Source: Halorubrum sp. DM2 (lineage in GTDB: Archaea > Halobacteriota > Halobacteria > Halobacteriales > Haloferacaceae). Taken from it: a DNA stretch of 64,000 nt. Shown here piece after piece: positions 1-64,000 of this stretch. Within the stretch, counting starts at the first letter, position 1. Each line of letters opens with the position of its first letter. Where the stretch lies: positions 2,679,773 to 2,743,772 of the forward strand of contig NZ_LR594487.1 in NCBI RefSeq assembly GCF_901686465.1. The letters are read 5' to 3'. The position numbers and the translations under genes are program-made. The notes below the pieces were generated by a model that did no database searches, was not told where the DNA came from, and saw only the letters and a list, made by a program, of their open reading frames with translations.

Positions 1-95
1 CCCCGCGAGTCCGTGTTTTTGCGCCGCAAGCGAGCCTCGGAACCGCGCCAATCGAGTGCCGCACGCACCGAGTCCCCCTCGCTGCCCGTTCCACC

Positions 96-1658
96 CTACT
101 CCGGCCACTCCTCCCGCTCCCGTCGGTCCGCGTCGCGCATGAGCTCCGGGGGCACCTCCTCCAAGAGCACCGGGGCGAACGACGCGCCGACGTGCCACGC
201 GACGACCTCGTCGTCTATCTCCTCCAGTCGCACGTCCTGCTGCCCGTAGTATTCGCCCTCAACCGTACAGGACCCGCCGCCGCCGTCGGCGAAGCAGATG
301 TTCCCGCGGTCGTCGTAGGTGATCTGGACGTGCGCCTCGCGCGCGCTGTCGACGAACTCCCACGCGAACCCGTCGCTCCCGACGATATCCTCGCTGTCCG
401 CGAAGTAGTCGAGTCCCGCCGCGACCTCGTCCTCGACGCGCCGCGGAACGTCGCCGCTCTCGGCGCGGAGGTGGACCTTCACCGGCCGATGGGTCGTGAG
501 GTTGCTGGTCGGGGCCATCAGGTCGGCGGGCTCCTCGCCGTGTTCGAGGCCCTGGACGTGGCCGAGTTCGTGGATGATCGTCGCGTTCATCTCCGCGTCC
601 GAGATGTTCGGCTCGACGGTCGCGGTCATCGGCGTCCGGGACTCGTCGACGAGGAGGTCCGCGCAGCCGAAGTAGCGCGCGTCGCCGTCCTCGACGCCGC
701 ACCGCTCCACGCGGTCGAACCGCAGGATTACGTCCGCCCGCTCCTCGTCGCTCACGCGCTCGTAGGTGACCGGGTAGCCGAGGTAGCGCTCGTCGGTGCG
801 CTCCCAGTAGCCCGTCGCGGCCGCGACGACGCCGGAGACGTTGCGGTCGACCGCCTCGTCATCGACGTAGAGCCGGAGGGTCGTCTTCCCGTACGGACTC
901 GGGTGAGTCAGCGTCACGGCCCGCTCCCGCGTCCGGTTCGCGGTCGCGACGACCACCCGGTGGGACCCCCCGTCCAGCCGCACGTCGGCGAACGTGACGG
1001 ACAGCCGCGTCTCCGTGCCGCCGTCGAGCGCGACCGTCCGGTTCGCGGTCGCCCCGCTCCCGTACCGGACGCTGACCGTCTGGGTGCCCGCCACGTCGCC
1101 GCCGTTGGTCACGGTCGCGGCGACGGTCAGATCCTCGCCGTACGCCACGCTCTCCGGGGCCTCGATCTCCGAGACGGCGAACGTCGCCGCCCGCGCCTCC
1201 TCGATCGTGATCCGGCGGGTCGCGCTCGCCTCGCCGACCGTCACCGCGATCTCGTGGTCGCCCGGGTCCAGCGTCGCGGCGTCGATCGCGGCCGTCACGG
1301 TCATCGACCCGTTCGCCGGCACGGACCGGTTCTCGTCGCGCAGCGTCCGGTCGCCCACCCGGACCGTAACCCGCACCGGGTCGAGCGTCGCGTTCGCTCT
1401 GTCCTCGCCCGCCGACTCGTCCTCGCCCGCGGATCCGTCGCCGCCCGTAGAAACGTCGCCCGCGGAACCGTCGCCCGTGAGACCCTCCCACCGCACGGTC
1501 GCCTCGACCGTCCCGCGCTCGTCGTGACCGAGTGACTCCGGCGCGGAGACGGACTCGATCGACGGCGACGGCGCTCCGGCGGTGTCGCTCCCCAGCCCGC
1601 CGCAGCCGGCGAGCGCGACGAGCACGGCGAGCGCGAGGACGACGGTGGTGCGGCGCAT
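96..1658 (-). CDS. Secreted lipoprotein with CARDB-like repeats and a matrixin-type zinc protease domain
   Basis: 520 residues. The N-terminus has a short signal peptide ending in a lipobox (LVALAGC, Cys about residue 19), so the mature protein should be lipid-anchored outside the cell. Residues about 30-250 are Thr/Val-rich with repeated beta-sandwich character resembling CARDB adhesion domains. Residues about 360-390 carry HELGHVQGLEH followed by DLMAP, which is the metzincin zinc site plus Met-turn. Family knowledge makes this an extracellular zinc peptidase; the substrate is unknown. It is transcribed divergently from the LOV/PAS gene. I chose the start because it places the signal peptide at the extreme N-terminus. 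The acidic Gly/Ser/Asp insert at residues 60-90 is probably a linker. Confidence 0.85.
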   Translation of the reverse strand: MRRTTVVLALAVLVALAGCGGLGSDTAGAPSPSIESVSAPESLGHDERGTVEATVRWEGLTGDGSAGDVSTGGDGSAGEDESAGEDRANATLDPVRVTVRVGDRTLRDENRSVPANGSMTVTAAIDAATLDPGDHEIAVTVGEASATRRITIEEARAATFAVSEIEAPESVAYGEDLTVAATVTNGGDVAGTQTVSVRYGSGATANRTVALDGGTETRLSVTFADVRLDGGSHRVVVATANRTRERAVTLTHPSPYGKTTLRLYVDDEAVDRNVSGVVAAATGYWERTDERYLGYPVTYERVSDEERADVILRFDRVERCGVEDGDARYFGCADLLVDESRTPMTATVEPNISDAEMNATIIHELGHVQGLEHGEEPADLMAPTSNLTTHRPVKVHLRAESGDVPRRVEDEVAAGLDYFADSEDIVGSDGFAWEFVDSAREAHVQITYDDRGNICFADGGGGSCTVEGEYYGQQDVRLEEIDDEVVAWHVGASFAPVLLEEVPPELMRDADRREREEWPE

Positions 1659-1775
1659 CTGTCGTCCACCTCTCGGAGACGGGCACGGATAACATTCGTT
1701 TCAGCCGTCGGTCACGTGACTGACTGAAGTCGGACGCCGGAACGGGTCGCTTCGGAGCGACACCGCCTTGTTGTC

Positions 1776-2330
1776 GTGTCCCGTAACCCGAACGTGACGC
1801 TTCGACGCGACGTTCTCGCGGCGATCGACGCCGACCGCGGTGCCTTCCGATCTCGGTTCTCGGCGCTGCTCGACGAGCACGGACTTGCCCTCGCGTCCCC
1901 GCCCTCACACTCCGATCACCCCGACGACCGGTCGGAGCGAGAGGCGGTCCTCGTCGACCGCGTCCGGGCGTTCGACGACCTCCCGATCGGTCTCACGCTC
2001 ACCGGGCCGGCGTACCGCGACACGCCCATCGTCTACGTCAACCGCTGGTTCCGCGAGTGGACCGGCTACGCGCTCGACGACCTCCGGGGGCGAAACCCGC
2101 GGCTGTTTCAGGGACCGAATCCCGACCCCGACGCTCGCGCGGACTTCCGCGAGGCGCTGTCGACGTGGTCGGCGGTCACCGTCGAACTCAGAAATCGACG
2201 CCGCGACGGCACCCCGTTCGCGAACCGCGTCTCGCTGCGGCCGCTGTCCGGCGACGCGGGGACGATCACGCACTGGATCGCCGCACAGGAACCGGAACCG
2301 ATCGACCGGTCGGAAGACGGCTCCGAGTGA
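1776..2330 (+). CDS. Standalone LOV-like PAS domain protein lacking the photoactive cysteine
   Basis: 184 residues with a GTG start. Residues about 60-175 form one PAS domain that follows the LOV pattern closely: YVNRWFREWTGY, then GRNPRLFQGP, then the RRRDGTPF and THWIAAQEP segments. In photoactive LOV domains the loop reads GRNCRFLQ; here the flavin-adduct cysteine is proline. There is no kinase, HTH or other output domain, and the N-terminal 55 residues are charged and helical. It may bind a flavin or another ligand and signal through protein contact. A cysteine-adduct photocycle is unlikely. The identity of the fold is clear; the role is unknown. Confidence 0.8.
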   Translation: MSRNPNVTLRRDVLAAIDADRGAFRSRFSALLDEHGLALASPPSHSDHPDDRSEREAVLVDRVRAFDDLPIGLTLTGPAYRDTPIVYVNRWFREWTGYALDDLRGRNPRLFQGPNPDPDARADFREALSTWSAVTVELRNRRRDGTPFANRVSLRPLSGDAGTITHWIAAQEPEPIDRSEDGSE

Positions 2331-2433
2331 GGCGACGGCGAGTCCGGAAGGAGGTTCCGGGTGAGACGGCGGCCGTTCCGGGAACCGATCGCCCCGGGAA
2401 TCGACCGCTCCGAGAGTCGATCGGCCCGCAATC

Positions 2434-4059
2434 TCACCGCAGCGTCGAGGTCGGCACGACCGACGGGAACACGCCGCTGCCGGTCGCGTCCTCGACGACC
2501 GCCTCGGCGACGTGTTCGCCGCTGAGCAGGCACATCGGCATCCCGATGCCGGGGTTGGTGTACGCCCCGACGTAGTAGAGGCCGTCCACGCCGGGCGCAC
2601 GGTGCGCGGGGCGGAGCGGCCCCGTCTGTTCGAGCGTGTGCGACAGCGCCAGCGCCGTGCCGCGGGGGGCGTTGAACCGCTGCCGGAAGTCGGAGACGCA
2701 GGCGGTCTCCTCGAAGACGATTCGGTCGCGGAAGTCGACGCCGGCGTGCTCGGCCAGGTCGTCGAACACCAGCTCGCGGAACCGCTCGCGGGTCTCCGGG
2801 TCGTCCTCCAGTCCTGCCGCCAGCGGGACGAGCAGGAAGACGGCCTCGTGGCCGTCCGGGGCCGCCTCCGGGTCCGTCTTCGACGGGACGTGGACGTAGT
2901 AGGCGGGGTCGTCCGGCCACCCCGGCTCGTCGAAGATGTCGGCGAAGTGGGGCCGCCAGTCGGTCGGGAACACGAGCGTGTGGTGCTCCAAGTCGACGTC
3001 GCCCTCGACCCCGATGTACGAGAGGTACGCGGAGGGGGCATACGTCCGGGACTCCCAGTACGACTCGCGGTCGACCGTCCCCGCGGGGAGGAGGTCTCGC
3101 TCGACGTGCGGCGGGGGCGCGTTCGCCACGACGCGGTCGAACCGGCCGCTCGAACCCGCCCCCGCGGCGGCGCTCCCGTTCCCGCGCCGCTCCGTCTTCC
3201 CGTTCCCGCGCCGCTCCGTCTCCACGGCGAACGTCGGCGTCGACGCCGGGACCGACGGCTCGATCGCGGTCACCGGCTCGTTCGTCCGGATCTCGACGCC
3301 GAGTTCGCGCGAGAGGTCCGCCATCGCGTCGACGACGCTCGCGATCCCGCCGGTCGGGTGGTAGACGCCGAGATTCATGTCGACGTGGCTCATCAGCGTG
3401 TAGATCGCGGGCGTGTTGTACGGCGAGCCGCCGAGGAAGACGAGCTTGTACTCCGCGATCTGGCGGAGCTTCTCGTTGTCGAAGTAGCCGCCGACGTACT
3501 CGTCCATCTCGCGGAGCTTCGGGAGCGCGCGGCCCGACCGGAACACGTCGGCGTCGACCATGTCCCGCAGCCGCGACCGGCTCGGGTAGACGAACCGGTC
3601 CATCCCAAGCTCGTACGCCTCCGCGGCGTCCGCGAGGTAGTCGTCCAAGATCTCTCCCGCGCCCGACTCGTACGATTCGAACAGCGCCTTCTGTCCGGCG
3701 CGGTCGGCCGGCATCGACGCGCGGTCGCCGTCCTTCCAGACCACGTCGTACAGCGGGTCCAGTTCGATCAGGTCGTAGTACTCGTCCGTCGACCGCCCGA
3801 AGTGTTCGAAGAACCGGTCGAACACCTCCGGCATGAGGTACCACGACGGGCCGGTGTCGATCCGGAACCCGTCGCGCTCGATCCGCCCGGCGTACCCGCC
3901 GGGGTGTTCGTTCCGCTCGAATATCGTCACGTCCGCCCCCGCGTCGGCGAGGTAGGCGGCCGCCGAGAGCCCGCCGAAGCCGGCACCGACGACCGCGATC
4001 GACTCCCCGGCGAGCGGCTCGTCCGCGTCCGACAGGTCCGGGTCCGGTTGGGTGGTCAT
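2434..4059 (-). CDS. crtI: Phytoene desaturase (CrtI family)
   Basis: 541 residues. The N-terminus has an FAD-binding Rossmann motif (VVGAGFGGLSAAAYLADAG, then ERNEHPGGYAG), and the C-terminus has the carotenoid desaturase signature GAYTNPGIGMPMCLLSGEHV. FAD-dependent enzymes of this family dehydrogenate phytoene towards lycopene, the precursor of bacterioruberin, at the membrane. A TATA-like box at about 4083-4092 lies about 26 bp before the start, which supports a leaderless mRNA and this ATG. No lycopene elongase or bisanhydrobacterioruberin hydratase gene is adjacent, so a phytoene desaturase role is more likely than the CrtD 3,4-desaturase found in that cluster. A Gly/Arg/Asn stretch (residues 275-305) contains a short tandem duplication (ERRGNGKT / ERRGNGSA). 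Confidence 0.85.
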   Translation of the reverse strand: MTTQPDPDLSDADEPLAGESIAVVGAGFGGLSAAAYLADAGADVTIFERNEHPGGYAGRIERDGFRIDTGPSWYLMPEVFDRFFEHFGRSTDEYYDLIELDPLYDVVWKDGDRASMPADRAGQKALFESYESGAGEILDDYLADAAEAYELGMDRFVYPSRSRLRDMVDADVFRSGRALPKLREMDEYVGGYFDNEKLRQIAEYKLVFLGGSPYNTPAIYTLMSHVDMNLGVYHPTGGIASVVDAMADLSRELGVEIRTNEPVTAIEPSVPASTPTFAVETERRGNGKTERRGNGSAAAGAGSSGRFDRVVANAPPPHVERDLLPAGTVDRESYWESRTYAPSAYLSYIGVEGDVDLEHHTLVFPTDWRPHFADIFDEPGWPDDPAYYVHVPSKTDPEAAPDGHEAVFLLVPLAAGLEDDPETRERFRELVFDDLAEHAGVDFRDRIVFEETACVSDFRQRFNAPRGTALALSHTLEQTGPLRPAHRAPGVDGLYYVGAYTNPGIGMPMCLLSGEHVAEAVVEDATGSGVFPSVVPTSTLR

Positions 4060-4194
4060 CGAGAGAGGCTACGGCTCCGAAGGGGTTTATCCTGCGGTCA
4101 TACCATGTCGGGGGTGCGTCGCCGCCCTCTCTCATGCCCGTCCTCCGGCGCTCGCAGCCACCTCTCATCCCGTCGCCCGACCCCCACGGACCGG

Positions 4195-4875
4195 TCACTT
4201 CTCGGTCGGCTCGCCGTCCCCCTGAAGCCGCCGCGCGCCGAGCGCGAACAGCCCGATCCCGATCAGGTAGAGCCGCCAGCCGGTGTTCGCGACCGGGAAC
4301 CGCCGGTCGACCGGCTCCTCGACGTCGAGGTCGGGGTCGCGCGGCTCGACGGGGTTGCTGACGTGGACCGTCTCGCTGGTGCCGCCGCCGCCCGCGTCGA
4401 CGGTCCGCGTTCCCGTCTCGGGGTCGATCCGAATGTCGACGAACGTCTGGACGAACCCGTCGGCCGTCGAGTAGAGGATCTCCCCGTCGAGGTGGAAGAA
4501 GCGGTCGCGGAGCGGCCAGAACGCGTTCACGCCGTCGAGGTGCGTCCAGTCGAGCGCGACGTGGGCGAAGACGTGGACGAAGAGCGCGACCCACGCGACC
4601 GCGATCCACCGGTCCGAGAGTCGCTCGCGGACCGCCGACGCCTCCCGGACGCGGGTGTCGTAGTACAGCGCCAGCGCGGCGACCGCCGGGATCACGAAGG
4701 TGTGGCCGATCGTTCGATGCGCGCCGGACATGACGAACCCGAGGAAGCTGTCCGCCTCGGGGATCACGACGACGACGAGCAGGACCGCGAGCGCCCGCCG
4801 GTCGAGGAGGCGGTCGTCGAGCAGCGCGGCCGCGAGCAGGAGCGCGAACCCGGCGTGGACTATCGTCGACGGCAT
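4195..4875 (-). CDS. DUF457/YdjM-type membrane-bound metal-dependent hydrolase
   Basis: 226 residues. The start (MPSTIVHAGFA) has the family's conserved N-terminal histidine, followed by PEAD and HRTIGHT and a later HVFAHVALDWTH cluster. These acidic and histidine ligands lie between about four hydrophobic helices, matching the YdjM/DUF457 putative metal-dependent hydrolases of membranes. The substrate is unknown. The ATG directly follows the stop codon of the upstream paralogue with no spacer, so the two are co-transcribed. The hydrophilic loop at residues 150-200 (Gly-rich, VDAGGGGTSETVHVSNP) is probably extracellular. Confidence 0.8.
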   Translation of the reverse strand: MPSTIVHAGFALLLAAALLDDRLLDRRALAVLLVVVVIPEADSFLGFVMSGAHRTIGHTFVIPAVAALALYYDTRVREASAVRERLSDRWIAVAWVALFVHVFAHVALDWTHLDGVNAFWPLRDRFFHLDGEILYSTADGFVQTFVDIRIDPETGTRTVDAGGGGTSETVHVSNPVEPRDPDLDVEEPVDRRFPVANTGWRLYLIGIGLFALGARRLQGDGEPTEK

Positions 4876-5538
4876 TCAGCGGCGCACCCCCAGTCTCTCC
4901 GAGCCGGCCCGAACCGCGAGCGTCGCGGCCGCCGCGGCGACGACGACCAGCTGCCACCCGCTCTCGACGACCCGGAACTCGCGGTCGGCGCTGGGACCGA
5001 GTCCGGGGCGGCCGTCGTGGTTGACCCACGAGGCGACCGGGTCGGCGACCCCTCCGGCGACGCTCTGGATCGGGAGGATCCCCGGCCCCTCCGCGCCGAG
5101 CGTCAGGAACGTCTGGACGAGTCCCTCCTGCGTCGAGAACACGAGCCGCCCCCGGAGGACGTAGCGCGCGTCCTCCAGCGGGTACAGGAGGGCCGCGCCC
5201 TCGCCGGCGAACAGCGCCGAGCCGACCCCTCCGACGACGAACGCGGCGAGCGCGACCCATCCGGTCCGCACCGCGCGCCGCCCGCCCCGCTCGCGAAGCG
5301 CGGACTCCCCGCGCAGGGTCGTGTCCCAGTACAGCAGGCCGCCCGCGAGCAGGGGGAGCCAGACGGCGTGGAGGAGGGCGTTCGTCGCGCCCGGGACGAC
5401 GAGGCTCGCGACCGCGTCGAGACCGGGGCAGAGTGCGGCCCCGACGACCACCGCGACCGCGCGCCGGTCGAACGCGAAGCCCAGCAGCGCGGCCGCGAGC
5501 AGCGCCCCCACGGCCGCGGTCACGAGCGTCGGTGCCAT
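4876..5538 (-). CDS. Degenerate paralogue of the neighbouring DUF457-type membrane protein
   Basis: 220 residues with the same length, helix pattern and C-terminal WQLVVVAAAAATL tail as the downstream gene. Matching segments (MAPTLVTAAVGALLAAALLG, LYPLEDARYVLRGRLVFST, LVQTFLTLG) show that it arose by tandem duplication. Almost every metal ligand is gone: the N-terminal His is Thr, PEAD is PGLD, HRTIGHT is TNALLHA, and the HVFAHVALDWTH cluster is GG-rich. It is probably a non-catalytic partner or a diverged copy. A TATA-like box at about 5560-5570 supports this start as leaderless and as the first gene of the two-gene operon. Confidence 0.75.
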   Translation of the reverse strand: MAPTLVTAAVGALLAAALLGFAFDRRAVAVVVGAALCPGLDAVASLVVPGATNALLHAVWLPLLAGGLLYWDTTLRGESALRERGGRRAVRTGWVALAAFVVGGVGSALFAGEGAALLYPLEDARYVLRGRLVFSTQEGLVQTFLTLGAEGPGILPIQSVAGGVADPVASWVNHDGRPGLGPSADREFRVVESGWQLVVVAAAAATLAVRAGSERLGVRR

Positions 5539-5580
5539 ACTCGTCCTGACGCTCGGAGGCGAATAAGCGCTCCGGGCGGG

Positions 5581-6489
5581 TCAGGTCCGGTCGCCGGAGT
5601 CGTCCGCGTCGTCGCGATCCTCGACGAACTCGAACTCGCCGGCCGTCGGCTCTTTGCCTCGGTCGGCGTCGGTTTCACGGTCGCCGATTTCACGGTCGTC
5701 GTGGTCGTCGATCTCGCGGTCGGCGTCGTCATCGATCTCGACGCCGTCGACGTCGCCGTCGGTCCCGCGGGCGACGTTGCCGCCGGCACCGGAGACTCCG
5801 CGTTCGCGGTCGACGGTCACGCGCTCGCCCTCGCTCTCGCGGTCGACGCCGCCCCCGGTCGGCCCGTCGAGCAGGGCGACCGCCATCCGGCGGGCGGCGT
5901 ACCCGGCGGCGTTGGCGAGGTGGAGGCCGACGAGGACGGCGGCGATTCCCAGCGGGACCGCCGCCAGCGCCTCCGGCTGCGTCCCGATCGCCCACGTCGC
6001 CGGCTCGCCGTTGACCTCGCCGAACTCGACCACGAGGGGGTACCGGAGCGGCGCGGTGACGAGCGGGAGCCCGCGGGCGATTAGGAGCAGCGGGACGAAC
6101 CCGAACAGGGCGACCCAGAACTTCGCCATGAGGAACCCGAGTCCCCGCCACGTCGAGGCGGCGTCCACGTACTTCCTCGCGCCGCCGAGCGCGCCGTCGG
6201 CGTCGGCGATGTCGTCCGGCTTCGCGAGGTCGGTCCCGAGCAGCGCGTCGGCGAGCCAGCGTTCGAACGCGGCGAACAGCCGCGTGGCGATCAGGGTCAC
6301 GAGCAGCACGACGAGGCCGACGAGCACCGGCGTGAGGAGGAGCCCGAAGGCGAGCCCGAACGAGAACACGCCCGAGTAGACGAAGGCGAGCGGGAGCGCG
6401 ACTAGCAGGTACAGCAGGTGGCGATACGTGCGGCCGTCGGCGAGGACGCCGACGACCGGGAGGGCTGCGAGCGGTCGGAGGGAGACCAT
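5581..6489 (-). CDS. Membrane protein with a putative 'Sensor' (PF13796-like) domain
   Basis: 302 residues. The chosen ATG gives MVSLRPLAALPVVGVLAD; longer upstream reading lacks coding character. A T-rich box about 26 bp upstream (6512-6519) fits a leaderless start. Five or six membrane segments (residues about 25-75, 120-165, 190-225) are arranged in two pairs around a soluble loop, as in the haloarchaeal 'sensor domain' family. The C-terminal 80 residues are a very acidic, Asp/Arg/Glu-rich tail with repeated DREID/DDREIGD units, probably disordered. No kinase domain is present. The function is unknown; it could be a membrane partner of a two-component system. Confidence 0.7.
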   Translation of the reverse strand: MVSLRPLAALPVVGVLADGRTYRHLLYLLVALPLAFVYSGVFSFGLAFGLLLTPVLVGLVVLLVTLIATRLFAAFERWLADALLGTDLAKPDDIADADGALGGARKYVDAASTWRGLGFLMAKFWVALFGFVPLLLIARGLPLVTAPLRYPLVVEFGEVNGEPATWAIGTQPEALAAVPLGIAAVLVGLHLANAAGYAARRMAVALLDGPTGGGVDRESEGERVTVDRERGVSGAGGNVARGTDGDVDGVEIDDDADREIDDHDDREIGDRETDADRGKEPTAGEFEFVEDRDDADDSGDRT

Positions 6490-6565
6490 ACCACGACTGG
6501 TTCGTTCTCCGACAAAAATCGGTCGCTCCGCGTCGCGCGGTTCTCCGGGGAATCTCGGTCCCTGC

Positions 6566-6901
6566 TTACCCGAGGAAGAAGTCGATCGCGTCCCCGGACG
6601 ACTGCCCCTTGTACAGCTCGGAGTAGCCGCAGTCCGCACACGAGACCACGAGGAACCTGCGGTTCTGGACGTCGAACATCTTGGTGAGTCCCGTGCCGCT
6701 GGTGGCGATCTCGTCGGTCTCGGTCTCGATCCCGCCGCACTTCGGACAGCCGTCCTCGCCGTCGCCGCCGAGCGAGGCCGGACGGTCGTCGGTCTGGGCG
6801 TCGCGGCCTCGCTCGGCGGACCCGTCTCGTCCGTCGTGGCGGTCGTCGCGCTCGTCGTCGTCGAAGACGGAGTACTCCGTCTCGTCGTTCTGGGAGGGCA
6901 T
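6566..6901 (-). CDS. Zinc-ribbon nucleic-acid-binding protein (COG3478/DUF2082 type)
   Basis: 111 residues. The first 45 residues are charged and low complexity. Residues about 50-111 hold CPKCGG and, 35 residues later, CADCGYSELYKG, a two-CxxC zinc ribbon with the ribbon-specific YSELYKG ending. This matches the small 'Zn-ribbon nucleic-acid-binding' proteins known across archaea and bacteria. It is probably cytoplasmic; partner and target are unknown. It lies 60 bp downstream of purB on the same strand and may be co-transcribed with it. Confidence 0.75.
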   Translation of the reverse strand: MPSQNDETEYSVFDDDERDDRHDGRDGSAERGRDAQTDDRPASLGGDGEDGCPKCGGIETETDEIATSGTGLTKMFDVQNRRFLVVSCADCGYSELYKGQSSGDAIDFFLG

Positions 6902-6961
6902 CGATCGCGTCTCTCGCGCCGAGGGACAAACCTCTTGTGGCGTCTCGTCTCGGGGTCTGCC

Positions 6962-8461
6962 CTACTCGTCGCCCCCGTCGATCTCGTCGACGAGCTCGTC
7001 GGCGAAGCCGGTGTAGCCGGCGGGCGTCAGCGCCTTCAGCTCCGCGCGGACCGCGTCGTCGACGTCGAGGTCGTCGAACAGCTCGCGGAAGTCGTCGAGC
7101 GTCACCGACCGACCCCGGGAGAGGGCCTTCACGCGCTCGTACGCCTCGGTGTCGCCCTCGCGCCGCAGGATCGTCTGGACCGCCTCGCCGATCACCTCGG
7201 GGGTCGCGTCCAGCTCCTCGCGCATGACGGTCTCGTTCGGGACGACCTTGCCGAGTCCGTCGGCGGCCTTCGAGTAGCCGATGAGACAGTGCGCCAGCGC
7301 CGCGCCGACGTTGCGCTTGACCGTCGAGTCCGAGAGGTCGCGCTGGAGCCGGGAGCTCGTCACGTAGTCGGCGAGGAACGTGAGGTCGCCGTTCGCCTTC
7401 GAGAGGTTCCCCTCGCTGTTCTCGAAGTCGATCGGGTTCACCTTGTGAGGCATCGTCGACGAGCCCGTCTCGCCCTCGACGGCCTCCTGTCCGAGGTAGC
7501 GGTCGGAGACGTACAGCCACGCGTCGAGGTCCAGATCGAGGAGGACGTTGTTGACGCCGCGCAGCGCGTCGAACAGCGCCGCAAGGTCGTCGCAGGGGTT
7601 CACCTGCGTCGCGAGCGCGGTGTGTTCGAGGTCGAGTCCGCGCACGAACGACTCCGAGAATCCCCGCCAGTCGACGTCGGGGTAGGCGGCCCGGTGCGCC
7701 GCGAAGGTGCCCGACGCGCCCGCGAGCTTCCCGGAGAGGTCCTCGTTCACGACGACGACCCGGCCCAGCGCGCGGCCGAGCCGGGCGGCGTACACCGCCA
7801 TCTCCTTGCCGAACGTGGTCGGCGTCGCCGGCTGGCCGTGGGTGCGGGCCAGCATCGGCGCGTCGCGGTACTCCTGTGCCAACTCGACCAAGGCGTCGCG
7901 CACCTCGCGGACCGCGGGGACGATCACGTCTCCCACCGCGGGCTTGACGAGGAGCCGGTGCGCGAGGTTGTTCACGTCCTCGCTCGTCAGTCCGAAGTGG
8001 ATCCACGGGTACAGCGACTCCGCGTCGTCGAGCGGGGAGCCGTCGGCGTCGTCGAGCGCCGAGTCGCCCCCGCCCGCGAGCTCCGCCAGCCGGACGCGGA
8101 GGAAGTACTCGACCGCCTTCACGTCGTGGTTGGTCGCGTCGTACCCTGCGGCCCCCTCGGTCTCCAGCCGCTTTATCAGCCGCGCGTCCTCGGCCGAAAA
8201 GTCCTCGTAGACGCCTCGGAGCGCCGTTTCGGTCGCCTCGTCGAACCCGATCGGCGTCGCGTCCAGTTCCGCGAGCGCGAGCAGGTACTCGACCTCGACG
8301 CGGGTCCGGGCGCGCATCAGCGCGGCCTCGCTCGCGTACGGCGACAGCGGTGCCGTCCGGCCGGCGTATCGCCCGTCGAGCGGCGAGACGGCCGCGAGCG
8401 GGTCCGATCGGTCCAGTCCGGCTATCGCGTCGCCGGCGTCCTCGTCGGCATCGTCGGTCAT
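6962..8461 (-). CDS. purB: Adenylosuccinate lyase
   Basis: 499 residues. The fumarase/aspartase superfamily signature GSSTMPHKVNP is at residues about 335-345, and the N-terminal SPLDGRYAGR is typical of PurB. The enzyme cleaves SAICAR to AICAR plus fumarate and adenylosuccinate to AMP plus fumarate. It therefore acts both in IMP synthesis and in the final AMP step. I chose the ATG at MTDDADEDAG because the region further upstream reads as non-coding and overlaps the promoter zone of the divergent purN-AICARFT gene. That neighbour catalyses the next reaction on AICAR, so the two divergent genes encode consecutive pathway steps. Confidence 0.95.
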   Translation of the reverse strand: MTDDADEDAGDAIAGLDRSDPLAAVSPLDGRYAGRTAPLSPYASEAALMRARTRVEVEYLLALAELDATPIGFDEATETALRGVYEDFSAEDARLIKRLETEGAAGYDATNHDVKAVEYFLRVRLAELAGGGDSALDDADGSPLDDAESLYPWIHFGLTSEDVNNLAHRLLVKPAVGDVIVPAVREVRDALVELAQEYRDAPMLARTHGQPATPTTFGKEMAVYAARLGRALGRVVVVNEDLSGKLAGASGTFAAHRAAYPDVDWRGFSESFVRGLDLEHTALATQVNPCDDLAALFDALRGVNNVLLDLDLDAWLYVSDRYLGQEAVEGETGSSTMPHKVNPIDFENSEGNLSKANGDLTFLADYVTSSRLQRDLSDSTVKRNVGAALAHCLIGYSKAADGLGKVVPNETVMREELDATPEVIGEAVQTILRREGDTEAYERVKALSRGRSVTLDDFRELFDDLDVDDAVRAELKALTPAGYTGFADELVDEIDGGDE

Positions 8462-8600
8462 GGTCGCGACTGCCGCCGGAGCCAGCAAAAGCGTGTCGAT
8501 GGGACGAACCACGGACGTGGATCCGTCTCGCGTTCTCGACGCGTCGAACCCCCGTCTCGATCCGCAATCGTGCCTATTAGACCGGCGCGGACCGCAATCG

Positions 8601-8606
8601 ATATAC
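8601..8606 (+). promoter_or_regulatory. TATA box of the PurN-AICARFT gene
   Basis: ATATAC centred 26 bp before the ATG at 8629, so the transcript should start at or next to the start codon (leaderless). It lies in the 167 bp gap shared with divergent purB. Confidence 0.6.
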
Positions 8607-8628
8607 CCGATCGGTCGGACCCTCACAC

Positions 8629-10233
8629 ATGAAGATCGCCGGACTCGCGAGCAACCGGGGACGGAACCTCAGACACATCGCCGACGCCGCGCCCGGCGGC
8701 GCGGAGCTGTCGGTCGTCCTGACGAACCGCGAGCAGGCACCCGTTCTGGAGGCCGCGACGGAGCGCCGCGTCCCGACCGAGGTCGTCGAGCGCGACGAGG
8801 GGGAGTCGCGGGAGGCACACGAGCGCCGGATCGTCGAACGTCTCTCCGACTACGACTTCGATCTGGTCTGTCTGGACGGCTACATGCGCGTGCTGACCGA
8901 CGAGTTCCTCGACGCGGTCCCGACGACGCTGAACGTCCACCCCTCGCTGCTCCCGTCGTTCCCCGGCACCGACGCCCACGAGCAGGTGCTGGCCGCCGGC
9001 GTTCGAACGACCGGCTGTACGGTCCACGTCGTCACCGAGGAGGTCGACGCCGGCCCGGTCGTCACGCAGGAGCCGATCCCCGTCTACGAGGACGACGACG
9101 CCGACTCGCTGAAGGCGCGCGTCCTCCGCGAGGCCGAGTTCACTGCGTACCCGCGGGCGGTCCGGTGGTTCGCCGAGGACCGCGTGACCGTCGAGCGCGA
9201 CGCGGACGGTAGCCCGGTCGATGTCGCGGTCGAGGGCGACGTGGGCGGCGACTTCCCCGAGCGGCGGTTCGTCTCCGAGGAGCGGACCGCCACGCTCCGG
9301 TACGGCGAGAACCCGCATCAGGACGCCGCCTTGTACGTCGACGACGGCTGCGAGGAGGCGAGCGTCGTCGACGCCGACCAGCTGAACCCCGGTGCGAAGG
9401 GCATGGGGTACAACAACTACAACGACGCCGACGCCGCGCTGGACCTCGTGAAGGAGTTCGACGACCCCGCGGCCGCGGTGATCAAACACACTAACCCCGC
9501 GGGCTGTGCGGTCGGAGACGACCTCGCGGACGCGTACGACCGCGCGCTGCGAACCGACGCGAAGTCGGCGTTCGGCGGCATCGTCGCGCTGAACTGCGAG
9601 TGCGACGCCGACACCGCGACCGCGGTCGCCGACTCGTTCAAGGAGGTCGTCGTCGCGCCCGGCTACACCGACAGCGCGCTCGACGTCCTCACGGAGAAGA
9701 AGAACCTCCGCGTCCTCGACGTGGGCCCGCTCGGCGAGGGCGACGACCGGTTCTCGGAGCGGTTCACCGAGAAACCGATCGTCGGCGGCCGCCTCGTTCA
9801 GGCGCGCGACCGACAGTCGCCGACCGCAGAGGACTTGGAGGTCGTCACCGAGCGCGAGCCGACCGACGAGCAGGTCGAGACGATGCTGTTCGCGTGGCAG
9901 ACCCTCAAGCACGTGAAATCGAACGGCATCCTCTTCGCGACCGGCACCGAGACGGTCGGCGTCGGGATGGGACAGGTCTCGCGGGTCGACGCCGTCACGC
10001 TCGCGGCGATGAAAGCCGAGAAGGACGCGGAGGGCAAGTCCGCCGAGGGCGCGGTGATGGCCTCGGACGCCTTCTTCCCGTTCCCGGACGCGATCGAGGA
10101 GGCGGCCGACGCGGGGATCGAGGCCGTGATCCAGCCCGGCGGCTCCGTCAACGACGAGGACGTGATCGCCGCCGCCGACGAGCGCGACATGGCGATGGCG
10201 TTCACCGGGACGCGTTGCTTCCGGCACGACTGA
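8629..10233 (+). CDS. purNH: Fusion of GAR formyltransferase (PurN) and AICAR transformylase (PurH C-domain)
   Basis: 534 residues. Residues 1-190 are PurN: the N-terminal IAGLASNRGRNLRHI loop, the catalytic segment LNVHPSLLPSFPGTDAHEQ, and the GCTVHVVTEEVDAGPVV strand. Residues about 205-534 are the AICAR formyltransferase domain: RYGENPHQDAALY, then IKHTNPAGCAV, then the C-terminal IQPGGSVNDEDVI and FTGTRCFRHD. The usual PurH N-terminal IMP-cyclohydrolase (MGS-like) domain is absent, replaced by PurN. Both formyl transfers of purine synthesis are therefore on one chain. IMP cyclisation must come from another enzyme, PurO in known haloarchaea. The start is supported by the leaderless promoter. 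Confidence 0.95.
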   Translation: MKIAGLASNRGRNLRHIADAAPGGAELSVVLTNREQAPVLEAATERRVPTEVVERDEGESREAHERRIVERLSDYDFDLVCLDGYMRVLTDEFLDAVPTTLNVHPSLLPSFPGTDAHEQVLAAGVRTTGCTVHVVTEEVDAGPVVTQEPIPVYEDDDADSLKARVLREAEFTAYPRAVRWFAEDRVTVERDADGSPVDVAVEGDVGGDFPERRFVSEERTATLRYGENPHQDAALYVDDGCEEASVVDADQLNPGAKGMGYNNYNDADAALDLVKEFDDPAAAVIKHTNPAGCAVGDDLADAYDRALRTDAKSAFGGIVALNCECDADTATAVADSFKEVVVAPGYTDSALDVLTEKKNLRVLDVGPLGEGDDRFSERFTEKPIVGGRLVQARDRQSPTAEDLEVVTEREPTDEQVETMLFAWQTLKHVKSNGILFATGTETVGVGMGQVSRVDAVTLAAMKAEKDAEGKSAEGAVMASDAFFPFPDAIEEAADAGIEAVIQPGGSVNDEDVIAAADERDMAMAFTGTRCFRHD

Positions 10234-10271
10234 CGGGCGCTGTCGCGTCCGTCGACCTCGCCGGCGGCGGT

Positions 10272-11312
10272 TTACACCGACCGGCCGCCGTCGGGATACC
10301 ACACCCCCTGACCCGGGGTGTGGTGGTGCCACAGGTCGTCCTCGCGGATGAGCCGCTGATCCCGCCACCGGAACCGGGCGTTGCCCACGTACGAGAACGG
10401 ATCGGGCGTCTCCGCCGCCGTCACGAGCGAGCGCTGACAGGCAGTGAACTCCGGACGCACCCCGTCGCCCGCCTGCGTGAATCGATGGTCGACGGTGTCG
10501 CCGGTCTCCTCCGCAACACGCCGGACCGCCAGCCCTCCGGTCTCGCTCGCCGGCGGGGCGGTCGCGCGCAAGCGGTCGTCAAACGAGGCCACGAGCCGCA
10601 CCTGATCGGCGTCGTACGCCCCGTCGCCGCCGCGTATCGTCCCCCGCAGTTCGAGTTCGACGTGGGTCCCGTCCGCGTCGCTGACAACTCGAACCGCGTC
10701 CCGACGGGTGAATGCGGCCACGTCGTTGCGACCGTGGACGTACGAGGGGCCGAGCGTCCTCGCCTCCTCGTCGAACCCGGGCGGGCGGTCCGACAGCTCC
10801 GCGTCGACCGCGCACGCGGTTCGCGGCGGATTCAGCACGGTGTCGACCGCTCCGGCGAGGCCGCCCGGGACCTCGATCCCCTCGAACACGTGCGTGACCA
10901 GCCCGTCTTCGGACGGGACGGCGGCCGCGACGCGCGTATCTGACCCCCAACCGTCGCTGGCGAAGCCGTACGGCCGACCGTCGGCCGCACAGAGGTCCAT
11001 GGGAAGCACCTGTGCGTTGCGGCCGACGACCACCACCGGAGTCGACTCCCGAAGCGCAGTCCCCGGCTCCAGTCGGTCGAACCCGTCGGACGGGAACAGC
11101 GCGACGCGTGCGGCCGCGGGGTCATCGACGGTCTGCGGGTCGGCACCGTCCGGGAGCGGAACGCCGTCGGCGACGTAGAGCGGACCTACGCTGAACTCGT
11201 TCGGACCGGTCTGTGATGTCAAGTTTCCGAGCCGGGCGCTACAGCCGGCGAGACCGCCGGCGAATCCGGTACCGACTGCCGCGAGGAGGGCGCGACGAGA
11301 GCGGGAGGGCAT
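10272..11312 (-). CDS. Secreted Tat-type lipoprotein, function unknown
   Basis: 346 residues. The start MPSRSRRALLAAVG gives a twin-arginine-like signal followed by GGLAGC, a lipobox at about residue 23, so the protein should be exported and lipid-anchored. The mature part has alternating beta strands (VGPLYVADGVPLPDG, FEGIEVPGGLAGAVD, THVELELRGTIRGGDG) and no catalytic motif I recognise. Two cysteines late in the protein may pair outside the cell. It lies divergently from the MFS transporter with a 220 bp gap. The longer reading frame upstream of this ATG is rejected because it would bury the signal peptide. Confidence 0.75.
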   Translation of the reverse strand: MPSRSRRALLAAVGTGFAGGLAGCSARLGNLTSQTGPNEFSVGPLYVADGVPLPDGADPQTVDDPAAARVALFPSDGFDRLEPGTALRESTPVVVVGRNAQVLPMDLCAADGRPYGFASDGWGSDTRVAAAVPSEDGLVTHVFEGIEVPGGLAGAVDTVLNPPRTACAVDAELSDRPPGFDEEARTLGPSYVHGRNDVAAFTRRDAVRVVSDADGTHVELELRGTIRGGDGAYDADQVRLVASFDDRLRATAPPASETGGLAVRRVAEETGDTVDHRFTQAGDGVRPEFTACQRSLVTAAETPDPFSYVGNARFRWRDQRLIREDDLWHHHTPGQGVWYPDGGRSV

Positions 11313-11532
11313 ACGGAACTCGGGACACGACCGCGACAAATCAGTTTTGTGGTTGGATCCGCGATCACCGTTTCTGACGCCCGGAATCGGCCGAAAGCAC
11401 CCTATTCGCGCGAATCTCTCTGTCGGCGTCGTCCGATCCGACTCTCGTTCGATTGAAACGATAACCCCACGCGGACCGCCGGATCTGCGGGCCTTTTGTC
11501 TCGGGACGCACTGAGGCCGAGCCGAGACGACC

Positions 11533-12834
11533 GTGGCGCAGTTCGGCAACTCGGTACGGCTGCTCGGGGACCGGGAGTTCGCGGCGCTCGCCGGGACCGC
11601 GTTCGCGCGCAGTCAGGCGTACTCGACGATCCTCATCGCCCTCGCGCTGTACGCGGATCTGTTCGGCACTACCGGGTTCGTCGAGGGACTCTTTGGCACC
11701 GCCTTCGCGGTCGTCCAACTCGTCATCGTCCTCCCGCTCGGCCGGTGGGTCGACACCGGGAACGCGAAGCGGTGGCTGCTCGGCGGCTTTCTGGTCAACG
11801 TCGCCGTCTTCGTCGGGTTCGCCTTGGTCGACAGCTCGGTCCACGTGATCCTCGTGCGGATGGTCCAGGGGCTCGGCGCGAGCGTCCTCTGGATCACGGG
11901 CGCGACGGTGATCGGCGAGATCAGCCCGGACGACGAGCGGGGGCGCTGGCTCGGCTCGTACAACCAGTTCGCCTCCTTCTCGTCGCTCGCGGGCGACCTC
12001 GTCGGCGGCTACCTGCTGTACGCCTACGGCTTCTCCGAGACGTACCTCGTCTTGACGCTCGTCACGCTCGCCGCCTTCGCCTTAGTGTACGCCTTCCTCC
12101 GCGACAACCCCGGCGGCCGGAAGGACCCCGAGGACGCGGGCGGGATCGAGACGTTCCGGTCGCTTCTCGGACTCCCAATGCTGCGCGCCCTCGTCTTCTT
12201 CCGGTTCACCTTCAGCGTCGGGAAGATGGCGGTGATCATCTTCCTCCCCATCTACGCGCGGACGTCGTTCGGCATCTCCGCGTTCGCCATCGGCTGGATC
12301 ATGGCCGGCGGGAAGGCGACGAAGGCGCTCACGCAGGGGTTCGTCGGCGACCTCACCGACCGCTACGAGCGCACCTACCTGTTCGTCGCGGTCGGCGCGC
12401 TCCTGTACGGCGTCGGCACGGCGACGATCCCCCTCGCCGCGTACTTCGAGGGGACCGTCTCGCCGGTCACCGTCTCGTACCTCGGCGACTCCCAGACGCT
12501 CGGCGGGGCCTTCTTCGCGCTGTTCGGGGCCTACTCGCTTCTGGGGATCGCGGACTCGATCCGGCTGCCGGCGAGCATGTCGCTGTTCGTCAGCGAGGGG
12601 GAGGCGTACGACTCCGTCGCCAGCGCGATGAGCCTGCGGTCCGTCTCGTGGAAGGTCGGGCAGGTCGTCGGTCCGGTGCTGGTCGGCACCACGATGGACG
12701 GGACGAGCACCGAGACCGGGTTCCTGCTCGCGGCCGCGTTCATCGCGTTCGCGACGACCGGCTTCGCGTGGCAGGCGCGGAACGCCCACCGCGCCGCCCG
12801 GGATCCCGGACCCGCGGTCCCCGGCGACGACTGA
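11533..12834 (+). CDS. Major facilitator superfamily transporter
   Basis: 433 residues with a GTG start. About 12 hydrophobic helices are visible in two halves (residues about 25-185 and 225-425). The loop between helices 2 and 3 carries LPLGRWVDTGNAKRWL, the MFS motif A, and a degenerate copy (FVGDLTDRYERTYLF) is in the second half, as expected from the internal duplication. Family knowledge makes it a proton- or sodium-coupled transporter of small molecules, possibly drug efflux; the substrate cannot be read from sequence. It is a single-gene unit whose 3' end faces the M42 peptidase gene (convergent). Confidence 0.85.
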   Translation: MAQFGNSVRLLGDREFAALAGTAFARSQAYSTILIALALYADLFGTTGFVEGLFGTAFAVVQLVIVLPLGRWVDTGNAKRWLLGGFLVNVAVFVGFALVDSSVHVILVRMVQGLGASVLWITGATVIGEISPDDERGRWLGSYNQFASFSSLAGDLVGGYLLYAYGFSETYLVLTLVTLAAFALVYAFLRDNPGGRKDPEDAGGIETFRSLLGLPMLRALVFFRFTFSVGKMAVIIFLPIYARTSFGISAFAIGWIMAGGKATKALTQGFVGDLTDRYERTYLFVAVGALLYGVGTATIPLAAYFEGTVSPVTVSYLGDSQTLGGAFFALFGAYSLLGIADSIRLPASMSLFVSEGEAYDSVASAMSLRSVSWKVGQVVGPVLVGTTMDGTSTETGFLLAAAFIAFATTGFAWQARNAHRAARDPGPAVPGDD

Positions 12835-12861
12835 GTCGCGGGGTCCGACGCGAACTCCGGC

Positions 12862-13920
12862 TCAGAGGGTGTAGTCGTCTTCGCCCGTCTCGGACTCCAA
12901 GAACGCCGTCAGAAGGTTGATCGTCGCCTCCACGTCGCCGCCGTCGGCGGTTTCGGTGACAGTGTGGAGGTACCGCGTCGGGATCGAGATCGCGCCGACG
13001 GGCTTCGCCCCCGCCGTGTTCTGGAACCCGGCCGTGTCGGTGCCGCCCGCGGGCAGCACCTCGTGTTGGTGGTCGATGTCCTCCGCTTCAGCCACGTCGG
13101 TGAGGCGACCGTGGACCTTCGGGCTGGTGATCACCGAGGAGTCCTTCAGCTTGACGGCCGCGCCCTCGCCGAGTTCGGTGACGGCGTCGGCCTCGTCGCC
13201 GATCTGGGGCACGTCGTTGGCGACGGTGACGTCTAAGGCGATCGCGAGGTCGGGGTCGATGTCGACGCCGAGCGCGGTCGCCCCCCGAATGCCGACCTCC
13301 TCCTGAACCGTCGCCGCGAAGTGGATCGTGGCGTCGGGCTCCTCGATTCGGTCGGCCGCTTCGAGCATCGCGAACAGGCAGATCCGGTCGTCGAGCGCCT
13401 TGCCCGTGATCCGGTCTCCCATCCGCGTCGTGGTCTGATCGAGGGTGACGAGGTCGCCGACGCTCACGAGGTCGTCGACCGCCTCGGCGTCGCGCCCGAG
13501 GTCGATGAAGACGTCTTTCACCTCGTCGTCCGTCTCCTGCTGTTCCTCCGTGAGCGTGTGCGGCGGGACGGAGCCGATGACGCCGGTCAGGTCCTCGTCG
13601 CCGTGGACGGTAACGCGCTGCGCGCGCAGCACGCGGGCGTCGAAGCCGCCGAGGGGGTCCACCTGAACGAACCCGTCGTCGGTGACGTGCCGGACCATGA
13701 ACCCGATCTCGTCCATGTGGGCCGCCACGGCGACCGAGTAGTCCGCGTCGCCCTCGATCGTCCCGACGACGTTGCCCATCGCGTCGGTTCGGACGCGGTC
13801 GACCCTGTCGGCGAACTCGCGCCGGACGACCTCGCGGACGTCGTCCTCGTAGCCCGGGACGCCGCGGGCCTCGGTCAGCTCTCGGAGCAGGTCGAACTCG
13901 AAGTCGAACTCGTGTGCCAT
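12862..13920 (-). CDS. M42 family metallo-aminopeptidase (TET-like)
   Basis: 352 residues. Metal ligands of the co-catalytic dinuclear site are visible in AAHMDEIGFM (His about 69), the catalytic EE pair in TVQEEVGIRGA, and the ligand Asp in ALDVTVAND. GGTDTAGFQ and the late IPTRYLHT (last His ligand) complete the site. M42 enzymes of archaea form large tetrahedral (TET) particles that trim peptides released by the proteasome. The chosen ATG (MAHEFDFEFDLL) follows a region without coding character. The length is normal for the family. Confidence 0.9.
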   Translation of the reverse strand: MAHEFDFEFDLLRELTEARGVPGYEDDVREVVRREFADRVDRVRTDAMGNVVGTIEGDADYSVAVAAHMDEIGFMVRHVTDDGFVQVDPLGGFDARVLRAQRVTVHGDEDLTGVIGSVPPHTLTEEQQETDDEVKDVFIDLGRDAEAVDDLVSVGDLVTLDQTTTRMGDRITGKALDDRICLFAMLEAADRIEEPDATIHFAATVQEEVGIRGATALGVDIDPDLAIALDVTVANDVPQIGDEADAVTELGEGAAVKLKDSSVITSPKVHGRLTDVAEAEDIDHQHEVLPAGGTDTAGFQNTAGAKPVGAISIPTRYLHTVTETADGGDVEATINLLTAFLESETGEDDYTL

Positions 13921-14089
13921 GTCCGTGACTGTCCGCGCCAGCGACAAAGGTCCGCAGGATCCGGCACGGCCGTCTGGCTTTAGTGAAAGCCGAATCATCG
14001 ACGCCGGCGAGGCCCCGTCATTCGGATCTACGGTGATACTCCGATATTTAAATACGGTAAGCGGCCACGAAATATACTTATAAACATCA

Positions 14090-14347
14090 GCGGTGGCGCG
14101 TGCCTGCGAGCGGTCGCCCTCGGCGACCGCGAGTCAGCACGCGCGAGGGAGTCGACCGGTCGGAGCGAAGCGGAGGCCGGTCGACGAGGCTGGGGAGGCA
14201 TGAGGCTGCGGTCGCGGTGTTGTGCGGGGCGGGACTCGAAGGGGCAGTCGCGAGGCGGATGGAGGCGACGCAAGCACCGCAGGAACGAGCAGCGCGAGTG
14301 ACGAGGAGCACAGCGAGCGTCCATCCGCCTCGCGACTGGGGCTTCGG
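14090..14347 (-). repeat. Structured dispersed repeat, copy A (candidate ncRNA)
   Basis: Reads CCGAAGCCCC at 14347 down to the conserved GGCACGCGCCACC end near 14090 on the minus strand. Stem P1 pairs 14247-14262 with 14321-14336, 16 perfect base pairs. P2 pairs 14151-14159 with 14177-14185. P3 pairs 14110-14118 with 14122-14130. The loop/linker sequences (CCCCTTCGAGTCCC, CCTCCCCAGCCTC, TCGCAGGCACGCGCC) are nearly identical to the other copies, while the stems differ yet stay paired. The TTATAA at 14371-14376 is centred 26 bp before the first C of CCGAAG. Short open frames crossing it are artefacts. Confidence 0.8.
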
Positions 14348-14370
14348 TGGTGTCCGTATTGATCTGCGAT

Positions 14371-14376
14371 TTATAA
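14371..14376. promoter_or_regulatory. Palindromic TTATAA box serving repeat copy A
   Basis: TTATAA is its own complement, so it can act in both directions. Its centre is 26 bp from the first base of copy A. If the 119 bp insertion at 14382-14500 is removed, it would also lie 27-28 bp from the first base of copy B on the other strand. Confidence 0.55.
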
Positions 14377-14381
14377 CCAGA

Positions 14382-14500
14382 AACGGCTCTGTTGAAATCC
14401 TATTCTTTAGGTATATTTCCGTCTGAAACAGCCAGTTGATGAGAGCTGCTTATAGGACGGGTGTTTCATGAGCCCTATCGGTGATGAAAACAGAGCCGTT
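14382..14500. mobile_element. MITE-like insertion with 12 bp perfect terminal inverted repeats
   Basis: Ends AACGGCTCTGTT (14382-14393) and its exact complement (14489-14500). No room for a transposase. The left 45 bp match the right end of the element at 25173-25769 (both read GCTCTGTTGAA, a TATTC/TATCC stretch, GGTATATT/GATATATT and CTGAAAC). The ends resemble IS6-family termini (from memory). It sits between repeat copies A and B. No clear target duplication is visible. Confidence 0.6.
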
Positions 14501-14519
14501 GCTAGCGCGGTGAACACCT

Positions 14520-14776
14520 CCGAAGCCCCAGCCGCGAGGACTCCCGCGGCTCGTTGCGCTCCTCGTCGCTCACTGCGTTCGCTCCTGCGGTGCTTACGTC
14601 GCCGAGGAGCGTCCTCGCGGCTGGCCCTTCGAGTCCCACCCGACCGCACCGTACCACCTCACACCTCCCCAGCCTCGTCAGCGGCTCCCGCTGGTCGCCG
14701 CTGACTCCCTCGCGCGGTGCTCCTCACGGTCGCCTTCGGCGACCGCTCGGAGGCACGCGCCACCGCACCGCAGATC
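14520..14776 (+). repeat. Structured dispersed repeat, copy B (candidate ncRNA)
   Basis: Plus-strand copy in inverted orientation to copy A. CCGAAGCCCC begins at 14520. P1 pairs 14531-14541 with 14611-14621 (11 bp), P2 pairs 14677-14684 with 14698-14705, and P3 pairs 14728-14734 with 14738-14744. It ends at CACCGCACCGCAGAT near 14776. There is no TATA box at -26 because the MITE-like insertion lies immediately upstream, so this copy may be silent. Confidence 0.8.
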
Positions 14777-14847
14777 GGTCGTTCCTCTCCCTGTATTGGC
14801 CGCTGGGGGCACAGAACCCATCTCCTTTGACAGAGCCTCAGAAACGG

Positions 14848-14914
14848 CCACGTACGGCCGAGCAACTGGGGATTCGGCGGTGGCCAGCGTGGACCCGCTC
14901 TTTGTCCCTTATAA
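14848..14914 (-). repeat. Half-element related to the 5' end of the structured repeat
   Basis: On the minus strand, TTATAA at 14909-14914 is followed about 35 bp later by CCGAATCCCC and a short CAGTTGCTCGGC-type stretch ending near 14850 in a GTACGTGG-like sequence. The stretch at 51383-51438 has the same layout. The rest of the repeat is missing. The remaining DNA up to 15050 shows only promoter-like T-rich stretches for the next gene. Confidence 0.45.
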
Positions 14915-15050
14915 CTGATCGGACGGAGCTTCGGCGACGTTTTCGCCCACCCACGCCGCGTACTCCGAGCGTCGTCGCGAGATAACAACCCTAAATAAGT
15001 TTACCGTTGTTCCGCAACCCTTTTGCGGGCGCTCGCGGGATGGAGTGTGT

Positions 15051-15308
15051 ATGAGCGACGTGAGAGCGGAACTCCGCGAACAGTTCTTAGAGGCGTTCGG
15101 CGGCGCAGACTTCCCCGTCGAGAACCAGATGGACCTCGTCCCGGCGCTGCCGGACGGCCCCGCGACGAAGTTCGAAGCCGGCGACGTGAGCCTCACCGCC
15201 ATGGAGATGGCGGCGAAGCTCGGCAGCGAACAGGAGTTCCCCTACGACACCGCCGAGGAACTCGTCGACGACATCCTCGACGGGCTGGAAGCGAAGGGGA
15301 TGATCTGA
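15051..15308 (+). CDS. MTH865-like small protein
   Basis: 85 residues, all helical, matching the MTH865 family (short archaeal EF-hand-like fold, from memory): SDVRAELREQFLEAFGGADFP at the start and DTAEELVDDILDGLEAKGMI at the end. No metal-binding or catalytic residues stand out. The ATG at 15051 is preferred to the in-frame GTG two codons earlier, because a T-rich box centred near 15022 puts the mRNA start almost at it. The function is unknown, but the family is widespread in archaea. Confidence 0.75.
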   Translation: MSDVRAELREQFLEAFGGADFPVENQMDLVPALPDGPATKFEAGDVSLTAMEMAAKLGSEQEFPYDTAEELVDDILDGLEAKGMI

Positions 15309-15415
15309 GTCGGTCGGTTCGGAACCACTTTTTTTGCCGGCGATCCGCGGCACTCGAAGTCTCGTAGCCGCGACGCCGGCGGGAAGTTGATTACCGCGGA
15401 GCCGTTACGGCGGGT

Positions 15416-16177
15416 GTGTCCGCCGATCTCATCGGACTGCTGCCGCGGTGGGTCCTCTGGGGGATCGGTCTCGGGGGCGTCGCCACCGCAGTCGTCGCGG
15501 TCGCGTTCTACCTCGGCGACCGGTTCGCTCCGCCCCGCGCCGCGGCGACCGGCCGCCGTGGTGCCGCCGGCGACGAGCGCCGCCGCCGCGAGATCCGGAC
15601 GTACCTGAACGCGGCCGGTGAACGCTTCGATGAGGACCACGCGTTCGGCGGCGTTTCGGTCCCCTTCTATCTCCCCGAGCGCGGCGTCGCCATCACCTTC
15701 GACGCGCACGACTACTTCCGGCTGGAGGGCGAGGGCGTCTACACGGTCCTCTGTGAACACGAGATGCCGGGCCGCGGGCTCGGCCGCCGGCTTCCGTTCG
15801 ACGTCGACGAACCCGACTGGGCGACGGGCGAGTCGACGGATTCGGGCGGCGGCCGATCCGGACGCTTCGGCGGCGACCGCTTCGGAACCGGACGGTCGGC
15901 CGGGCGCGGACCGACCGGACGCGGACCGACCGGGCGCGGTTCCCCCGGGCGAGCCGACCCCGTCGGCGACGCCTTCGACGAACTCGGTCTCGACCGCGAC
16001 GCCGACCTCGACGCGGTGAAGGGTGCCTACCGAGAGCGCGTCAAGGAGACTCACCCGGACCAAGGCGGCGACGAGGAGTCGTTCCGGCGCGTCCGCGAGG
16101 CGTACGCGACCGCCCGCAACCACGCCGACGGCGACGCCGACCGCCGCCGCGAGCGGTCGACCGGGTACGGACGGTGA
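15416..16177 (+). CDS. Membrane-anchored J-domain (DnaJ-like) protein
   Basis: 253 residues with a GTG start. One membrane helix spans residues about 8-33 (WVLWGIGLGGVATAVVAVAF). Residues about 60-135 are a soluble region with no clear family. Residues 150-185 are a low-complexity Gly/Arg stretch with three tandem GRGPTGRG-like units. The C-terminal 65 residues are a J domain (DLDAVKGAYRERVKETHPDQ, with the HPD tripeptide), which stimulates an Hsp70 ATPase. The protein would recruit DnaK to the membrane. Its last codons overlap the next gene by 4 bp (GTGA), so the two are co-translated. Confidence 0.85.
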   Translation: MSADLIGLLPRWVLWGIGLGGVATAVVAVAFYLGDRFAPPRAAATGRRGAAGDERRRREIRTYLNAAGERFDEDHAFGGVSVPFYLPERGVAITFDAHDYFRLEGEGVYTVLCEHEMPGRGLGRRLPFDVDEPDWATGESTDSGGGRSGRFGGDRFGTGRSAGRGPTGRGPTGRGSPGRADPVGDAFDELGLDRDADLDAVKGAYRERVKETHPDQGGDEESFRRVREAYATARNHADGDADRRRERSTGYGR

Positions 16178-16959
16178 CGCGGTCGGACGCCGACGCCGGA
16201 GGCGGACCCGCGTTCCCGGATGTCGCGTTCGCGGAGCGGGGCGTCTACCTCCCCGCGGCCGACGCGCTCGTCGTCGCCGACCTCCACGTCGGCCGCGCCG
16301 AGGCGTCCGCCGTCTCGTTCCCGCTCGGCGAGCGCGGCGACCTCCGCGACCGGTTCGGCGCGCTCCTCGACCGGTTTGACCCCGCGACGGCGGTCGTCGC
16401 AGGCGATGTCGTTCACGCGTTCGACCGGGTCACCGACCGCGCCGTCGAGACCTTGGAGGCGCTCCGCGAGGCGTGTTCGGATCGAGGGGCGGACCTCGAA
16501 CTCGTCGCCGGCAACCACGACACCGCGCTCGCGGACGCGTGGGGCGGGACCGTCCGGGAGGCGTACGTCGTCGAGGAGGCCGCCGCGGCCGGGTTGGAGA
16601 GTCGCACCAGTGCGGGCGAACCTGAAACGCGCACCACCGTGATCTGTCACGGCCACGAACCGCCGTCGGTCACGGCCGACCGGTACGTGATCGGGCACGT
16701 CCACCCGACGATCGAGATAGAGGGCGACCGCCGGCCCTGCTTCCTCCGCGGTCCCGGGACGTACCGCGGTGCCGACGTGCTGCTGTTGCCCGCGTTCACC
16801 CGGCTCGCCGCCGGCGTCCCGGTCAACGACGCGGCGACCGCGGGCCTCGATTCTCCTCTCGTCGACGACGCGGCCGCCCTCGCGCCCGTCGTGTACGACC
16901 CCGACGGCGGGGAGCCGCTCCGGTTCCCGCCGCTCGGGGCGTTCCGCGACCTGTTGTGA
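16174..16959 (+). CDS. Calcineurin-like metallophosphoesterase
   Basis: 261 residues starting at the GTG of the GTGA overlap. The dinuclear metal site is clear: ADLHVGR (residues about 31-37), GDVVHAF, GNHD, ICHGHEP and GHVHPT. This order and the short length fit the archaeal SbcD-like/UPF phosphoesterases, often listed as 'DNA ligase-associated' or helicase-linked. The natural substrate is unknown. It is translationally coupled to the J-domain gene. Confidence 0.85.
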   Translation: MTRSDADAGGGPAFPDVAFAERGVYLPAADALVVADLHVGRAEASAVSFPLGERGDLRDRFGALLDRFDPATAVVAGDVVHAFDRVTDRAVETLEALREACSDRGADLELVAGNHDTALADAWGGTVREAYVVEEAAAAGLESRTSAGEPETRTTVICHGHEPPSVTADRYVIGHVHPTIEIEGDRRPCFLRGPGTYRGADVLLLPAFTRLAAGVPVNDAATAGLDSPLVDDAAALAPVVYDPDGGEPLRFPPLGAFRDLL

Positions 16960-16991
16960 ACGCTTTTACCCGCCCGTGTCAATTGTGACCT

Positions 16992-17195
16992 ATGAACACG
17001 GAGAACGCCTGCCTCGGCTGCGGCGAACCGTTCGACTGGGACGACGGGGTGTGCCCGGCGTGCGGCTGGGACCGCGACGAGTGGGCCGCCTCTGGCCGAC
17101 ACGGGTTGGAGAAGGAGGGGCACGGCGAGCCCGAGGCGGACGAGTCGACCGGCGGGGCCGGCGGCGGGCTCGGCGGTCTCGGACCGATCCGCTGA
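16992..17195 (+). CDS. Small zinc-ribbon protein
   Basis: 67 residues. CLGCGEPFDWDDGVCPACGW in the first 30 residues gives two CxxC pairs, a zinc ribbon. The remainder is an acidic linker and a Gly-rich tail. It has a normal haloarchaeal composition and lies 32 bp after the phosphoesterase on the same strand. The function is unknown; a nucleic-acid or protein adaptor is likely. Confidence 0.7.
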   Translation: MNTENACLGCGEPFDWDDGVCPACGWDRDEWAASGRHGLEKEGHGEPEADESTGGAGGGLGGLGPIR

Positions 17196-17202
17196 CCGCG
17201 GC

Positions 17203-18108
17203 TCAGTCGTCGACGCCGGCCGTCCACGTCGAGGTGAACTCGTCGACGTCGCCGTCGTACGACGACCGGTCGAACGACGGGGACCCGGAGCCGTCCGGGC
17301 CCTCGGACCCGTGGCGCGCGCGGTGGAGCGCGTCGCACACGGCCCCCTGTCCGCCCATGTTCACGGTCGCGAGCCGGGACCGCTTCTGGACCACGTCCAG
17401 CTGATCTACCGGGATCGGCTCTCCTTCCGGCGTCAGGAACAGCGTGTCGTCGGAGTCAGTCACGCGCCCGCTCGTCGTGACGCGGTCGAGGTAATCGGCG
17501 ATCGGCTCGGCGTCGACGACGACGGACAGCCCGCCGAGGTCGACGTGCGCCTCGTCGCCGGCGACCGTCACGTCGGCGCGGACGAGCGAGACGACCTGTC
17601 CGGGGTCGACGGCGGCGTCGAGCAGCGTCCGGACCGCCTCGCGCTGTCTGGACACCCGAGCCTTGTCGGCGATGGCGGCCCGGACCGAGGCAACGTCGCC
17701 GTCCGCATCCGGGAACGTCTCGCCGAACCCGTCGCGGGCGTTCACGCCGGCGGTTATCTCCTCGCCGTGCATGTGGTCGCACAGCACGATCCGACTCTCG
17801 CGGACCCAGTCGAGCGACTCGACCTCGTCGCGGGCGTCGGTCGCCATCATCCACGCGAAGGCGGGCGAACACCACGCGGTCGGGAGGGTGAACCGGACCT
17901 CGACGCGGCCGCCGTCGACCTCGATCGCGTCGACGTAGTCGAGTTCGACGATGGACCGAGCGAGTTCCGGGTCCTCGACGCGGTCCAGTCGGCTCCTGAC
18001 CCCCGCCGGTCGGCCGGTCGGACCGCCGCTCCTGTCCCCCTCGCTCTCGGCGTCGCCTCCGGGACCGGCACCCGCGTCGCCGGTCGGGTCTGCGCTGCTC
18101 CCGGACAT
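17203..18108 (-). CDS. DUF59 (MIP18/PaaD-like) iron-sulfur/metal-centre assembly family protein
   Basis: 301 residues. After an acidic Ser/Gly leader, residues about 45-150 form the DUF59 fold: VEDPELARSIVELDYVDAIEV, then RFTLPTAWCSPAFAWMMATD with the characteristic Cys, then DHMHGEEI. The second half has no domain I recognise. DUF59 proteins help insert Fe-S clusters or di-iron centres. Its ATG overlaps the TGA of the amidohydrolase gene (TGATG), so they are translated together. The same gene pair follows propane-monooxygenase genes in Mycobacterium and Gordonia (established knowledge, from memory). Confidence 0.8.
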   Translation of the reverse strand: MSGSSADPTGDAGAGPGGDAESEGDRSGGPTGRPAGVRSRLDRVEDPELARSIVELDYVDAIEVDGGRVEVRFTLPTAWCSPAFAWMMATDARDEVESLDWVRESRIVLCDHMHGEEITAGVNARDGFGETFPDADGDVASVRAAIADKARVSRQREAVRTLLDAAVDPGQVVSLVRADVTVAGDEAHVDLGGLSVVVDAEPIADYLDRVTTSGRVTDSDDTLFLTPEGEPIPVDQLDVVQKRSRLATVNMGGQGAVCDALHRARHGSEGPDGSGSPSFDRSSYDGDVDEFTSTWTAGVDD

Positions 18109-19169
18109 CAGTCCGCCGCGGCCCCCGCGTCGCCGCCGTAGTGGTCGGCCAGGTCGAACCGTTCGGTGATGTCGTCGTCCCGGAACTGGCGTTTCTTCTC
18201 CTCGATGTCGATGTCGTACAGCTCCGCGGCGTTCTCGCCCATGATCTTCTTCATGGTGTCGACGTCGAGCTCCACCCCGTACTCGTCTCGCTGCTCGTCG
18301 GTGAGCTCCGCGTTCATCACCTGATCGACGAGCCAGTCCGGGTTCCATAAGGCGTAGTCGGAGCCGAACAGGACCCGGTCCTCGCCGAGCCAGAAGAGGA
18401 GTTCGCCCATGATCTCGCCGAACTTCCGCTCCCGGTGCGTCGACATCGCCGACGCGACCGCGAGCCCGCCGTACACGTTCGGTTCTTGCGCCGCGATCCA
18501 ACAGAAGTCGTCGAGCCGCGGAAGACCGACGTGGTTGACGATGAAGTTGAGCTCCGGGAACGACGAGGCGGCGTCGTCGATGTCCTTCACGTCGAACGCG
18601 TCGCGGTTGAGTGGGCGGATCGTCGGCCCCTTGTGGGCGTTGATGTTCTCGATGCCGAGTTCCGAACACTTCTCTAGGAACTCGAAGGCGTCGTCGCTGT
18701 CGAGCCGCCACCCCTTCGATTCGCCGCGCCACTCGGCGGTGTACAGCTTCACGCCGGGGATGTCGTACTCCTCTTTGAGGTGTTCGAGGTATCGGAGCCC
18801 CTCCTCGCCGTCGCGCGGGTCGAAGCTCCCGTTCAAGACGAAGCGCTCCGGGTACTCCTCGGCGAGTTCGGCGTTCTGCTCCGTCGTGTTGAACCCCTCG
18901 TCGTAGAAGTCGTCGAGGTACGTCGGCTGGAAGATCGCCATGTCGGCGGCCGCGTTCCCGAACAGGTCGTCGGTCATCTTGTCGGCACCGTAGTGTCGAT
19001 ACGTATCGATGTCCCACTGCTCTTCTTCGGGCGTGAATCCGGTATGGTAGTCGTAGAAACACTGGAGGAACTGCTCGCCCCCCTCGTGAATGATGTTCTC
19101 CTGCCGGGCGTCCCACATGTGGACGTGCCCGTCGATGACGAATATCTCCTCGCCGTCTATCTCGTACAT
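18108..19169 (-). CDS. Amidohydrolase-2 family TIM-barrel metal hydrolase
   Basis: 353 residues. IDGHVHMWD at the N-terminus is the metal-binding HxH, NAHKGP and FIVNHVGLP supply the later histidines, and LFGSDYALWNPDW holds the catalytic Asp. This is the complete amidohydrolase-2 set. A TATAAG box at 19200-19206 is about 34 bp from the ATG at 19169 and only 22 bp from the alternative ATG at 19181, which favours 19169. It is transcribed divergently from the zinc alcohol dehydrogenase. Members next to soluble di-iron monooxygenases are thought to help maturation or hydrolyse pathway intermediates; that role here is inference. Confidence 0.85.
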   Translation of the reverse strand: MYEIDGEEIFVIDGHVHMWDARQENIIHEGGEQFLQCFYDYHTGFTPEEEQWDIDTYRHYGADKMTDDLFGNAAADMAIFQPTYLDDFYDEGFNTTEQNAELAEEYPERFVLNGSFDPRDGEEGLRYLEHLKEEYDIPGVKLYTAEWRGESKGWRLDSDDAFEFLEKCSELGIENINAHKGPTIRPLNRDAFDVKDIDDAASSFPELNFIVNHVGLPRLDDFCWIAAQEPNVYGGLAVASAMSTHRERKFGEIMGELLFWLGEDRVLFGSDYALWNPDWLVDQVMNAELTDEQRDEYGVELDVDTMKKIMGENAAELYDIDIEEKKRQFRDDDITERFDLADHYGGDAGAAAD

Positions 19170-19199
19170 ACGAAATACCATGTGGTGTGTAAACACATA

Positions 19200-19206
19200 A
19201 CTATAA
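19200..19206 (-). promoter_or_regulatory. TATA box of the amidohydrolase-DUF59 operon
   Basis: CTTATAG on the minus strand in an AT-rich island (19180-19240), about 34 bp before the ATG at 19169. The divergent alcohol dehydrogenase has its own GTTTATG box centred near 19300, 26 bp before the ATG at 19328. Confidence 0.5.
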
Positions 19207-19327
19207 GGATTATTCAGTACTATTACTGTTACACAATCGAGTTTCTTTTGCGACGGCCCGCGGCCGCCCGGCGGCCGTGCCAATCCGTAACGAACGTTTA
19301 TGATGGCGGGCTGAGTGTGTGTCGCGT

Positions 19328-20368
19328 ATGGAAGCAGCCAGACTCCACGAGTACACGGACGACATGAGCGAGGGGCTCGCCATCGACGAGGTCGACCGCC
19401 CGGCGGCGACCGGACCGGACGACGTGATCGTCGAGGTCGAGGGGGCTGGGTGGTGTCAGACTGACAACCACATCATCGAGGGGATGTGGGCGGAGTACGT
19501 CCCGCAGGAGCTCCCGATGACGCTGGGCCACGAGAACGCCGGAACGGTCGTCGAGACGGGCGACGACGTCGACCTCGTCTCCCCGGGCGACCCGGTGATC
19601 TGCCATCCGGTCCAGACCTGCGGCACGTGTCGCCCCTGCCGGCTCGGCGAGACGATGTACTGCGAGAACGACGCGTTCAACGGGCTCACCACGGACGGCG
19701 GCTTCGCCGAGTACCTCCACACCAGCGAGCGCTCGGTGATCCCGCTGCCGAGCGGGGTCGACCCCGTCGACATCGCTCCCCACGCCGACGCCGGCATCAC
19801 CGCGTACCACGCCGTCAAGAAGGCGGCCGCGGAGCTGAACCCCGGCGACCACGCGGTCGTCGTCGGCGTCGGCGGGCTGGGTCACATCGGCCTTCAGTGT
19901 CTCGACGCGATGAGCGCGGCACAGATCACGGCGGTCGACCTGAAGGACTCGGCACTCGACCTCGCGGAGGGGTACGGGGCCGACTTCCTCGTGAACCCGA
20001 CCGACGACGACGTCGCCGCCGAGATAGAAGCGATCACGGACGGGACGGGGGCGGCGCAGGTGCTCGACTTCGTCGGCGAGGACGTGACGACCGCCTACGC
20101 GCCCGAGATCACCGCCGCCGGCGGCGACCACCACATCATCGGCTACGGCGGGCACGTCCACGAGCCATCGCAGGCGCTGGTGAACGGCGAGTTCTCCTTC
20201 GTCGGCAACATCGTCGGCCGGTACGCGGAGCTTCAGGAACTCGTCGCGCTCGTCGAGCAGGGCGACGTCGACCTCCACACGAGCCGGTACGACCTCGGCG
20301 AGATCAACGCCGTCGCCGAGAAGCTCGAACACCGGGAGATCGACGGCCGAGCCGTCATCACGCCCTGA
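19328..20368 (+). CDS. Zinc-dependent alcohol dehydrogenase
   Basis: 346 residues. WCQTDNH (first catalytic-zinc Cys) and LGHENAG are the catalytic site; CGTCRPCRLGETMYC provides four cysteines for the structural zinc. GVGGLGHIGLQ is the NAD(P)-binding turn, and the following VDLKDSALDLA with Asp at the strand end suggests NAD(H). It oxidises an alcohol to a ketone or aldehyde; the substrate is unknown. The ATG at 19328 is preferred to the upstream GTG (19319) because of the leaderless promoter at -26. It lies divergently from the amidohydrolase/DUF59 pair, and all three have counterparts in bacterial propane oxidation clusters. Confidence 0.85.
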   Translation: MEAARLHEYTDDMSEGLAIDEVDRPAATGPDDVIVEVEGAGWCQTDNHIIEGMWAEYVPQELPMTLGHENAGTVVETGDDVDLVSPGDPVICHPVQTCGTCRPCRLGETMYCENDAFNGLTTDGGFAEYLHTSERSVIPLPSGVDPVDIAPHADAGITAYHAVKKAAAELNPGDHAVVVGVGGLGHIGLQCLDAMSAAQITAVDLKDSALDLAEGYGADFLVNPTDDDVAAEIEAITDGTGAAQVLDFVGEDVTTAYAPEITAAGGDHHIIGYGGHVHEPSQALVNGEFSFVGNIVGRYAELQELVALVEQGDVDLHTSRYDLGEINAVAEKLEHREIDGRAVITP

Positions 20369-20438
20369 ACCCGGAGTCGCCGTCTCGAGACCCAGAACCC
20401 CGCGGAAACGTTTTACCGCTCGTCGCGAAATCCCGACT

Positions 20439-21836
20439 ATGGACCGCAGAGCCCTCCTCTTCGCGGCCGGCGCGTCCCTCGTCCCGCTCTCGGGGTGCGT
20501 CGGCGACGACCTCGGCGTGGCCCCCTCGACGAACGGCACCGACGGCGGACCGACTGGAACTGACGGCGGTCAGTCGGGCGACGGGTCGACCGCGTCTCTC
20601 GACGTCGAGCTCCGGACCGTCCCGCACGTCGTCACCGCGTACGAGCCCTCGCCGAGCCGGGGAGTTGATCCGGAACACGTGGTCCCCGAGGCGGAGGTCC
20701 CGGCCGCGCTGCGCGACCCCCTCGACGCGACGCTCGACGGCGGGTTCGAGACCGACGACCCCGACAACGCGCTCCTTTCGGCGGTCGACGAGTTCCGCGT
20801 CTACGACCGCGGCGAGCTAAAGCCGTACGTCGAACTCGACGGGACGCGCTACGTGTTCGAACACGCGATGCCGACGTTCACCGCGAAGCTTGCCGACGAG
20901 GAAGCCGACGAGTACGACGAGGATCGGGTCTTCCGGGAGTCGCGGGAGCGCGACGACATCGACTCGGCGGCGGTCGAGACGTTCGTCGACGCGCTAACGG
21001 CGTACGGGCCAAACGTGGCGCGAGGGGAGTACCGGCGCTGTGACCGCCCCGAGGCGGTCGCCGAGTTCCTCGACGAGTACGACTACTTGGAGGACGGACG
21101 CGGACTCTCTCGGATCGAGACGGCGGTCGAGAACGCGGAGCCGCCACACGCGATCACGGCGCGCGAGCTGACCGAGGGCGACATGTGGGACCGACCGGTC
21201 GTCGACGAGTCCGAACTCGACGGCACGGTGGTGACGTTCTTCGAGCGCGCGCTGGCCTCCGATCACCGGAAGCCGGCGCTGCCGGGCGACGACCGCAGCC
21301 AACTGTTCGCCGCCGAGGTGCCTGACGCCTACGGCGACCTCGCGGCCGGGTACGACGAGCCGCCCTATTACCGGATCGACGGCACCGTGTACGACGTCCG
21401 GGTCGGTGAGTCGATGTACGACCGAGTTCCGGTGTCGGTGTCGGTTGCCGCGAGCGAGGACGCCGCCCGCGAGTTCACGCTCTCGGTCGCACCGGCCCCC
21501 GAGCGCGCCGACGGCGAGGCCGAGGGGCCGTACACGTTCACGAGTCGGGGCGCGCTCCCGAGCGCTCTCTGGGTGTTCGACGACGGGAAGCGGCGGTCGC
21601 TGGATATCGCTGAGACCGAGGGGATCGAGGGGCCGCGGCCCCGTCGATCCGACGGCGAGGCGCTGGAGTCGCTGACCGCGAGCGACGAGATGGTCGCGAC
21701 GTACGCCGTCCCGGAATCGCTCCCGGCGGACACGTACGTGAGCCGAGGGACGTTCCGTGTCTCGTGGGGCGTTCCGGGGCAGACCCCCGACGAGTACGGG
21801 GCGTACCCGTTCGAACTGGCGATCGCCGTCGAGTGA
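20439..21836 (+). CDS. Lipobox-containing secreted protein, function unknown
   Basis: 465 residues. RRALLFAAG followed by PLSGC is a signal with a lipobox (Cys about 20), then a Gly/Thr/Asp linker with TDGG repeats. The mature part is acidic, with segments such as YVELDGTRYVFEHAMPTFTAKL and RIDGTVYDVRVGESMYDRVPV, and no motif I know. A TTTTACC box near 20413 lies 26 bp upstream of the ATG (leaderless). The GC-rich acidic composition is like its neighbours, so it looks native. Confidence 0.75.
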   Translation: MDRRALLFAAGASLVPLSGCVGDDLGVAPSTNGTDGGPTGTDGGQSGDGSTASLDVELRTVPHVVTAYEPSPSRGVDPEHVVPEAEVPAALRDPLDATLDGGFETDDPDNALLSAVDEFRVYDRGELKPYVELDGTRYVFEHAMPTFTAKLADEEADEYDEDRVFRESRERDDIDSAAVETFVDALTAYGPNVARGEYRRCDRPEAVAEFLDEYDYLEDGRGLSRIETAVENAEPPHAITARELTEGDMWDRPVVDESELDGTVVTFFERALASDHRKPALPGDDRSQLFAAEVPDAYGDLAAGYDEPPYYRIDGTVYDVRVGESMYDRVPVSVSVAASEDAAREFTLSVAPAPERADGEAEGPYTFTSRGALPSALWVFDDGKRRSLDIAETEGIEGPRPRRSDGEALESLTASDEMVATYAVPESLPADTYVSRGTFRVSWGVPGQTPDEYGAYPFELAIAVE

Positions 21837-21965
21837 GCCGGGCGCTGTCGGCGGCGACTTCGGCACGGGGTCGACGAATTCGGCGGGACAGACGGGGCGA
21901 CGGAAGACGCAAGTCGGCGTTTCACCCACGCCAACCACTTTGTCCGGGGGCCACGACCGCCCGAC

Positions 21966-22445
21966 ATGGACGACTCTCACCGGTCCGAGTCGGGGTTCCT
22001 GTCGCCGCGGGGATGGGCGCTGCTCGCGGGCGGCTACGCGTTCGCCTGCGGCGCGCTCGTCGCCGTCCTCCTCTCGGACGTGCTCCGCCTCTTCGTCGAC
22101 GTGGCCGGTCTCCCGGCCGGGTTTCCGGTCCCGCTGCTCGCGGCCCCGGCGCTCGTCGTCGGCCCGCCGTGCTGGTGGCGGCTGATCGAGCGACGGCGGG
22201 CGTTCTCCTACCGGGCCGGGGCGGCCTACGGACTACTCACCGCGCTCTGTACCGGCGGCCTCTGGACCGGCTGGTTCGTGACGGTCTGGGGCGTCGAGAT
22301 GCTCGCCGCCGGGCCCGTGCTGTTGATCGTCGCGTTCACGCTCGGGTTCGCCGCCGTCGCCGGGCTTCTCGTAGGTCTCCCACTCGCGTACGCCCGGCGA
22401 CGGGTCGGTGGCGCGGCGACGAGCGCGATCGCCGACGCCCCGTGA
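21966..22445 (+). CDS. Four-helix membrane protein, function unknown
   Basis: 159 residues. Hydrophobic segments lie at about 14-40, 48-68, 80-105 and 112-135, with a positively charged RRRAFSY loop and an Arg-rich C-terminus (YARRRV), suggesting cytoplasmic loops by the positive-inside rule. No family is recognised. It ends 51 bp before the E1-alpha gene on the same strand. Confidence 0.65.
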   Translation: MDDSHRSESGFLSPRGWALLAGGYAFACGALVAVLLSDVLRLFVDVAGLPAGFPVPLLAAPALVVGPPCWWRLIERRRAFSYRAGAAYGLLTALCTGGLWTGWFVTVWGVEMLAAGPVLLIVAFTLGFAAVAGLLVGLPLAYARRRVGGAATSAIADAP

Positions 22446-22496
22446 GCGCGGCCGCGACCGCTACCTCCTTGTGAGTTCGGGACACACCGGACGCGC

Positions 22497-23636
22497 ATGA
22501 GCGAATCCAGTCCCGACGACGCCGACCCCCTCGCCGACGAGGACCTCTACCGCGTCCTCGACGCGGACGGCCGACCCCTGCCGGACGCGACGGTGCCGGA
22601 CCTCTCGGACGACGAGTTCCGCGATATCTACCGCGATCTGGTCACCACGCGCCGGTTCGACGAGCGCGCGGTCAGCCTCCAGCGACAGGGGCGGATCGGG
22701 ACGTACGCGCCCTGCGCGGGCCAGGAGGGCTCGGCGGTCGGGTCGACGCATGCGCTCGCGGGCGACGACCTGATCTCCTACCAGTACCGCGAACACGGCG
22801 CGGTCGTCGTCCGCGACCTGCTCTCCGAGTACCTCCCCTACTGGATGGGACACGAGTCCGGGACGGAGGCGATCGCCGACGGGAACGTCTTCCCGCTGAA
22901 CATCGGGATCGCGGCGCATCTCCCGCACGCGGTCGGCGCGGCGTGGGCGTTCGACCACCGGGACGAAGGCCGGGTCGTCGCCTGTCACTTCGGGGACGGC
23001 GCGACCAGCGAGGGCGACTTCCACGAGGCGATGAACTTCGCGGGCGTGTTCGACACGCCGACGCTCTTCTGTTGTCACAACAACGGCTGGGCCATCTCGA
23101 TCCCCGAGTCGCGCCAGACCGCGAGCGACACCTTCGCGGCGAAAGCGACCGCCTACGGTTTCGACGGCGTCCGCGTCGACGGCATGGACCCGCTCGCGAG
23201 CTACGCGGTCACGCGGAAGGCCGCCGAGCGGGCGAGATCGAACGGCGGCGACGGAGAGGGAGGAGACGCGCCGCGCCCGACCCTGATCGAGTTCGTCGAG
23301 TACCGGTTCGGCGCGCACACCACCGCCGACGACCCGAGCGCCTACCGCGACCCGGACAAGGTGGATCCGTGGCGCGCGCTCGACCCGATCGACCGCATGG
23401 AGGCGTTCCTCCGCGAGACCGGTCGGATCGACGACGAGGGGGTCGAGGCGGTCCGGACCGAGGCCGACGATGTCGTCGCCGACGCGATCGACTTCGCGGA
23501 GTCCGTCGAGGCCGAGCCGAGCAACATGTTCGAGTACGCCTACGCCGAGCTCTCGCCGGAGGTCCGCCGCCAGCGCGACGAGCTCCTCGCGGCGGTCGAG
23601 GAACACGGCGAGGAAGCGTTCCTGCGCGAGGAGTGA
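22497..23636 (+). CDS. pdhA: 2-oxoacid dehydrogenase E1 component, alpha subunit (orphan)
   Basis: 379 residues. The thiamine diphosphate motif is complete (GDGATSEGDFHEAMNFAG ... NNGWAIS), with RFGAHTTADDPSAYR later, as in E1-alpha of pyruvate or branched-chain oxoacid dehydrogenases. These subunits work as alpha2-beta2 with an E2/E3 core. No beta subunit, E2 or E3 gene is adjacent: the next gene reads the other way and encodes an FAD oxidoreductase. It must pair with a beta subunit encoded elsewhere or have another role. The oxoacid substrate cannot be read from sequence. Confidence 0.85.
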   Translation: MSESSPDDADPLADEDLYRVLDADGRPLPDATVPDLSDDEFRDIYRDLVTTRRFDERAVSLQRQGRIGTYAPCAGQEGSAVGSTHALAGDDLISYQYREHGAVVVRDLLSEYLPYWMGHESGTEAIADGNVFPLNIGIAAHLPHAVGAAWAFDHRDEGRVVACHFGDGATSEGDFHEAMNFAGVFDTPTLFCCHNNGWAISIPESRQTASDTFAAKATAYGFDGVRVDGMDPLASYAVTRKAAERARSNGGDGEGGDAPRPTLIEFVEYRFGAHTTADDPSAYRDPDKVDPWRALDPIDRMEAFLRETGRIDDEGVEAVRTEADDVVADAIDFAESVEAEPSNMFEYAYAELSPEVRRQRDELLAAVEEHGEEAFLREE

Positions 23637-23652
23637 GCGGGCCGCCGCTCGC

Positions 23653-24975
23653 TTACAGGTGGTCGGTCGCAGCGGCGGCCGCCGTCCGACCGCTCTCTAA
23701 CGCGCCCTGTATCGACGACCACTCCGTGTAGTCGCCGGCGAGGACGACCGGACCCTCCGGGTCGTCCGAGTCCGGGAGGTCGGCGTGGACGCCGGGCGGT
23801 TGCGCGAACTGCGCGAACCGGATCCGGTGGACGTCGACGGTCTCTAGCCCGCCGAACTCGCGGTCGGGGTACCACGACTCCAGCGCGTCGCGCACGTCCG
23901 CACGAAGGTCTGCGTCGTCCCGATCCAGCGACCCCTCCCCCAGGAACGTCGCCGCGAGCAGTGCGCGGTCGTCGGGCGCGTACTCGGGGGCGACCTCGGA
24001 CATCGGGATCACGGCGTTCGGCGACTCCGACGCGGCGTTGAGGAGGATCCGATCGCCGGCGTCGGGGGCCTCGTCCTCGGGAACCGCGTACCACCCGGTC
24101 ACGTTCGGCACGCCCTCGGTCGGGACCGACTCGACGCCCGTGAGCCGCCGGGCCTCCGGCGGCGAGGCCGCGACGACGACCGCGTCCGTCTCGCGCGTCG
24201 AACCGTCCGCCAGTTCGACGGTCGCGCCGTCGTCGTCCGCGGCCTTCCGCCGGAACGGGATGCGTCCCCCGCCCGCGACCCTGACCGACTCCACGTCCTC
24301 ACCGGTCCGGATCTCGACGCCGGCCTCGCGGGCGCGGTCGGCGAGCGCGGCGGGCAGCGCCGCCATCCCGTCGGCGGGCACGCCGATCGACCCGCGGCCC
24401 ATGGCGCGGAACGTGTACTCGAAGACGTGCTTCGAGGTCGACAGGGTCCGGTCGAGGGTGATCCCGCCGTAGAACGGCTCGACGAAGTTCGTCAGGTAGT
24501 CGTCGGCGAACCCCCAGTCGCGGAGGTACTCGCGGATCGGTGCGTCCGGACCCGAGAAGAAGTCGTCCTCGTCCCGCTGAGCGAGGTCGTACCGGAGCGC
24601 GAGCGTGCGGAGCTTGTCCGAGAAGGAGACCTCGTCGTTCAGGAGCGACGGGATCGCGCCGAGCGGGTCTCGAAGTGGATCCGAGAGCGTCGAGCGCGAC
24701 CCCGGACGGCAGATCGTCGCGCCGGGCGCGAACGTCCGGAGGTCGAGGTCGTCGAGGCGGCCCGGGCCGAGTTCGCGCTCGACAGCCGGATAGCTCGAAA
24801 AGAGGACCTGGAAGCCACGGTCGAGCGTGAACCCGTCGACGGTCTCGGTCCGTACTCGGCCGCCGACCTCGGGCCGTCGCTCGTACAGCGTCACGTCCGC
24901 GCCCGCCTCGGCGAGCCGGGCCGCGGCGACGAGCCCGCTCAGGCCGCCGCCGACCACGGTGGCGTCTCCGTTCAT
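23653..24975 (-). CDS. FAD-dependent amine-oxidase/desaturase family oxidoreductase
   Basis: 440 residues. The N-terminus ATVVGGGLSGLVAAARLAEAG, then YERRPEVGGRVRTE, is the FAD dinucleotide site plus the GG motif. DGFTLDRGFQVLF and the C-terminal VVLAGDYTEWSSIQGALES complete the protoporphyrinogen-oxidase/carotenoid-desaturase superfamily pattern. It is shorter than CrtI and lacks the CrtI C-terminal signature, so it is probably not a phytoene desaturase. The substrate is unknown. It converges on the E1-alpha gene with a 16 bp gap. Confidence 0.8.
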   Translation of the reverse strand: MNGDATVVGGGLSGLVAAARLAEAGADVTLYERRPEVGGRVRTETVDGFTLDRGFQVLFSSYPAVERELGPGRLDDLDLRTFAPGATICRPGSRSTLSDPLRDPLGAIPSLLNDEVSFSDKLRTLALRYDLAQRDEDDFFSGPDAPIREYLRDWGFADDYLTNFVEPFYGGITLDRTLSTSKHVFEYTFRAMGRGSIGVPADGMAALPAALADRAREAGVEIRTGEDVESVRVAGGGRIPFRRKAADDDGATVELADGSTRETDAVVVAASPPEARRLTGVESVPTEGVPNVTGWYAVPEDEAPDAGDRILLNAASESPNAVIPMSEVAPEYAPDDRALLAATFLGEGSLDRDDADLRADVRDALESWYPDREFGGLETVDVHRIRFAQFAQPPGVHADLPDSDDPEGPVVLAGDYTEWSSIQGALESGRTAAAAATDHL

Positions 24976-25172
24976 GTCCGAGGTAACGGGCCGGCGGTTT
25001 ATAAGCGGCCGCGGGATCCGCTCCCCGCTGATCGACTGATGAGACTGAAGTCGACGGGACTGAATTCGGCGCGACGATTCCGATAAACTCTCAGCGGCGA
25101 TACGAAATACACGGAGGGCGGACTCTTATCTTGACCATTTTTCGTTTGACGGTCGCTAGTTAAGAAATATCT

Positions 25173-25769
25173 GGCTTTGTTGAAACCTCATCTGTTGATG
25201 GTTTTATATTCCTAACCGCTCAGTACAGGGACCTATCCCGTAATTCGTCGGGCCGCAGTTCCAATGCCAAAGCCGAGCGTCCCCACGATCGCCGCAACAA
25301 CTGTGCTTCCGACAAATGCGTATCCGATGAGCAGCAATAGTCCGGGCTTGGCCCCAGTTAATGCGATACCACCGAAGTTCAGGATAACTCCAGCAACCGC
25401 AGCGAACACGAGCAACCAACTTACTCCGATCCCACTGTTGGAGTACGCTTGGATCGCAACGAAACCCGTGAGTAGAACAGCGTACACCTGCCACCACAGC
25501 ACCGTATCAAGCAGGGGAACGTCTACTGTCCTTACTACTGCGAAGTAGAACAGCGACACAACAAAGAGTATTCCAGCACCGATACTCCACTGTCTTGCTC
25601 GTTTTTGATCCTCACCCAGTAGGAGGGTTCGAATGTCAATAGAGACCATACCTCATTTATTCTTGTGGGCTTAGAAGAGTAAGAAGCCACAGTGTGATTG
25701 ATTCGCACTCTTCAGCGACCAGACGTTTCAGGCGAGAATATATCTGAAGGATAGTAATTCAACAGAGCG
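25173..25769. mobile_element. Small non-autonomous element carrying a membrane-protein gene
   Basis: Left end GGCTTTGTTGAAA at 25173; right end TTCAACAGAGC at 25758-25768 (10 of 12 terminal bases inverted). AT-rich compared with its surroundings. The left end continues to ACCGCTCAGTAC at about 25214, and the same left sequence opens the element at 43861. The right 45 bp match the MITE at 14382. It contains one membrane-protein gene and no transposase. Termini resemble IS6-type elements (inference). Confidence 0.5.
25233..25649 (-). CDS. Four-helix membrane protein inside a mobile-element-like segment
   Basis: 138 residues with helices at about 23-42, 50-67, 78-97 and 102-130, and basic ends (KRAR, ARRITG). 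Base composition is clearly lower in GC than the flanking genes, with many A/T third positions, a sign of recent transfer. It fills the element bounded by GGCTTTGTTGAAA-type inverted ends. Its stop lies about 12 bp before the shared CTGTACTGAGCGG motif. No family is recognised. Confidence 0.7.
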   Translation of the reverse strand: MVSIDIRTLLLGEDQKRARQWSIGAGILFVVSLFYFAVVRTVDVPLLDTVLWWQVYAVLLTGFVAIQAYSNSGIGVSWLLVFAAVAGVILNFGGIALTGAKPGLLLLIGYAFVGSTVVAAIVGTLGFGIGTAARRITG

Positions 25770-25816
25770 AAACAGCTACGATACGCAGCGGATCCGGATC
25801 CGTGTACCCATGAGTG

Positions 25817-25828
25817 GTTATATATAAA
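25817..25828 (+). promoter_or_regulatory. TATA box for the small membrane protein at 25851
   Basis: TTATATATAAAC centred about 27 bp before the ATG at 25851, giving a leaderless mRNA. Confidence 0.55.
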
Positions 25829-25850
25829 CTGAGATGAACTATCGAGCAGA

Positions 25851-26216
25851 ATGAGCGAACAGGAGATCGACGAGGTCGAACAGCTCCGCCGCCTCGGGAT
25901 CGGATTCGCACTGGGCGGAACCGCGTTCGGCGGACTGTCGTTCGTCACGAACGCGAGTGTGAGCGGGGTCGCGTTGGTCGTCGCCGGGCTCCTCGTGTGG
26001 GGAGTCGAGTATCGACGAAAGCGGACCGTCGGAATCGGCTTGGGGATCGGCTTTACCGGTGTGGTGGGGATGGTGAGCGCGGCGGTCGACGCCGGGTTCG
26101 ACCCCATCCCGTTGGCCGCGACGCTCGTCGGATTCGGCATCGCGGATTACCTGCTCGCCCCGGCTTACGCGAAACTGCGGGGCGCGGGCGAAGAGGCGAG
26201 CGAAGCGGACCGCTGA
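25851..26216 (+). CDS. Small membrane protein, function unknown
   Basis: 121 residues. A charged N-terminal helix (SEQEIDEVEQLRRLG) precedes hydrophobic segments at about 15-35, 38-52, 61-80 and 85-105. The short loop VEYRRKRTV is positive. The C-terminal tail is charged. The TATA box at 25817-25828 supports the start. No family is recognised. Confidence 0.7.
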   Translation: MSEQEIDEVEQLRRLGIGFALGGTAFGGLSFVTNASVSGVALVVAGLLVWGVEYRRKRTVGIGLGIGFTGVVGMVSAAVDAGFDPIPLAATLVGFGIADYLLAPAYAKLRGAGEEASEADR

Positions 26217-26284
26217 CCGCCTCCTGTGATCCGTCCCCCGGCCACCGTCGCCCTCGCGGCAGGCCAAGATCGAAGCGGCGTATA

Positions 26285-26352
26285 CGTCGGCAGCGACTCC
26301 CTCGCGCGGCGCTGTTCGCGCCTCTAAGTAGGCGCTCGCAGGCGCACGCCAT
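26285..26352 (+). repeat. Remnant of the structured dispersed repeat (3' part)
   Basis: CAGCGACTCCCTCGCGCGGCG, then a short hairpin (TTCGCGCC ... GGCGCTCGCAGGC), then GCACGCCA corresponds to the last third of the repeat family, with decay (GCGCACGCC for GGCACGCGCC). P1 and P2 are absent. Confidence 0.5.
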
Positions 26353-26421
26353 CCCGGCTGGTTGTCTGCTTCGTTACGCCCGAGTGAGAAGCGATTAGTC
26401 GCCGCCGCCGCAAGATTCGGT

Positions 26422-27669
26422 ATGGAGACGACCGAGACCACGCCGGCGTTCTGCGGGCTGGAGAGCCGCGCGTCGGGCCGGGTCCACGAGACGGCCGACG
26501 CGACGACCATCGACGCCGACGAGCGGGCGCGCGGACTCGACCCCGTCTACGACTACGACGCGGTCGACCCGGACGCGCTGTTCGACCCCGCGGCCCGCGG
26601 GGGGAGCGGCGACGCCCGGACTGCGCCCGCGACCGCCCGCGGCCACTGGCGCTTCGACGCGCTGCTGCCGTTCCCGGTCGAGGACGCGCTCACCGCCGGC
26701 GAGGGCGGCACGCCGCTCGTCGCAACCGACCGGCTCGCGGACGAGCTCGACGTCGACGCGGTGTACGTCAAAGACGAGGGTCGGAACCCCACCGGCACCG
26801 TCCTCGACCGCGGCTTCTCCCTCGCGATGACGGCGGTGGCGAAGCGGGCCGCGGACGGGGCCGACGTCGAGCCGCTCGTCTGCGCCAGCCCCGGTAACGC
26901 CGGGCAGTCGATGGCGGCGTACGCGGGTCGGGCGGACCTGCGGTCGTACGCGTTCGTCCCCTCGCGCTGTGCGTTCTCGAACAAGGCGATGACGAACGTC
27001 CACGGCGGCGAGATGCGCGTGGTCGGCGGACGCTTCCCCGACGCGGCCGCCGCGGTCGACGAGCAGCTGGAGACGGAGTACACCGACCTCGGGGAGTTCG
27101 TCACCCCGTACCGCCACGAGGGCGCGAAGACGGTCGCGTTCGAACTCGTCGCCGACCTCGGCGACGCCCCGGACGTCGTCGTCGTCCCGACCGGTTCGGG
27201 CGAGGTCGTCGCCGGCGTTCACAAGGGGTTCGTCGAACTCGACCGGATCGGCGCGATCGACGGGACCCCGCGCGTCGTCGCCGCGCAGGCGTCCGGCTGC
27301 GCGCCGATCGCGGCCGCCGTCGAGCGCGGGCTCGCGGAGCCGGAGCCGTGGGAGACACCGGACACGATCTGCGGCGAACTGGAGATCCCGGATCCCGCCG
27401 GCGGCGACGCGGCCGTCGAGGCGGTCGAGGAGAGCGGCGGGACCGCGGTCGGCATCGACGACGACGACATCCTCGCCAGCGCGGTCGCGGTGGCGCAAAA
27501 CGAGGTCGTCGAGACCGGCGCGACGGGCGGCGCGGCCCCCGCCGGCGCGTGGGCGCTCGCGGAGGACGGCTTCTTCGACGGCGACGAGACCGTCGTGTTG
27601 CTCAACAGCGACGCCGGACTGAAGACGCCCGACATCCTCCGCAGTCACCTGATGGGACAGGGAATCTGA
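26422..27669 (+). CDS. Threonine synthase-like fold-type II protein without the PLP lysine
   Basis: 415 residues. The chain has the family's order: YVKDEGRNPTGT (residues about 115-126), CASPGNAGQSMAAYAGRA, VVPTGSGEVVAGVHKGF (phosphate loop) and VAAQASGCAPIAAA. In threonine synthases the first motif continues SFKDRG, whose lysine forms the Schiff base with pyridoxal phosphate. Here it continues TVLDRG, placing Leu128 where that lysine should be. The frame is intact and the composition normal, so this is not a sequencing slip. It may be a non-PLP relative, a regulatory homologue, or use another lysine. I chose the ATG over an in-frame TTG 60 bp upstream. Confidence 0.75.
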   Translation: METTETTPAFCGLESRASGRVHETADATTIDADERARGLDPVYDYDAVDPDALFDPAARGGSGDARTAPATARGHWRFDALLPFPVEDALTAGEGGTPLVATDRLADELDVDAVYVKDEGRNPTGTVLDRGFSLAMTAVAKRAADGADVEPLVCASPGNAGQSMAAYAGRADLRSYAFVPSRCAFSNKAMTNVHGGEMRVVGGRFPDAAAAVDEQLETEYTDLGEFVTPYRHEGAKTVAFELVADLGDAPDVVVVPTGSGEVVAGVHKGFVELDRIGAIDGTPRVVAAQASGCAPIAAAVERGLAEPEPWETPDTICGELEIPDPAGGDAAVEAVEESGGTAVGIDDDDILASAVAVAQNEVVETGATGGAAPAGAWALAEDGFFDGDETVVLLNSDAGLKTPDILRSHLMGQGI

Positions 27670-27698
27670 AACGGCCGACCGTCCGGAAAGGAGTCAGT

Positions 27699-28922
27699 TC
27701 ACTCGCGCCGCGCGAGCAGACCGGTCGCGAGCAGCGCGAGGGCGGCCGCGACGACGCCGAACCCGGGCGACTCCGCGCCGGTGTTCCCGTCGGTCTCGTT
27801 GCCGTCCGCGGTCGTGAGGTCGGTCCCGTTGTCCGCGTCGCCGTCGTTCGAACCGTCCTCACCGTCACCTGACGAGTCGTCGCCGTCACTCGACGAGTCG
27901 TCGTCCGTGTCGCCGCTCGACCCGTCGGTCGACCCCTCACTGTCGGCCTGTATCTCGACGACCGCGTTCGAGAGCGTCGTCGTCGACTCGATCACGCTGC
28001 GCGGTGCCGGCTGGTTGAGGTAGTTCCGGTTCATCACGACGTAGTTGTCCTCGACCCCCGCGGTCGTGCTGGCGTACGGCTCCTGATCGAGGATAGTGGC
28101 CTCTGAGTCGGTGACCAGCATCAGCTCGGGGTTCGTTTCGAGGATGACCTCGTCGGAGAGCTGCGGGTACGCCTCGTACTCGGCGGCGACGTTGTCGGTG
28201 CCGCCGGCGTTCATGATCGCGTCGATGAAGGTGTTGTTCGCGGCGACGTAGCCGCCGCCCAGCGGGTACAGCGCTGCCGGGCGGTCGACGTCGCCGGTCC
28301 GGTTCTCGGCGGCGTCGACGGCGTCGTACATCTCCTCGTTGGTCTCGCTCGCGGCGTCGCACGCGCCGACGAGCCGGCCGATCGTCTCCGTCTTCTCGGC
28401 GATGTCGTCGATGGAGGTCGCCGCCTGGAAGTGGTAGACGGTCAGCCCCTGCTCGCGGAGCGGCTGGACGTCGGCCGACGAGGAGTTGGGCGCTAACACG
28501 AGGTCGGGCTCGGTGTCGACGACGCGCTCGACGCTCGCCCCGAACTCGGCGGAGACGTTGGCGCGCTCGTCGGCACCGTCGAGGTAGAGCGCGAACTGGC
28601 TCACGCCGACGACGCGGTCCTGCTCGCCGAGCTCCCACAGCGTCTGTGCCGCCGACGGGTTGATCGTCGTGATCCGGTCGGGGGACTCGTTGAGCGTGAT
28701 CGTCGTCCCCGTCGCGTCGGTCACCTCGACCGGGAAGCCGCAGGCGTCGTCGGTCTGCGTCGGCGCGTCCGCGGTTCCGATCTCCCCGGCCGCTGATCCC
28801 CCGACAGCGGTCGGCCCCTCGGTCGATATCGTCGGCTGTGCGCCCGCGGCGGTCCCGGCGACGCCGCCGAGCAGGGCGGTCGTCACCAGCACGGCCATTG
28901 CGATCGCGAAGCTGTTTCGCAT
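27699..28922 (-). CDS. btuF: Cobalamin-type ABC transporter substrate-binding protein with PGF-CTERM anchor
   Basis: 407 residues. An N-terminal signal peptide ends near residue 28 (GTAAGAQ). Residues about 55-310 form a class III periplasmic-binding fold: [33 protein letters not shown], and [19 protein letters not shown] long Ser/Asp/Gly linker follows, then the PGF-CTERM signal (SPGFGVV, a hydrophobic helix, and ARRE), processed by an archaeosortase and lipid-linked at the surface. It is divergent from btuC and btuD, which form the importer core, so it delivers vitamin B12 or a related corrinoid. The start is supported by a TATA box 26 bp upstream. Confidence 0.9.
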
Positions 28923-28944
28923 CGGATCGACGACCGGCCTCGTC

Positions 28945-28957
28945 CAATAAGTATTTA
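28945..28957. promoter_or_regulatory. Overlapping divergent promoters of btuF and btuCD
   Basis: CAATAAGT (28945-28952) read on the minus strand is centred 26 bp before the btuF ATG. TATTTA (28952-28957) on the plus strand is centred 30 bp before the btuC ATG. The two boxes touch, so polymerase or a regulator on one would affect the other. No cobalamin riboswitch is visible in the 62 bp gap. Confidence 0.55.
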
Positions 28958-28984
28958 CCTACTACAAGTTGTGTTGGAGAACGT

Positions 28985-30148
28985 ATGCGACCCTGGGTTC
29001 GGTCGTCGTCGTGGTCGGCGGCGATAGCGGCGCTGTTGGCGGTCGTCGTCGTCGTCAGCGCCGCGATCGGTCCGGTCAGAATCCCGCCAGAGACCGTCGT
29101 GAAATCGGTGTTGAACGCGCTCACGGTGCCGGTGGGGATCGAAACGAGCGGGGGTGTCGGCCCGCTGTCGGTGCCCGGCGTCGGACCGCTCACGCTCCCC
29201 GGTCTCGATCTCGCGTTCGCGTCGCCGTTCGCGTTCCCCGTCGACTCCGTCCACCAGCAGATCGTCGTCGGGGTGCGGCTCCCCCGGATCCTGCTGGCCG
29301 CGCTCGTCGGGTTCGCGCTTGCCGCCGCCGGCACCGTGATGCAGGGCTTCTTCCGCAACCCGATGGCCGACCCCTCGATCATCGGCGTCTCCTCCGGGGC
29401 GGCGGTCGGCGCGGTGGCGTTCATCGTCTTCCCGGTCGCGCTCTCGACGACGGTCGCGCTCCCGCTCGTCGGGTCCGTCGAGGTGGCGCTCTCCCGTGGC
29501 GCGGGAACCAGCCTCTTCGCGTTCGTCGGGGCGCTCGCCGCCGCCTTCGGCGTGTACGCCATCGCGACCCGCCACGGGCGGACGCCCGTCGCGACCCTCC
29601 TTCTGGCCGGGGTCGCGGTCCAGACGTTCCTCGGCGCGGTCGTCTCGTACCTCCAGCTACAGGCGGGCGAGTCGCTCCGGCAGATCGTCGCGTGGCTGAT
29701 GGGCCACCTCTCGGGGGCCGCGTGGAGCGAGGTCGCCGTCACCGCCGTCGTCGTGCCGCCGCTTTTCGCCGTGCTACTCGCGTACGCCCGCGACCTCAAC
29801 GTCCTCCTGCTCGGGGAGGAGGAGGCCCGCGGGCTGGGCATCGCGGTTGAGCGCACCAAGCGGGTGCTGCTCGCGGCCTCGGCGCTCATCACGGCCGCGG
29901 GGGTCGCGTTCGCGGGCGTGATCGGGTTCGTCGGTCTCATCGTCCCGCACATGCTCCGGCTCGTCGTCGGTCCCGACCACCGGGTGCTGCTCCCGACCGC
30001 GGCGCTGGCCGGCGGCACGTTCCTCGTCGCCGCCGACACGGTCGCGCGCTCGGCGGCCGCGGAGTACCCGGTCGGCATCATCACCGCCGCGGTCGGCGCG
30101 CCCTTCTTCGTCTACCTGCTCGTGACCCGCGAGGTGTCGGAGCTGTGA
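28985..30148 (+). CDS. btuC: Cobalamin ABC transporter permease
   Basis: 387 residues with about 10 membrane helices in the FecCD/BtuC pattern. The signature [22 protein letters not shown] followed by [10 protein letters not shown] and the EEARGLGI coupling-helix loop are all present. [21 protein letters not shown] is the late conserved segment. It forms the membrane channel for the substrate delivered by BtuF. A 45-residue insert after the first helix is Gly/Pro/Leu-rich ([12 protein letters not shown]) and probably extracellular. The stop overlaps the btuD GTG start by 4 bp. Confidence 0.9.
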
Positions 30149-31404
30149 GCGCCGACCGTCCGGACGACGACGCCTCGCGGTCCGCGGACGACTTCGCTAA
30201 TGATCCCGAGTCGCTCCCCGACACGTCGCTCTCGTTCGGCGACGCACCGCTCCTGTCGGTCTCCGACGTGGCCGTCTCCTTCGGCGACGTCGACGTGGTC
30301 TCGGGCGTCGACCTCCGCGTCGAGGCCGGTTCGCTCGTCGGGCTCGTCGGGCCGAACGGTGCCGGCAAGACCACGGCGTTGCGCGCGGCGACCGGCGCGG
30401 TCGAACCGGACGCGGGCACGGTCCGGATCGGCGGCGACCCGGCCGCGTCGCTGTCGGCCCGCGAGGTCGGCCGCCGAGTCGCGAGCGTCCCGCAGGCGAC
30501 GAACCTCGCATTTGACTTCCGCGTGCGCCACGTCGTCGAAATGGGACGGACGCCCCACCTCGGTCGGTTCGACGCCCACGACGTCGAGGACGACGCCGCG
30601 GTCGACGCCGCGATGGCGGCCGCGAACGTCGAGCGCTTCGCCGACCGGTCGATCACGGCCGTCTCCGGCGGCGAGCGCCAGCGCGTGCTGCTCGCGCGGG
30701 CGCTGGCGCAGGCCGCGCCGCTCCTGCTCTTGGACGAGCCGACCGCCAGCCTCGACGTGAACCACGCGGTCGAGACCTTAGAGCTGGTGCGTTCGTTCGT
30801 CGACGAGGGCGCGCGCGGGGCTATCGCCGCGATCCACGACCTCGACGCCGCCGCGCGGTACTGCGACGAGGTCGTTGTCCTCGCGAACGGGGGCGTCCAG
30901 GCCGCCGGACCGCCCGAGTCGGTGCTGTCCGCGTCGACAGTCGGCTCCGCGTTCGACGCGGAGGCGTTCGTCGGGCGCAACCCCGCGACCGGGACGCCCG
31001 CGGTCACGGCGTTCCCGAAGAGCGACGTCGCCGCCCGCCGCGTCCACGTGGTCGGCACGGGCCGCCCGGCCGCCCGCGTCGTCGCCCGACTGGCCGCCGC
31101 GGGCCACGAGCCGTCGGTCGGCGTGGTGCCCGCGGGCGACGCGGCCGCCGGCGCTGCCGCGGACGCGGGCGTGACAGCCGTGACGGCACCCCCCTTCGAG
31201 GGACCGACCGGGGGAACGATCGCGGCCGCGCGCGACCTCGCCGCCGACGCGGCGGTGACGGTCGCGGTCGGATTCGAGGGACCTACCGACGCGCGCGGCC
31301 CGAACGCCGAGGTGGCCGCGGCGGCGGACCGTCTCGTCCGCGTCCCCGCCGACGTCGACGACGCGGCCCTGCTCGACGCCGTCGTGGCCGCGACCGAGGA
31401 GTGA
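30145..31404 (+). CDS. btuD: Cobalamin ABC transporter ATP-binding protein with C-terminal extension
   Basis: 419 residues starting at the GTG of the GTGA overlap. Walker [10 protein letters not shown] is at residues about 71-79, with the ABC signature [15 protein letters not shown], Walker [13 protein letters not shown] and the H-loop AIHDLD. The ATPase core ends near residue 270. The final 120 residues ([20 protein letters not shown] ... [13 protein letters not shown]) form a Rossmann-like alpha/beta domain not found in bacterial BtuD, probably regulatory or corrinoid-sensing (inference). It energises import by BtuC. Confidence 0.9.
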
Positions 31405-31469
31405 ACTCGGTTCCCGGGTGCGGCCCGCGAAGCGTCACCGTTTATTCGCTCGCCCGCCTCCTCCCGACG

Positions 31470-32465
31470 ATGAGCGTTCCCTGCGTCGCCGTCGCCCGCG
31501 AGCGCGGCGAGACCGTCCGGAGCCGCCTCGCCGACGCGGACGCCCTCGACGGCGACCACGAGATCGCCGTCGACGGCGACACGATCTACATCCCCGTCGT
31601 GGGCCGCGAGCGGGTGCCCGCCGACCTCGCGGACCGGGTCGTCGAACGCGACGCAGAGACGCGGGACCGACCCACGACGCCCGCGGCGATCCTCGGCTAC
31701 GAGCCCTCGCTGGAACGGCTCGGCGACATCGTCATCGTCGACGAGGACGACGACGAGCGCGCGCAGGCGATCGCCGACGCCGTGATGGCCTCGCACGTCC
31801 CCTGCGAGACGGTCCTCAACCGCGCCTCGCCGATCGAGGGCGAACTGCGCGTCCGCCAGTGGGACGTGCTGGCCGGGAACGGTACCGAGACGGTCCACCG
31901 CGAGTACGGCCACGAGTTCCTGTTGGACGTGGCCGCGGTGTACTTCTCGCCGCGGCTCGCGACCGAGCGCCACCGCGTCGCGGAGCAGGTGACGGCCGGC
32001 GAGTCGGCGGTCGACATGTTCGCCGGCGTGGGGCCGTACGCGGTCCCGATGGCGGCTCGCGGCGCGGACATGATCGCCTGCGACCTCAACGAGCGCGCGG
32101 TCGAGTACCTCCGCGAGAACGCCGAGCGGAACGGCGTCGCCGACCGGGTGACCGCGATCGCGGGCGACGTGCGGGCTATCGCGGACGCGTACGCCGACAC
32201 CGCCGACCGGCTCGTGATGAACCTCCCGCACTCCGCGGACGAGTTCGTGGACACGGCGGTCGCGCTCGCCGGCGACGACTGCGTGGTCCACTACTACGAC
32301 ATCCAACACGAGGACGACCCGTTCGGCCCGGGCCGCCGCGCGTTAGAGGCCGCCGCGGGCGACGAGTATGCGGTCACCGTCGAGACCGAACGCGTCGTCC
32401 GGTCGTACGCCCCCCACGAGCACAACGTGTGCCTCGACGTTCGGCTGACGCGGACCGACGACTGA
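31470..32465 (+). CDS. trm5: tRNA (guanine37-N1)-methyltransferase, Trm5 family
   Basis: 331 residues. SAM motif I is VDMFAGVGPYAVPMA (residues about 190-204), followed by ACDLNERAVEYLREN, GDVRAI and the Trm5 catalytic loop NLPHSADEF. The N-terminal 60 residues resemble the D1 domain, and EGELRVRQWDVLAGNGTETV is typical of the D2 region. Trm5 methylates N1 of G37 next to the anticodon, preventing frameshifting. I chose the ATG over a GTG 69 bp upstream that would overlap btuD, because homology begins after this ATG. Confidence 0.9.
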   Translation: MSVPCVAVARERGETVRSRLADADALDGDHEIAVDGDTIYIPVVGRERVPADLADRVVERDAETRDRPTTPAAILGYEPSLERLGDIVIVDEDDDERAQAIADAVMASHVPCETVLNRASPIEGELRVRQWDVLAGNGTETVHREYGHEFLLDVAAVYFSPRLATERHRVAEQVTAGESAVDMFAGVGPYAVPMAARGADMIACDLNERAVEYLRENAERNGVADRVTAIAGDVRAIADAYADTADRLVMNLPHSADEFVDTAVALAGDDCVVHYYDIQHEDDPFGPGRRALEAAAGDEYAVTVETERVVRSYAPHEHNVCLDVRLTRTDD

Positions 32466-32597
32466 TCCGCGTCGACGGCCGATTCGCGTCGACGACCGGC
32501 CGATACCCGCCGACGCCGTCGAACCGAGCGGTGCGAATCCGACCGTCGGCGTGTTAGCCCGTTTATTTATGTGAATCAATCACTAACGTGTGGTCGT

Positions 32598-32819
32598 ATG
32601 AGTGACGCCGAAACTCCCGAAGAGCGTATCGATGAAACGACCACCTGGCCGGACCTCGCGATCGGTCTGTACGACCGCCTGACCGGCCGGAACGCGGAGA
32701 TTCACTATCAGTTCGAGGACATGACCGTCGAGGTGCCGAGCGGCACGGGCGACGACGCCGAACACGCCGAGTGGCGAATCGACGGCGGCGTCCGGGTCAC
32801 GACGAGTGAACGGGAGTGA
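32598..32819 (+). CDS. Small conserved haloarchaeal protein, function unknown
   Basis: 73 residues, acidic. The middle reads WPDLAIGLYDRLTGRNAEI, then short beta strands (IHYQFEDMTVEVP, AEWRIDGGVRVTT). A TTTATTTATG stretch near 32565-32575 provides a TATA box about 28 bp upstream. Its end overlaps the next gene by 14 bp, so the two are co-translated. No family is recognised. Confidence 0.65.
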   Translation: MSDAETPEERIDETTTWPDLAIGLYDRLTGRNAEIHYQFEDMTVEVPSGTGDDAEHAEWRIDGGVRVTTSERE

Positions 32820-33195
32820 CGCAGGACGCCGGCTCTCGGTCGAGACCGAGGACCTGACGCTGTCGGTCGACGGCGTCGACGCCGCGGTTCACGCGACGGA
32901 CCGGCGGATCTTCGTCGAGGTCGAGCGCGTCCGCGACGCGCTCCGCGTCGCTCGTCGGCTCCCCGACGACTCCGTCTCGGACCGCGGGGTCGCGGAGTTG
33001 GTGCGCGGCGGCCTCACCGCGGAGGTCAGGGTCCGCGGACGCACGGTCGCCGTCGCGGGAGCGGACGCGCGTCCCGGCCCGCTCTCGCACCGCCTCGGCG
33101 TCGCTCCGGCAGAGCTGCGGCTCGCGGGAGTCGTCGGTGCGGGCTACGGCGGCCTCTCGGCGGCGGTGCGTGGGACGCAGCGACTGTTCGGCTGA
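32806..33195 (+). CDS. Small beta-rich protein, function unknown
   Basis: 129 residues with a GTG start inside the preceding gene (14 bp overlap). Beta-strand patterns (LSVETEDLTLSVDGVDAAV, RIFVEVERVRDALRVARRL) are followed by VRVRGRTVAVAGADARPG and a small hydrophobic helix (AGVVGAGYGGLSAAV). No motif is recognised. The 580 bp after it, to tRNA-Thr, contains no convincing gene. GC falls sharply at 33545-33660, where several TATA-like stretches occur. Confidence 0.6.
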   Translation: MNGSDAGRRLSVETEDLTLSVDGVDAAVHATDRRIFVEVERVRDALRVARRLPDDSVSDRGVAELVRGGLTAEVRVRGRTVAVAGADARPGPLSHRLGVAPAELRLAGVVGAGYGGLSAAVRGTQRLFG

Positions 33196-33743
33196 TCGAC
33201 TCGGTGGCTGATCGGTTCGGTTACCGACCGGCGTCGCCGCTCGCGAGTGGATCGAGACAGCGAAAACGCCGCGCCGCCCCGAGGGGGGTCGGGGCGGAGC
33301 GGCTGGGGGCCCGTCACATGACAAGCGGTCGCGGCACGGGTCGTCGGGCCAGAGGCGATTCTGCGCTTGGCGCGTCGGAGACGCGATTCACGGTCGCCGC
33401 GACGGAACGCTGATGGGGATGACGGCCGCGCCGGGTCGCCGTGGGGGTGACGACCGGCTGGACCTTTCTCGCCCGGCACGGGCTTCGACCGGGCACGCAC
33501 CGCCGAGGGATTCGATCCCCGCCGTCTCGGCACGCGGGCGGTGTCATCACAATTGAATTTGGGTCCGAACACGTATTTAGTCTTTTTCCTTATATTCTAC
33601 TATTGTATTCGGACTTCTCTTGTATATTGACGTAGAATATCGTTGTTCTCGTGACGAACGTGTTCGAGTTTTGGGTCGAGTCGCCAGACTCTCGCTCCGA
33701 AGGCGGTGGGAACGATCCCCGCCCCGTCCCCGTTTCGGAACCC

Positions 33744-33750
33744 TTATTTT
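33744..33750 (+). promoter_or_regulatory. TATA box of tRNA-Thr
   Basis: TTATTTT centred 27 bp before the first base of the tRNA, so the primary transcript should begin at or near the mature 5' end. Confidence 0.55.
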
Positions 33751-33773
33751 TCCGTCGGGGAATTATTCGATGC

Positions 33774-33846
33774 GCCGGGGTAGCTCAGCTGGCAGAGCGA
33801 TTCCTTCGTAAGGAATAGGTCGAGGGTTCAAATCCCTCCTCCGGCT
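33774..33846 (+). tRNA. tRNA-Thr (anticodon CGT)
   Basis: All arms pair: acceptor GCCGGGG with CTCCGGC (one G-T), anticodon stem ATTCC/GGAAT around TTCGTAA (anticodon CGT), and T arm GAGGG-TTCAAAT-CCCTC. The discriminator is T, as in haloarchaeal tRNA-Thr. CCA is not encoded. It is followed by an unusual tail (33847-33946). Confidence 0.95.
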
Positions 33847-33946
33847 CTTCTGCCGAACGAAGTGAGGAGAAGAGCTGAGAGAGGGATTTGTGCCAGGGAA
33901 CGGAGCGCAGCGGAGTGACCGTGGTTCACAATCCCCTCCTCCGGCT
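33847..33946 (+). other. tRNA-Thr tail ending in a duplicate of the tRNA 3' end
   Basis: GGTTCACAATCCCCTCCTCCGGCT at 33923-33946 repeats the last 23 bp of the tRNA (33824-33846), shifted by 100 bp. Between them GGGATTTGTG and CACAATCCC pair into a hairpin whose loop holds GGAGCGCAGCGGAG. tRNA-Leu has the same design downstream. The remaining DNA to 34148 shows nothing else I can support. Confidence 0.65.
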
Positions 33947-34148
33947 TGCTTCTTCGAATTCCTGACGCTGACTGGCACTTGGAGGATGTTCACACGGGTA
34001 CACCCGTGTTTCGCCTTTTGCGCACCGTTCAGGTCGCACCTATTGCCGATAGAACCGATCGTTCATCCACCGATCGGGCCGAACGTGATCATACTCTCAT
34101 AGGAATATTAGGTGTGTGTCTATGTAGCACGGGCGCGTAGAGACAGAT

Positions 34149-34280
34149 ATGCGACCACAGTCTGAACACACGGAAGAAGAAATGTACGAGTGTTTCGAAT
34201 GCGGGCGGCGAACCGATTCGCCCGGCCAGTGCGAGTGCGGCGGCGAACTGCTCCACATCGGTCGGTCGCGGGACTTGTGA
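34149..34280 (+). CDS. Rubrerythrin-like zinc-knuckle mini-protein
   Basis: 43 residues. YECFECGRRTDSPGQCECGG gives two cysteine pairs (CxxC and CxC), the rubredoxin/zinc-ribbon-like fold of the tiny haloarchaeal 'rubrerythrin-like domain' proteins. It would bind one zinc or iron. The C-terminal ELLHIGRSRDL is typical of the group (from memory). An AT-rich stretch upstream (GGAATATTAG) is a plausible promoter. It is too short to be certain of function. Confidence 0.7.
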   Translation: MRPQSEHTEEEMYECFECGRRTDSPGQCECGGELLHIGRSRDL

Positions 34281-34316
34281 CCAGCGTCGATCGGTGCCGA
34301 GCCGCGACCGGTCCGC

Positions 34317-35570
34317 TCAGTCGGTCCCGGTAGCGCCGGCCTCGTCGCGTTCGTCGTCGCCGCTCTCGACTTCGTCGCCTCCCTCGTCGCTATCGCTTCC
34401 GTCTCCGTCGCTCTCGTCTCCGCTCGCGCTCGGATCTCTCTCGGGATCGTACTCCGGCAGCGAGAGGACGTTCTCGCGACCGAGCCGGAACCCGTCGAGG
34501 TCGCCCTCGTCGCGTAACCCCGTCACCACCTGACTCGTCTTCGCGGCGGTCCAGTCCAACTCCTCCGCCACGCGCTTCTGTTTCATCCGTCCACCCTCCG
34601 ATTCGACGAGCTGAAGCACCTGCTCCTCGTTGCTCAGCAGGTCGCTGTCGACGGGCGGCGAGTCGTCCGACTCGTCGCTCGCGGTAGTGGCGGCCGCCGC
34701 TCCCGCGTCCACCGTCTCGTTCCCGCCCGCGTCCGTGGCGCTCGCCGCCCCGTCGTTCCCTGCTGCTCCGCTCGCCGTCGCCGTGTCGTCCGTTCCGGCC
34801 GCGCCGGCCGCCGGGACGCCCGTATCGTCGCCGGCGTCGTTCCGCCGGCGGTAGGCGACGGCTCCGCCGGCGACGACGAGGACCGCGACGAGCGCGAGCA
34901 GTCCGGCGGTCGGAATCCCGGCGAGCGGCCCGGCGGGGGCGACCGCGATCCGCGGCTGGCCGGCCGAGAAGTCGACCGGCCCGTTCCAGACGACGGACTG
35001 GTCGCGGACCTCACTCGGATCCGGGGTCGTCTCCGCGAGGCGGTACCCGTCCGGCCACGAGAGGATGATCGACGAGGAGTCGTCGAGGAACAGGCCGTCG
35101 ACGGCGTCGCCGACGCGCAGCCGGTCCCCGTCGACGGCGGCGAAGTTCGTCCACTCGAACCGGTAGGTCAACACGCCGTACGACTGCGGCAGCTCGCGGC
35201 GCTCGGCGGTCACGGTCGCGTTCGACACGGTCATGTTGCGGCCGGTCGCCTCCTCGGCGGTCGCCGCGGTCGAGACCATCCGGTCGCGGAAGCGGCTCGT
35301 GTACGCCTCGGTGTCGTTCTCGACGTCCGTGCGAAGTTCCTCGAACGCCTGCTCCTCCTCGTCGGTGCCGAGCCGGATCCGGTACTCGACGGTCCACTGC
35401 GCGTCGCCGTCCGGCCCGACCGCGACCTCCATCGACACGTCGTCCGGCTCGACGTCCATCTGCGCGAAGCCGCCCTCGAACGGAACCGCGCCCGCGCCGC
35501 CGGCTCCGAACGCCAGCCCGGCGGCTCCGAGAAGGGCGACGACCACGAAAACGACCGACGCTCGCTGCAC
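34317..35570 (-). CDS. Membrane-anchored transcriptional regulator with C-terminal winged helix
   Basis: 417 residues from a GTG start. A signal peptide or first helix (VVFVVVALLGAAGLAFGA) leads to an extracytoplasmic beta domain (residues 40-230), a second membrane helix (LLALVAVLVVAGGAVAY), a Ser/Ala/Gly/Asp linker, and a winged-helix domain (LLSNEEQVLQLVESEGGRMK ... AAKTSQVVTGLRDEGDLDG). This layout matches haloarchaeal membrane regulators (DUF7345/DUF7343, from memory). A GATTTATC box at 35593-35599 lies 26 bp before this GTG; an in-frame ATG at 35609 would lie upstream of the box, so the GTG is preferred. It could pass a surface signal to DNA. Confidence 0.75.
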   Translation of the reverse strand: MQRASVVFVVVALLGAAGLAFGAGGAGAVPFEGGFAQMDVEPDDVSMEVAVGPDGDAQWTVEYRIRLGTDEEEQAFEELRTDVENDTEAYTSRFRDRMVSTAATAEEATGRNMTVSNATVTAERRELPQSYGVLTYRFEWTNFAAVDGDRLRVGDAVDGLFLDDSSSIILSWPDGYRLAETTPDPSEVRDQSVVWNGPVDFSAGQPRIAVAPAGPLAGIPTAGLLALVAVLVVAGGAVAYRRRNDAGDDTGVPAAGAAGTDDTATASGAAGNDGAASATDAGGNETVDAGAAAATTASDESDDSPPVDSDLLSNEEQVLQLVESEGGRMKQKRVAEELDWTAAKTSQVVTGLRDEGDLDGFRLGRENVLSLPEYDPERDPSASGDESDGDGSDSDEGGDEVESGDDERDEAGATGTD

Positions 35571-35676
35571 AACGTAGGGCACAGAGCGGCCAGATAAATC
35601 CCTTCTCATCCGGAACGTCCGTCGGTCTCAGGAGGTGTCACGAGACGCGTCGCGGTCGCGCGCGGCGTGACGTCCG

Positions 35677-36792
35677 TCACGCGTCGAAACCGGCGCGATC
35701 GGCAGCGATCTGCCGCGGCGTCACCGCCGCATCGCCGACTGACGACCGCCCGTCGCCGTCCGCCTCGCCGTCGTCCGCGCTGTCTCCGTCCGACCCGTTC
35801 CCACCGGAATCGGTGCCAGCCCCGGCGGAGCCGTCGCCCGGATCGCCCGGCGGCGCGTCGGAGTCGCCGTCACCGGGTGGCTCCGGCGGCCCCGCGGGTC
35901 CGGTGCCGTTCGGAGGGCTGCCGCCTCCGTCGCCGTCGCCGCCGGGCGGTCCGGCCTGTCCGTTCTCGGAGTCGTTCTCGGACGGACCGCCGTCGGGGGC
36001 TTCTCCCGCTTCCCCGTCGGGCGGTCCGGCGTCGTCGCCCGGCGGTCCGTCGCCGCGGTCGCGGTCGTCTGGCGGTCCGTCACCGCGGTCGCCCGGCGGT
36101 CCGTCCGCGTCCGGGCCGCGATCCTCCGGCGGCCCGCGTTCGGTCCCGTTGCCCGGCGGCCCGCGACGGTTCGGTCCCACCGGACCGCCGACGCCCGGAC
36201 CGGCCACGCCGCGGGCGATGGCGGCGACCTCGGGTCCGCTCAGGTTCCCGACGCGCTCGCGGAGTTCCGTCAGCCGCTCGTCGTCGATCCCGCGGTCGGC
36301 GCGGACAGCCGGCGGGAGTTCCGTGGCGGCCGACGCACTCCGGTTCAGCCCGCGCCTGAGCGACTCGATCCGGGCGGTCGTGGTCGCCATCCGGGCGGCG
36401 TACGCCCCCTGGCTCAGCTCCCCGACCGCGCGCCGCTCTCGGAGTTCGCGCTGCTCTCGTTCGAGTTCCGCGAGGCGCTCTTCGGTCCGGTTCAGCCGCT
36501 CCGCAACGACGGCGGCGCGGCTCTCGTTGCCCTCGGACTCGCGGAGCGCGACCTCGAAGGCGCGCGACTCGACCTCGCCCTCGATCTCGGCACCCTGAAC
36601 CCCGACCATTCCGGCGAGGCGTTCGCCGGGGCTGAGGTCGGCCGTCGCGTTCGCGCCGCTCTCGTTCCCGGTCCCGTTCGCTCCCGGATCGGTCTGTGCG
36701 GTCGCCACGCCCCCCGGCGCGGCGGCGGCGGCCCCGGCGACCACCGCCGCGGCGACGGCCGCGACGAGGAGACTCGCGATCCATCGGTTCAT
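35677..36792 (-). CDS. Secreted Gly/Pro/Asp-rich protein with coiled coil
   Basis: 371 residues. A signal peptide (NRWIASLLVAAVAAAVVAG) is followed by a short beta region, then a coiled coil (RTEERLAELEREQRELRERR, residues about 115-150), then 190 residues of PPGD/GPPG/DGDG-type low complexity, probably disordered and extended outside the cell. It has a PGV/PG-rich middle but no sorting motif I can confirm. A TATATA box at 36818-36823 centres 26 bp before the ATG at 36792, which excludes the ATG 8 codons upstream. It lies just upstream of the membrane regulator on the same strand and may form a pair with it. Confidence 0.7.
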   Translation of the reverse strand: MNRWIASLLVAAVAAAVVAGAAAAAPGGVATAQTDPGANGTGNESGANATADLSPGERLAGMVGVQGAEIEGEVESRAFEVALRESEGNESRAAVVAERLNRTEERLAELEREQRELRERRAVGELSQGAYAARMATTTARIESLRRGLNRSASAATELPPAVRADRGIDDERLTELRERVGNLSGPEVAAIARGVAGPGVGGPVGPNRRGPPGNGTERGPPEDRGPDADGPPGDRGDGPPDDRDRGDGPPGDDAGPPDGEAGEAPDGGPSENDSENGQAGPPGGDGDGGGSPPNGTGPAGPPEPPGDGDSDAPPGDPGDGSAGAGTDSGGNGSDGDSADDGEADGDGRSSVGDAAVTPRQIAADRAGFDA

Positions 36793-36817
36793 CACCAGTC
36801 CGTACACGCTCGACACC

Positions 36818-36823
36818 TATATA
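36818..36823 (-). promoter_or_regulatory. TATA box of the Gly/Pro-rich secreted protein
   Basis: TATATA on the minus strand, centred about 27 bp before the ATG at 36792 (leaderless). Confidence 0.55.
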
Positions 36824-36930
36824 CCCGGAACTCCGTTAAATCGGATCAACGCGGATTAATCGCCGGACGTGACGGGGGTGGACGCGATCGCCCGAAGACG
36901 CGCCGCAGTCGGCGGGGAGGCGTCGCGGGA

Positions 36931-38406
36931 TCAGTACGTCTTCGCGAAGTAGGCGGTCCGTTCCGCGTCGTTCTCGCACATCGCGCACGTCTCGTCGCCG
37001 TCGCCGTCGGCGAGGGGGTCCTCGTCCTCGAAGGGGACCATCACGATCTCGGCGGCCAGCGGCTCCTTGATCGGTTCCTCGCAGGCCTCGTCGCCGCACC
37101 ACGGTGCCTTCACGTAGCCGCCGTGCTGGCCGAGCGTCCCGAGGATATCCGCGCGGTCGTCGGCCTCGCGCACGCCGTCGTCGAGGGTCTCTTCGGCGGT
37201 CGCGTACAGTTTGGCGTATATCTCGTCGAACCCGTCGCGAACGGTGTCGGCGACGCCGTCGCGGTCGACCTCGACGCTCTTGCCGTCCGGGCGGTGGACC
37301 AAGGTGAGCTCCTCGTCGTCGACCTCGTGGGGACCGATCTCGATCCGGAGCGGGACGCCGTTCAGCTCGTGTTCGTTGAACTTGAACCCGGGGTTGCGCT
37401 CGTCGCGGTCGTCGAGTTCGACGCGGATCCCGGCGTCGTCGAGGTCGTCGGCCACGCCCTCGGCGTAGTCGAGCACGTCGTCTTTCGTGTCCTCCTGCCA
37501 GATGGGGACGACGACGACCTGCGTGGGCGCGACCGTGTGCGGGAGGATGAGCCCCTGCTCGTCGGAGTGGGTCATGATCAGCGCGCCGAGCGCGCGCCAC
37601 GAGAGCCCCCACGAGGTCGTGTGCGCGGTCCGCTCCTCCTCGTCCTCGTCGGAGTAGGTGATGTCGAACGCCTCCGCGAACGACTGCCCGAGGTGGTGCG
37701 AGGTGCCCGCCTGGACCGACTTCCCGTCCGGCATCAGCGCCTCGACGGTCGTCGTCGTGTCCGCGCCCGGGAACTTGTCGTGGTCGGGCTTCTGACCCTT
37801 CAGGACGGGCAGCGCCAGCAGGTCCTCGTAGACGGACTCGTACTGGTCGAGCCGCGTCATCGTCTCCTCCCACGCGTCCTCGTGGGTCGCGTGCGCCGTG
37901 TGGCCCTCCTGCCAGAGGAACTCCTTCGTGCGGAAGAACGGCTTCGTCTCCGTCGCCTCCCACCGGACGACCGAGCACCACTGGTTCACGCGCAGCGGGA
38001 GGTCGCGGTGGCTCCGGACCCACTGGCTGATGTACGGGGTGATGATCGACTCGGAGGTGGGCCGGACCGCCAGCCGCTCTTCGAGTTCCTTGTTGCCGGC
38101 CTCGTCGACCCACGCGACCTCGGGGTCGAACCCCTCGACGATGTCCTTCTCCCGTTCGAGGTACGACTCGGGGATGAACAACGGGAAGTAGGCGTTCTGG
38201 ACGCCGGTCTCCTTGAACTTCGCGTCGAGGAAGCCCTGAAGCCGCTCCCAGACCGCGTACGCCCGCGGTCGGGTGACGATGAAGCCGCTCATCCCCTCGG
38301 GCCCGTAGTCGGCTAACCCCGCCTTCTGTACGACCTCGGCGTACCACTCGCCGGTGTTGTGCGTCTTGGACTCGGTGATCCCGAGTTCTTGGTCGTCGTC
38401 GCTCAT
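36931..38406 (-). CDS. proS: Prolyl-tRNA synthetase, archaeal/eukaryotic type
   Basis: 491 residues. Class II motifs are present: motif 2 region RVNQWCSVVRWEATETKPFFRTKEF, written here as FRTKEF with WQEGHTAH, and motif 3 GLILP with GPHE-type anticodon-domain sequence. The C-terminus has two cysteine pairs (CGDEACEE, CAMCEN) and ends in Tyr, the hallmark of the ProS type without the bacterial insertion. It attaches proline to tRNA-Pro. I chose the ATG before MSDDDQELGI because sequence upstream lacks coding character and overlaps the divergent NUDIX gene's promoter. Confidence 0.95.
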   Translation of the reverse strand: MSDDDQELGITESKTHNTGEWYAEVVQKAGLADYGPEGMSGFIVTRPRAYAVWERLQGFLDAKFKETGVQNAYFPLFIPESYLEREKDIVEGFDPEVAWVDEAGNKELEERLAVRPTSESIITPYISQWVRSHRDLPLRVNQWCSVVRWEATETKPFFRTKEFLWQEGHTAHATHEDAWEETMTRLDQYESVYEDLLALPVLKGQKPDHDKFPGADTTTTVEALMPDGKSVQAGTSHHLGQSFAEAFDITYSDEDEEERTAHTTSWGLSWRALGALIMTHSDEQGLILPHTVAPTQVVVVPIWQEDTKDDVLDYAEGVADDLDDAGIRVELDDRDERNPGFKFNEHELNGVPLRIEIGPHEVDDEELTLVHRPDGKSVEVDRDGVADTVRDGFDEIYAKLYATAEETLDDGVREADDRADILGTLGQHGGYVKAPWCGDEACEEPIKEPLAAEIVMVPFEDEDPLADGDGDETCAMCENDAERTAYFAKTY

Positions 38407-38563
38407 TACCTTCGAAAGCGGGTGTCGCGGGCTTAAAAGGTCCGAACCCGACCGCCGCGCGGCCGGTCGCCGGGTCGACCCGTCCGCTTCCTGTCGAACG
38501 TTCACGTCCCGCTTGGGTGGAATTCGCGGAAACGTTAACCGCCTCGCGTCGCCTACCTCGCCC

Positions 38564-39163
38564 ATGGACCTGTCGGGGCTGCGCCGACACAAGCCGCGGT
38601 CGCTCGCCGGGCGGCGGGAGGCGGCGGTGTTGGCACCGGTGATCGCCCGCCGCGGCGACGCCCACCTCCTCTTCACCAAGCGAGCCGCGCACCTCGGCGA
38701 ACACCCCGGACAGATGAGCTTCCCCGGCGGCGGCCGCGAACCGATCGACCGGACACTGACGGACACCGCGCTGCGCGAGGCCGACGAGGAAGTCGGGATG
38801 CGATCGGACGAGGTCGACGTCGTCGGGCGGATCGACGACACGCGCACGTCGAGCAAGTACGCGGTCCGCCCGTTCGTCGGCGTCGCGCCCGACCGCGAGT
38901 ACGTCCCAGACGAGTCGGAGGTCGCGGAGGTGGCGATCCTGTCGGTCGACGCGCTCACCGACCCCGCGAACTACGAGTCGGAGCGTCGGATCGGTCACCC
39001 GGAGTACGGCGACCACCGCGTTCACTACTTCCACGTCGACGGCTACACGGTCTGGGGCGTGACCGGTCAGATGGTCGTCCAGCTGTTGGAGCGCACGACC
39101 GACTGGCGCGCGCCGGCGGAACCCGACCGCGTCGTCGGCGCGGACGCGGAACTGCCGATATAG
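38564..39163 (+). CDS. NUDIX hydrolase, coenzyme A pyrophosphatase type
   Basis: 199 residues. LLFTKRAAHLGEHPGQMSFP followed by GGGREPIDRTL and TALREADEEVGM is the NUDIX box with the preceding LLTKR/HPGQxxFPGG segment (UPF0035) that marks CoA diphosphatases. These enzymes split CoA or its derivatives into phosphopantetheine and 3',5'-ADP. It is transcribed divergently from proS. The ATG follows an AACGTTAAC-type box about 27 bp upstream, supporting a leaderless start. Confidence 0.85.
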   Translation: MDLSGLRRHKPRSLAGRREAAVLAPVIARRGDAHLLFTKRAAHLGEHPGQMSFPGGGREPIDRTLTDTALREADEEVGMRSDEVDVVGRIDDTRTSSKYAVRPFVGVAPDREYVPDESEVAEVAILSVDALTDPANYESERRIGHPEYGDHRVHYFHVDGYTVWGVTGQMVVQLLERTTDWRAPAEPDRVVGADAELPI

Positions 39164-39190
39164 GAGTTAGCCGCTCCGTCGAATCACCGC

Positions 39191-39415
39191 TCAGAACAGT
39201 CCCGTTACGCCGATAAACAGGAACAGCACGCCTAATCCGCGATACAGCCGGACAGGGGTGTCGGACTCCTCGGATCGGTCGGACTCCTCGGATCGGTCGG
39301 AAGACGAGCGTCGAAGGAACTCGAATCCGAACGCGTGAACGCTCTTCGGAAGGACGACGTAGGCAAGGCCGAGGACGACAGCTATGACGTGTCCGACCTG
39401 CCACAGCGTGCTCAT
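39191..39415 (-). CDS. Small two-helix membrane protein with an in-frame 18 bp tandem repeat
   Basis: 74 residues. Helix 1 is at residues about 6-24 and helix 2 at 58-73 (LGVLFLFIGVTGLF). The loop contains DRSEESDRSEESD, coded by an exact tandem copy of 18 bp at 39261-39278 and 39279-39296, a recent in-frame duplication. Its stop lies inside CTGAGCGG, and GGTCGCTGAAGAG is just upstream of its start. Both short motifs recur around small genes in the elements at 25173 and 43861. The function is unknown. Confidence 0.65.
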   Translation of the reverse strand: MSTLWQVGHVIAVVLGLAYVVLPKSVHAFGFEFLRRSSSDRSEESDRSEESDTPVRLYRGLGVLFLFIGVTGLF

Positions 39416-39611
39416 ACGCTCTCTTCAGCGACCGAACACATAGGCCTACTGGCGAACCTGCGGCTCTCACTGAGTGGACGTTTTAGGTGAGCTAGTTTGG
39501 ATGGCAGGATCCCAACGGAGCCGACTTATACTAGATCTGAAACGGAGCTATCGCCGCACGAACCGAAACCATCGAGGCCCCGGTCGCCCGGCGATACGAC
39601 CGCGTTTTTCT

Positions 39612-39619
39612 TTATAAAT
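39612..39619 (+). promoter_or_regulatory. TATA box of repeat copy C
   Basis: TTATAAAT centred 26 bp before the first base (39641) of copy C. Confidence 0.6.
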
Positions 39620-39640
39620 AGCCGATCGACGCGAACACCG

Positions 39641-39955
39641 CCGAAGCCCCAGCCGCGAGGACTCGCGCGACTCGCTGCGCGCTTCGGTCGCTCACTTCGT
39701 TCGCTCCCTCCAGTGCTTGCTTCGCCGTGCTTCGCCCTCGCGGCTGCCCCTTCGAGCCCTACCCGCCCCGCACCGCACAGCACCTCACGCCTCCTCAGCC
39801 TCGTCGGTGGCGGTCTTCGCTTCGCTCCGACCGCCAGCGACTCCAGCGAGGGACCGAAGGTCCCTCTGGCAGCCGGCGCGTAGCGCCGGCGACCTCGCGC
39901 GTGCTGTCTCGCGCCCTCCGGGCGCTCGCAGGCACGCGCCACCCCACCGCAGATC
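39641..39955 (+). repeat. Structured dispersed repeat, copy C (candidate ncRNA)
   Basis: Starts CCGAAGCCCC at 39641. P1 pairs 39652-39660 with 39736-39744. P2 pairs 39803-39815 with 39829-39841 (12 of 13). Two extra hairpins pair 39848-39855 with 39859-39866 and 39872-39879 with 39883-39890. P3 pairs 39911-39916 with 39920-39925. The extra hairpins occur in copy F with different bases that still pair (GAGGGACC/GGTCCCTC here, GAGAATC/GATTCTC there). Confidence 0.85.
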
Positions 39956-40062
39956 GTCGGTCGTCGCGTACGGTGTCACTCGACCGGGGTCACTTTGAGT
40001 CGGAGCGTCAGGTTCGCGCATCGGCCAACGCCGCAACGAGGTCGCGGTCGCGGTCACGTCCG

Positions 40063-40254
40063 TCAGTATTCTTCCGGCCCTGAATCCACGTACCCTTTCA
40101 GCGCTATCGGGACCACGAAGAATCCTATCACACAGGTGATCGTCACGACTATCTGGTCTATCCTCGGAAGGTCACCGGCCACGAGCAGGAACCACAGCGA
40201 CGTACCGAGGTAGAGAAACGCGACCGCCCATCGAACGGCGGGGCTCTCGAGCAT
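40063..40254 (-). CDS. Small two-helix membrane protein
   Basis: 63 residues from the ATG at 40254, chosen because a CATATATG box at 40279-40286 centres about 28 bp upstream; a longer start at 40281 would lie inside that box. Helices at residues about 8-26 (AVAFLYLGTSLWFLLVAG) and 33-52 (VVTITCVIGFFVVPIAL). It ends PEEY. It lies between two repeat copies. No family is recognised. Confidence 0.6.
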   Translation of the reverse strand: MLESPAVRWAVAFLYLGTSLWFLLVAGDLPRIDQIVVTITCVIGFFVVPIALKGYVDSGPEEY

Positions 40255-40311
40255 CCGAACGTGGTTCACAACTGCGATCATATATGTCTGCTGTACTAAA
40301 CGTTCGGGGTT

Positions 40312-40556
40312 CGTCTCGTTCGCTCTCTCCAGTGCTTCCTGTAGGGCGCTCGCCCTCGAAACTACCTATTCGTCCCGCCCGCACAGCACTACAACCGCAC
40401 CTCACGCCTACCCAACCCCGCCGCTCGCGGCGTCCCTCGCCGGTGCTGTCGCCGGCGCGAAGCGCCGGCTTTCAGGGGCATTTCGGCCCCTCTCGACTCT
40501 CGGGCACGAGGCGGCCTCGCAGGCACGCGCCACCGCACCGCAGATTGCCCCTCATG
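40312..40556 (+). repeat. Structured dispersed repeat, copy D (5'-truncated)
   Basis: Lacks the CCGAAGCCCC start and half of P1; matching begins in the P1 loop (TCGTTCGCTCTCTCCAGTGCTT). The GCCGGCGC/GCGCCGGC hairpin is intact at 40451-40458 and 40462-40469. A further AGGGGC/GCCCCT hairpin follows, and the end TCGCAGGCACGCGCCACC is conserved. No TATA box is in place, so it is probably a dead copy. Confidence 0.7.
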
Positions 40557-40566
40557 GCGTGTTCCG

Positions 40567-41061
40567 TCACTCGGTGGGGGTCACTTCGAGTCGGAGCGTC
40601 AGGTCCGCGCCGTCGGCCAACGCGGCCACGAGGTCGCGGTCGAGGTCGGCCGCGGCCCCCTCGCCCCCGACGAAGATCGTGCGCTCGTCGTCGGTGTAGT
40701 CGCTCGTGCGCCCGACCATTGAGCGGTCGTCGACGAGCGCGAGGTCGGGGTCGCCGCGGCCCGTGAGCGTCTCGCGATGGGTCTCGTCGCCGTCGTCGAC
40801 GACGAACGTCGCCTCGATCGTCGCGCTCGCGTCGCGACACGCCTCGCGGAACTCGGGGGCGAAATCTCGCGGTGTGCGGTCCGCCTCGACGCCGACGATA
40901 CAGTCGCCGGCGGGGGTGAGCCAGTCGTCGCTCGTGAGTTCGACCGTGCTCGCGTGTTCGGCGGTGACGTTCTCGTGGCCGACCGCGCGGACGACCTCGA
41001 CGAGGGGGTCGTCGGAGTCCGACCCCGCGTTGTCGAGGTCGTCCGCCGCTGCGTCGCTCAT
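40567..41061 (-). CDS. DUF371 family protein
   Basis: 164 residues. VRAVGHENVTAEHASTVEL near the N-terminus and the TLTGRGDPDLALVDDRSMVGRTSDYT segment (GRGDPDL with SMVGRTSDY) match archaeal DUF371. This is a compact beta-barrel-like family of unknown function widespread in archaea. The first 20 residues are acidic and disordered. It starts 76 bp from the convergent end of the next gene and is probably a single-gene unit. Confidence 0.8.
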   Translation of the reverse strand: MSDAAADDLDNAGSDSDDPLVEVVRAVGHENVTAEHASTVELTSDDWLTPAGDCIVGVEADRTPRDFAPEFREACRDASATIEATFVVDDGDETHRETLTGRGDPDLALVDDRSMVGRTSDYTDDERTIFVGGEGAAADLDRDLVAALADGADLTLRLEVTPTE

Positions 41062-41137
41062 ACGCGTCGAGTCGGCGGCGGCGGAACAAGTGCGCGTCGC
41101 TTCCGACCGGATCGAGGCTGACCCCGGCGGCGTCGCT

Positions 41138-41968
41138 TCAAACGTCCGCGCCTTCGGCGAGCGCGGGGACGAGGCGAGCGGGGTTCTTCGCCAGCACGCG
41201 GGCCATCAGGTCCTCGGAGACATCGAGGGTGAGCACCTCCATCACGCCGACGTTCGGGTGGACGTCGGGTGCGCCGGACCCGAACAGGACGCGGTCTGGG
41301 TGTTCCAACACGCCGCGTTCGAGCACCTCGCGGTAGCGCACCGCGCTCGTGTCGACGTACACGCGGTCGTGCTCGTCGAGCAGGTCGAGCGTCCGGTTCA
41401 TCAGTTCGGCGTCCAGCGGGTACCCGCCGAAGCTCCCGAGGACGAGCGGGAGGTCGTAGCCGAGCAGCTCCGTCTCGACTGCCTCGGGCGGGAACTCTCG
41501 GCCCGCGTGGACGAACAGGGGGAGGTCGGCGTCTTCGAGGCGGGACAGCACGTCCTCGTTCGGCAGGCCGTCGACGTGGGGGGCGAGCGTGAAGCCGTGG
41601 AAGCGGTCGTCGTAGGAGTACTGCTCGACGTCGTCCGGGCGGGTGTGGTGGTCGTCGCGCTCGGCGCGGAGGTTCCGCACAACCGACGCGGGGCCAGTCC
41701 CGGCGTCGCGCGGTCCGTTGAGGCGGGCGAACGCGACGAACGGGCGGTCGATCGACAGGCGCGCGACGGCGTTGTTCGCGCGGAGGTAGCTCCGGCCGGG
41801 GGCGCGCTGGCCGGGGCTCGCGACGGCGCGGACGATCCCCGCCTGAAGCATCTCGCGTTCCAGCCGCTCCGGGGAGATGTCCCGCCCGTGGGTGGCGACC
41901 GACGACTCGTCGGGGTCGAGGGTCGCGCGGGTGTCGACGATCCGGAAGTCGTGTTCGAGCCCGAGCAT
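41138..41968 (-). CDS. Amidohydrolase-2 family protein with altered metal site
   Basis: 276 residues with the TIM-barrel pattern: HGFTLAPHVDGLP (HGFxLxPH), DLPLFVHAGRE, PLVLGSFGGYP, RVYVDTSAVR and RVLFGSGAPD. The N-terminal strand reads IVDTRATLD where active members have DxHxH (for example IDTHAHL), so the first two histidines are missing, and SDxP at the end is SGAPD, missing the catalytic Asp. VHAGRE and GSFGG are partly kept. It may be a non-catalytic relative or use a single metal. Length is slightly short for the family. Confidence 0.7.
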   Translation of the reverse strand: MLGLEHDFRIVDTRATLDPDESSVATHGRDISPERLEREMLQAGIVRAVASPGQRAPGRSYLRANNAVARLSIDRPFVAFARLNGPRDAGTGPASVVRNLRAERDDHHTRPDDVEQYSYDDRFHGFTLAPHVDGLPNEDVLSRLEDADLPLFVHAGREFPPEAVETELLGYDLPLVLGSFGGYPLDAELMNRTLDLLDEHDRVYVDTSAVRYREVLERGVLEHPDRVLFGSGAPDVHPNVGVMEVLTLDVSEDLMARVLAKNPARLVPALAEGADV

Positions 41969-42057
41969 GGCCGCTCTCTATCGGTCCGTCTCGGGCGACC
42001 CGCATGTGCCTGTCGGTCCCACGGTGGGGCGCGAGCGACGCGGACGCCCGAGACCGG

Positions 42058-43245
42058 TCACGGCCCCGCGGTCGAGACGATCTTGACAACGTCGCCCTCG
42101 GTCAGCTCGTGGTCCTCGCCGATCCGCCGTGAGGCGCGCGCGTCGACCGCGTGGAGGTACCCCTCGCCGATGTCCGAGTGAACCGCGTACGCGAGGTCGG
42201 GCGGGGTCGACCCCGAGGGTAGGAGGAACGCGTCCGGAAGGACGTTTCCGGTCCCGTCCGTCCACTTGCCGGCGTCCTGAACCGGGTAGGCCGTGATGCG
42301 GTCGAGCAGGTCGTAGACCGCGGCGTTCAGCGCCGTCTGGACGCCCGTTCCCTCGTGTTTGTCCATCGACTCGCGGAGCGCGTCGAGACCGGCGCGCTGG
42401 TCGTCGGAGACGTCGCCGACGATCTCGAACGACTCGTCGCCGGGATCGTAGTCGACGACGCCGGCGTCCGCGGCGCGGCGTAAGGCGAGTTCGCCGTCGG
42501 CGGTGGCCGCGATCACCGGCTTGTCGGTGCCCTCGCGGATCCGGTCGACCGCGCCGTCGGGGGCCGCGTCGACCTTGTTCGCGACGACGACGATCGGCTT
42601 GGTCCGGCGGCGGACCGCCCGCGCGAGCGCCTCGCGGTCGTCGTCGGTCCACGCCTTCGGGTCGTCCGGGTACTCCAGACTGCGGAGGACCCTCGCCACG
42701 TCGCCCTCGGTCGCGCCGAAGCCGGTGAGCATGTCGGACAGCGCGGCTTCGAGGTCGAAGTCGGGCGAGCGCGACTTCCGCTCGACGCCCTCCCAGTTGC
42801 GGTCGACGATGCCCGCGAGCCACAGGTCCATCTCCTCCTCGACGAAGTCCACGTCGTCGAGCGGGTCGTGGCTCCCGACCTCGACCGGCTCCCCCTCGGC
42901 GTTCGTCGCGCCGGAGGCGTCGACGACGTTCACCACCACGTCCGCGTTCGTCAGTTCGTCGAGGAACTGGTTGCCGAGGCCCTTCCCCTCGTGTGCGCCC
43001 GGGACGAGCCCGGCCACGTCGAGCAGTTCGATCGGGACGTACCGTTTCCCGTCGCGGCAGTTCTCCGAGCCGCAGCGCTCTTCGCGGTCGAGACACGGGC
43101 AGCGCGTCCGCACGTGGGTCACCCCGCGGTTGGCGTCGATGGTCGTGAACGGGTAGTTCGCGACGTCGACGTCGGCCTCCGTGGCGGCGGTGTAGAAGGT
43201 GGACTTGCCGGCGTTCGGCTTGCCCGCGAGCGCGACCGTGATCAT
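42058..43245 (-). CDS. YchF/Obg-related GTPase with TGS domain
   Basis: 395 residues. G1 is GKPNAGKST at the N-terminus, G3 is DVAGLVPGAHEGKG, G4 is NKVD, and the C-terminus has a TGS domain (ASRRIGEDHELTEGDVVKIV). The archaeal YchF-like branch carries a CPCLDREERCGSENC insertion between switch regions, seen here. These P-loop NTPases bind ribosomes and may hydrolyse ATP as well as GTP. I chose the ATG at ITVALAGKPN because it begins the G domain; the longer frame upstream is not supported. Confidence 0.9.
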   Translation of the reverse strand: MITVALAGKPNAGKSTFYTAATEADVDVANYPFTTIDANRGVTHVRTRCPCLDREERCGSENCRDGKRYVPIELLDVAGLVPGAHEGKGLGNQFLDELTNADVVVNVVDASGATNAEGEPVEVGSHDPLDDVDFVEEEMDLWLAGIVDRNWEGVERKSRSPDFDLEAALSDMLTGFGATEGDVARVLRSLEYPDDPKAWTDDDREALARAVRRRTKPIVVVANKVDAAPDGAVDRIREGTDKPVIAATADGELALRRAADAGVVDYDPGDESFEIVGDVSDDQRAGLDALRESMDKHEGTGVQTALNAAVYDLLDRITAYPVQDAGKWTDGTGNVLPDAFLLPSGSTPPDLAYAVHSDIGEGYLHAVDARASRRIGEDHELTEGDVVKIVSTAGP

Positions 43246-43419
43246 GCCGGAGCCTCGCGGCGACGCGAAAAGCGCCTTTCGGTCGGGCGCGGCGAAGCGA
43301 CCGACGGCGGCCACTGCGGATCCGCTTCCGGCGGTCGCGGTAGGGCGAGACTCGAAGAGGCAGCGGGCGACGCACCCTGAAATCAACAACGTTTAGCACA
43401 ACTGAGATAATCCGCCCAC

Positions 43420-43782
43420 ATGGATCGGGACCTCCCGCTCGCCGCCCTCTGTGGTCTGTTGGTCGGGTTCGGCATATACCGGTTCCTCTCGCCCGGCGGG
43501 TTCGTTTCGGGAGCGACGGGGGCGGTCTACGCCGGAGCGGCGTACTTCTACTTCGCGTTCGACGTTTCGCTCCTCGGTACCGCCGTCCAGTTCGACGACC
43601 GGACGGACAGGTTGGGCTACGCGATCGGCCTGTTCGGCCTGTGTGTCAGTCCGATGGCGTTCGCACAGTTCTACGGGCGACACGGTGCGACGACGCTCCC
43701 GTTCGTAATCTTGTTCATGGGCGTCATCGCGTTTCTGCTCTTCGTGGCGGAGGCCCAGCGACAGACCGAACGCGTCCACTGA
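43420..43782 (+). CDS. Small membrane protein, function unknown
   Basis: 120 residues with four hydrophobic helices (residues about 7-25, 32-52, 63-82 and 90-110) and short acidic loops (FDDRTDR). It is transcribed divergently from the YchF-like GTPase. It ends in a charged AEAQRQTERVH tail. No family is recognised. Confidence 0.65.
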   Translation: MDRDLPLAALCGLLVGFGIYRFLSPGGFVSGATGAVYAGAAYFYFAFDVSLLGTAVQFDDRTDRLGYAIGLFGLCVSPMAFAQFYGRHGATTLPFVILFMGVIAFLLFVAEAQRQTERVH

Positions 43783-43860
43783 AACGCGCTGTCAAGGACA
43801 CCCGACAGGTCTGAAGACTCCGCGATACCGACTCCGGCGGGACCGTACAAACCGGGTGCC

Positions 43861-44235
43861 GGCTTTGTTGAAATCGACAGCAGTTGCTGTTTTACCCCCG
43901 CAACCGCTCAGTACGGGACCTCTACGGATCGATGTGGTGTACCGCTTCGGGGGACAGGAGTCGGTCGGTGGGCAACGCAACCCATCCGTTCGGGAGAACA
44001 CGAACCTCGCCTCGGTGAAGCACCTGCTCCTGTTCGAAATCGCCGTACACGGTCGCGTTCTCGTAGTCGATCAAGAGCTGATCTGGGATCTCGTCCGGTG
44101 CGAGGACCATATTCGACCGACCGCTTCTTCGAGGATAGGTCTTCTCCCGGCCCGAAACGTGGCCACTCCTCGCGCTTCAGCGACCAGCCCGTTCCAGCAG
44201 GAGTACGTCCAAAGAATAGCGTTTCAACGGATCTG
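43861..44235. mobile_element. Second small cargo element of the same end type
   Basis: Left end GGCTTTGTTGAAA at 43861, followed by AACCGCTCAGTAC at about 43900, as in the element at 25173. The right end (CTTCAGCGACCAG ... GTTTCAACGG) matches that element's right end in order and spacing, but the outermost bases have drifted. It carries a 62-residue gene instead of a membrane protein. Confidence 0.45.
43922..44110 (-). CDS. Small protein, function unknown (cargo of an element)
   Basis: 62 residues, acidic: LAPDEIPDQLLIDYENATVY, then GDFEQEQVLHRGEVRVLPNG and WVALPTDRLLSPEAVHHIDP. It has strand-like and helix-like segments but no motif. Its stop is followed by the CGTACTGAGCGGTT motif, as for other element-borne small genes. 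The start ATG has plausible coding composition, but expression is unproven. Confidence 0.5.
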   Translation of the reverse strand: MVLAPDEIPDQLLIDYENATVYGDFEQEQVLHRGEVRVLPNGWVALPTDRLLSPEAVHHIDP

Positions 44236-44321
44236 ACGCAGCGTAAACCCCTCTGTCTGCGACTGGCAGCCGGTTCACCGCTCTGAACAGAAAACCCGCG
44301 CCCGAACCTACCGATGTCGAC

Positions 44322-45431
44322 TCACTTCCGCGCGACGATCCGGAGCACGTCCTCGTCGGCCAACTCGTGGCTCTTCCCGACCTGCTGGTCGTCGTGTTTG
44401 GCGCTCTCGCCGGACACCCGCGCGAACTTGAACCGCTCGTCGAACTCGCCGCCGATCTTCGTACAGGCGTCGCCGACGGTGTCGCCCTCGAAGAGGATGA
44501 GCGGCTCCTCGTAGTCGACGCCGCGTCCCGGCTTGTCCATATAGATGCGGATAACGCCGAGTTCCTCCCAGAGGCGCTCCTTGAGTCCGTCGAGACCGAG
44601 GCCCTTCTCGGCGGAGATGAAGAGCACGTCGTCGGGGTCGAGGTCGCGCTCGCGGAGCTCCTCTTTCACGGTCGGGAGGTAGCTCTTGTCGATGAGGTCC
44701 GCCTTGTTGACGGTGACCATCGACGGGAGATACTCACGATTGTCCATCACGGCGTCGACGAGTTCGTCGATCGTGAGGTCGTGGGGAATCGTGACCTTCG
44801 CGTTGACGTAGCCGTACTCGCGGAGCACCTGCTTGACGGTCTCCTCGTCCAAGCTCACCTCGTCGCTCATCGTCACGCCGAGCCCGTCCTTGTGCGTCTT
44901 GCGGATGTTGATGTTCGGCGGCTCCGTGTCCAGCCGGATGTTGGTCGCGTACAGCTCCTCGCGGAGCCGGTCGTACTGCTCGATCTCGAAGACCGAAAGC
45001 ATGAACACGACGAGGTCCGCCGTCCGGACGACGGAGAGAACCTCCTTGCCGCCCCCCCGGCCGCCCGCGGCACCCTCGATCAGGCCCGGAACGTCGAGGA
45101 TCTGGATGTTCGCGCCGCGGTACTTCAGCATTCCCGGGTTGACGTCGAGGGTGGTGAACTCGTAGGAGCCGACCTCGCTGTCGGCGTTGGTGAGGGCGTT
45201 GATGAGGGTGGACTTGCCGACGCTCGGGAACCCGACTAAGGCGACCGTGGCGTCGCCGTGCTTCTCGACCGCGTAGCCGTGGCCGCCGCCGGCGGAGGAC
45301 TGGTTCTCCAGCTTCTCCTTTTTCTCCGCGAGCTTCGCCTTCAGCCGCCCGATGTGCGCCTCCGTTGACTTGTTGTAGGGCGTCTCGGCGATCTCCTCGC
45401 GGAGGTCTTCGATCTCCTCCTCCAGTCCCAT
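44322..45431 (-). CDS. DRG (developmentally regulated GTP-binding) family GTPase
   Basis: 369 residues. An N-terminal helix-turn-helix-like segment (LEEEIEDLREEIAETPYN) precedes the G domain: G1 GFPSVGKST, switch YEFTTLDVNPG, G3 DVPGLIEGAA, G4 NKAD, and the S5D2L-type insertion. The C-terminus is a TGS domain (PLILFEGDTVGDACTKIGG ... ELADEDVLRIVARK). DRG GTPases bind translating ribosomes and are universal in archaea and eukaryotes. The start was chosen where the typical MGLEEEIE begins. The 3' end lies about 85 bp from the element at 43861-44235. Confidence 0.95.
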   Translation of the reverse strand: MGLEEEIEDLREEIAETPYNKSTEAHIGRLKAKLAEKKEKLENQSSAGGGHGYAVEKHGDATVALVGFPSVGKSTLINALTNADSEVGSYEFTTLDVNPGMLKYRGANIQILDVPGLIEGAAGGRGGGKEVLSVVRTADLVVFMLSVFEIEQYDRLREELYATNIRLDTEPPNINIRKTHKDGLGVTMSDEVSLDEETVKQVLREYGYVNAKVTIPHDLTIDELVDAVMDNREYLPSMVTVNKADLIDKSYLPTVKEELRERDLDPDDVLFISAEKGLGLDGLKERLWEELGVIRIYMDKPGRGVDYEEPLILFEGDTVGDACTKIGGEFDERFKFARVSGESAKHDDQQVGKSHELADEDVLRIVARK

Positions 45432-45609
45432 TACCCGTTTCTCGGCCGGTCGCGTCGTTAAAGGTGTTCCTTCGGGTCGCCGGGGCGGTCCCGAGGTTCG
45501 GCCGCGACGACGGCCGACCGCGAACCCCGGATCTCCGCCGCGAGAGTGGTTGGCACGTCGATACTTCGACACGGTTATATCGGCGACGAGCAACTCTCAG
45601 ACACGCCGA

Positions 45610-45810
45610 ATGCCAGATCCGTCGAGCCTTCGAGACAGCACGCAGATCGTCCTCCCGCGCGGCGCGCTCGAGGGCCACCGGGAGTGTCTCGAAGACCGGT
45701 TCACGGTCACCATCATCGAGATGCCGGAGCGGTACCGGATCATCGGCAGCCCGGTCGAGATCAAGGCCGCGAGCGACTACCTCACGCGCAACGGCGTCGC
45801 GCTCGCGTGA
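45610..45810 (+). CDS. Small conserved haloarchaeal protein (VNG_1110C-like)
   Basis: 66 residues. DPSSLRDSTQIVLPRGALEG, RFTVTIIEMPERYRIIGSP and KAASDYLTRNGVALA form a compact alpha/beta unit. The pattern IIGSPVEIKAASDYL is what I remember for the VNG_1110C-like family. I chose the ATG at 45610; an earlier in-frame ATG gives an unlikely leader. A GGTTATAT box at about 45573-45580 supports transcription. The function is unknown. Confidence 0.7.
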   Translation: MPDPSSLRDSTQIVLPRGALEGHRECLEDRFTVTIIEMPERYRIIGSPVEIKAASDYLTRNGVALA

Positions 45811-45874
45811 CGCGACGGTCAGGGCGGTCCCCGTTCGGAGCCTTGAAGTCACCGCTCGCCGAGACCACGTGACG

Positions 45875-47011
45875 ATGGTCTCTCGTCGGGCGCTGCTCGC
45901 CTCGGGTGTCGCCGGAGCCACCGGAATCGCCGGCTGCGCCGCGTCTCCATCCGGTTCCGACGACGGCGCGATCGACGCCGACGCGGCCGACGGAGACGCC
46001 ACGCGGATCGGCTTCGTCGGCGACCTGATGCTCGGTCGCAGCGTCGCCGACCGCTGGGCCGACGCCGACGACCCCGCTGGCGTCTGGGGCACGACGCTCC
46101 CGCGGCTCCGCGACCTCGACGCCCTCGTCGGGAACTTGGAGTGCTGCGTCTCCGACCGCGGCGAGCGGTGGCCCGACAAGACCTACTACTTCCGGTCGCC
46201 GCCGTCGTTCGCGGTGCCCGCGCTGGAGGCGGCGGGCGCGTCGTTCGTCTCGCTCGCCAACAACCACATCCTCGACTACCGGGAGCCCGCGCTCCGCGAC
46301 ACCCGGACGCACCTCGCCGACCCCGGCATCGCCCGCGCGGGTGCCGGCGTGACCCTCGACGAGGCGCTCGAACCCGCGACCTTCGAGGCGGGCGACGTGA
46401 CGGTCGCCGCGTTCGGACTCACCGACCAGTCGACGGCGTTCGCGGCGACGGACGCGGACCCGGGCATCGCGTTCGCGCGGCTCGACCCCTCCGTGCGCGA
46501 GACTCGCGCCCTCGTCGGCGACGTGCTCGACCGCGTTGCGGACCTCGATCCGGATCTCGTCGTCGCCTCGCTCCACTGGGGCGCGAACTGGGAGACCGAA
46601 CCCCGTGCGGTCCACGAGCGGTTCGGTCGGTGGCTTGTCGAGCAGGGGGTCGACGTCGTCCACGGCCACAGCGCGCACGTCCTCCAGGGCGTCGAGGTGT
46701 ACGAGGGGCGGCCGATCATCTACGACGCGGGCGACTTCGTCGACGACTACCTCGACTACGTCGACCGCGAGGGCGTCCGCAACAAGCGGAGCGCGCTCTT
46801 CGAACTCGTCGTCCGCGACGGCGACCTCGACGCCCTCGACGTGGTCCCGACCGCCATCGACGACGAGACCGCCGCGCTGGCGGACGGCGAGGTCGCGGCG
46901 TGGGTCCACGAGACGGTCGCCGAGCGCTCCGAAGCGTTCGGCACCGTGGTCGACGGAACCGACGGAGAGCTGGCCGACGGTCGACTGCGGGTTCCGCTCG
47001 GCGACGAATAA
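45875..47011 (+). CDS. CapA/PgsA-like lipoprotein phosphoesterase
   Basis: 378 residues. VSRRALLASGVAGATGIAGC is a signal with a lipobox (Cys about 21), so the protein is exported and lipid-anchored. The core starts IGFVGDLMLGRSV, followed by VGNLECCVSD, LANNHILDYRE, VVASLHWGANWE and VVHGHSAHVLQG: the metallophosphoesterase-like set of bacterial CapA (PgsA). CapA proteins take part in poly-gamma-glutamate or other envelope polymers; the polymer here is unknown. It contains YDAGDFVDDYLDY near the end, also typical. Confidence 0.85.
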   Translation: MVSRRALLASGVAGATGIAGCAASPSGSDDGAIDADAADGDATRIGFVGDLMLGRSVADRWADADDPAGVWGTTLPRLRDLDALVGNLECCVSDRGERWPDKTYYFRSPPSFAVPALEAAGASFVSLANNHILDYREPALRDTRTHLADPGIARAGAGVTLDEALEPATFEAGDVTVAAFGLTDQSTAFAATDADPGIAFARLDPSVRETRALVGDVLDRVADLDPDLVVASLHWGANWETEPRAVHERFGRWLVEQGVDVVHGHSAHVLQGVEVYEGRPIIYDAGDFVDDYLDYVDREGVRNKRSALFELVVRDGDLDALDVVPTAIDDETAALADGEVAAWVHETVAERSEAFGTVVDGTDGELADGRLRVPLGDE

Positions 47012-47112
47012 TCCGCCGGGGTCGGTCCCGCCACGGCCTCGGCTTCCTTCCGAATCCCCACCGCGGCTGCTGGGGTCCAAACCCTATTGGGTTCGATGGC
47101 TCAAGGGGGACC

Positions 47113-48135
47113 GTGACGAACACCAACCGCGAGTGGCTTCTCGCCGAACGGCCCGAGGGCGAACCGGACACGGACAGCTTCGAACTGCGCGAGACCGACG
47201 TACCGACGCCCGACCCCGGCGAACTCCTCGTCCGAACCCGATTCCTCTCGGTCGACCCGTACATGCGCGGGCGGATGCGCGACGTCGAGTCTTACGCGGA
47301 GCCGTGGGACGTCGGCGACGCGCTCAAGGGTGGCGTCGTCGGAGAAGTGGTCGAAAGCGAGAGCGACGCGTACGACGCCGGCGACCTCGTGACCGGCGAG
47401 GGGAAGTGGGCCGACTACGCGACCCTCGACGCCGACGACATCGCGCCCGTCGACCCGACCGTCGCCGACCCCGAGGCGTACCTCGGCGTGCTCGGCATGC
47501 CCGGCCGGACCGCCTACTTCGGCCTGCTGGAGGTCGGTCAGCCAAAGCCCGGCGACACGGTCGTCGTCTCCGGCGCGGCGGGCGCGGTCGGCTCCGTCGT
47601 CGGCCAGATCGCGAAGCGAAACGGCTGCCGGGTCGTCGGCTTCGCCGGCAGCGACGAGAAGACCGACTGGCTCACCGACGATCTGGGCTTCGATGCCGCG
47701 ATCAACTACAAGGCGACAGACGACTACCGCGCCGCGCTCGACGAGGCCGCGCCCGACGGCGTCGACGTGTACTTCGACAACGTCGGCGGCCCGATCACCG
47801 ACGCCGTGTTCACCCAGTTGAACCTCGACGCCCGCGTCGCGGTCTGCGGACAGATCGCCCACTACAACGACGAGGGCGTTCCGACCGGCCCGCGAAAGCT
47901 CCCGCAGATCATCCCCGTGCGAGCCAGAATCGAGGGGCTGCTCGTCGGCGACTTCGCGACCCGGTTCGGCGAGGCGAGCGAGCGGCTGGGCGGGTGGGTC
48001 GCGACCGGCGACCTCGAACACCGCGAGACGGTCGTGGAGGGACTGGAGAACGCGCCCGACGCCTTCCTCGGTCTCTTCTCCGGCGACAACATCGGCAAGC
48101 AGGTCGTGCGGGTGTCGAGCGCGGACGGGAAGTAG
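47113..48135 (+). CDS. NADP-dependent oxidoreductase (MDR family, prostaglandin reductase type)
   Basis: 340 residues with a GTG start. FLSVDPYMRGRMRD (residues about 43-56) and LGMPGRTAYFGLLEVGQPKP are typical of the leukotriene B4 dehydrogenase/YncB group. VVVSGAAGAVGSVVGQIAK is the cofactor loop and DVYFDNVGGPI completes it. These reduce enones using NADPH without zinc. The 383 bp after it, to 48518, contains no gene or structure I can support. Confidence 0.9.
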   Translation: MTNTNREWLLAERPEGEPDTDSFELRETDVPTPDPGELLVRTRFLSVDPYMRGRMRDVESYAEPWDVGDALKGGVVGEVVESESDAYDAGDLVTGEGKWADYATLDADDIAPVDPTVADPEAYLGVLGMPGRTAYFGLLEVGQPKPGDTVVVSGAAGAVGSVVGQIAKRNGCRVVGFAGSDEKTDWLTDDLGFDAAINYKATDDYRAALDEAAPDGVDVYFDNVGGPITDAVFTQLNLDARVAVCGQIAHYNDEGVPTGPRKLPQIIPVRARIEGLLVGDFATRFGEASERLGGWVATGDLEHRETVVEGLENAPDAFLGLFSGDNIGKQVVRVSSADGK

Positions 48136-48518
48136 CGAATCACCGACCTCCGACCCGGACCGCCGGACGGAGCGACGCGAGTGTCTCGCGCTCGCCTACC
48201 GCCGCCGCCGGCCGCGTCAAGTGCGAGTCCGACAGCGGTCCGGGTCCGGGACTCGGCGGAGGCACTGCCGACGATCTCTCCCGACCGGCCATCGAGCCCC
48301 GTTCGACGCAGTCGATCGACGCGTGCGGTCCGTAGGTCGGTCACCGAATTACATCGCTACTTCGATGCTCCTGTCGGTCGAACGGATTTGCCGGCGTGAG
48401 GCGAGCGACGACTGAGCAGAGTCCGGTTCGATCGAGGCCGCCCTTCGCCGGTCGTGAGCGGGTCGGTCTCGTCGGTGTCGACGGTACAGCTATCTCCTCG
48501 GAAGAAGCATCAATACGT

Positions 48519-49418
48519 ATGAACAAATTACGGTTGGCCGCTGTCGCCCTCATCGGCGTCGTCGTCGTCGCCGCCGCGTATGCGGTCTTCGCCGGGGTAC
48601 TGATCGGGTCCGACGTGGCGTCGTACTCGTCCGACGGCGTCACCGTGTCGGATCTCGCGTACGAGGACGCCCTCGACCGCGCCGCGGCCGCGGGGTACGC
48701 GGTCGAGCGAGTCGGGTCGAGCGGGTTCCACCCGGAGGGTATCGACGAACTCGACGCCGAACTCGGTCCGGAGTACGAGGCGTTCAGGGTTACGTTCGAC
48801 CGCTCGGAGACGAAGCGACTGTGGGCCACTTTCTACGCGGACGAAGGAGTCACCGTCGTGACACTCTTCGCGGACGACAACCGAGGCGAGTTCACCGTCG
48901 ACGACCTTCCGCCCGACGAGTGGCTCGTCGACCGGTTCACACTCCTGTTCGAGATGGACGCGGCGACCGCAGAGGGCTACGTCGAGGAGCTCAAAACGGA
49001 GGTTCGGACGAGTGATCCCGCTGAACCCGGAGCGGGCACGCCAAGCCTCGAGATCGACGAGCCGGTGGCCTTCCGAGCCACGTACGACAGCCTGACCGCC
49101 GGTGCGACGACCGTCAACGCGACGTCTTCGGCCGGGTCCGGCGTACACGTTCGCGAGTACTACGCGGCGGACGGCAAGCTCGGCAGTATCGAGTTCGTTC
49201 TCCCTCGGGCGACCGTGACGCACGAGGCGGACGGGTACACGTACCGCGTACACATCGACTATCACGGCGGCGTGGAGGTCGACGCACAGACGCGCGCGAC
49301 GCGTTCGTTCGAGGAGCAGGACGTTCGCACCGTCTTCCGACAGATGTTCGAGGAGATGGGCATTCCGCCGGACGCGATCGACCACATACAGTTCGAGTAT
49401 CGGGGCAGCGTGTGGTGA
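48519..49418 (+). CDS. Membrane-anchored protein with extracytoplasmic domain, function unknown
   Basis: 299 residues. One N-terminal helix (RLAAVALIGVVVVAAAYAVFAG) with the rest outside: alternating beta strands, e.g. YEAFRVTFDRSETKRLWATF, VTVVTLFADDNRGEF and YTYRVHIDYHGGVEVDA, in two similar halves that may be a duplicated fold. The 381 bp after it hold only the hairpin at 49754-49776. It is convergent with the universal stress gene. No family is recognised. Confidence 0.7.
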   Translation: MNKLRLAAVALIGVVVVAAAYAVFAGVLIGSDVASYSSDGVTVSDLAYEDALDRAAAAGYAVERVGSSGFHPEGIDELDAELGPEYEAFRVTFDRSETKRLWATFYADEGVTVVTLFADDNRGEFTVDDLPPDEWLVDRFTLLFEMDAATAEGYVEELKTEVRTSDPAEPGAGTPSLEIDEPVAFRATYDSLTAGATTVNATSSAGSGVHVREYYAADGKLGSIEFVLPRATVTHEADGYTYRVHIDYHGGVEVDAQTRATRSFEEQDVRTVFRQMFEEMGIPPDAIDHIQFEYRGSVW

Positions 49419-49753
49419 ATCGAACTGCCGAGTGCTTCGGCGGTCGAGATCGTCTCTGTCACCCACCAGGCTGCGATCCGGTGCGTGCTCGCGAGCGCTG
49501 CATTCGCGGACGAGGGGATACCGAACGGTGAAACCAAGAGACAGCCAGCGAACAGTGCCGACCCCGGAACTAATCCGATCCGCTGTCGGGTAGCGAGACC
49601 AGCGAACCGCTTTCGAGCGACCTCCGCTGAGGCTGAGTCAGTTTACGACCGGGGGGTAAATGATTATGTAGTGCGTGTTCGAGGATCGTCCGTATAATAG
49701 CGAGTATCATCCACGTGGCGTTCTCACGGTTCCACGGGCGGAGCGGGCCGAGC

Positions 49754-49776
49754 GCCTCGGGGTCAAGCCCCGAGGC
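49754..49776. terminator. Strong GC hairpin between convergent genes
   Basis: GCCTCGGGG and CCCCGAGGC pair perfectly (9 bp) around a TCAAG loop, followed by GTTCAC. It sits between two convergent genes and may end transcription from either side. A hairpin plus TTCAC also resembles the right end of IS200/IS605-type elements (from memory), so a dead element end is the alternative. Confidence 0.4.
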
Positions 49777-49799
49777 CGTTCACGCGCTCTCGCACACTC

Positions 49800-50654
49800 T
49801 CAGTCGTCGTCCTCTTCCGGGGCCTTCCGCGTCAGGACGACGGAACTCGCGGCTGCTCGCCCGACGCCTTCGGCGACCGATCCGACGAGTTTTCGCTTGA
49901 GGAACGGGTCGCGCGTCGCACCGAGAACGGTGAGATCGTGGTTCGCCGTTTCGTCCGTGACTGCGCCTGCAACGTGGTCACTCCGGAGCGTCGTGGACTT
50001 GACGCTGATATCCATCCCGCTGAGAGAGGAATCGTAGCTCCGGAGCAGTGCGGCGGTCTCCTCCCGCACCGGGTCATCCGCATCAGGGTGAGTGACGTGA
50101 AGAAGGCGGACAGCCGCGTCGCGCTGTGAGGCGATCGTGCCGGCGAGCTCGACGGCCAGCTCACAGTGTGGGCCACCGGCGACTGGGACCAAGATCGAGT
50201 CGATGTCGCGCGACGGTGTGCGGATGCGCTTAACGAAGACGTCACACGGTGCTTCGCTCAGGATCCGGTCGAGGAAACTCCCGAGTATGACGTCGCGGCG
50301 TCGAGGGCGTCCGCGCCATCCCACGAGTAAAGCGTCGGCGTCGTGTACATCGACGGCTCCCACGATTCCCGTTGCGATGTCTCGAGCGTACCGCATCCGC
50401 GATTCGACCGGGACGCCGGCGTCCGTGGCTCGTTTGACCGCGTCTTCGAGGACTCGTCTCTCATCGCCGTCGTCTTCGAGAAGGCTGTCACCCGCAGAGA
50501 GAGGGATCTGGGGCGGCACCTCGACGACGTGTAACACGACGACGCGCATCGACTGGCCGCGCGCAATATCGATGACCGTGTCGAGTAATCGTGCGGCGGT
50601 CTCCGGATTCGCGACGGGAACCAACAGCGTCTCGGTCCGATTCTTCGAGGTCAT
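49800..50654 (-). CDS. Tandem universal stress protein (two UspA domains)
   Basis: 284 residues. Two Usp folds: residues about 8-150 (ETLLVPVANPETA ... DALLVGWRGRP, DRILSEAPCDVFV) and 155-284 (DSILVPVAGGPHCELAV ... HDLTVLGATRDPFLKR, VGRAAASSVVLTR). The second keeps more of the ATP-binding G-2x-G-9x-S/T pattern. The ATG at MTSKNRTE is supported by a TTAATATC box about 26 bp upstream (leaderless). In haloarchaea such tandem Usps often regulate amino-acid transporters, but none is adjacent here. Confidence 0.85.
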   Translation of the reverse strand: MTSKNRTETLLVPVANPETAARLLDTVIDIARGQSMRVVVLHVVEVPPQIPLSAGDSLLEDDGDERRVLEDAVKRATDAGVPVESRMRYARDIATGIVGAVDVHDADALLVGWRGRPRRRDVILGSFLDRILSEAPCDVFVKRIRTPSRDIDSILVPVAGGPHCELAVELAGTIASQRDAAVRLLHVTHPDADDPVREETAALLRSYDSSLSGMDISVKSTTLRSDHVAGAVTDETANHDLTVLGATRDPFLKRKLVGSVAEGVGRAAASSVVLTRKAPEEDDD

Positions 50655-50807
50655 GACCCGTACTTCTCCGTGAGAGATATTAACACTCACCCAGCTACTT
50701 CCCGGACAGAAACTGACCGAGCGCATTCGCGTGCGAGATCGTCCGTCGCTCTTGTAGTCGTAGCTGAGTACGCAAGCAAACCCACAAGACGTCGACCGCT
50801 TTCGAGT

Positions 50808-50916
50808 GTGCGGGACCGGATTCGAACCGCAAGGACTCGCTTCGCTCGTCCTCTGGGCTACAAATCCGCTCCTGCCCCCTCCTTCGTTTTCTCGCTTCGC
50901 TCGAAAACTCAGTCAG
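50808..50916 (-). other. tRNA-Leu tail ending in a duplicate of the tRNA 3' end
   Basis: On the minus strand, GGTTCGAATCCGGTCCCGCAC (50808-50828) repeats the tRNA-Leu 3' end (50918-50938) with 2 mismatches in 21 bp, 110 bp downstream. Between them lie GAGCGAAGCGAG hairpin loops, and GGATTTG pairs with CGAATCC, as in the tRNA-Thr tail. Confidence 0.65.
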
Positions 50917-51001
50917 TGCGCGGGACCGGATTTGAACCGGCGGACCCCTACGGGATAGCGTCCTAAGCGCTACGCCTTTGGCCTGGCTCGGCAACCCGCG
51001 C
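50917..51001 (-). tRNA. tRNA-Leu (anticodon TAG)
   Basis: Acceptor GCGCGGG/CCCGCGC, D stem GCC/GGC, anticodon stem TAGCG/CGCTA around CTTAGGA (anticodon TAG), a long variable arm (TCCCGTAGGGGT), and a T arm with TTCAAAT. The discriminator is A, as required for tRNA-Leu. CCA is not encoded. It is followed by the tail at 50808-50916. Confidence 0.95.
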
Positions 51002-51067
51002 GCAACCCAGCGTAGGCGAAACCAACTCAAGAACCTGACGAACCACCAGCCGCGACGTGATTTATAA

Positions 51068-51339
51068 ATGCGGTGGCGCGTGCCTGCGAGCGGTCGCCAC
51101 CGGCGACCGCGAGACAGCACCGCGCGAGGGAGTCGGCCGCGACGAGGGCGACCGGAGGGAGCCCGACGGACGCGGCCGACGAGGCTGGGGAGGCGTGAGG
51201 CTGTGCGGTGCTGTGCGGGGTGGGACTCGAAGGGGCAGTCGCGAGGACGAAGGCGCGCGACGCAAGCACCGCAGGAACGAGCGAAGCGAGTGACAAGGAG
51301 CACAGCGAGCGCACCGAGTCCTCGCGGCTGGGGCTTCGG
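51068..51339 (-). repeat. Structured dispersed repeat, copy E (candidate ncRNA)
   Basis: Minus-strand copy, CCGAAGCCCC starting at 51339. P1 pairs 51240-51248 with 51318-51326. P2 pairs 51132-51141 with 51171-51180, 10 perfect base pairs with a sequence unlike the other copies. P3 pairs 51090-51098 with 51102-51110. The TATA box expected at -26 is not convincing (a weak CTATTTTC at -32). A TTTATAAAT lies just past its 3' end. Confidence 0.8.
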
Positions 51340-51382
51340 CGGTCTCGGTCACGGAATCAGTCACACCGAAAATAGTCACGTA

Positions 51383-51438
51383 CAGCCGAGCGGCTGGGGA
51401 TTTGGTCGTGGTCACGGCGCGAGCGACCGCTTATAAAT
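51383..51438 (-). repeat. Half-element of the structured repeat
   Basis: On the minus strand, ATTTATAA (51431-51438) is followed 29 bp later by CCAAATCCCCAGCCGCTCGG, the start motif with two changes, then CTGTACGTGA. It ends there, without P1 or P2. The same half-element occurs near 14850-14914 and 59317-59370. Confidence 0.45.
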
Positions 51439-51484
51439 AGGCAGCCAATACTTCGAAGCGTCTCACAGCTCCGCCAACGACGTC

Positions 51485-52183
51485 TCAACAGCCCTCGCAG
51501 TCGCAGTACGCGTCACAAACCGGGTTGTCGCAGTCGGGGCTCCGGGCCGAACAGAACTCCCGGCCGTGGCGGATCAGGAGGACGTGAAGCGGGTATATCA
51601 GCTCGTCCGGGATCTGCTTGTCTAACACCTCGTGGGCCCGCTGGTTCGACGCCGACTCGGGGACCAGTCCGAACCGCTTCGAGACGCGCTCGACGTGGGT
51701 GTCGACCGCCATCGTCGGCTTCCCGAAGTGGAAGTTCAAGACGACGCTGGCGGTCTTCGGGCCGACGCCTTTGATCTCCGTGAGCCACGCCTTCGCGTCG
51801 TCGGTCGCCATCGCGTCGAGGAACGCCAGCGAGTACGCGCCGCCCGTCTCCTCGCGGATCGCGGCCAGCGCGCGCTGAATCCGGGCGGCCTTCTGGTCGG
51901 GAAGCCCCGCCACGCGGATCGTCTCGCGCAGCTCCTCGTGGTCGGCGGCCTCGATGGCCGCGAAGTCGTCGTAGCGCTCGAACAGCGCCTCCGAGGCCCG
52001 GGCCGTGTTCTCGTCGGCGACGTTCTGCGAGAGGATCGTCGTCACCAGCTGGCGGACGCCCTCCCCCGGCTCGGCGGTCGGGTCCGCCCCGTGTTCGGCG
52101 GCTCGGTCGACCGGCTCGTACAGCGACACGAGGTCGTCGTGAAGCGCCCGGACCCGCGTCTCGTCCCACGTCTGCGTCGACAT
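51485..52183 (-). CDS. nth: Endonuclease III-type DNA glycosylase/lyase
   Basis: 232 residues. The helix-hairpin-helix is IKGVGPKTASVVL with the catalytic Lys in GPKTA, and AVDTHVERV supplies the catalytic Asp. It excises oxidised pyrimidines and nicks the strand. The C-terminus has six cysteines in the last 22 residues with spacing C-x6-C-x4-C-x3-C-x1-C-x2-C; the standard 4Fe-4S loop is C-x6-C-x2-C-x5-C, so the cluster loop is altered. Fold and active site are unambiguous. Confidence 0.9.
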   Translation of the reverse strand: MSTQTWDETRVRALHDDLVSLYEPVDRAAEHGADPTAEPGEGVRQLVTTILSQNVADENTARASEALFERYDDFAAIEAADHEELRETIRVAGLPDQKAARIQRALAAIREETGGAYSLAFLDAMATDDAKAWLTEIKGVGPKTASVVLNFHFGKPTMAVDTHVERVSKRFGLVPESASNQRAHEVLDKQIPDELIYPLHVLLIRHGREFCSARSPDCDNPVCDAYCDCEGC

Positions 52184-52269
52184 ACGCGCGCTACGTGCGC
52201 GGGCGACTTCAGGGCGGCGGATGCGCGGGCGAGCCCGGTGCGCCCGCGACTCGACGGACGCGGCCGCTT

Positions 52270-52605
52270 ATGTACCCCCACCGACTACCCGTGCCCGTGT
52301 ACCGAGCGAGCGACCGGGTCGACAACGAGGCGTGGATCGAACTGCTCGACGAAGCGTGCGCCGCGCTCGACCTCGACGAGGAGACGCGCTCGACCGCGGT
52401 CGACCTGTTCCTCTCTCGCGCCCCCGACGACGACCGCGGCAAGCGCGTCGCGGCCGCAGCCAGCCTCTACGCTGCCGGGCTGATCCGCGGCGAAGAGCGC
52501 TCGCAGTCCGCCGTCGCTGACGTGATGGACGTCTCTCGGCTCTCGGTTCAAAAGCGGTGGAAACCCATTCTCGAAGACGCCGGCTTCTCGCCGCCGTCGT
52601 GGTGA
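52270..52605 (+). CDS. Small TFB-like protein with one cyclin repeat
   Basis: 111 residues. KRVAAAASLYAAGLIRGEER and SQSAVADVMDVSRLSVQKRW with KPILEDAGF reproduce the second cyclin repeat of transcription factor B, including the helix-turn-helix that reads the BRE. The zinc ribbon and first repeat are absent, and the N-terminal helix is short. It might compete with or assist TFBs. It is transcribed divergently from nth and shares its promoter region. A longer in-frame start at 52195 is less likely. Confidence 0.7.
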   Translation: MYPHRLPVPVYRASDRVDNEAWIELLDEACAALDLDEETRSTAVDLFLSRAPDDDRGKRVAAAASLYAAGLIRGEERSQSAVADVMDVSRLSVQKRWKPILEDAGFSPPSW

Positions 52606-52703
52606 GTCTCGGACGCTCACCATCCGTTTTCACTGCCCCTCGCACCCGTTTCCGCCAGCGACGGCTCCGACCGTGGGTGTCGCCGATGGATTTAAAATGA
52701 TGT

Positions 52704-52758
52704 GTAAAGTCTCCTTTACTGTAAAGCGAGCTTTACACTCGGTCCGCGCTCGCTTTAC
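52704..52758 (+). promoter_or_regulatory. Palindromic operator array before the DUF2178-HTH pair
   Basis: Two copies of GTAAAG-N4-CTTTAC at 52704-52719 and 52721-52736, 17 bp centre to centre (about 1.6 helical turns), and a half site CTTTAC at 52753-52758. A TTTAAAA box at 52690-52697 puts the mRNA start near 52720, inside the array. This suggests repression by the HTH protein encoded downstream (inference). Confidence 0.65.
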
Positions 52759-52766
52759 CCACCACC

Positions 52767-53183
52767 ATGAGCGAACACACTACCCCCGCGACGACTCGAC
52801 CCTCCACGCGGAAACGGTACAAGCGAATCGCCTACGGACTGCTCGGCGTCGGCATCCTCGCGCTGTGGATCGCCATCGCGCTCGACCGGTTCGTCCTCGG
52901 CGTCGCCCTCTACTGGGCCGGCGGTATCGGGATGGGGCTCGTCCAGCGGTTCAGCCCCGTCGACCTGTACGACGAGCGAGACACGACCATCGAGCGCGAG
53001 GCCGGCCACTACACGATGAAGGTGTTCGCGTACGTGTTCGTCCTCGGCGCACCCGGCGGACTGGTGTTAGAAGAGAGCGGGATCGTCACGCTCCCGGGCG
53101 AGTTCTACGGCTCGATGTGGACGCTGTTCGCGCTCTTCGTCGCGTACGGCGCGTTCGTGATCTACTACAAGTATCGGCTGTGA
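52767..53183 (+). CDS. DUF2178-type small membrane protein
   Basis: 138 residues with four helices (about 24-42, 46-62, 86-104 and 113-132) and a conserved-looking cytoplasmic stretch, SPVDLYDERDTTIEREAGHY. DERD with EREAG is typical of DUF2178 membrane proteins (from memory). It is followed 7 bp later by an HTH gene on the same strand, the usual pairing. The small basic N-terminus (RKRYKRIAY) is inside. Confidence 0.75.
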   Translation: MSEHTTPATTRPSTRKRYKRIAYGLLGVGILALWIAIALDRFVLGVALYWAGGIGMGLVQRFSPVDLYDERDTTIEREAGHYTMKVFAYVFVLGAPGGLVLEESGIVTLPGEFYGSMWTLFALFVAYGAFVIYYKYRL

Positions 53184-53190
53184 ACCGCAC

Positions 53191-53385
53191 ATGAGAAACG
53201 ACCTCAGCGACCGGCGCGCCGAGACCGGCGAGAGTCAGGCCGACCTCGCCGCTGCGGTCGGCGTGACGCGCCAGACTATCAACGCGATCGAACGCGAGCG
53301 CTACGACCCGTCGCTGGAGCTCGCCTTCGATCTGGCCGCCCACTTCGACTGCCGCGTCGAAGACCTGTTCGACCCCGAAGAGTGA
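53191..53385 (+). CDS. Xre-family small helix-turn-helix regulator
   Basis: 64 residues, one Cro/C1-type HTH: RAETGESQADLAAAVGVTRQ, then TINAIERERYDPSL, then LAFDLAAHFDCRVEDLFDPEE. These are short DNA-binding proteins often encoded next to DUF2178 membrane proteins and thought to control that gene. The operator array at 52704-52758 is a likely target. It starts 7 bp after the membrane protein's stop. Confidence 0.85.
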   Translation: MRNDLSDRRAETGESQADLAAAVGVTRQTINAIERERYDPSLELAFDLAAHFDCRVEDLFDPEE

Positions 53386-53403
53386 CCGACTGCCGCGGTG
53401 CGA

Positions 53404-54042
53404 CTACTTCGGCGTCGCCACGACGCCGAGGTGGTCCTCGTGGTAGCGGTCGAGCCGCCGCGTCTCCAGAATCTCGTACGCATCGCGGAGCCGGTCGAGC
53501 GCCCCGTCGAACACGTCCGCCGGCGCGGCGGTCACGTCCTCGCTGCGCGCCTTGATCGCCAACAGTAGCCGGCCGTCGTCCGCCAGAAATCGGGCGTTGC
53601 GCACGGCCACCTCGGCCTGTCCGCGCGTGGCGACGTCCTGAACGACCGCGTCGACGTCGCTCTCGACGACGTGCGCGTACGTCTCCGGCTTCCGGGCGTC
53701 CTTCAGCAGCGGGAACAGTCGGTCGCGTGGCTCCGCGGCGTCGAGCAGGTCCCGCGCCGGACGCGGCGCGAACTCGACCGCGTACGTCGGGCCCGCGAAG
53801 TCGGCGACGTGACTCACCGTGGTCCCGCTCGCGGCACCGAGATAGAGGACGGTCTCGCCGCCCGCGAGCCCCGTCTCCAGTCCGAGTTCGAGCATGCCGC
53901 CGAGCTTCGAGCGCTTTGGGTCCCACGCGCGCCAGCCGTCTGCGGTCGGCTCGCCGTATACTGGCTCGCCGCGGGTCGCCAGCCGCCGCTCGCCGTCGAT
54001 CTCTTGGCGCTCGACCCCGTTCGGAAGCGTCGGCTCACTCAT
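53404..54042 (-). CDS. flpA: Fibrillarin-like 2'-O-methyltransferase
   Basis: 212 residues. RAWDPKRSKLGGML is the fibrillarin loop; VLYLGAASGTTVSHVAD is SAM motif I, followed by YAVEFAPRPARDLL and VDAVVQDVATRGQAEVAVRN. FlpA methylates 2'-hydroxyls of rRNA and tRNA, guided by box C/D sRNAs, with NOP5 and L7Ae. It overlaps the nop5 gene upstream by 8 bp, so the two are co-translated. It converges on the HTH gene. Confidence 0.95.
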   Translation of the reverse strand: MSEPTLPNGVERQEIDGERRLATRGEPVYGEPTADGWRAWDPKRSKLGGMLELGLETGLAGGETVLYLGAASGTTVSHVADFAGPTYAVEFAPRPARDLLDAAEPRDRLFPLLKDARKPETYAHVVESDVDAVVQDVATRGQAEVAVRNARFLADDGRLLLAIKARSEDVTAAPADVFDGALDRLRDAYEILETRRLDRYHEDHLGVVATPK

Positions 54043-54988
54043 CGTCGGTCACCTCCGCTCCGTCGTCGGACGCCGCTCCGTTCTCCTCGCTGTCCGCCCG
54101 CGCCCGGATCGTCGCCATCCGCTCGCGGAGGTCGTCGTGGAGTCGCTCCCGACGCTCGCCGGCGTAGTGGTCCGCCCGCGCGCCGAGCGAGAGCTTCCCG
54201 GCCAGCGCCCGCGCCGCGGAGCCGCGGTCCTCGGGCCGCGTCCCCCGAACGAACTCGTGGGTGTAGATGATCCCGTGTTTCGGCGAGGGGGCACGCCCCG
54301 AGAGGTGCGCGAACAGCGCGTCCTCAGCGCCGAGTACCTGTACGGTCCCGGACGGCTTCTTCGCGAGCGATTCCAGTCCGCCGGCGAGCGCGATGAGACG
54401 CGCGGCCAGTTCCGGGCCAGCCATCTCGGTGAGGTTCGGCGCGACGGCCGGCGCGATCCGACCGATGGTGTCCGCGAGCGCCGCCCGCTCGTCGTCGAGT
54501 TCCGCGGCGCGCTCGGCGAGGGAGACGGCCCGCCGCTCGACCTCTCTCTCCGGCTCGCGCGCGGCGACCGCCCGGGCCCCCTCGATTCCGGGATCGACCT
54601 CGTCGAAGAGGCTTCCGGCCCACTCGACGGCGCGTTCGCTGAGCTCGTTGGCGACGCGCTCGCAGTCGTCCATGGCCCGGACCGCGTGGATCAGCTGCGC
54701 GTCGTCGGCGCGCTCGCGCTCGCGGACCGCCTCCCGCGTCGCGCGCGTCGTCACGGCCTTGAGCCGGTCGTAGTACTCGTCCGCATCGCCGGCGAACCCG
54801 GCCTCGACCGCGCGCGCGGGCCAGTCGGCGGGTGTCGCGGCGCTCCCGTCGCGGACCCACGCGGCGGCCGCGGCGTCGTCGCTCGCCGTTTCCACGTTGC
54901 CGTCGGCCGCCTCCGACGAATGTGCCTCGAACCAGCCGCCCCCGCCGTCGGACGCCCCGCTCGCGTCCGGGTCGTCGGTGTCACTCAT
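54035..54988 (-). CDS. nop5: NOP5/NOP56-type box C/D RNP scaffold
   Basis: 317 residues. The NOP domain is present: NLTEMAGPELAARLIALAGG and PSGTVQVLGAEDALFAHLSG with SPKHGIIYTHEFV, then RGSAARALAGKLSLGARADHY. A helical, charged region (residues 60-190) precedes it, and the N-terminal 40 residues are acidic. NOP5 links fibrillarin to the L7Ae-sRNA core. It is co-transcribed with flpA (8 bp overlap). Confidence 0.95.
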   Translation of the reverse strand: MSDTDDPDASGASDGGGGWFEAHSSEAADGNVETASDDAAAAAWVRDGSAATPADWPARAVEAGFAGDADEYYDRLKAVTTRATREAVRERERADDAQLIHAVRAMDDCERVANELSERAVEWAGSLFDEVDPGIEGARAVAAREPEREVERRAVSLAERAAELDDERAALADTIGRIAPAVAPNLTEMAGPELAARLIALAGGLESLAKKPSGTVQVLGAEDALFAHLSGRAPSPKHGIIYTHEFVRGTRPEDRGSAARALAGKLSLGARADHYAGERRERLHDDLRERMATIRARADSEENGAASDDGAEVTDDE

Positions 54989-55059
54989 TGCCGGCGGCTA
55001 CTCGGCCCGCCGGTATAGACGTTCCCGATGCGGCTGACGGCGCTCGGTCGACGGGCCGC

Positions 55060-55293
55060 TCACGCGGCCGCGTCGGCCTCGCCGCCCGCGTCGTCCGGCT
55101 CGTCCTCGTCGTCCGCGAACACGCCGCCCGCGCCGGACTTCAGTTCGGCGAGCGTCGCGCCGGCTAGTCCGCCGAGCGCGCCGCCCGTGCTCGCCGCGTT
55201 CCGGCTCCACAGTCCGCCGACCGCGGCACCGACCGCCGCGCCGACGGCCGCGTACTTCGCCCTGCTCAACGCCGTTCGGATTCGAGATCCCAT
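55060..55293 (-). CDS. Small Gly/Ala-rich membrane-associated protein
   Basis: 77 residues. AAVGAAVGAAVGGLWSRN and GGALGGLAGATLAELKSG are glycine-zipper-like segments that could pack in a membrane, followed by an acidic tail. A TTTTTATGAAT box centred about 27 bp upstream of the ATG at 55293 argues against an ATG eight codons earlier. The function is unknown. Confidence 0.6.
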   Translation of the reverse strand: MGSRIRTALSRAKYAAVGAAVGAAVGGLWSRNAASTGGALGGLAGATLAELKSGAGGVFADDEDEPDDAGGEADAAA

Positions 55294-55374
55294 ACCGACC
55301 CTCTCTTGTCGATTCATAAAAATGTGTCTGCGAAAACCACGGATTGGTGTGGGCGGGGAAATCCCCGACTCCCG

Positions 55375-56157
55375 TCACTGGAGCCGCTTCGTCGTCTCCA
55401 CGAGCGGGTGTCTGGCGTAGTCGACGATCTCGATGTCGTCGACGACGCGGAGGCCCTCCTTCTCGGCGGTCTTCGCCATCCCGAGGTCGACGGTGGTCCG
55501 CGGGATGATCACGTACGCGTCCATCGCCTCGATGCCGGCCTCCCGGGCGGCCATGGCCCGGTGGTGCCCGTCGGCCAGGTAGAGCGTGCCGCCGTTGTCG
55601 ATGACGACGAGCGGCTCGGCGAGCCCGTTCTCCAGTTCGTACTGCCGGCCCTCCAGTTCGTCGGCGTACACGCGGGCCTGCGTCGGCGTCAGGGCCGCGA
55701 TGTCGACCTCGCGCCGCTCCTCATCGAGCTCGACGCCGTGGATTTGCGAGAGGGTCCGCATCAGCTTCCCGACTTTCCCGGGCGTCGCGCGCTCGATCTG
55801 CGAGCGCACCACGTCCGTGTTCGAGATGATCCCGACGAGGTTGTCGGCGTCGTCGACGACGGGGAGCCGCTGGATGCCGGAGCGTAAGATCACGCGGGCG
55901 GCGTCGGTCACCTTCATGTCGGGGTGCGCGACGATCAGGTCCTCCGTCATCACGGTGAACACGGGCGCGTCGTCGTCCGCGAGCAGCAGGTCCCCGGCCG
56001 AGACGAACCCTTCCACGGTGCGGCCCTGCGTGACGGGGAACCCGTTGTGGCCGTCGCTGTCGGCCATGCGACGCGCGACCTCGGCCACCGTCTCGTCCGG
56101 ACTGACCGTCTCCACCTCGCGCGTCATGTACTCGCCGACGGTCGGTTTCCCGCTCAT
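55375..56157 (-). CDS. CBS-domain protein with ParB/SerK-like C-terminal domain
   Basis: 260 residues. Two CBS domains (residues about 8-55 and 70-120; GVISNTDV-type IVGIISNTDVVRS) usually bind adenine nucleotides. Residues 140-260 resemble the ParB/sulfiredoxin fold: PTQARVYADELEGRQYELEN, VVIDNGGTLYLADGHHRAMA with the DGHHR motif, and a helical tail. Archaeal relatives with DGHHR include the ADP-dependent serine kinase SerK (from memory). Possible roles are free-serine kinase or nucleotide-sensing; DNA partitioning is less likely because no centromere-like repeats or ParA gene lie nearby. Confidence 0.75.
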   Translation of the reverse strand: MSGKPTVGEYMTREVETVSPDETVAEVARRMADSDGHNGFPVTQGRTVEGFVSAGDLLLADDDAPVFTVMTEDLIVAHPDMKVTDAARVILRSGIQRLPVVDDADNLVGIISNTDVVRSQIERATPGKVGKLMRTLSQIHGVELDEERREVDIAALTPTQARVYADELEGRQYELENGLAEPLVVIDNGGTLYLADGHHRAMAAREAGIEAMDAYVIIPRTTVDLGMAKTAEKEGLRVVDDIEIVDYARHPLVETTKRLQ

Positions 56158-56303
56158 CGTCCGCCGTAGACGCTCCCGGGGTAAAAAGAGGCCGGGGCGT
56201 TGGCGCCGAACGAGCGGTCGAGTCGGGACGCGGAATGGATGCGAGTGCGGTGGCTCGCGGAGCGGTAGCGAAATAAGACCGCAAAAAGCGGGCGCGAAAC
56301 CGT

Positions 56304-58589
56304 CTACTGCGGGCTCGGACTGGACGGGCTGGAGACGTTGCCGTCCTTCAGCGTCGATCCCGTGATCGACTTCAGCCGCGAGACGAGCGAGTCCTTCTCG
56401 GTCTCGCCTTCGAGGGCGATGTCGAGGACCTCGCTGATGTGCGAGACGGGGATGATCTCTATCATCTCCTCGTACTCGTCTTCGATCATCACGTCCTGCT
56501 CGTTGGCCGCGGGGATGATCACCCGGGTACAGCCGGCCTTCGCGGCCGCCTCGATCTTGTGGGTCACTCCGCCGACCGGGAGCACGTCGCCGCGGACCGA
56601 AAGCGATCCGGTCATCGCGAGGCTCTGGTCGACGCCGACGTTCTCTAAGGCGCTGATGACGGCGGTCGCGACCGTGATGGACGCGGAGTCACCGTCGACG
56701 CCCTGCTGGCCCGTCTGGATGAACTGGATGTGGATGTCCTTCTCCGAGATGTTCTCGTCGGAGAACTTCTTGATGATCGCCGAGACGTTCTGGACCGACT
56801 CCTCGGCCATCTCCTTGAGCTGGCCGGTGGCGATCACCTGACCGCCGCCTTGGGTCGGCGTCACCTCGGCCATCACCGGGAGCATGATCCCGGAGTCTTC
56901 GCCCATGACGGCGAGACCGTTGACGCGCCCGACGACGTAGCCGTCGGAGACCTCCAGCTCGTAGTCCTTCCGGCGCTCGATGTAGTCGTCCGCGAGCTGC
57001 TGTTCGATGGACCGCGAGCGGCCCTTCGCCTGAAGGACGTGGTCACGGGTCGTCATCTCGGCGTCCTCGCCGCGAGCGATGTCGCCCGCGACGCGGACCA
57101 TCCCGCCGAGGTTCCGCATCTTCAGCGTCAGGTGGCCCTTCCGGCCGGAGCGCCGCTTGGCCTCGAGGATGATCTCCTCGACGGCCTCCGCGGAGAATTC
57201 CGGCAGGCGGCCGTCCTTCGCGACCTCTTGGGCGATGAACCGGACGTACTTCCGGCGCATCTCCGGGGTGTCCTCGATGGTGTCCTCCATGTACACCTCG
57301 TAGCCGTACCCCTTAATGCGGGAGCGCAGCGCCGGGTGCATGTTCTCCATCGCGTCGAGGTTCCCGGCCGCGATCATGACGAAGTCCGTCGGGACCGGCT
57401 CGGTCTGGACCATCGCGCCCGAGGAGCGCTCGGACTGGCCCGTGATCGAGAACTCGCCCTCCTGAATCGCCGTCATGAGGTGCTGCTGGCTCCGGATGTC
57501 GAGCGTGTTGATTTCGTCGATGAACAGCACGCCCTTGTTCGCCTTGTGGATGGCCCCGGCCTCGACGCGGTCGTGGCTGGGCGTCTCCATCCCGCCGGAC
57601 TGGAACGGGTCGTGCCGCACGTCGCCGAGCAGCGCACCGGCGTGTGCGCCCGTCGCGTCGCGGAACGGCGCGGTCTTTGTGTCGCCGTTGTTCACCAGCA
57701 GGTTCGGGATCATCGCGTCCGAGCCGCGGTTCAGGTAGCGGAAGACGAGGTACACTACGCCGGCCGCGATGATGCCCACGAGGACCGTGCCGGCGATGAT
57801 GAGCGCGTAGCCCAACACGACGGCGATGATGATCCACATGAGAAGCGACCGCATCTGGTTGCGCTTGCGCGCCTCCTCGCGGTGCGCCTCGACGATCTGG
57901 TCGCCCTTGCCGGCCGGCACGGTCCGCACCTTCGGCTTGTTGCCGTCCTCGGGGTTGTGATACACCAGGACGTCCTGTAGCTCCTCTTTGGGGAGCAGCT
58001 CGGACATCGCCTTCGCGAGCATCGACTTCCCGGTCCCGGGCGAGCCGATCATCATCACGTGGCGGCGCTGTTTCGCCGCCTTGATGATCACGTCGCGGGC
58101 GTGTTCCTGCCCGATGACCTGGTCGACGAGCCGGTCGGGGATCTCGAGTTCGGCGGTCGTGTCGATCTTGAGTCCGCCGAGCAGGTCGTCCTCGTCGGGG
58201 TCCTCCTCGATCTCAGCGCCCTCGACCTCGACGGTACTGCCGAGTTCGTCGATCCCGCCGTCGTCGGCCGGCCCGGCGCTCTCGCCGTTCCGGTCCTCGT
58301 CGGATCCCCCGACGACCTCGGTCTCGTCGAACCCGTCGCCCTCGTCGACGACGACGCCGTCGTCCCAGGGCTCGTCCGCGTCGTCGGGGTCCGCGGCCGA
58401 CTCCCCGCCGGAGTCCGCGGTCGCGTCCCGGTCGACGTCGGGGTCGCTCGCCGGACCGTCGTCGGGCTCGGGATCGCCGTGTGCGGCGTCCTCGCCGTTC
58501 CCCGCCGGATTCGAGTCGTCGACGCCGCCGTGAGGCGGTTCGTCGGGGTCGTCGGCCGTCGGGTCGTTCGTGTCCTTCTCGTTGCTCAT
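56304..58589 (-). CDS. lonB: LonB, membrane-anchored archaeal Lon protease
   Basis: 761 residues. An acidic disordered N-terminus (about 140 residues) precedes the AAA+ module: Walker A GSPGTGKS (about residue 183), two membrane helices inserted after it (about 245-290), Walker B VLFIDEIN. The protease domain has the catalytic Ser in DGDSASITVA (about 633) and the catalytic Lys in THKIEAAAKAG (about 676). LonB degrades damaged and regulatory proteins at the membrane; in Haloferax it controls phytoene synthase and so carotenoid level (established knowledge). I chose the ATG of MSNEKDTND; the frame upstream has no support. Confidence 0.95.
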   Translation of the reverse strand: MSNEKDTNDPTADDPDEPPHGGVDDSNPAGNGEDAAHGDPEPDDGPASDPDVDRDATADSGGESAADPDDADEPWDDGVVVDEGDGFDETEVVGGSDEDRNGESAGPADDGGIDELGSTVEVEGAEIEEDPDEDDLLGGLKIDTTAELEIPDRLVDQVIGQEHARDVIIKAAKQRRHVMMIGSPGTGKSMLAKAMSELLPKEELQDVLVYHNPEDGNKPKVRTVPAGKGDQIVEAHREEARKRNQMRSLLMWIIIAVVLGYALIIAGTVLVGIIAAGVVYLVFRYLNRGSDAMIPNLLVNNGDTKTAPFRDATGAHAGALLGDVRHDPFQSGGMETPSHDRVEAGAIHKANKGVLFIDEINTLDIRSQQHLMTAIQEGEFSITGQSERSSGAMVQTEPVPTDFVMIAAGNLDAMENMHPALRSRIKGYGYEVYMEDTIEDTPEMRRKYVRFIAQEVAKDGRLPEFSAEAVEEIILEAKRRSGRKGHLTLKMRNLGGMVRVAGDIARGEDAEMTTRDHVLQAKGRSRSIEQQLADDYIERRKDYELEVSDGYVVGRVNGLAVMGEDSGIMLPVMAEVTPTQGGGQVIATGQLKEMAEESVQNVSAIIKKFSDENISEKDIHIQFIQTGQQGVDGDSASITVATAVISALENVGVDQSLAMTGSLSVRGDVLPVGGVTHKIEAAAKAGCTRVIIPAANEQDVMIEDEYEEMIEIIPVSHISEVLDIALEGETEKDSLVSRLKSITGSTLKDGNVSSPSSPSPQ

Positions 58590-58728
58590 AGAATCGGGTG
58601 TCGCTATCGAAAAGGACGGGTCGGCTACTGATATACTTTCTCCCCCCGGACTCGTCGGTTCGGGGGCAGTAAACGCCCTCGTGAAGCCGTTTAACCCTCG
58701 ATCTCTCCGTTCAGCCGTTCCCACGGGG

Positions 58729-58737
58729 TTTATAAAT
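58729..58737 (+). promoter_or_regulatory. TATA box of the NMN adenylyltransferase gene
   Basis: TTTATAAAT centred 27 bp before the ATG at 58760, giving a leaderless mRNA and excluding the ATG eight codons earlier. Confidence 0.6.
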
Positions 58738-58759
58738 GACGCCGCCGCTACGTAGATTC

Positions 58760-59290
58760 ATGCGGGGGTTCTACATCGGTCGGTATCAGCCGTTCCACGA
58801 CGGGCACCAGCACATGGTGGAAGAGATCGCGGCGGAGGTCGACGAGCTGGTCTTGGGAATCGGCTCCGCCGGCGACTCTCACACCACGCGGAACCCCTTC
58901 ACCGCCGGCGAGCGCGTGATGATGGTGACGAAGGCCGTCGAGGAGTTAGACGCCACCACCTACGTCGTCCCCATCGAGGACCTCGACCGGAACTCGGTGT
59001 GGGTGAGCCACGTCCAGAGCATGACCCCGCGGTTCGACGTGGCGTACTCGAACAACCCCCTCGTGGTCCGGCTGTTCGAGGAGGCCGGCGTCGAGGTGCG
59101 CCAGTCGCCGATGTTCCGTCGCGACGTGCTGGAGGGGACCGAGCTCCGCGAGCGGATGATCCGCGGCCGCGACTGGGAAGACCTCGTCCCGGACGCCGTC
59201 GTCGACGTGATCCGCGAGGTCGACGGCGTCGAGCGCATCCGCCGGATCGCCGAGACCGACACGAACGGCGAGGAGCCGTCGGACGCGTAG
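58760..59290 (+). CDS. nadM: Nicotinamide-nucleotide adenylyltransferase, archaeal type
   Basis: 176 residues. GFYIGRYQPFHDGHQHMV holds the nucleotidyltransferase GRYQPFHxGH motif. GIGSAGDSHTTRNPFTAGER is the archaeal NadM signature, and SMFRRD/MFRRDVLEGTELRERM near the end resembles ISSTxIR. It joins ATP and NMN to form NAD. It is divergent from lonB. The start agrees with the leaderless promoter. Confidence 0.95.
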   Translation: MRGFYIGRYQPFHDGHQHMVEEIAAEVDELVLGIGSAGDSHTTRNPFTAGERVMMVTKAVEELDATTYVVPIEDLDRNSVWVSHVQSMTPRFDVAYSNNPLVVRLFEEAGVEVRQSPMFRRDVLEGTELRERMIRGRDWEDLVPDAVVDVIREVDGVERIRRIAETDTNGEEPSDA

Positions 59291-59316
59291 ACCGGCTGTA
59301 CGTAATCCGGTTCTGC

Positions 59317-59370
59317 TTATAACTCGCTGAGCGATGCGAACCGCTCCGAAGCCCCACCCGCTCGCTACGA
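59317..59370 (+). repeat. Half-element of the structured repeat with TATA box
   Basis: TTATAA (59317-59322) is centred 26 bp before CCGAAGCCCCACCCGCTCG starting at 59346. This is the same start motif as the full copies, which then ends without P1. A full copy begins at 59397, 51 bp on, without its own TATA box at -26. Confidence 0.55.
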
Positions 59371-59396
59371 CGAAACCGACGCTGTGACTAAGACCA

Positions 59397-59695
59397 CCGA
59401 AGCCCCAGCCGCGAGGACAGCGCACGCTCGCTGCGCGCCTCACTCGGTCGCTTCGCTCCCTCGTTGCGGTGCTTGCGTCGCCTGTGCTGTCCTCGCGGCT
59501 GCCCCTTCGAGTCCCGCACCGCACCTCACGCCTCCCCAGCCTCGTCGCTGTCGGCCGTCGCTTCGCTCGGCCGCCATCGACTCCAGCGAGAATCGGAGAT
59601 TCTCTGGCAGCCGGCGGCTTCGCCGCCGGCGACCTCGCGCGACGCTCCTCGGCCGCGGTGCGGCCTCGGAGGCGCGCGCCACCGCGTCGCACAGT
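59397..59695 (+). repeat. Structured dispersed repeat, copy F (candidate ncRNA)
   Basis: CCGAAGCCCC at 59397. P1 pairs 59408-59421 with 59486-59499 (14 perfect base pairs). P2 pairs 59544-59557 with 59568-59581 (12 of 14). Extra hairpins pair 59588-59594 with 59598-59604 and 59610-59618 with 59622-59630. P3 pairs 59651-59656 with 59660-59665. The stem sequences differ from copy C but remain complementary. Confidence 0.85.
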
Positions 59696-59748
59696 AAATG
59701 GAGCCGCAGCCCGTTTCTTTTAACCGCTCCCCGCACGCGGGTTCCGAT

Positions 59749-60660
59749 ATGATCACGCTCACCTCGGACTTCGGCTCGCCGTACCCCGCCGCGATGAAGG
59801 GAGTGATCCGCCGGCACACGGACGCCGAGATGATCGACGTCGCACACGACCTGCCGCGCGGCGACCCGCGCGCGGCGGCCTTCTGGCTCCGGTTCGTCCT
59901 CCCGGAGTTCCCGCCGGCGGTCCACTGCGCCGTCGTCGACCCCGGCGTCGGCACCGACCGCGACGCGCTCGTCGTCCGCGCCGGCGCGCACGTCCTCGTC
60001 GCGCCCGACAACGGCCTCGCGATGCCCCCGGCCCGGGCACTGGCCGCCGACGAGTCGGATATCGAGACCTGGACCGTCGCGGTCGACGAGCCGGCGAGCG
60101 AGACGTTCCACGGCCGCGACGTGTTCGCCCCGACCGCCGCCCGCGTCCGAACGGCGCTCGACGACGCGGACGGAGAGCGGGCGGACGGGGCGGACGGGGC
60201 GGACGGGGCGCTGACCCCGGACGCGGTCGCCGACGCGCTCGCGGCGATGGACGACCTCGCCCCCGCGAGCGACCCCGTCGACGTCCGCTTCCCGGAGCCG
60301 ACGGTCGAGCGCGCCGGGGGCGACGATGGGGAGGGTGGCGATGGTGAGGTCGACGACGGGGCGGACGACGCCGGGGAGGTCGTCGCCGTCGACGGCGAAG
60401 TGCTCGCGATCGACCGGTTCGGGAACGTGATCACCAACGTTCCGGGAGCGCTGATCCGCGGCCGCGACTGGATCCGCGTCGACGGCGACCTCACGCCGGT
60501 CGCGGAGACGTTCGGTGCCGTCGACCCCGGCGAGCGACTGGTCACCGTCGGGAGCCACGGCTACGTGGAGTGCGATGTCAACGACGGGCGCGGCGACGGC
60601 GCGTTCGACCTCCGGCCGGGCGATTCGGTGCGGCTCGTGCCCGACAGCGTCAGCCTGTGA
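59749..60660 (+). CDS. SAM hydrolase (adenosyl-chloride/fluoride synthase-like, DUF62)
   Basis: 303 residues. ITLTSDFGSPYPAAMKGVI at the N-terminus, VVDPGVGTDRD, APDNGLA, TFHGRDVFAPTAA and DRFGNVITN are the DUF62 motifs; the family splits SAM with hydroxide into adenosine and methionine. Residues about 155-225 are an acidic insert with DGADGADGA and GDDGEGGDGEVDDG repeats, peculiar to this copy. The leaderless promoter (TTTTAA at about 59720) fixes the ATG. Confidence 0.9.
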   Translation: MITLTSDFGSPYPAAMKGVIRRHTDAEMIDVAHDLPRGDPRAAAFWLRFVLPEFPPAVHCAVVDPGVGTDRDALVVRAGAHVLVAPDNGLAMPPARALAADESDIETWTVAVDEPASETFHGRDVFAPTAARVRTALDDADGERADGADGADGALTPDAVADALAAMDDLAPASDPVDVRFPEPTVERAGGDDGEGGDGEVDDGADDAGEVVAVDGEVLAIDRFGNVITNVPGALIRGRDWIRVDGDLTPVAETFGAVDPGERLVTVGSHGYVECDVNDGRGDGAFDLRPGDSVRLVPDSVSL

Positions 60661-60697
60661 GTCGAAGAGTTCGCGCGAACCGCTCCGGCCGTCGACC

Positions 60698-61165
60698 TCA
60701 GAGTTCGACGCCCGAGGGGATCAGGCTCTCGCTGCGGAGGAGGTTCCCCTCGTGGTCGTACACGAGGAACGTGTCCTTGTCGTAGGCGACGAGCCGCTCG
60801 CCCTCGACGTCGATCTCGACGCGGTACTGCGCGTCGCCGTCCTCCGTGGCGTCGCGGGCGGCGTGGATGAAGGGGAGTACGTCGGTCGCCGTCTCGTTGA
60901 GTTCGAGGACGAAGTCGCCGGTGTATCGGTTGGTGACGCCGACCACGCCCTCCGGGTCGTCCGCCTCGTCCAGCGGCTCTCGGAGCCGGAAGGCGACGTC
61001 GATCTCGTCGGCCGTGAGCAGGTCGCCGTCGCTCTCGCCCCCGGAGAGCCGATCGCGGAGCAGTTCCTCCGGTCCGTGGAAGTCGATCCGCACCAGCGGA
61101 GGCGACCGGGAGTCGACGCCGTTTCCAACGCCGTCGACGGTCAAATCGAAGTAGTCACGCCGCAT
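60698..61165 (-). CDS. Conserved haloarchaeal beta-rich protein (DUF5793-like)
   Basis: 155 residues. It starts MRRDYFDLTVDGV and is made of repeated strand segments: LVRIDFHGPEELLRDRL, GVTNRYTGDFVLELN, RYRVEIDVEGERLVAYDKDT and FLVYDHEGNLLRSESLIP. The MRRDYFxL start and the family outline agree with DUF5793 as I remember it. It contains no catalytic motif and is probably cytoplasmic. It is convergent with the SAM hydrolase gene. Confidence 0.75.
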   Translation of the reverse strand: MRRDYFDLTVDGVGNGVDSRSPPLVRIDFHGPEELLRDRLSGGESDGDLLTADEIDVAFRLREPLDEADDPEGVVGVTNRYTGDFVLELNETATDVLPFIHAARDATEDGDAQYRVEIDVEGERLVAYDKDTFLVYDHEGNLLRSESLIPSGVEL

Positions 61166-61363
61166 TTCCTGTTAGTCGCTTTGCGGCCCGGCCGTATCAA
61201 CGTAACGGGCGGATCGACGAGACGAGCGGATCGACGACGGCGGGGATCGGCGGTGCGAGATCGACGAGACGAGCGGATCGACGGTGATGGCTCCGCCCCG
61301 ATGTCGGTTGTGATAATCGTCGGGAGTAGTTTAACTTCCCCCCGCCGCAACATCCCCACGTCT

Positions 61364-63058
61364 ATGGCGAGCGACGTCGGCGGGAGCGACCTCGGCGACC
61401 GGATCGAGGCCTTCCAGCGGCGACTCTCTCGGGCGTGGGAGCTGCTTCAGGGGTCCACGCTCGACGTCCGCCCGTTCCGCCCCGGACAGGACGGGCCGCT
61501 CGCCTCATTCACCGTTCCCGAGGACGAACGCGAGATCGACCGCTACTGGGTGAACGCGCCGTACGCGTACGTCGTGATCACCTACGACGATGTCGAGAGC
61601 GAACACCGCTACTACGCCGTCGAACCGGAGCTGGACGCGTTCGAGCGCGACCTCCTCGACCGCGTCGTCGACGACATCCGCGACCCGCTCCTGTACCGCG
61701 AGGGGACCGGGAAGACCGACGAGGAGACGCTCAGATCGGAGCTGGAGACGCTGTTGGAGGGGTACGGCGTCGAGGCCGGAATGGACACGTTCCACGCGCT
61801 CGCGTACTACCTCTACCGCGACTTCCGCGGCTACGGGAAGGTCGATCCGCTCCTCAACGACCGGCACATCGAGGACGTCTCGTGTGACGGCTACGACCTC
61901 CCGATCTTCGTCTACCACGACGAGTACACCGACATCGAGACGAACGTCTCCTACGGGCCGGAGGAACTCGACAGCTACGTGATCCGGCTCGCCCAGCAGT
62001 CCGGTCGGCACGTCTCCGTCGGCGATCCCATCGTGGGGACGACGCTGCCGGACGGCTCGCGTGCCGAGCTCTCCCTCGGCGAGGAGGTGACGCCGCGCGG
62101 CTCGGCGTTCACGATCCGTCAGTACGCCGAGGACCCGTTCACGCCGGTCGATCTCGTCGAGTACGGGACCTTCTCCGTCGAGCAGATGGCGTACTTCTGG
62201 CTCTGTATCGAGCACAACAAGAGTCTCATCTTCGCCGGCGGTACCGCCTCCGGGAAGACCACGTCGATGAACGCGGTCTCGATGTTCATTCCGCCGCGCG
62301 CGAAGGTTCTCTCGATCGAGGACACCCGCGAGCTCTCCTTATACCACGACAACTGGCTCTCCTCGATCACCCGCGAGCGCCGCTACGAGGGGGCCGATAT
62401 CGACATGTACGACCTGCTGCGCTCCGCGCTGCGCCACCGCCCCGAGTACATCATCGTCGGCGAGGTCCGCGGGGAAGAGGCTATCACCCTGTTTCAGGCG
62501 ATGAACACGGGACACACGACGTTCTCGACGATGCACGCCGACTCGATCGAGACGGTGATCAACCGGCTGGAGAACGAGCCGATCAACGTGCCGCGCGCGA
62601 TGGTCCAGTCGCTCGATCTCCTCTCGGTCCAGACGATGACTCGCTCCGGCGAGCAGCGCGTCCGCCGCGCGAAGGCGATCGGCGAGATCGGCGGCATCGA
62701 CCAGCGGACCGGCGAGCTCGACTACTCGTCGGCGTTCGAGTGGGACCCCGACTCTGACACGTTCCAGCGGAACGACTCGTCGCTGTTGGATGAGATCGCC
62801 GACGAGCGCGGCTGGTCCCGCTCGGAGTTGCTCCGCGAGGTCCGCCGCCGCGAGCGCTTCCTCGAACTGCTTTCCGCGCTCGGCATCGACGACTACCGCA
62901 CGTTCACCGCCCTCGTCAACGAGTACTACGCCGACGCCGACCGCGTGATGGACAAACTCGACGAGCGGGTCGCCGCGGCCGACGGCGTCGACGCCGACGC
63001 CCTCACGGACGAGGAAAACGCTGCCACCGCGGGGGACCCGGCGGCCACGGACCGATGA
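61364..63058 (+). CDS. Type IV pilus/type II secretion ATPase (PilB family)
   Basis: 564 residues. Walker A GGTASGKTTSMNA (about residue 290), the Asp box EDTRELSLYHDN, Walker B YIIVGEVRGEEA and the His box GHTTFSTMHADS. The N-terminal half (PLLYREGTGKTDEETLRSEL, HALAYYLYRDFRGYGKVDPL) is the archaeal N2-type domain. The ATPase drives assembly of type IV pili at the membrane. The following membrane gene overlaps by 4 bp (ATGA), so both form one operon. Upstream lies a TTTAAC promoter-like box. No pilin gene is in the window. Confidence 0.95.
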   Translation: MASDVGGSDLGDRIEAFQRRLSRAWELLQGSTLDVRPFRPGQDGPLASFTVPEDEREIDRYWVNAPYAYVVITYDDVESEHRYYAVEPELDAFERDLLDRVVDDIRDPLLYREGTGKTDEETLRSELETLLEGYGVEAGMDTFHALAYYLYRDFRGYGKVDPLLNDRHIEDVSCDGYDLPIFVYHDEYTDIETNVSYGPEELDSYVIRLAQQSGRHVSVGDPIVGTTLPDGSRAELSLGEEVTPRGSAFTIRQYAEDPFTPVDLVEYGTFSVEQMAYFWLCIEHNKSLIFAGGTASGKTTSMNAVSMFIPPRAKVLSIEDTRELSLYHDNWLSSITRERRYEGADIDMYDLLRSALRHRPEYIIVGEVRGEEAITLFQAMNTGHTTFSTMHADSIETVINRLENEPINVPRAMVQSLDLLSVQTMTRSGEQRVRRAKAIGEIGGIDQRTGELDYSSAFEWDPDSDTFQRNDSSLLDEIADERGWSRSELLREVRRRERFLELLSALGIDDYRTFTALVNEYYADADRVMDKLDERVAAADGVDADALTDEENAATAGDPAATDR

Positions 63059-64000
63059 TCGAGTACGTCCCCCTCGTCGCGGCGGTCGCGGCCTGCCTCG
63101 CGCTCGCGCTCCCGCTCGTCGACGACCGGGCCGACCTGTTCGTCACCCGCGTCGCGCTGACGGCCTTCGGCGACTACGTCGGGGAGAACGAGACGCGGCG
63201 GCGGGCCCAGCGCGACCGGATGCGCGCGGCCCACGTCGCCGGGACGACGCACCGGGTGTACGCCTCGCGCACGCTGCTGTACGCCGCCGTTCTCGGCGTC
63301 GCCGGCAGCGTCATCGGCGTGTACGGTGCCGCGGGACTGCTCGCCGCGCTCGACGTCGGCGAGGCGGCGATCCGCGGGGCGCTCCCGGCCCAGTTCGGGT
63401 TCGTCGCGGTCGTCGCGCGGCTCGCCGACCTCGGTCTCGGGAGGCTGTTCGTCCTGCTCGCGGTCGTCTCCGCGACGGTCGGGTCGGGACTGGCGCTCGG
63501 CGCGTACGTCGCCCGGTGGCAGCTGCTCGACCAGCGCGCACACGCGAGGGCGGCTGAGATCGACGCCACCCTACCCCGGACCGTCGCGTTCATGTACGCG
63601 CTCTCGCGCTCGGGGATGGCGTTCCCGCGGGTGATGGACACGCTCGCGGAGAACGAGTCGGTGTACGGCGAGGCCGCCACGGAGCTGTCGGTCGCGGTCC
63701 GCGACATGAACGCCTTCGGGACCGACTCGCTCACCGCGCTCCAGCGCATCTCCCGGCGGACGCCCAGCGACGACTTAGCGGACTTCTCGGAGAACCTCGC
63801 GTCCGTCCTCGGGACCGGGCAGTCGGTGTCGGCGTTCCTCAACGACCAGTACGAGCGGTATCAGGCGGAGGCGGAGGCGAAACAGGAGCAGTACTTAGAG
63901 TTGCTCTCGACGTTCGCCGAGGCGTACGTGACCGCGCTGGTCGCCGGGCCGCTCTTTTTCATCACCATCCTCGTCGTCATCGGCCTCGTCTTACAGGACA
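63055..64000 (+). CDS. Type II secretion F / pilus assembly membrane protein (partial)
   Basis: At least 315 residues, cut by the window end. Helices at about 5-22, 77-98, 117-160 and 285-312 surround a T2SF domain (ATLPRTVAFMYALSRSGMAFP ... SENLASVLGTGQSVSAFL, QEQYLELLSTFAEAYVTAL). It is the membrane partner of the preceding ATPase in a type IV pilus machine (PilC-like). The ATG lies inside the previous gene's stop (ATGA), so translation is coupled. Confidence 0.85.
   Translation, partial: MIEYVPLVAAVAACLALALPLVDDRADLFVTRVALTAFGDYVGENETRRRAQRDRMRAAHVAGTTHRVYASRTLLYAAVLGVAGSVIGVYGAAGLLAALDVGEAAIRGALPAQFGFVAVVARLADLGLGRLFVLLAVVSATVGSGLALGAYVARWQLLDQRAHARAAEIDATLPRTVAFMYALSRSGMAFPRVMDTLAENESVYGEAATELSVAVRDMNAFGTDSLTALQRISRRTPSDDLADFSENLASVLGTGQSVSAFLNDQYERYQAEAEAKQEQYLELLSTFAEAYVTALVAGPLFFITILVVIGLVLQD

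Follow-up and report, generated by a model that had tools for sequence, protein, structure and literature searches.

Among described kinds, the repeat family reported here stands nearest to the SMRs, PATEs and MITEs found in Haloquadratum and to the bacterial ERIC and REP sequences. SMR-A of Haloquadratum walsbyi is a transposase-free repeat of about 110 bp that occurs in tens of copies; its inverted ends are unrelated to known transposons, it is without target duplication, and SMR copies of one type are commonly over 95% identical (Dyall-Smith et al. 2011, PMC3119063). The ERIC sequences of Enterobacteriaceae and Vibrionaceae are intergenic, palindromic and non-autonomous, with 30 to 711 copies depending on the species (PMC10969869).

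The repeat analysed here was found in a stretch of 64,000 nucleotides from Halorubrum sp. DM2, hereafter the window. Like SMR-A it is transposase-free and haloarchaeal, and its domain III of ~120 bp can be set beside the about 110 bp of SMR-A, the two being compared by description only; it differs from SMR-A in having three domains and a length of ~250 bp, in being without terminal inverted repeats and in the average identity of its copies, which is 85%. It shares with ERIC an intergenic, palindromic, multicopy and non-autonomous nature, but it is archaeal and longer, consists of several separate hairpins and has a class-wide core that covaries helix by helix. The IS605-related PATEs of Haloquadratum are similar in being without terminal inverted repeats and in having near-terminal palindromes, and their terminal-only remnants of ~52 bp recall the units of 51-69 nt found beside copies of the repeat. 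An IS605/PATE origin was rejected, as neither domain III nor the complete repeat matched any of the nine TnpB loci in this genome. A likeness to MITEs is seen in other genera, where inverted pairs of domain III have matching ends, but no consistent target-site duplication was found beside such pairs and no parent transposon was seen between nearby copies in the sequences examined.

No match to the repeat was found in Rfam, which recognised only two tRNAs in the window and nothing up to E = 1 for positions 13900-14900. A literature search of open-licence papers found no description of it either, and an initial annotation of this DNA likewise knew of no described haloarchaeal RNA of such design.

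Copies of the repeat in the window

The initial annotation had listed seven copies, five of them near-complete, one truncated and one reduced to a remnant. All seven were found independently by a profile from genome-wide copies, and the five near-complete ones were also matched by a covariance model (Table 1). The stems and linkers that had been quoted are present, and the stems vary between copies yet remain paired. Two extra hairpins with exchanged stems, described for copies C and F, are likewise seen in the sequence, namely GCCGGCGC-TAC-GCGCCGGC and GAGGGACC-TTC-GGTCCCTC in copy C and GCCGGCGGC-GAA-GCCGCCGGC and GAGAATC-TCC-GATTCTC in copy F. The left end of copy E is immediately preceded by TTTATAAAT.

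A short MITE-like element of ~120 bp, with inverted ends ACGGCTCTGTTGAAATCC...AACAGAGCCGT, lies between copies A and B (14383-14499). Ends like these also flank or abut further copies (genome 394767; L018), and the repeat is therefore sometimes carried inside or beside such a MITE.

Table 1. Positions of the repeat copies and their parts in the window
Feature	Position	Strand	Details
Copy A, complete (domains I-II-III)	14090-14352	+	Profile match 14071-14378
Copy A, domain I	14097-14146	+	Stem P1 GCGCGTGC/GCACGCGC bearing hairpin P3 GCGGTCGCC/GGCGACCGC; helices 1 and 2
Copy A, domain II hairpin	14150-14195	+	GTCGACCGGTC ... GCCGGTCGAC, flanked by invariant GAGGGA and GAGGCTGGGGAGG; helix 3
Copy A, domain III (class-wide core)	14233-14349	+	Covariance-model match; order GACTCGAAGGGGC - stem - GACGCAAGCACCGCA - G.A hairpin - GAGGAGCACAGCGAG - stem - GGGGCTTCGGTG
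Copy B, complete	14515-14776	-	Profile match 14483-14781; domain III 14518-14635 (covariance model)
Domain I remnant	26285-26357	-	Profile match 26292-26357
Copy C, two extra hairpins between domains I and II	39634-39955	-	Profile match 39608-39955; domain III 39639-39758
Copy C, right flank	about 39570-39638		One 69-nt unit past the right end
Copy D, truncated	40309-40556	-	3' part of domain III degraded; profile match 40309-40546
Copy E, complete	51068-51344	+	Profile match 51060-51376; domain III 51224-51341
Copy F, two extra hairpins between domains I and II	59392-59695	-	Profile match 59366-59700; domain III 59395-59513
Copy F, right flank	about 59345-59391		One 51-nt unit past the right end

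Architecture of the element

The repeat measures 250-320 bp in the window and 239-278 nt across 51 copies, and its boundaries are sharp, with GCGGTGGCGCG at the left and ...GGCTGGGGCTTCGG at the right. The lengths of these 51 copies are without codon periodicity, so no reading frame is conserved inside the element, as had been noted earlier. In domain I a stem GCGCGYGC/GCRC(C)GCGC bears a variable hairpin. Domain II forms a hairpin flanked by the invariant GAGGGA and GAGGCTGGGGAGG, and domain III, ~120 nt long, makes up the 3' part of the element from GACTCGAAGGGGC to GGGGCTTCG.

The closing helix of domain III shows compensated switches between groups of copies, with CGAA/TTCG in 61 copies, GAAA/TTTC in 23, CAAA/TTTG in thirteen, GGAA/TTCC in six and GCAA/TTGC in two. 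Inside this helix lies an internal loop with G-tracts on both strands, followed by a long stem whose first nine pairs are ~98% Watson-Crick. The two S positions of the conserved internal part GACGYAAGSACCRCA/GAGGASCRCAGCGAG covary, with 43 CG, 12 GC and none broken. The cap follows the pattern GA-NN-GA-NN-loop-NN-GA-NN-GA in 84 of 106 copies, with invariant G and A and a loop that is GNA in most cases. Its NN positions covary as well, being 95.8% paired compared with a mean of 72.9% and a maximum of 78.2% in 2,000 shuffles. On grounds of nucleic-acid chemistry the G.A positions of the cap would be tandem sheared G.A pairs, and the cap hairpin could then be formed on one strand only. Very stable DNA mini-hairpins are known for GNA loops closed by C-G, but triloops occur in RNA as well. 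Upstream of domain III, GGGN1-2GGG was found in 100 of 106 copies against 20-29% when shuffled, and one may speculate that it forms a G-quadruplex with the two GGGG tracts.

An optional mobile hairpin module, GTGGTTCGAGAGA...TCTCGTCATCAC...GAACGAC, was seen inserted within domain III in different genera (L012, L067, and the G015 and G006 copies orthologous to genome 407210). Many copies are followed on their right by arrays of one to four units of 51, 54, 57, 63, 66 or 69 nt joined by GTACAGCCGAGCGGCTGGGGCTTCGG, for example at L025:1606-1800 (minus strand), at L028:1609-1831 and beside copy F in the window (about 59345-59391); some units contain TTTATAA, and other genera again show spacings of 54 and 75 nt. 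Unit length is divisible by three in 59 of 67 cases, and the array is in frame with the stop codon of the neighbouring gene in 21 of 33. A reading of these arrays as coding repeats was rejected since the codon positions are equally variable, some units have in-frame stops and the stop of the neighbour is ancestral.

Covariation and strand

In an alignment of 55 sequences, half from Halorubrum and half from other genera, the 32-pair structure of domain III has 95.4% of its cells paired, compared with 72.5 ± 0.7 in shuffles and 31-43% when the partners are slid, and twenty-four of its pairs show double changes. The 24 pairs of domains I and II (31 sequences) are 94.9% paired against 85.0 ± 0.7. 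None of 500 shuffles reached the observed percentage paired or the covariation score and slid structures overall pair at 18-51%, these controls ignoring relatedness and the structure being derived from the same sequences as were tested. Maintenance of pairing is nevertheless hardly in doubt, given the slid controls and the very high counts of double changes.

Compensatory change in several helices, on which the initial annotation had based its candidate structured RNA, was upheld, but the RNA nature of the candidate was not, given the scarcity of G.U, the strand-symmetric folding scores, the want of a consistent promoter and the unbiased orientation relative to genes. Compensatory change alone does not prove RNA. 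G.U occurs 16 times (1.2%) and A.C nine times among ~1,300 carefully phased pairs, compared with 25 of 407 G.U pairs (6.1%) in a tRNA control from the same sequences, which makes G.U about five times rarer in the repeat. When the uncertain pair 4/137 and pair 42/98 are set aside, G.U and A.C are equal (19 and 19), and in domains I and II they number 9 and 10. Pair 42/98 itself is RNA-like as it tolerates U.G without C.A (CG 31, UG 16, UA 7, CA 0). RNA folding z-scores against shuffles are similar on both strands (-5.6 and -6.1), and the DNA fold is favourable too (z -4.3). The lower folding energy of the forward strand, observed in 51 of 51 copies, was dropped as proof of strand because the same bias is present in shuffles.

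No consistent promoter was found among 62 copies, ~70% of which are without a TATA box near the left end; the box is present there in 18 copies, and in 17 of these it lies 7-15 nt before the left end. The idea that it is used only where the left gene points away was rejected, the box being independent of the orientation of that gene. Boxes of the form TTTATAA or CTTATAA before the left boundary, as at window 51060-51068 and genome 392332, could represent either a promoter or an insertion preference. The label of RNA is accordingly not accepted here for the repeat, although it may have a functional role as RNA or as ssDNA.

Copy number and distribution

The core 14-mer GGACTCGAAGGGGC, allowing up to one mismatch, was found 141 times in the Halorubrum sp. 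DM2 genome (3,454,955 bp, single contig) and once for the reversed control, which excludes chance. The covariance model found at least 131 copies of domain III in this genome. The profile found 56 places of the repeat in 864 kb, and from this density ~200 places including fragments are expected in the genome. Exact copies of the 14-mer are unevenly oriented between 1.37 and 2.94 Mb (28 forward, 6 reverse); the genome total with up to one mismatch is balanced, 72 to 69.

The element is present in 52 of 52 Halorubrum genomes, and weak matches to it occur in 21 of the family's 28 genera; relatives within the genus include H. californiense, H. tebenquichense and H. sodomense. A covariance-model search of haloarchaea, as had been suggested for checking the family, found domain III in 201 of 242 genomes and in 64 of 74 genera. 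The initial annotation was right about the copies in its one window, but the true reach is wider, with more than 130 copies in the genome and a class-wide core. Copy number ranges widely among genera, from 1 to over 130, and in the eleven genomes examined to depth the counts run from 24 to 136, which are lower bounds since scoring was limited to 150 candidates per genome.

In genera other than Halorubrum the core often takes the form of an inverted pair with arms 33-367 nt apart and matching outer ends such as AACACCACCTCGAAAGCCCC, as in Halobacterium sp. CBA1126, Halopiger goleimassiliensis and Haloglomus halophilum. Among fifteen of these pairs, the two outer ends tend to be alike within a pair and to differ from one pair to the next. 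Carriage by viruses was not seen, with no match among 50,697 phage records and an exact pattern absent from 2.9 million viral contigs, and a plasmid search gave three weak matches only.

Position relative to genes

The copies sit among ordinary housekeeping genes. With genes predicted by a simple codon-usage caller, which cover 81-85% of the 864 kb, all 56 places lie between genes, with an overlap that never exceeds 60 nt. Co-directional gaps show no orientation preference (fourteen elements sense, seventeen antisense). Convergent gaps are somewhat enriched, with 17 of the 56 places against 18.5% of gene pairs, and eight places are in divergent gaps. In 26 of the 31 cases with a co-oriented left gene, no more than 40 nt separate the stop codon of that gene from the start of the element. 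If the left gene points away, the element is at least 50 nt clear of the start of the gene, a clearance consistent with avoidance of promoters.

Orthologous sites and exchange among copies

The copy located after pelota has a common site and orientation in all ten aligned species, two of them with internal deletions, and other sites are empty or decayed in some related species. Empty, filled and decayed sites show that copies are gained and lost over evolutionary time; remnants and partial deletions were also seen. Seven of nine copies of this genome are shared with G015, the closest genome compared. Copies at shared sites have a mean domain III identity of 0.79 with their G015 counterparts, the same as non-orthologous pairs (0.79; n = 6 loci), compared with ~90% for the flanking genes. 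Across eight species the nearest match of a copy is usually a paralogue. Whole hairpins have been exchanged, and one hairpin is inverted between orthologous copies. Gene conversion among copies would be the simplest reading of this loss of orthologue-specific similarity. The best genomic match to copy A is only 86% identical, which together with the average between copies indicates that there are no recently amplified copies.

In six genomes (G040, G050, G008, G009, G023 and G041) the alignment of an rtcB query is broken at base 1201-1206 into two parts that lie ~1.4 kb apart; the break is probably due to an intein, which is absent from this genome.

Discussion

We favour, at a rough probability of 0.58, the joint reading that these are transposase-free mobile structured repeats of haloarchaea, ERIC/SMR/MITE-like and kept uniform by gene conversion, and that they are the counterpart of bacterial ERIC/REP sequences and of the small mobile repeats of Haloquadratum. 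This is suggested by the absence of a coding frame, the at least 131 copies in this genome, the exclusively intergenic position, and presence and absence at orthologous sites alongside copies retained genus-wide. The truncated and decayed copies, the inverted pairs with matching ends elsewhere, the compensatory conservation of the fold and the loss of orthologue-specific similarity point the same way. One strand would fold while single-stranded, either as ssDNA in replication or transfer or as a transcript, and the fold may be the signal by which a putative enzyme copies or moves the repeat. Copies that settled downstream of genes would then be homogenised by gene conversion in the polyploid cells, a process that could swap whole hairpins and keep the palindromes near-perfect. 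Several results count against mobility. No linked transposase was found in this genome, whose nine TnpB loci have right ends unlike the repeat, and no autonomous element was seen between nearby copies in the sequences examined. A consistent target-site duplication is absent beside the fifteen inverted pairs (at empty sites the species have diverged too far for one to be visible), recently amplified copies are missing and single Halorubrum elements have no terminal inverted repeats.

The fold could instead belong to a class-wide noncoding RNA: every copy would be transcribed forwards, and the product, folded into three domains with a G.A-rich hairpin, would act in trans or bind a protein. Compensation in almost all helices, the acceptance of U.G and not C.A at pair 42/98, a tandem G.A hairpin formable on one strand only and the regular distance of the TATA box where one is nearby all speak for such an RNA, but G.U is scarce beside the tRNAs and equals A.C outside pairs 4/137 and 42/98, the two strands have like z-scores and most copies are without the box, whose presence does not depend on the orientation of the left gene; we regard such an RNA as unlikely. 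Another reading is a cis-acting mRNA element in which the hairpins would stabilise or end transcripts at gene 3' ends, like REP elements. The intergenic position, the short distance to the stop codon of a co-oriented left gene and the enrichment in convergent gaps agree with it, but near-equal numbers of sense and antisense copies, the places in divergent gaps and the many sites that are empty in related species make it very improbable.

Near-perfect Watson-Crick stems with few wobbles, as well as the whole-hairpin swaps and the inverted hairpin at orthologous sites, which resemble the products of template switching at quasi-palindromes, would suit a chromosomal DNA element (a site for the nucleoid, repair or replication) in which correction at the DNA level maintains the palindromes and no folded RNA or ssDNA is involved. 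Such correction would, however, erase the G.A mismatches of the cap; these are kept in 84 of 106 copies although the intervening pairs covary, and simple correction of palindromes therefore falls short of a full explanation. Since the copy number also differs so widely between genera, we consider a DNA element of this type quite improbable.

In the preferred reading of a mobile structured repeat, the conserved G.A-interrupted hairpin and the twenty-four covarying pairs exceed what is usual for mobile repeats, and there could be a cellular role. A tentative and somewhat doubtful proposal is that domain III is a class-wide folded nucleic acid, either RNA or programmed ssDNA, maintained in concert at up to more than 100 loci of a genome, with a specific putative protein as its binding partner. 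Its architecture would be new, with G-tracts GGGYGGG...AAGGGG...GGGG around the covarying stem and a tandem G.A/Watson-Crick cap with a GNA loop.

A repeat whose core is found in 64 of 74 sampled haloarchaeal genera seems to have escaped both Rfam and the open-licence literature. It offers a natural experiment in which up to a hundred or more copies per genome swap whole hairpins yet keep their fold, and it lets structural selection, gene conversion in polyploid archaea and palindrome repair at the DNA level be distinguished.
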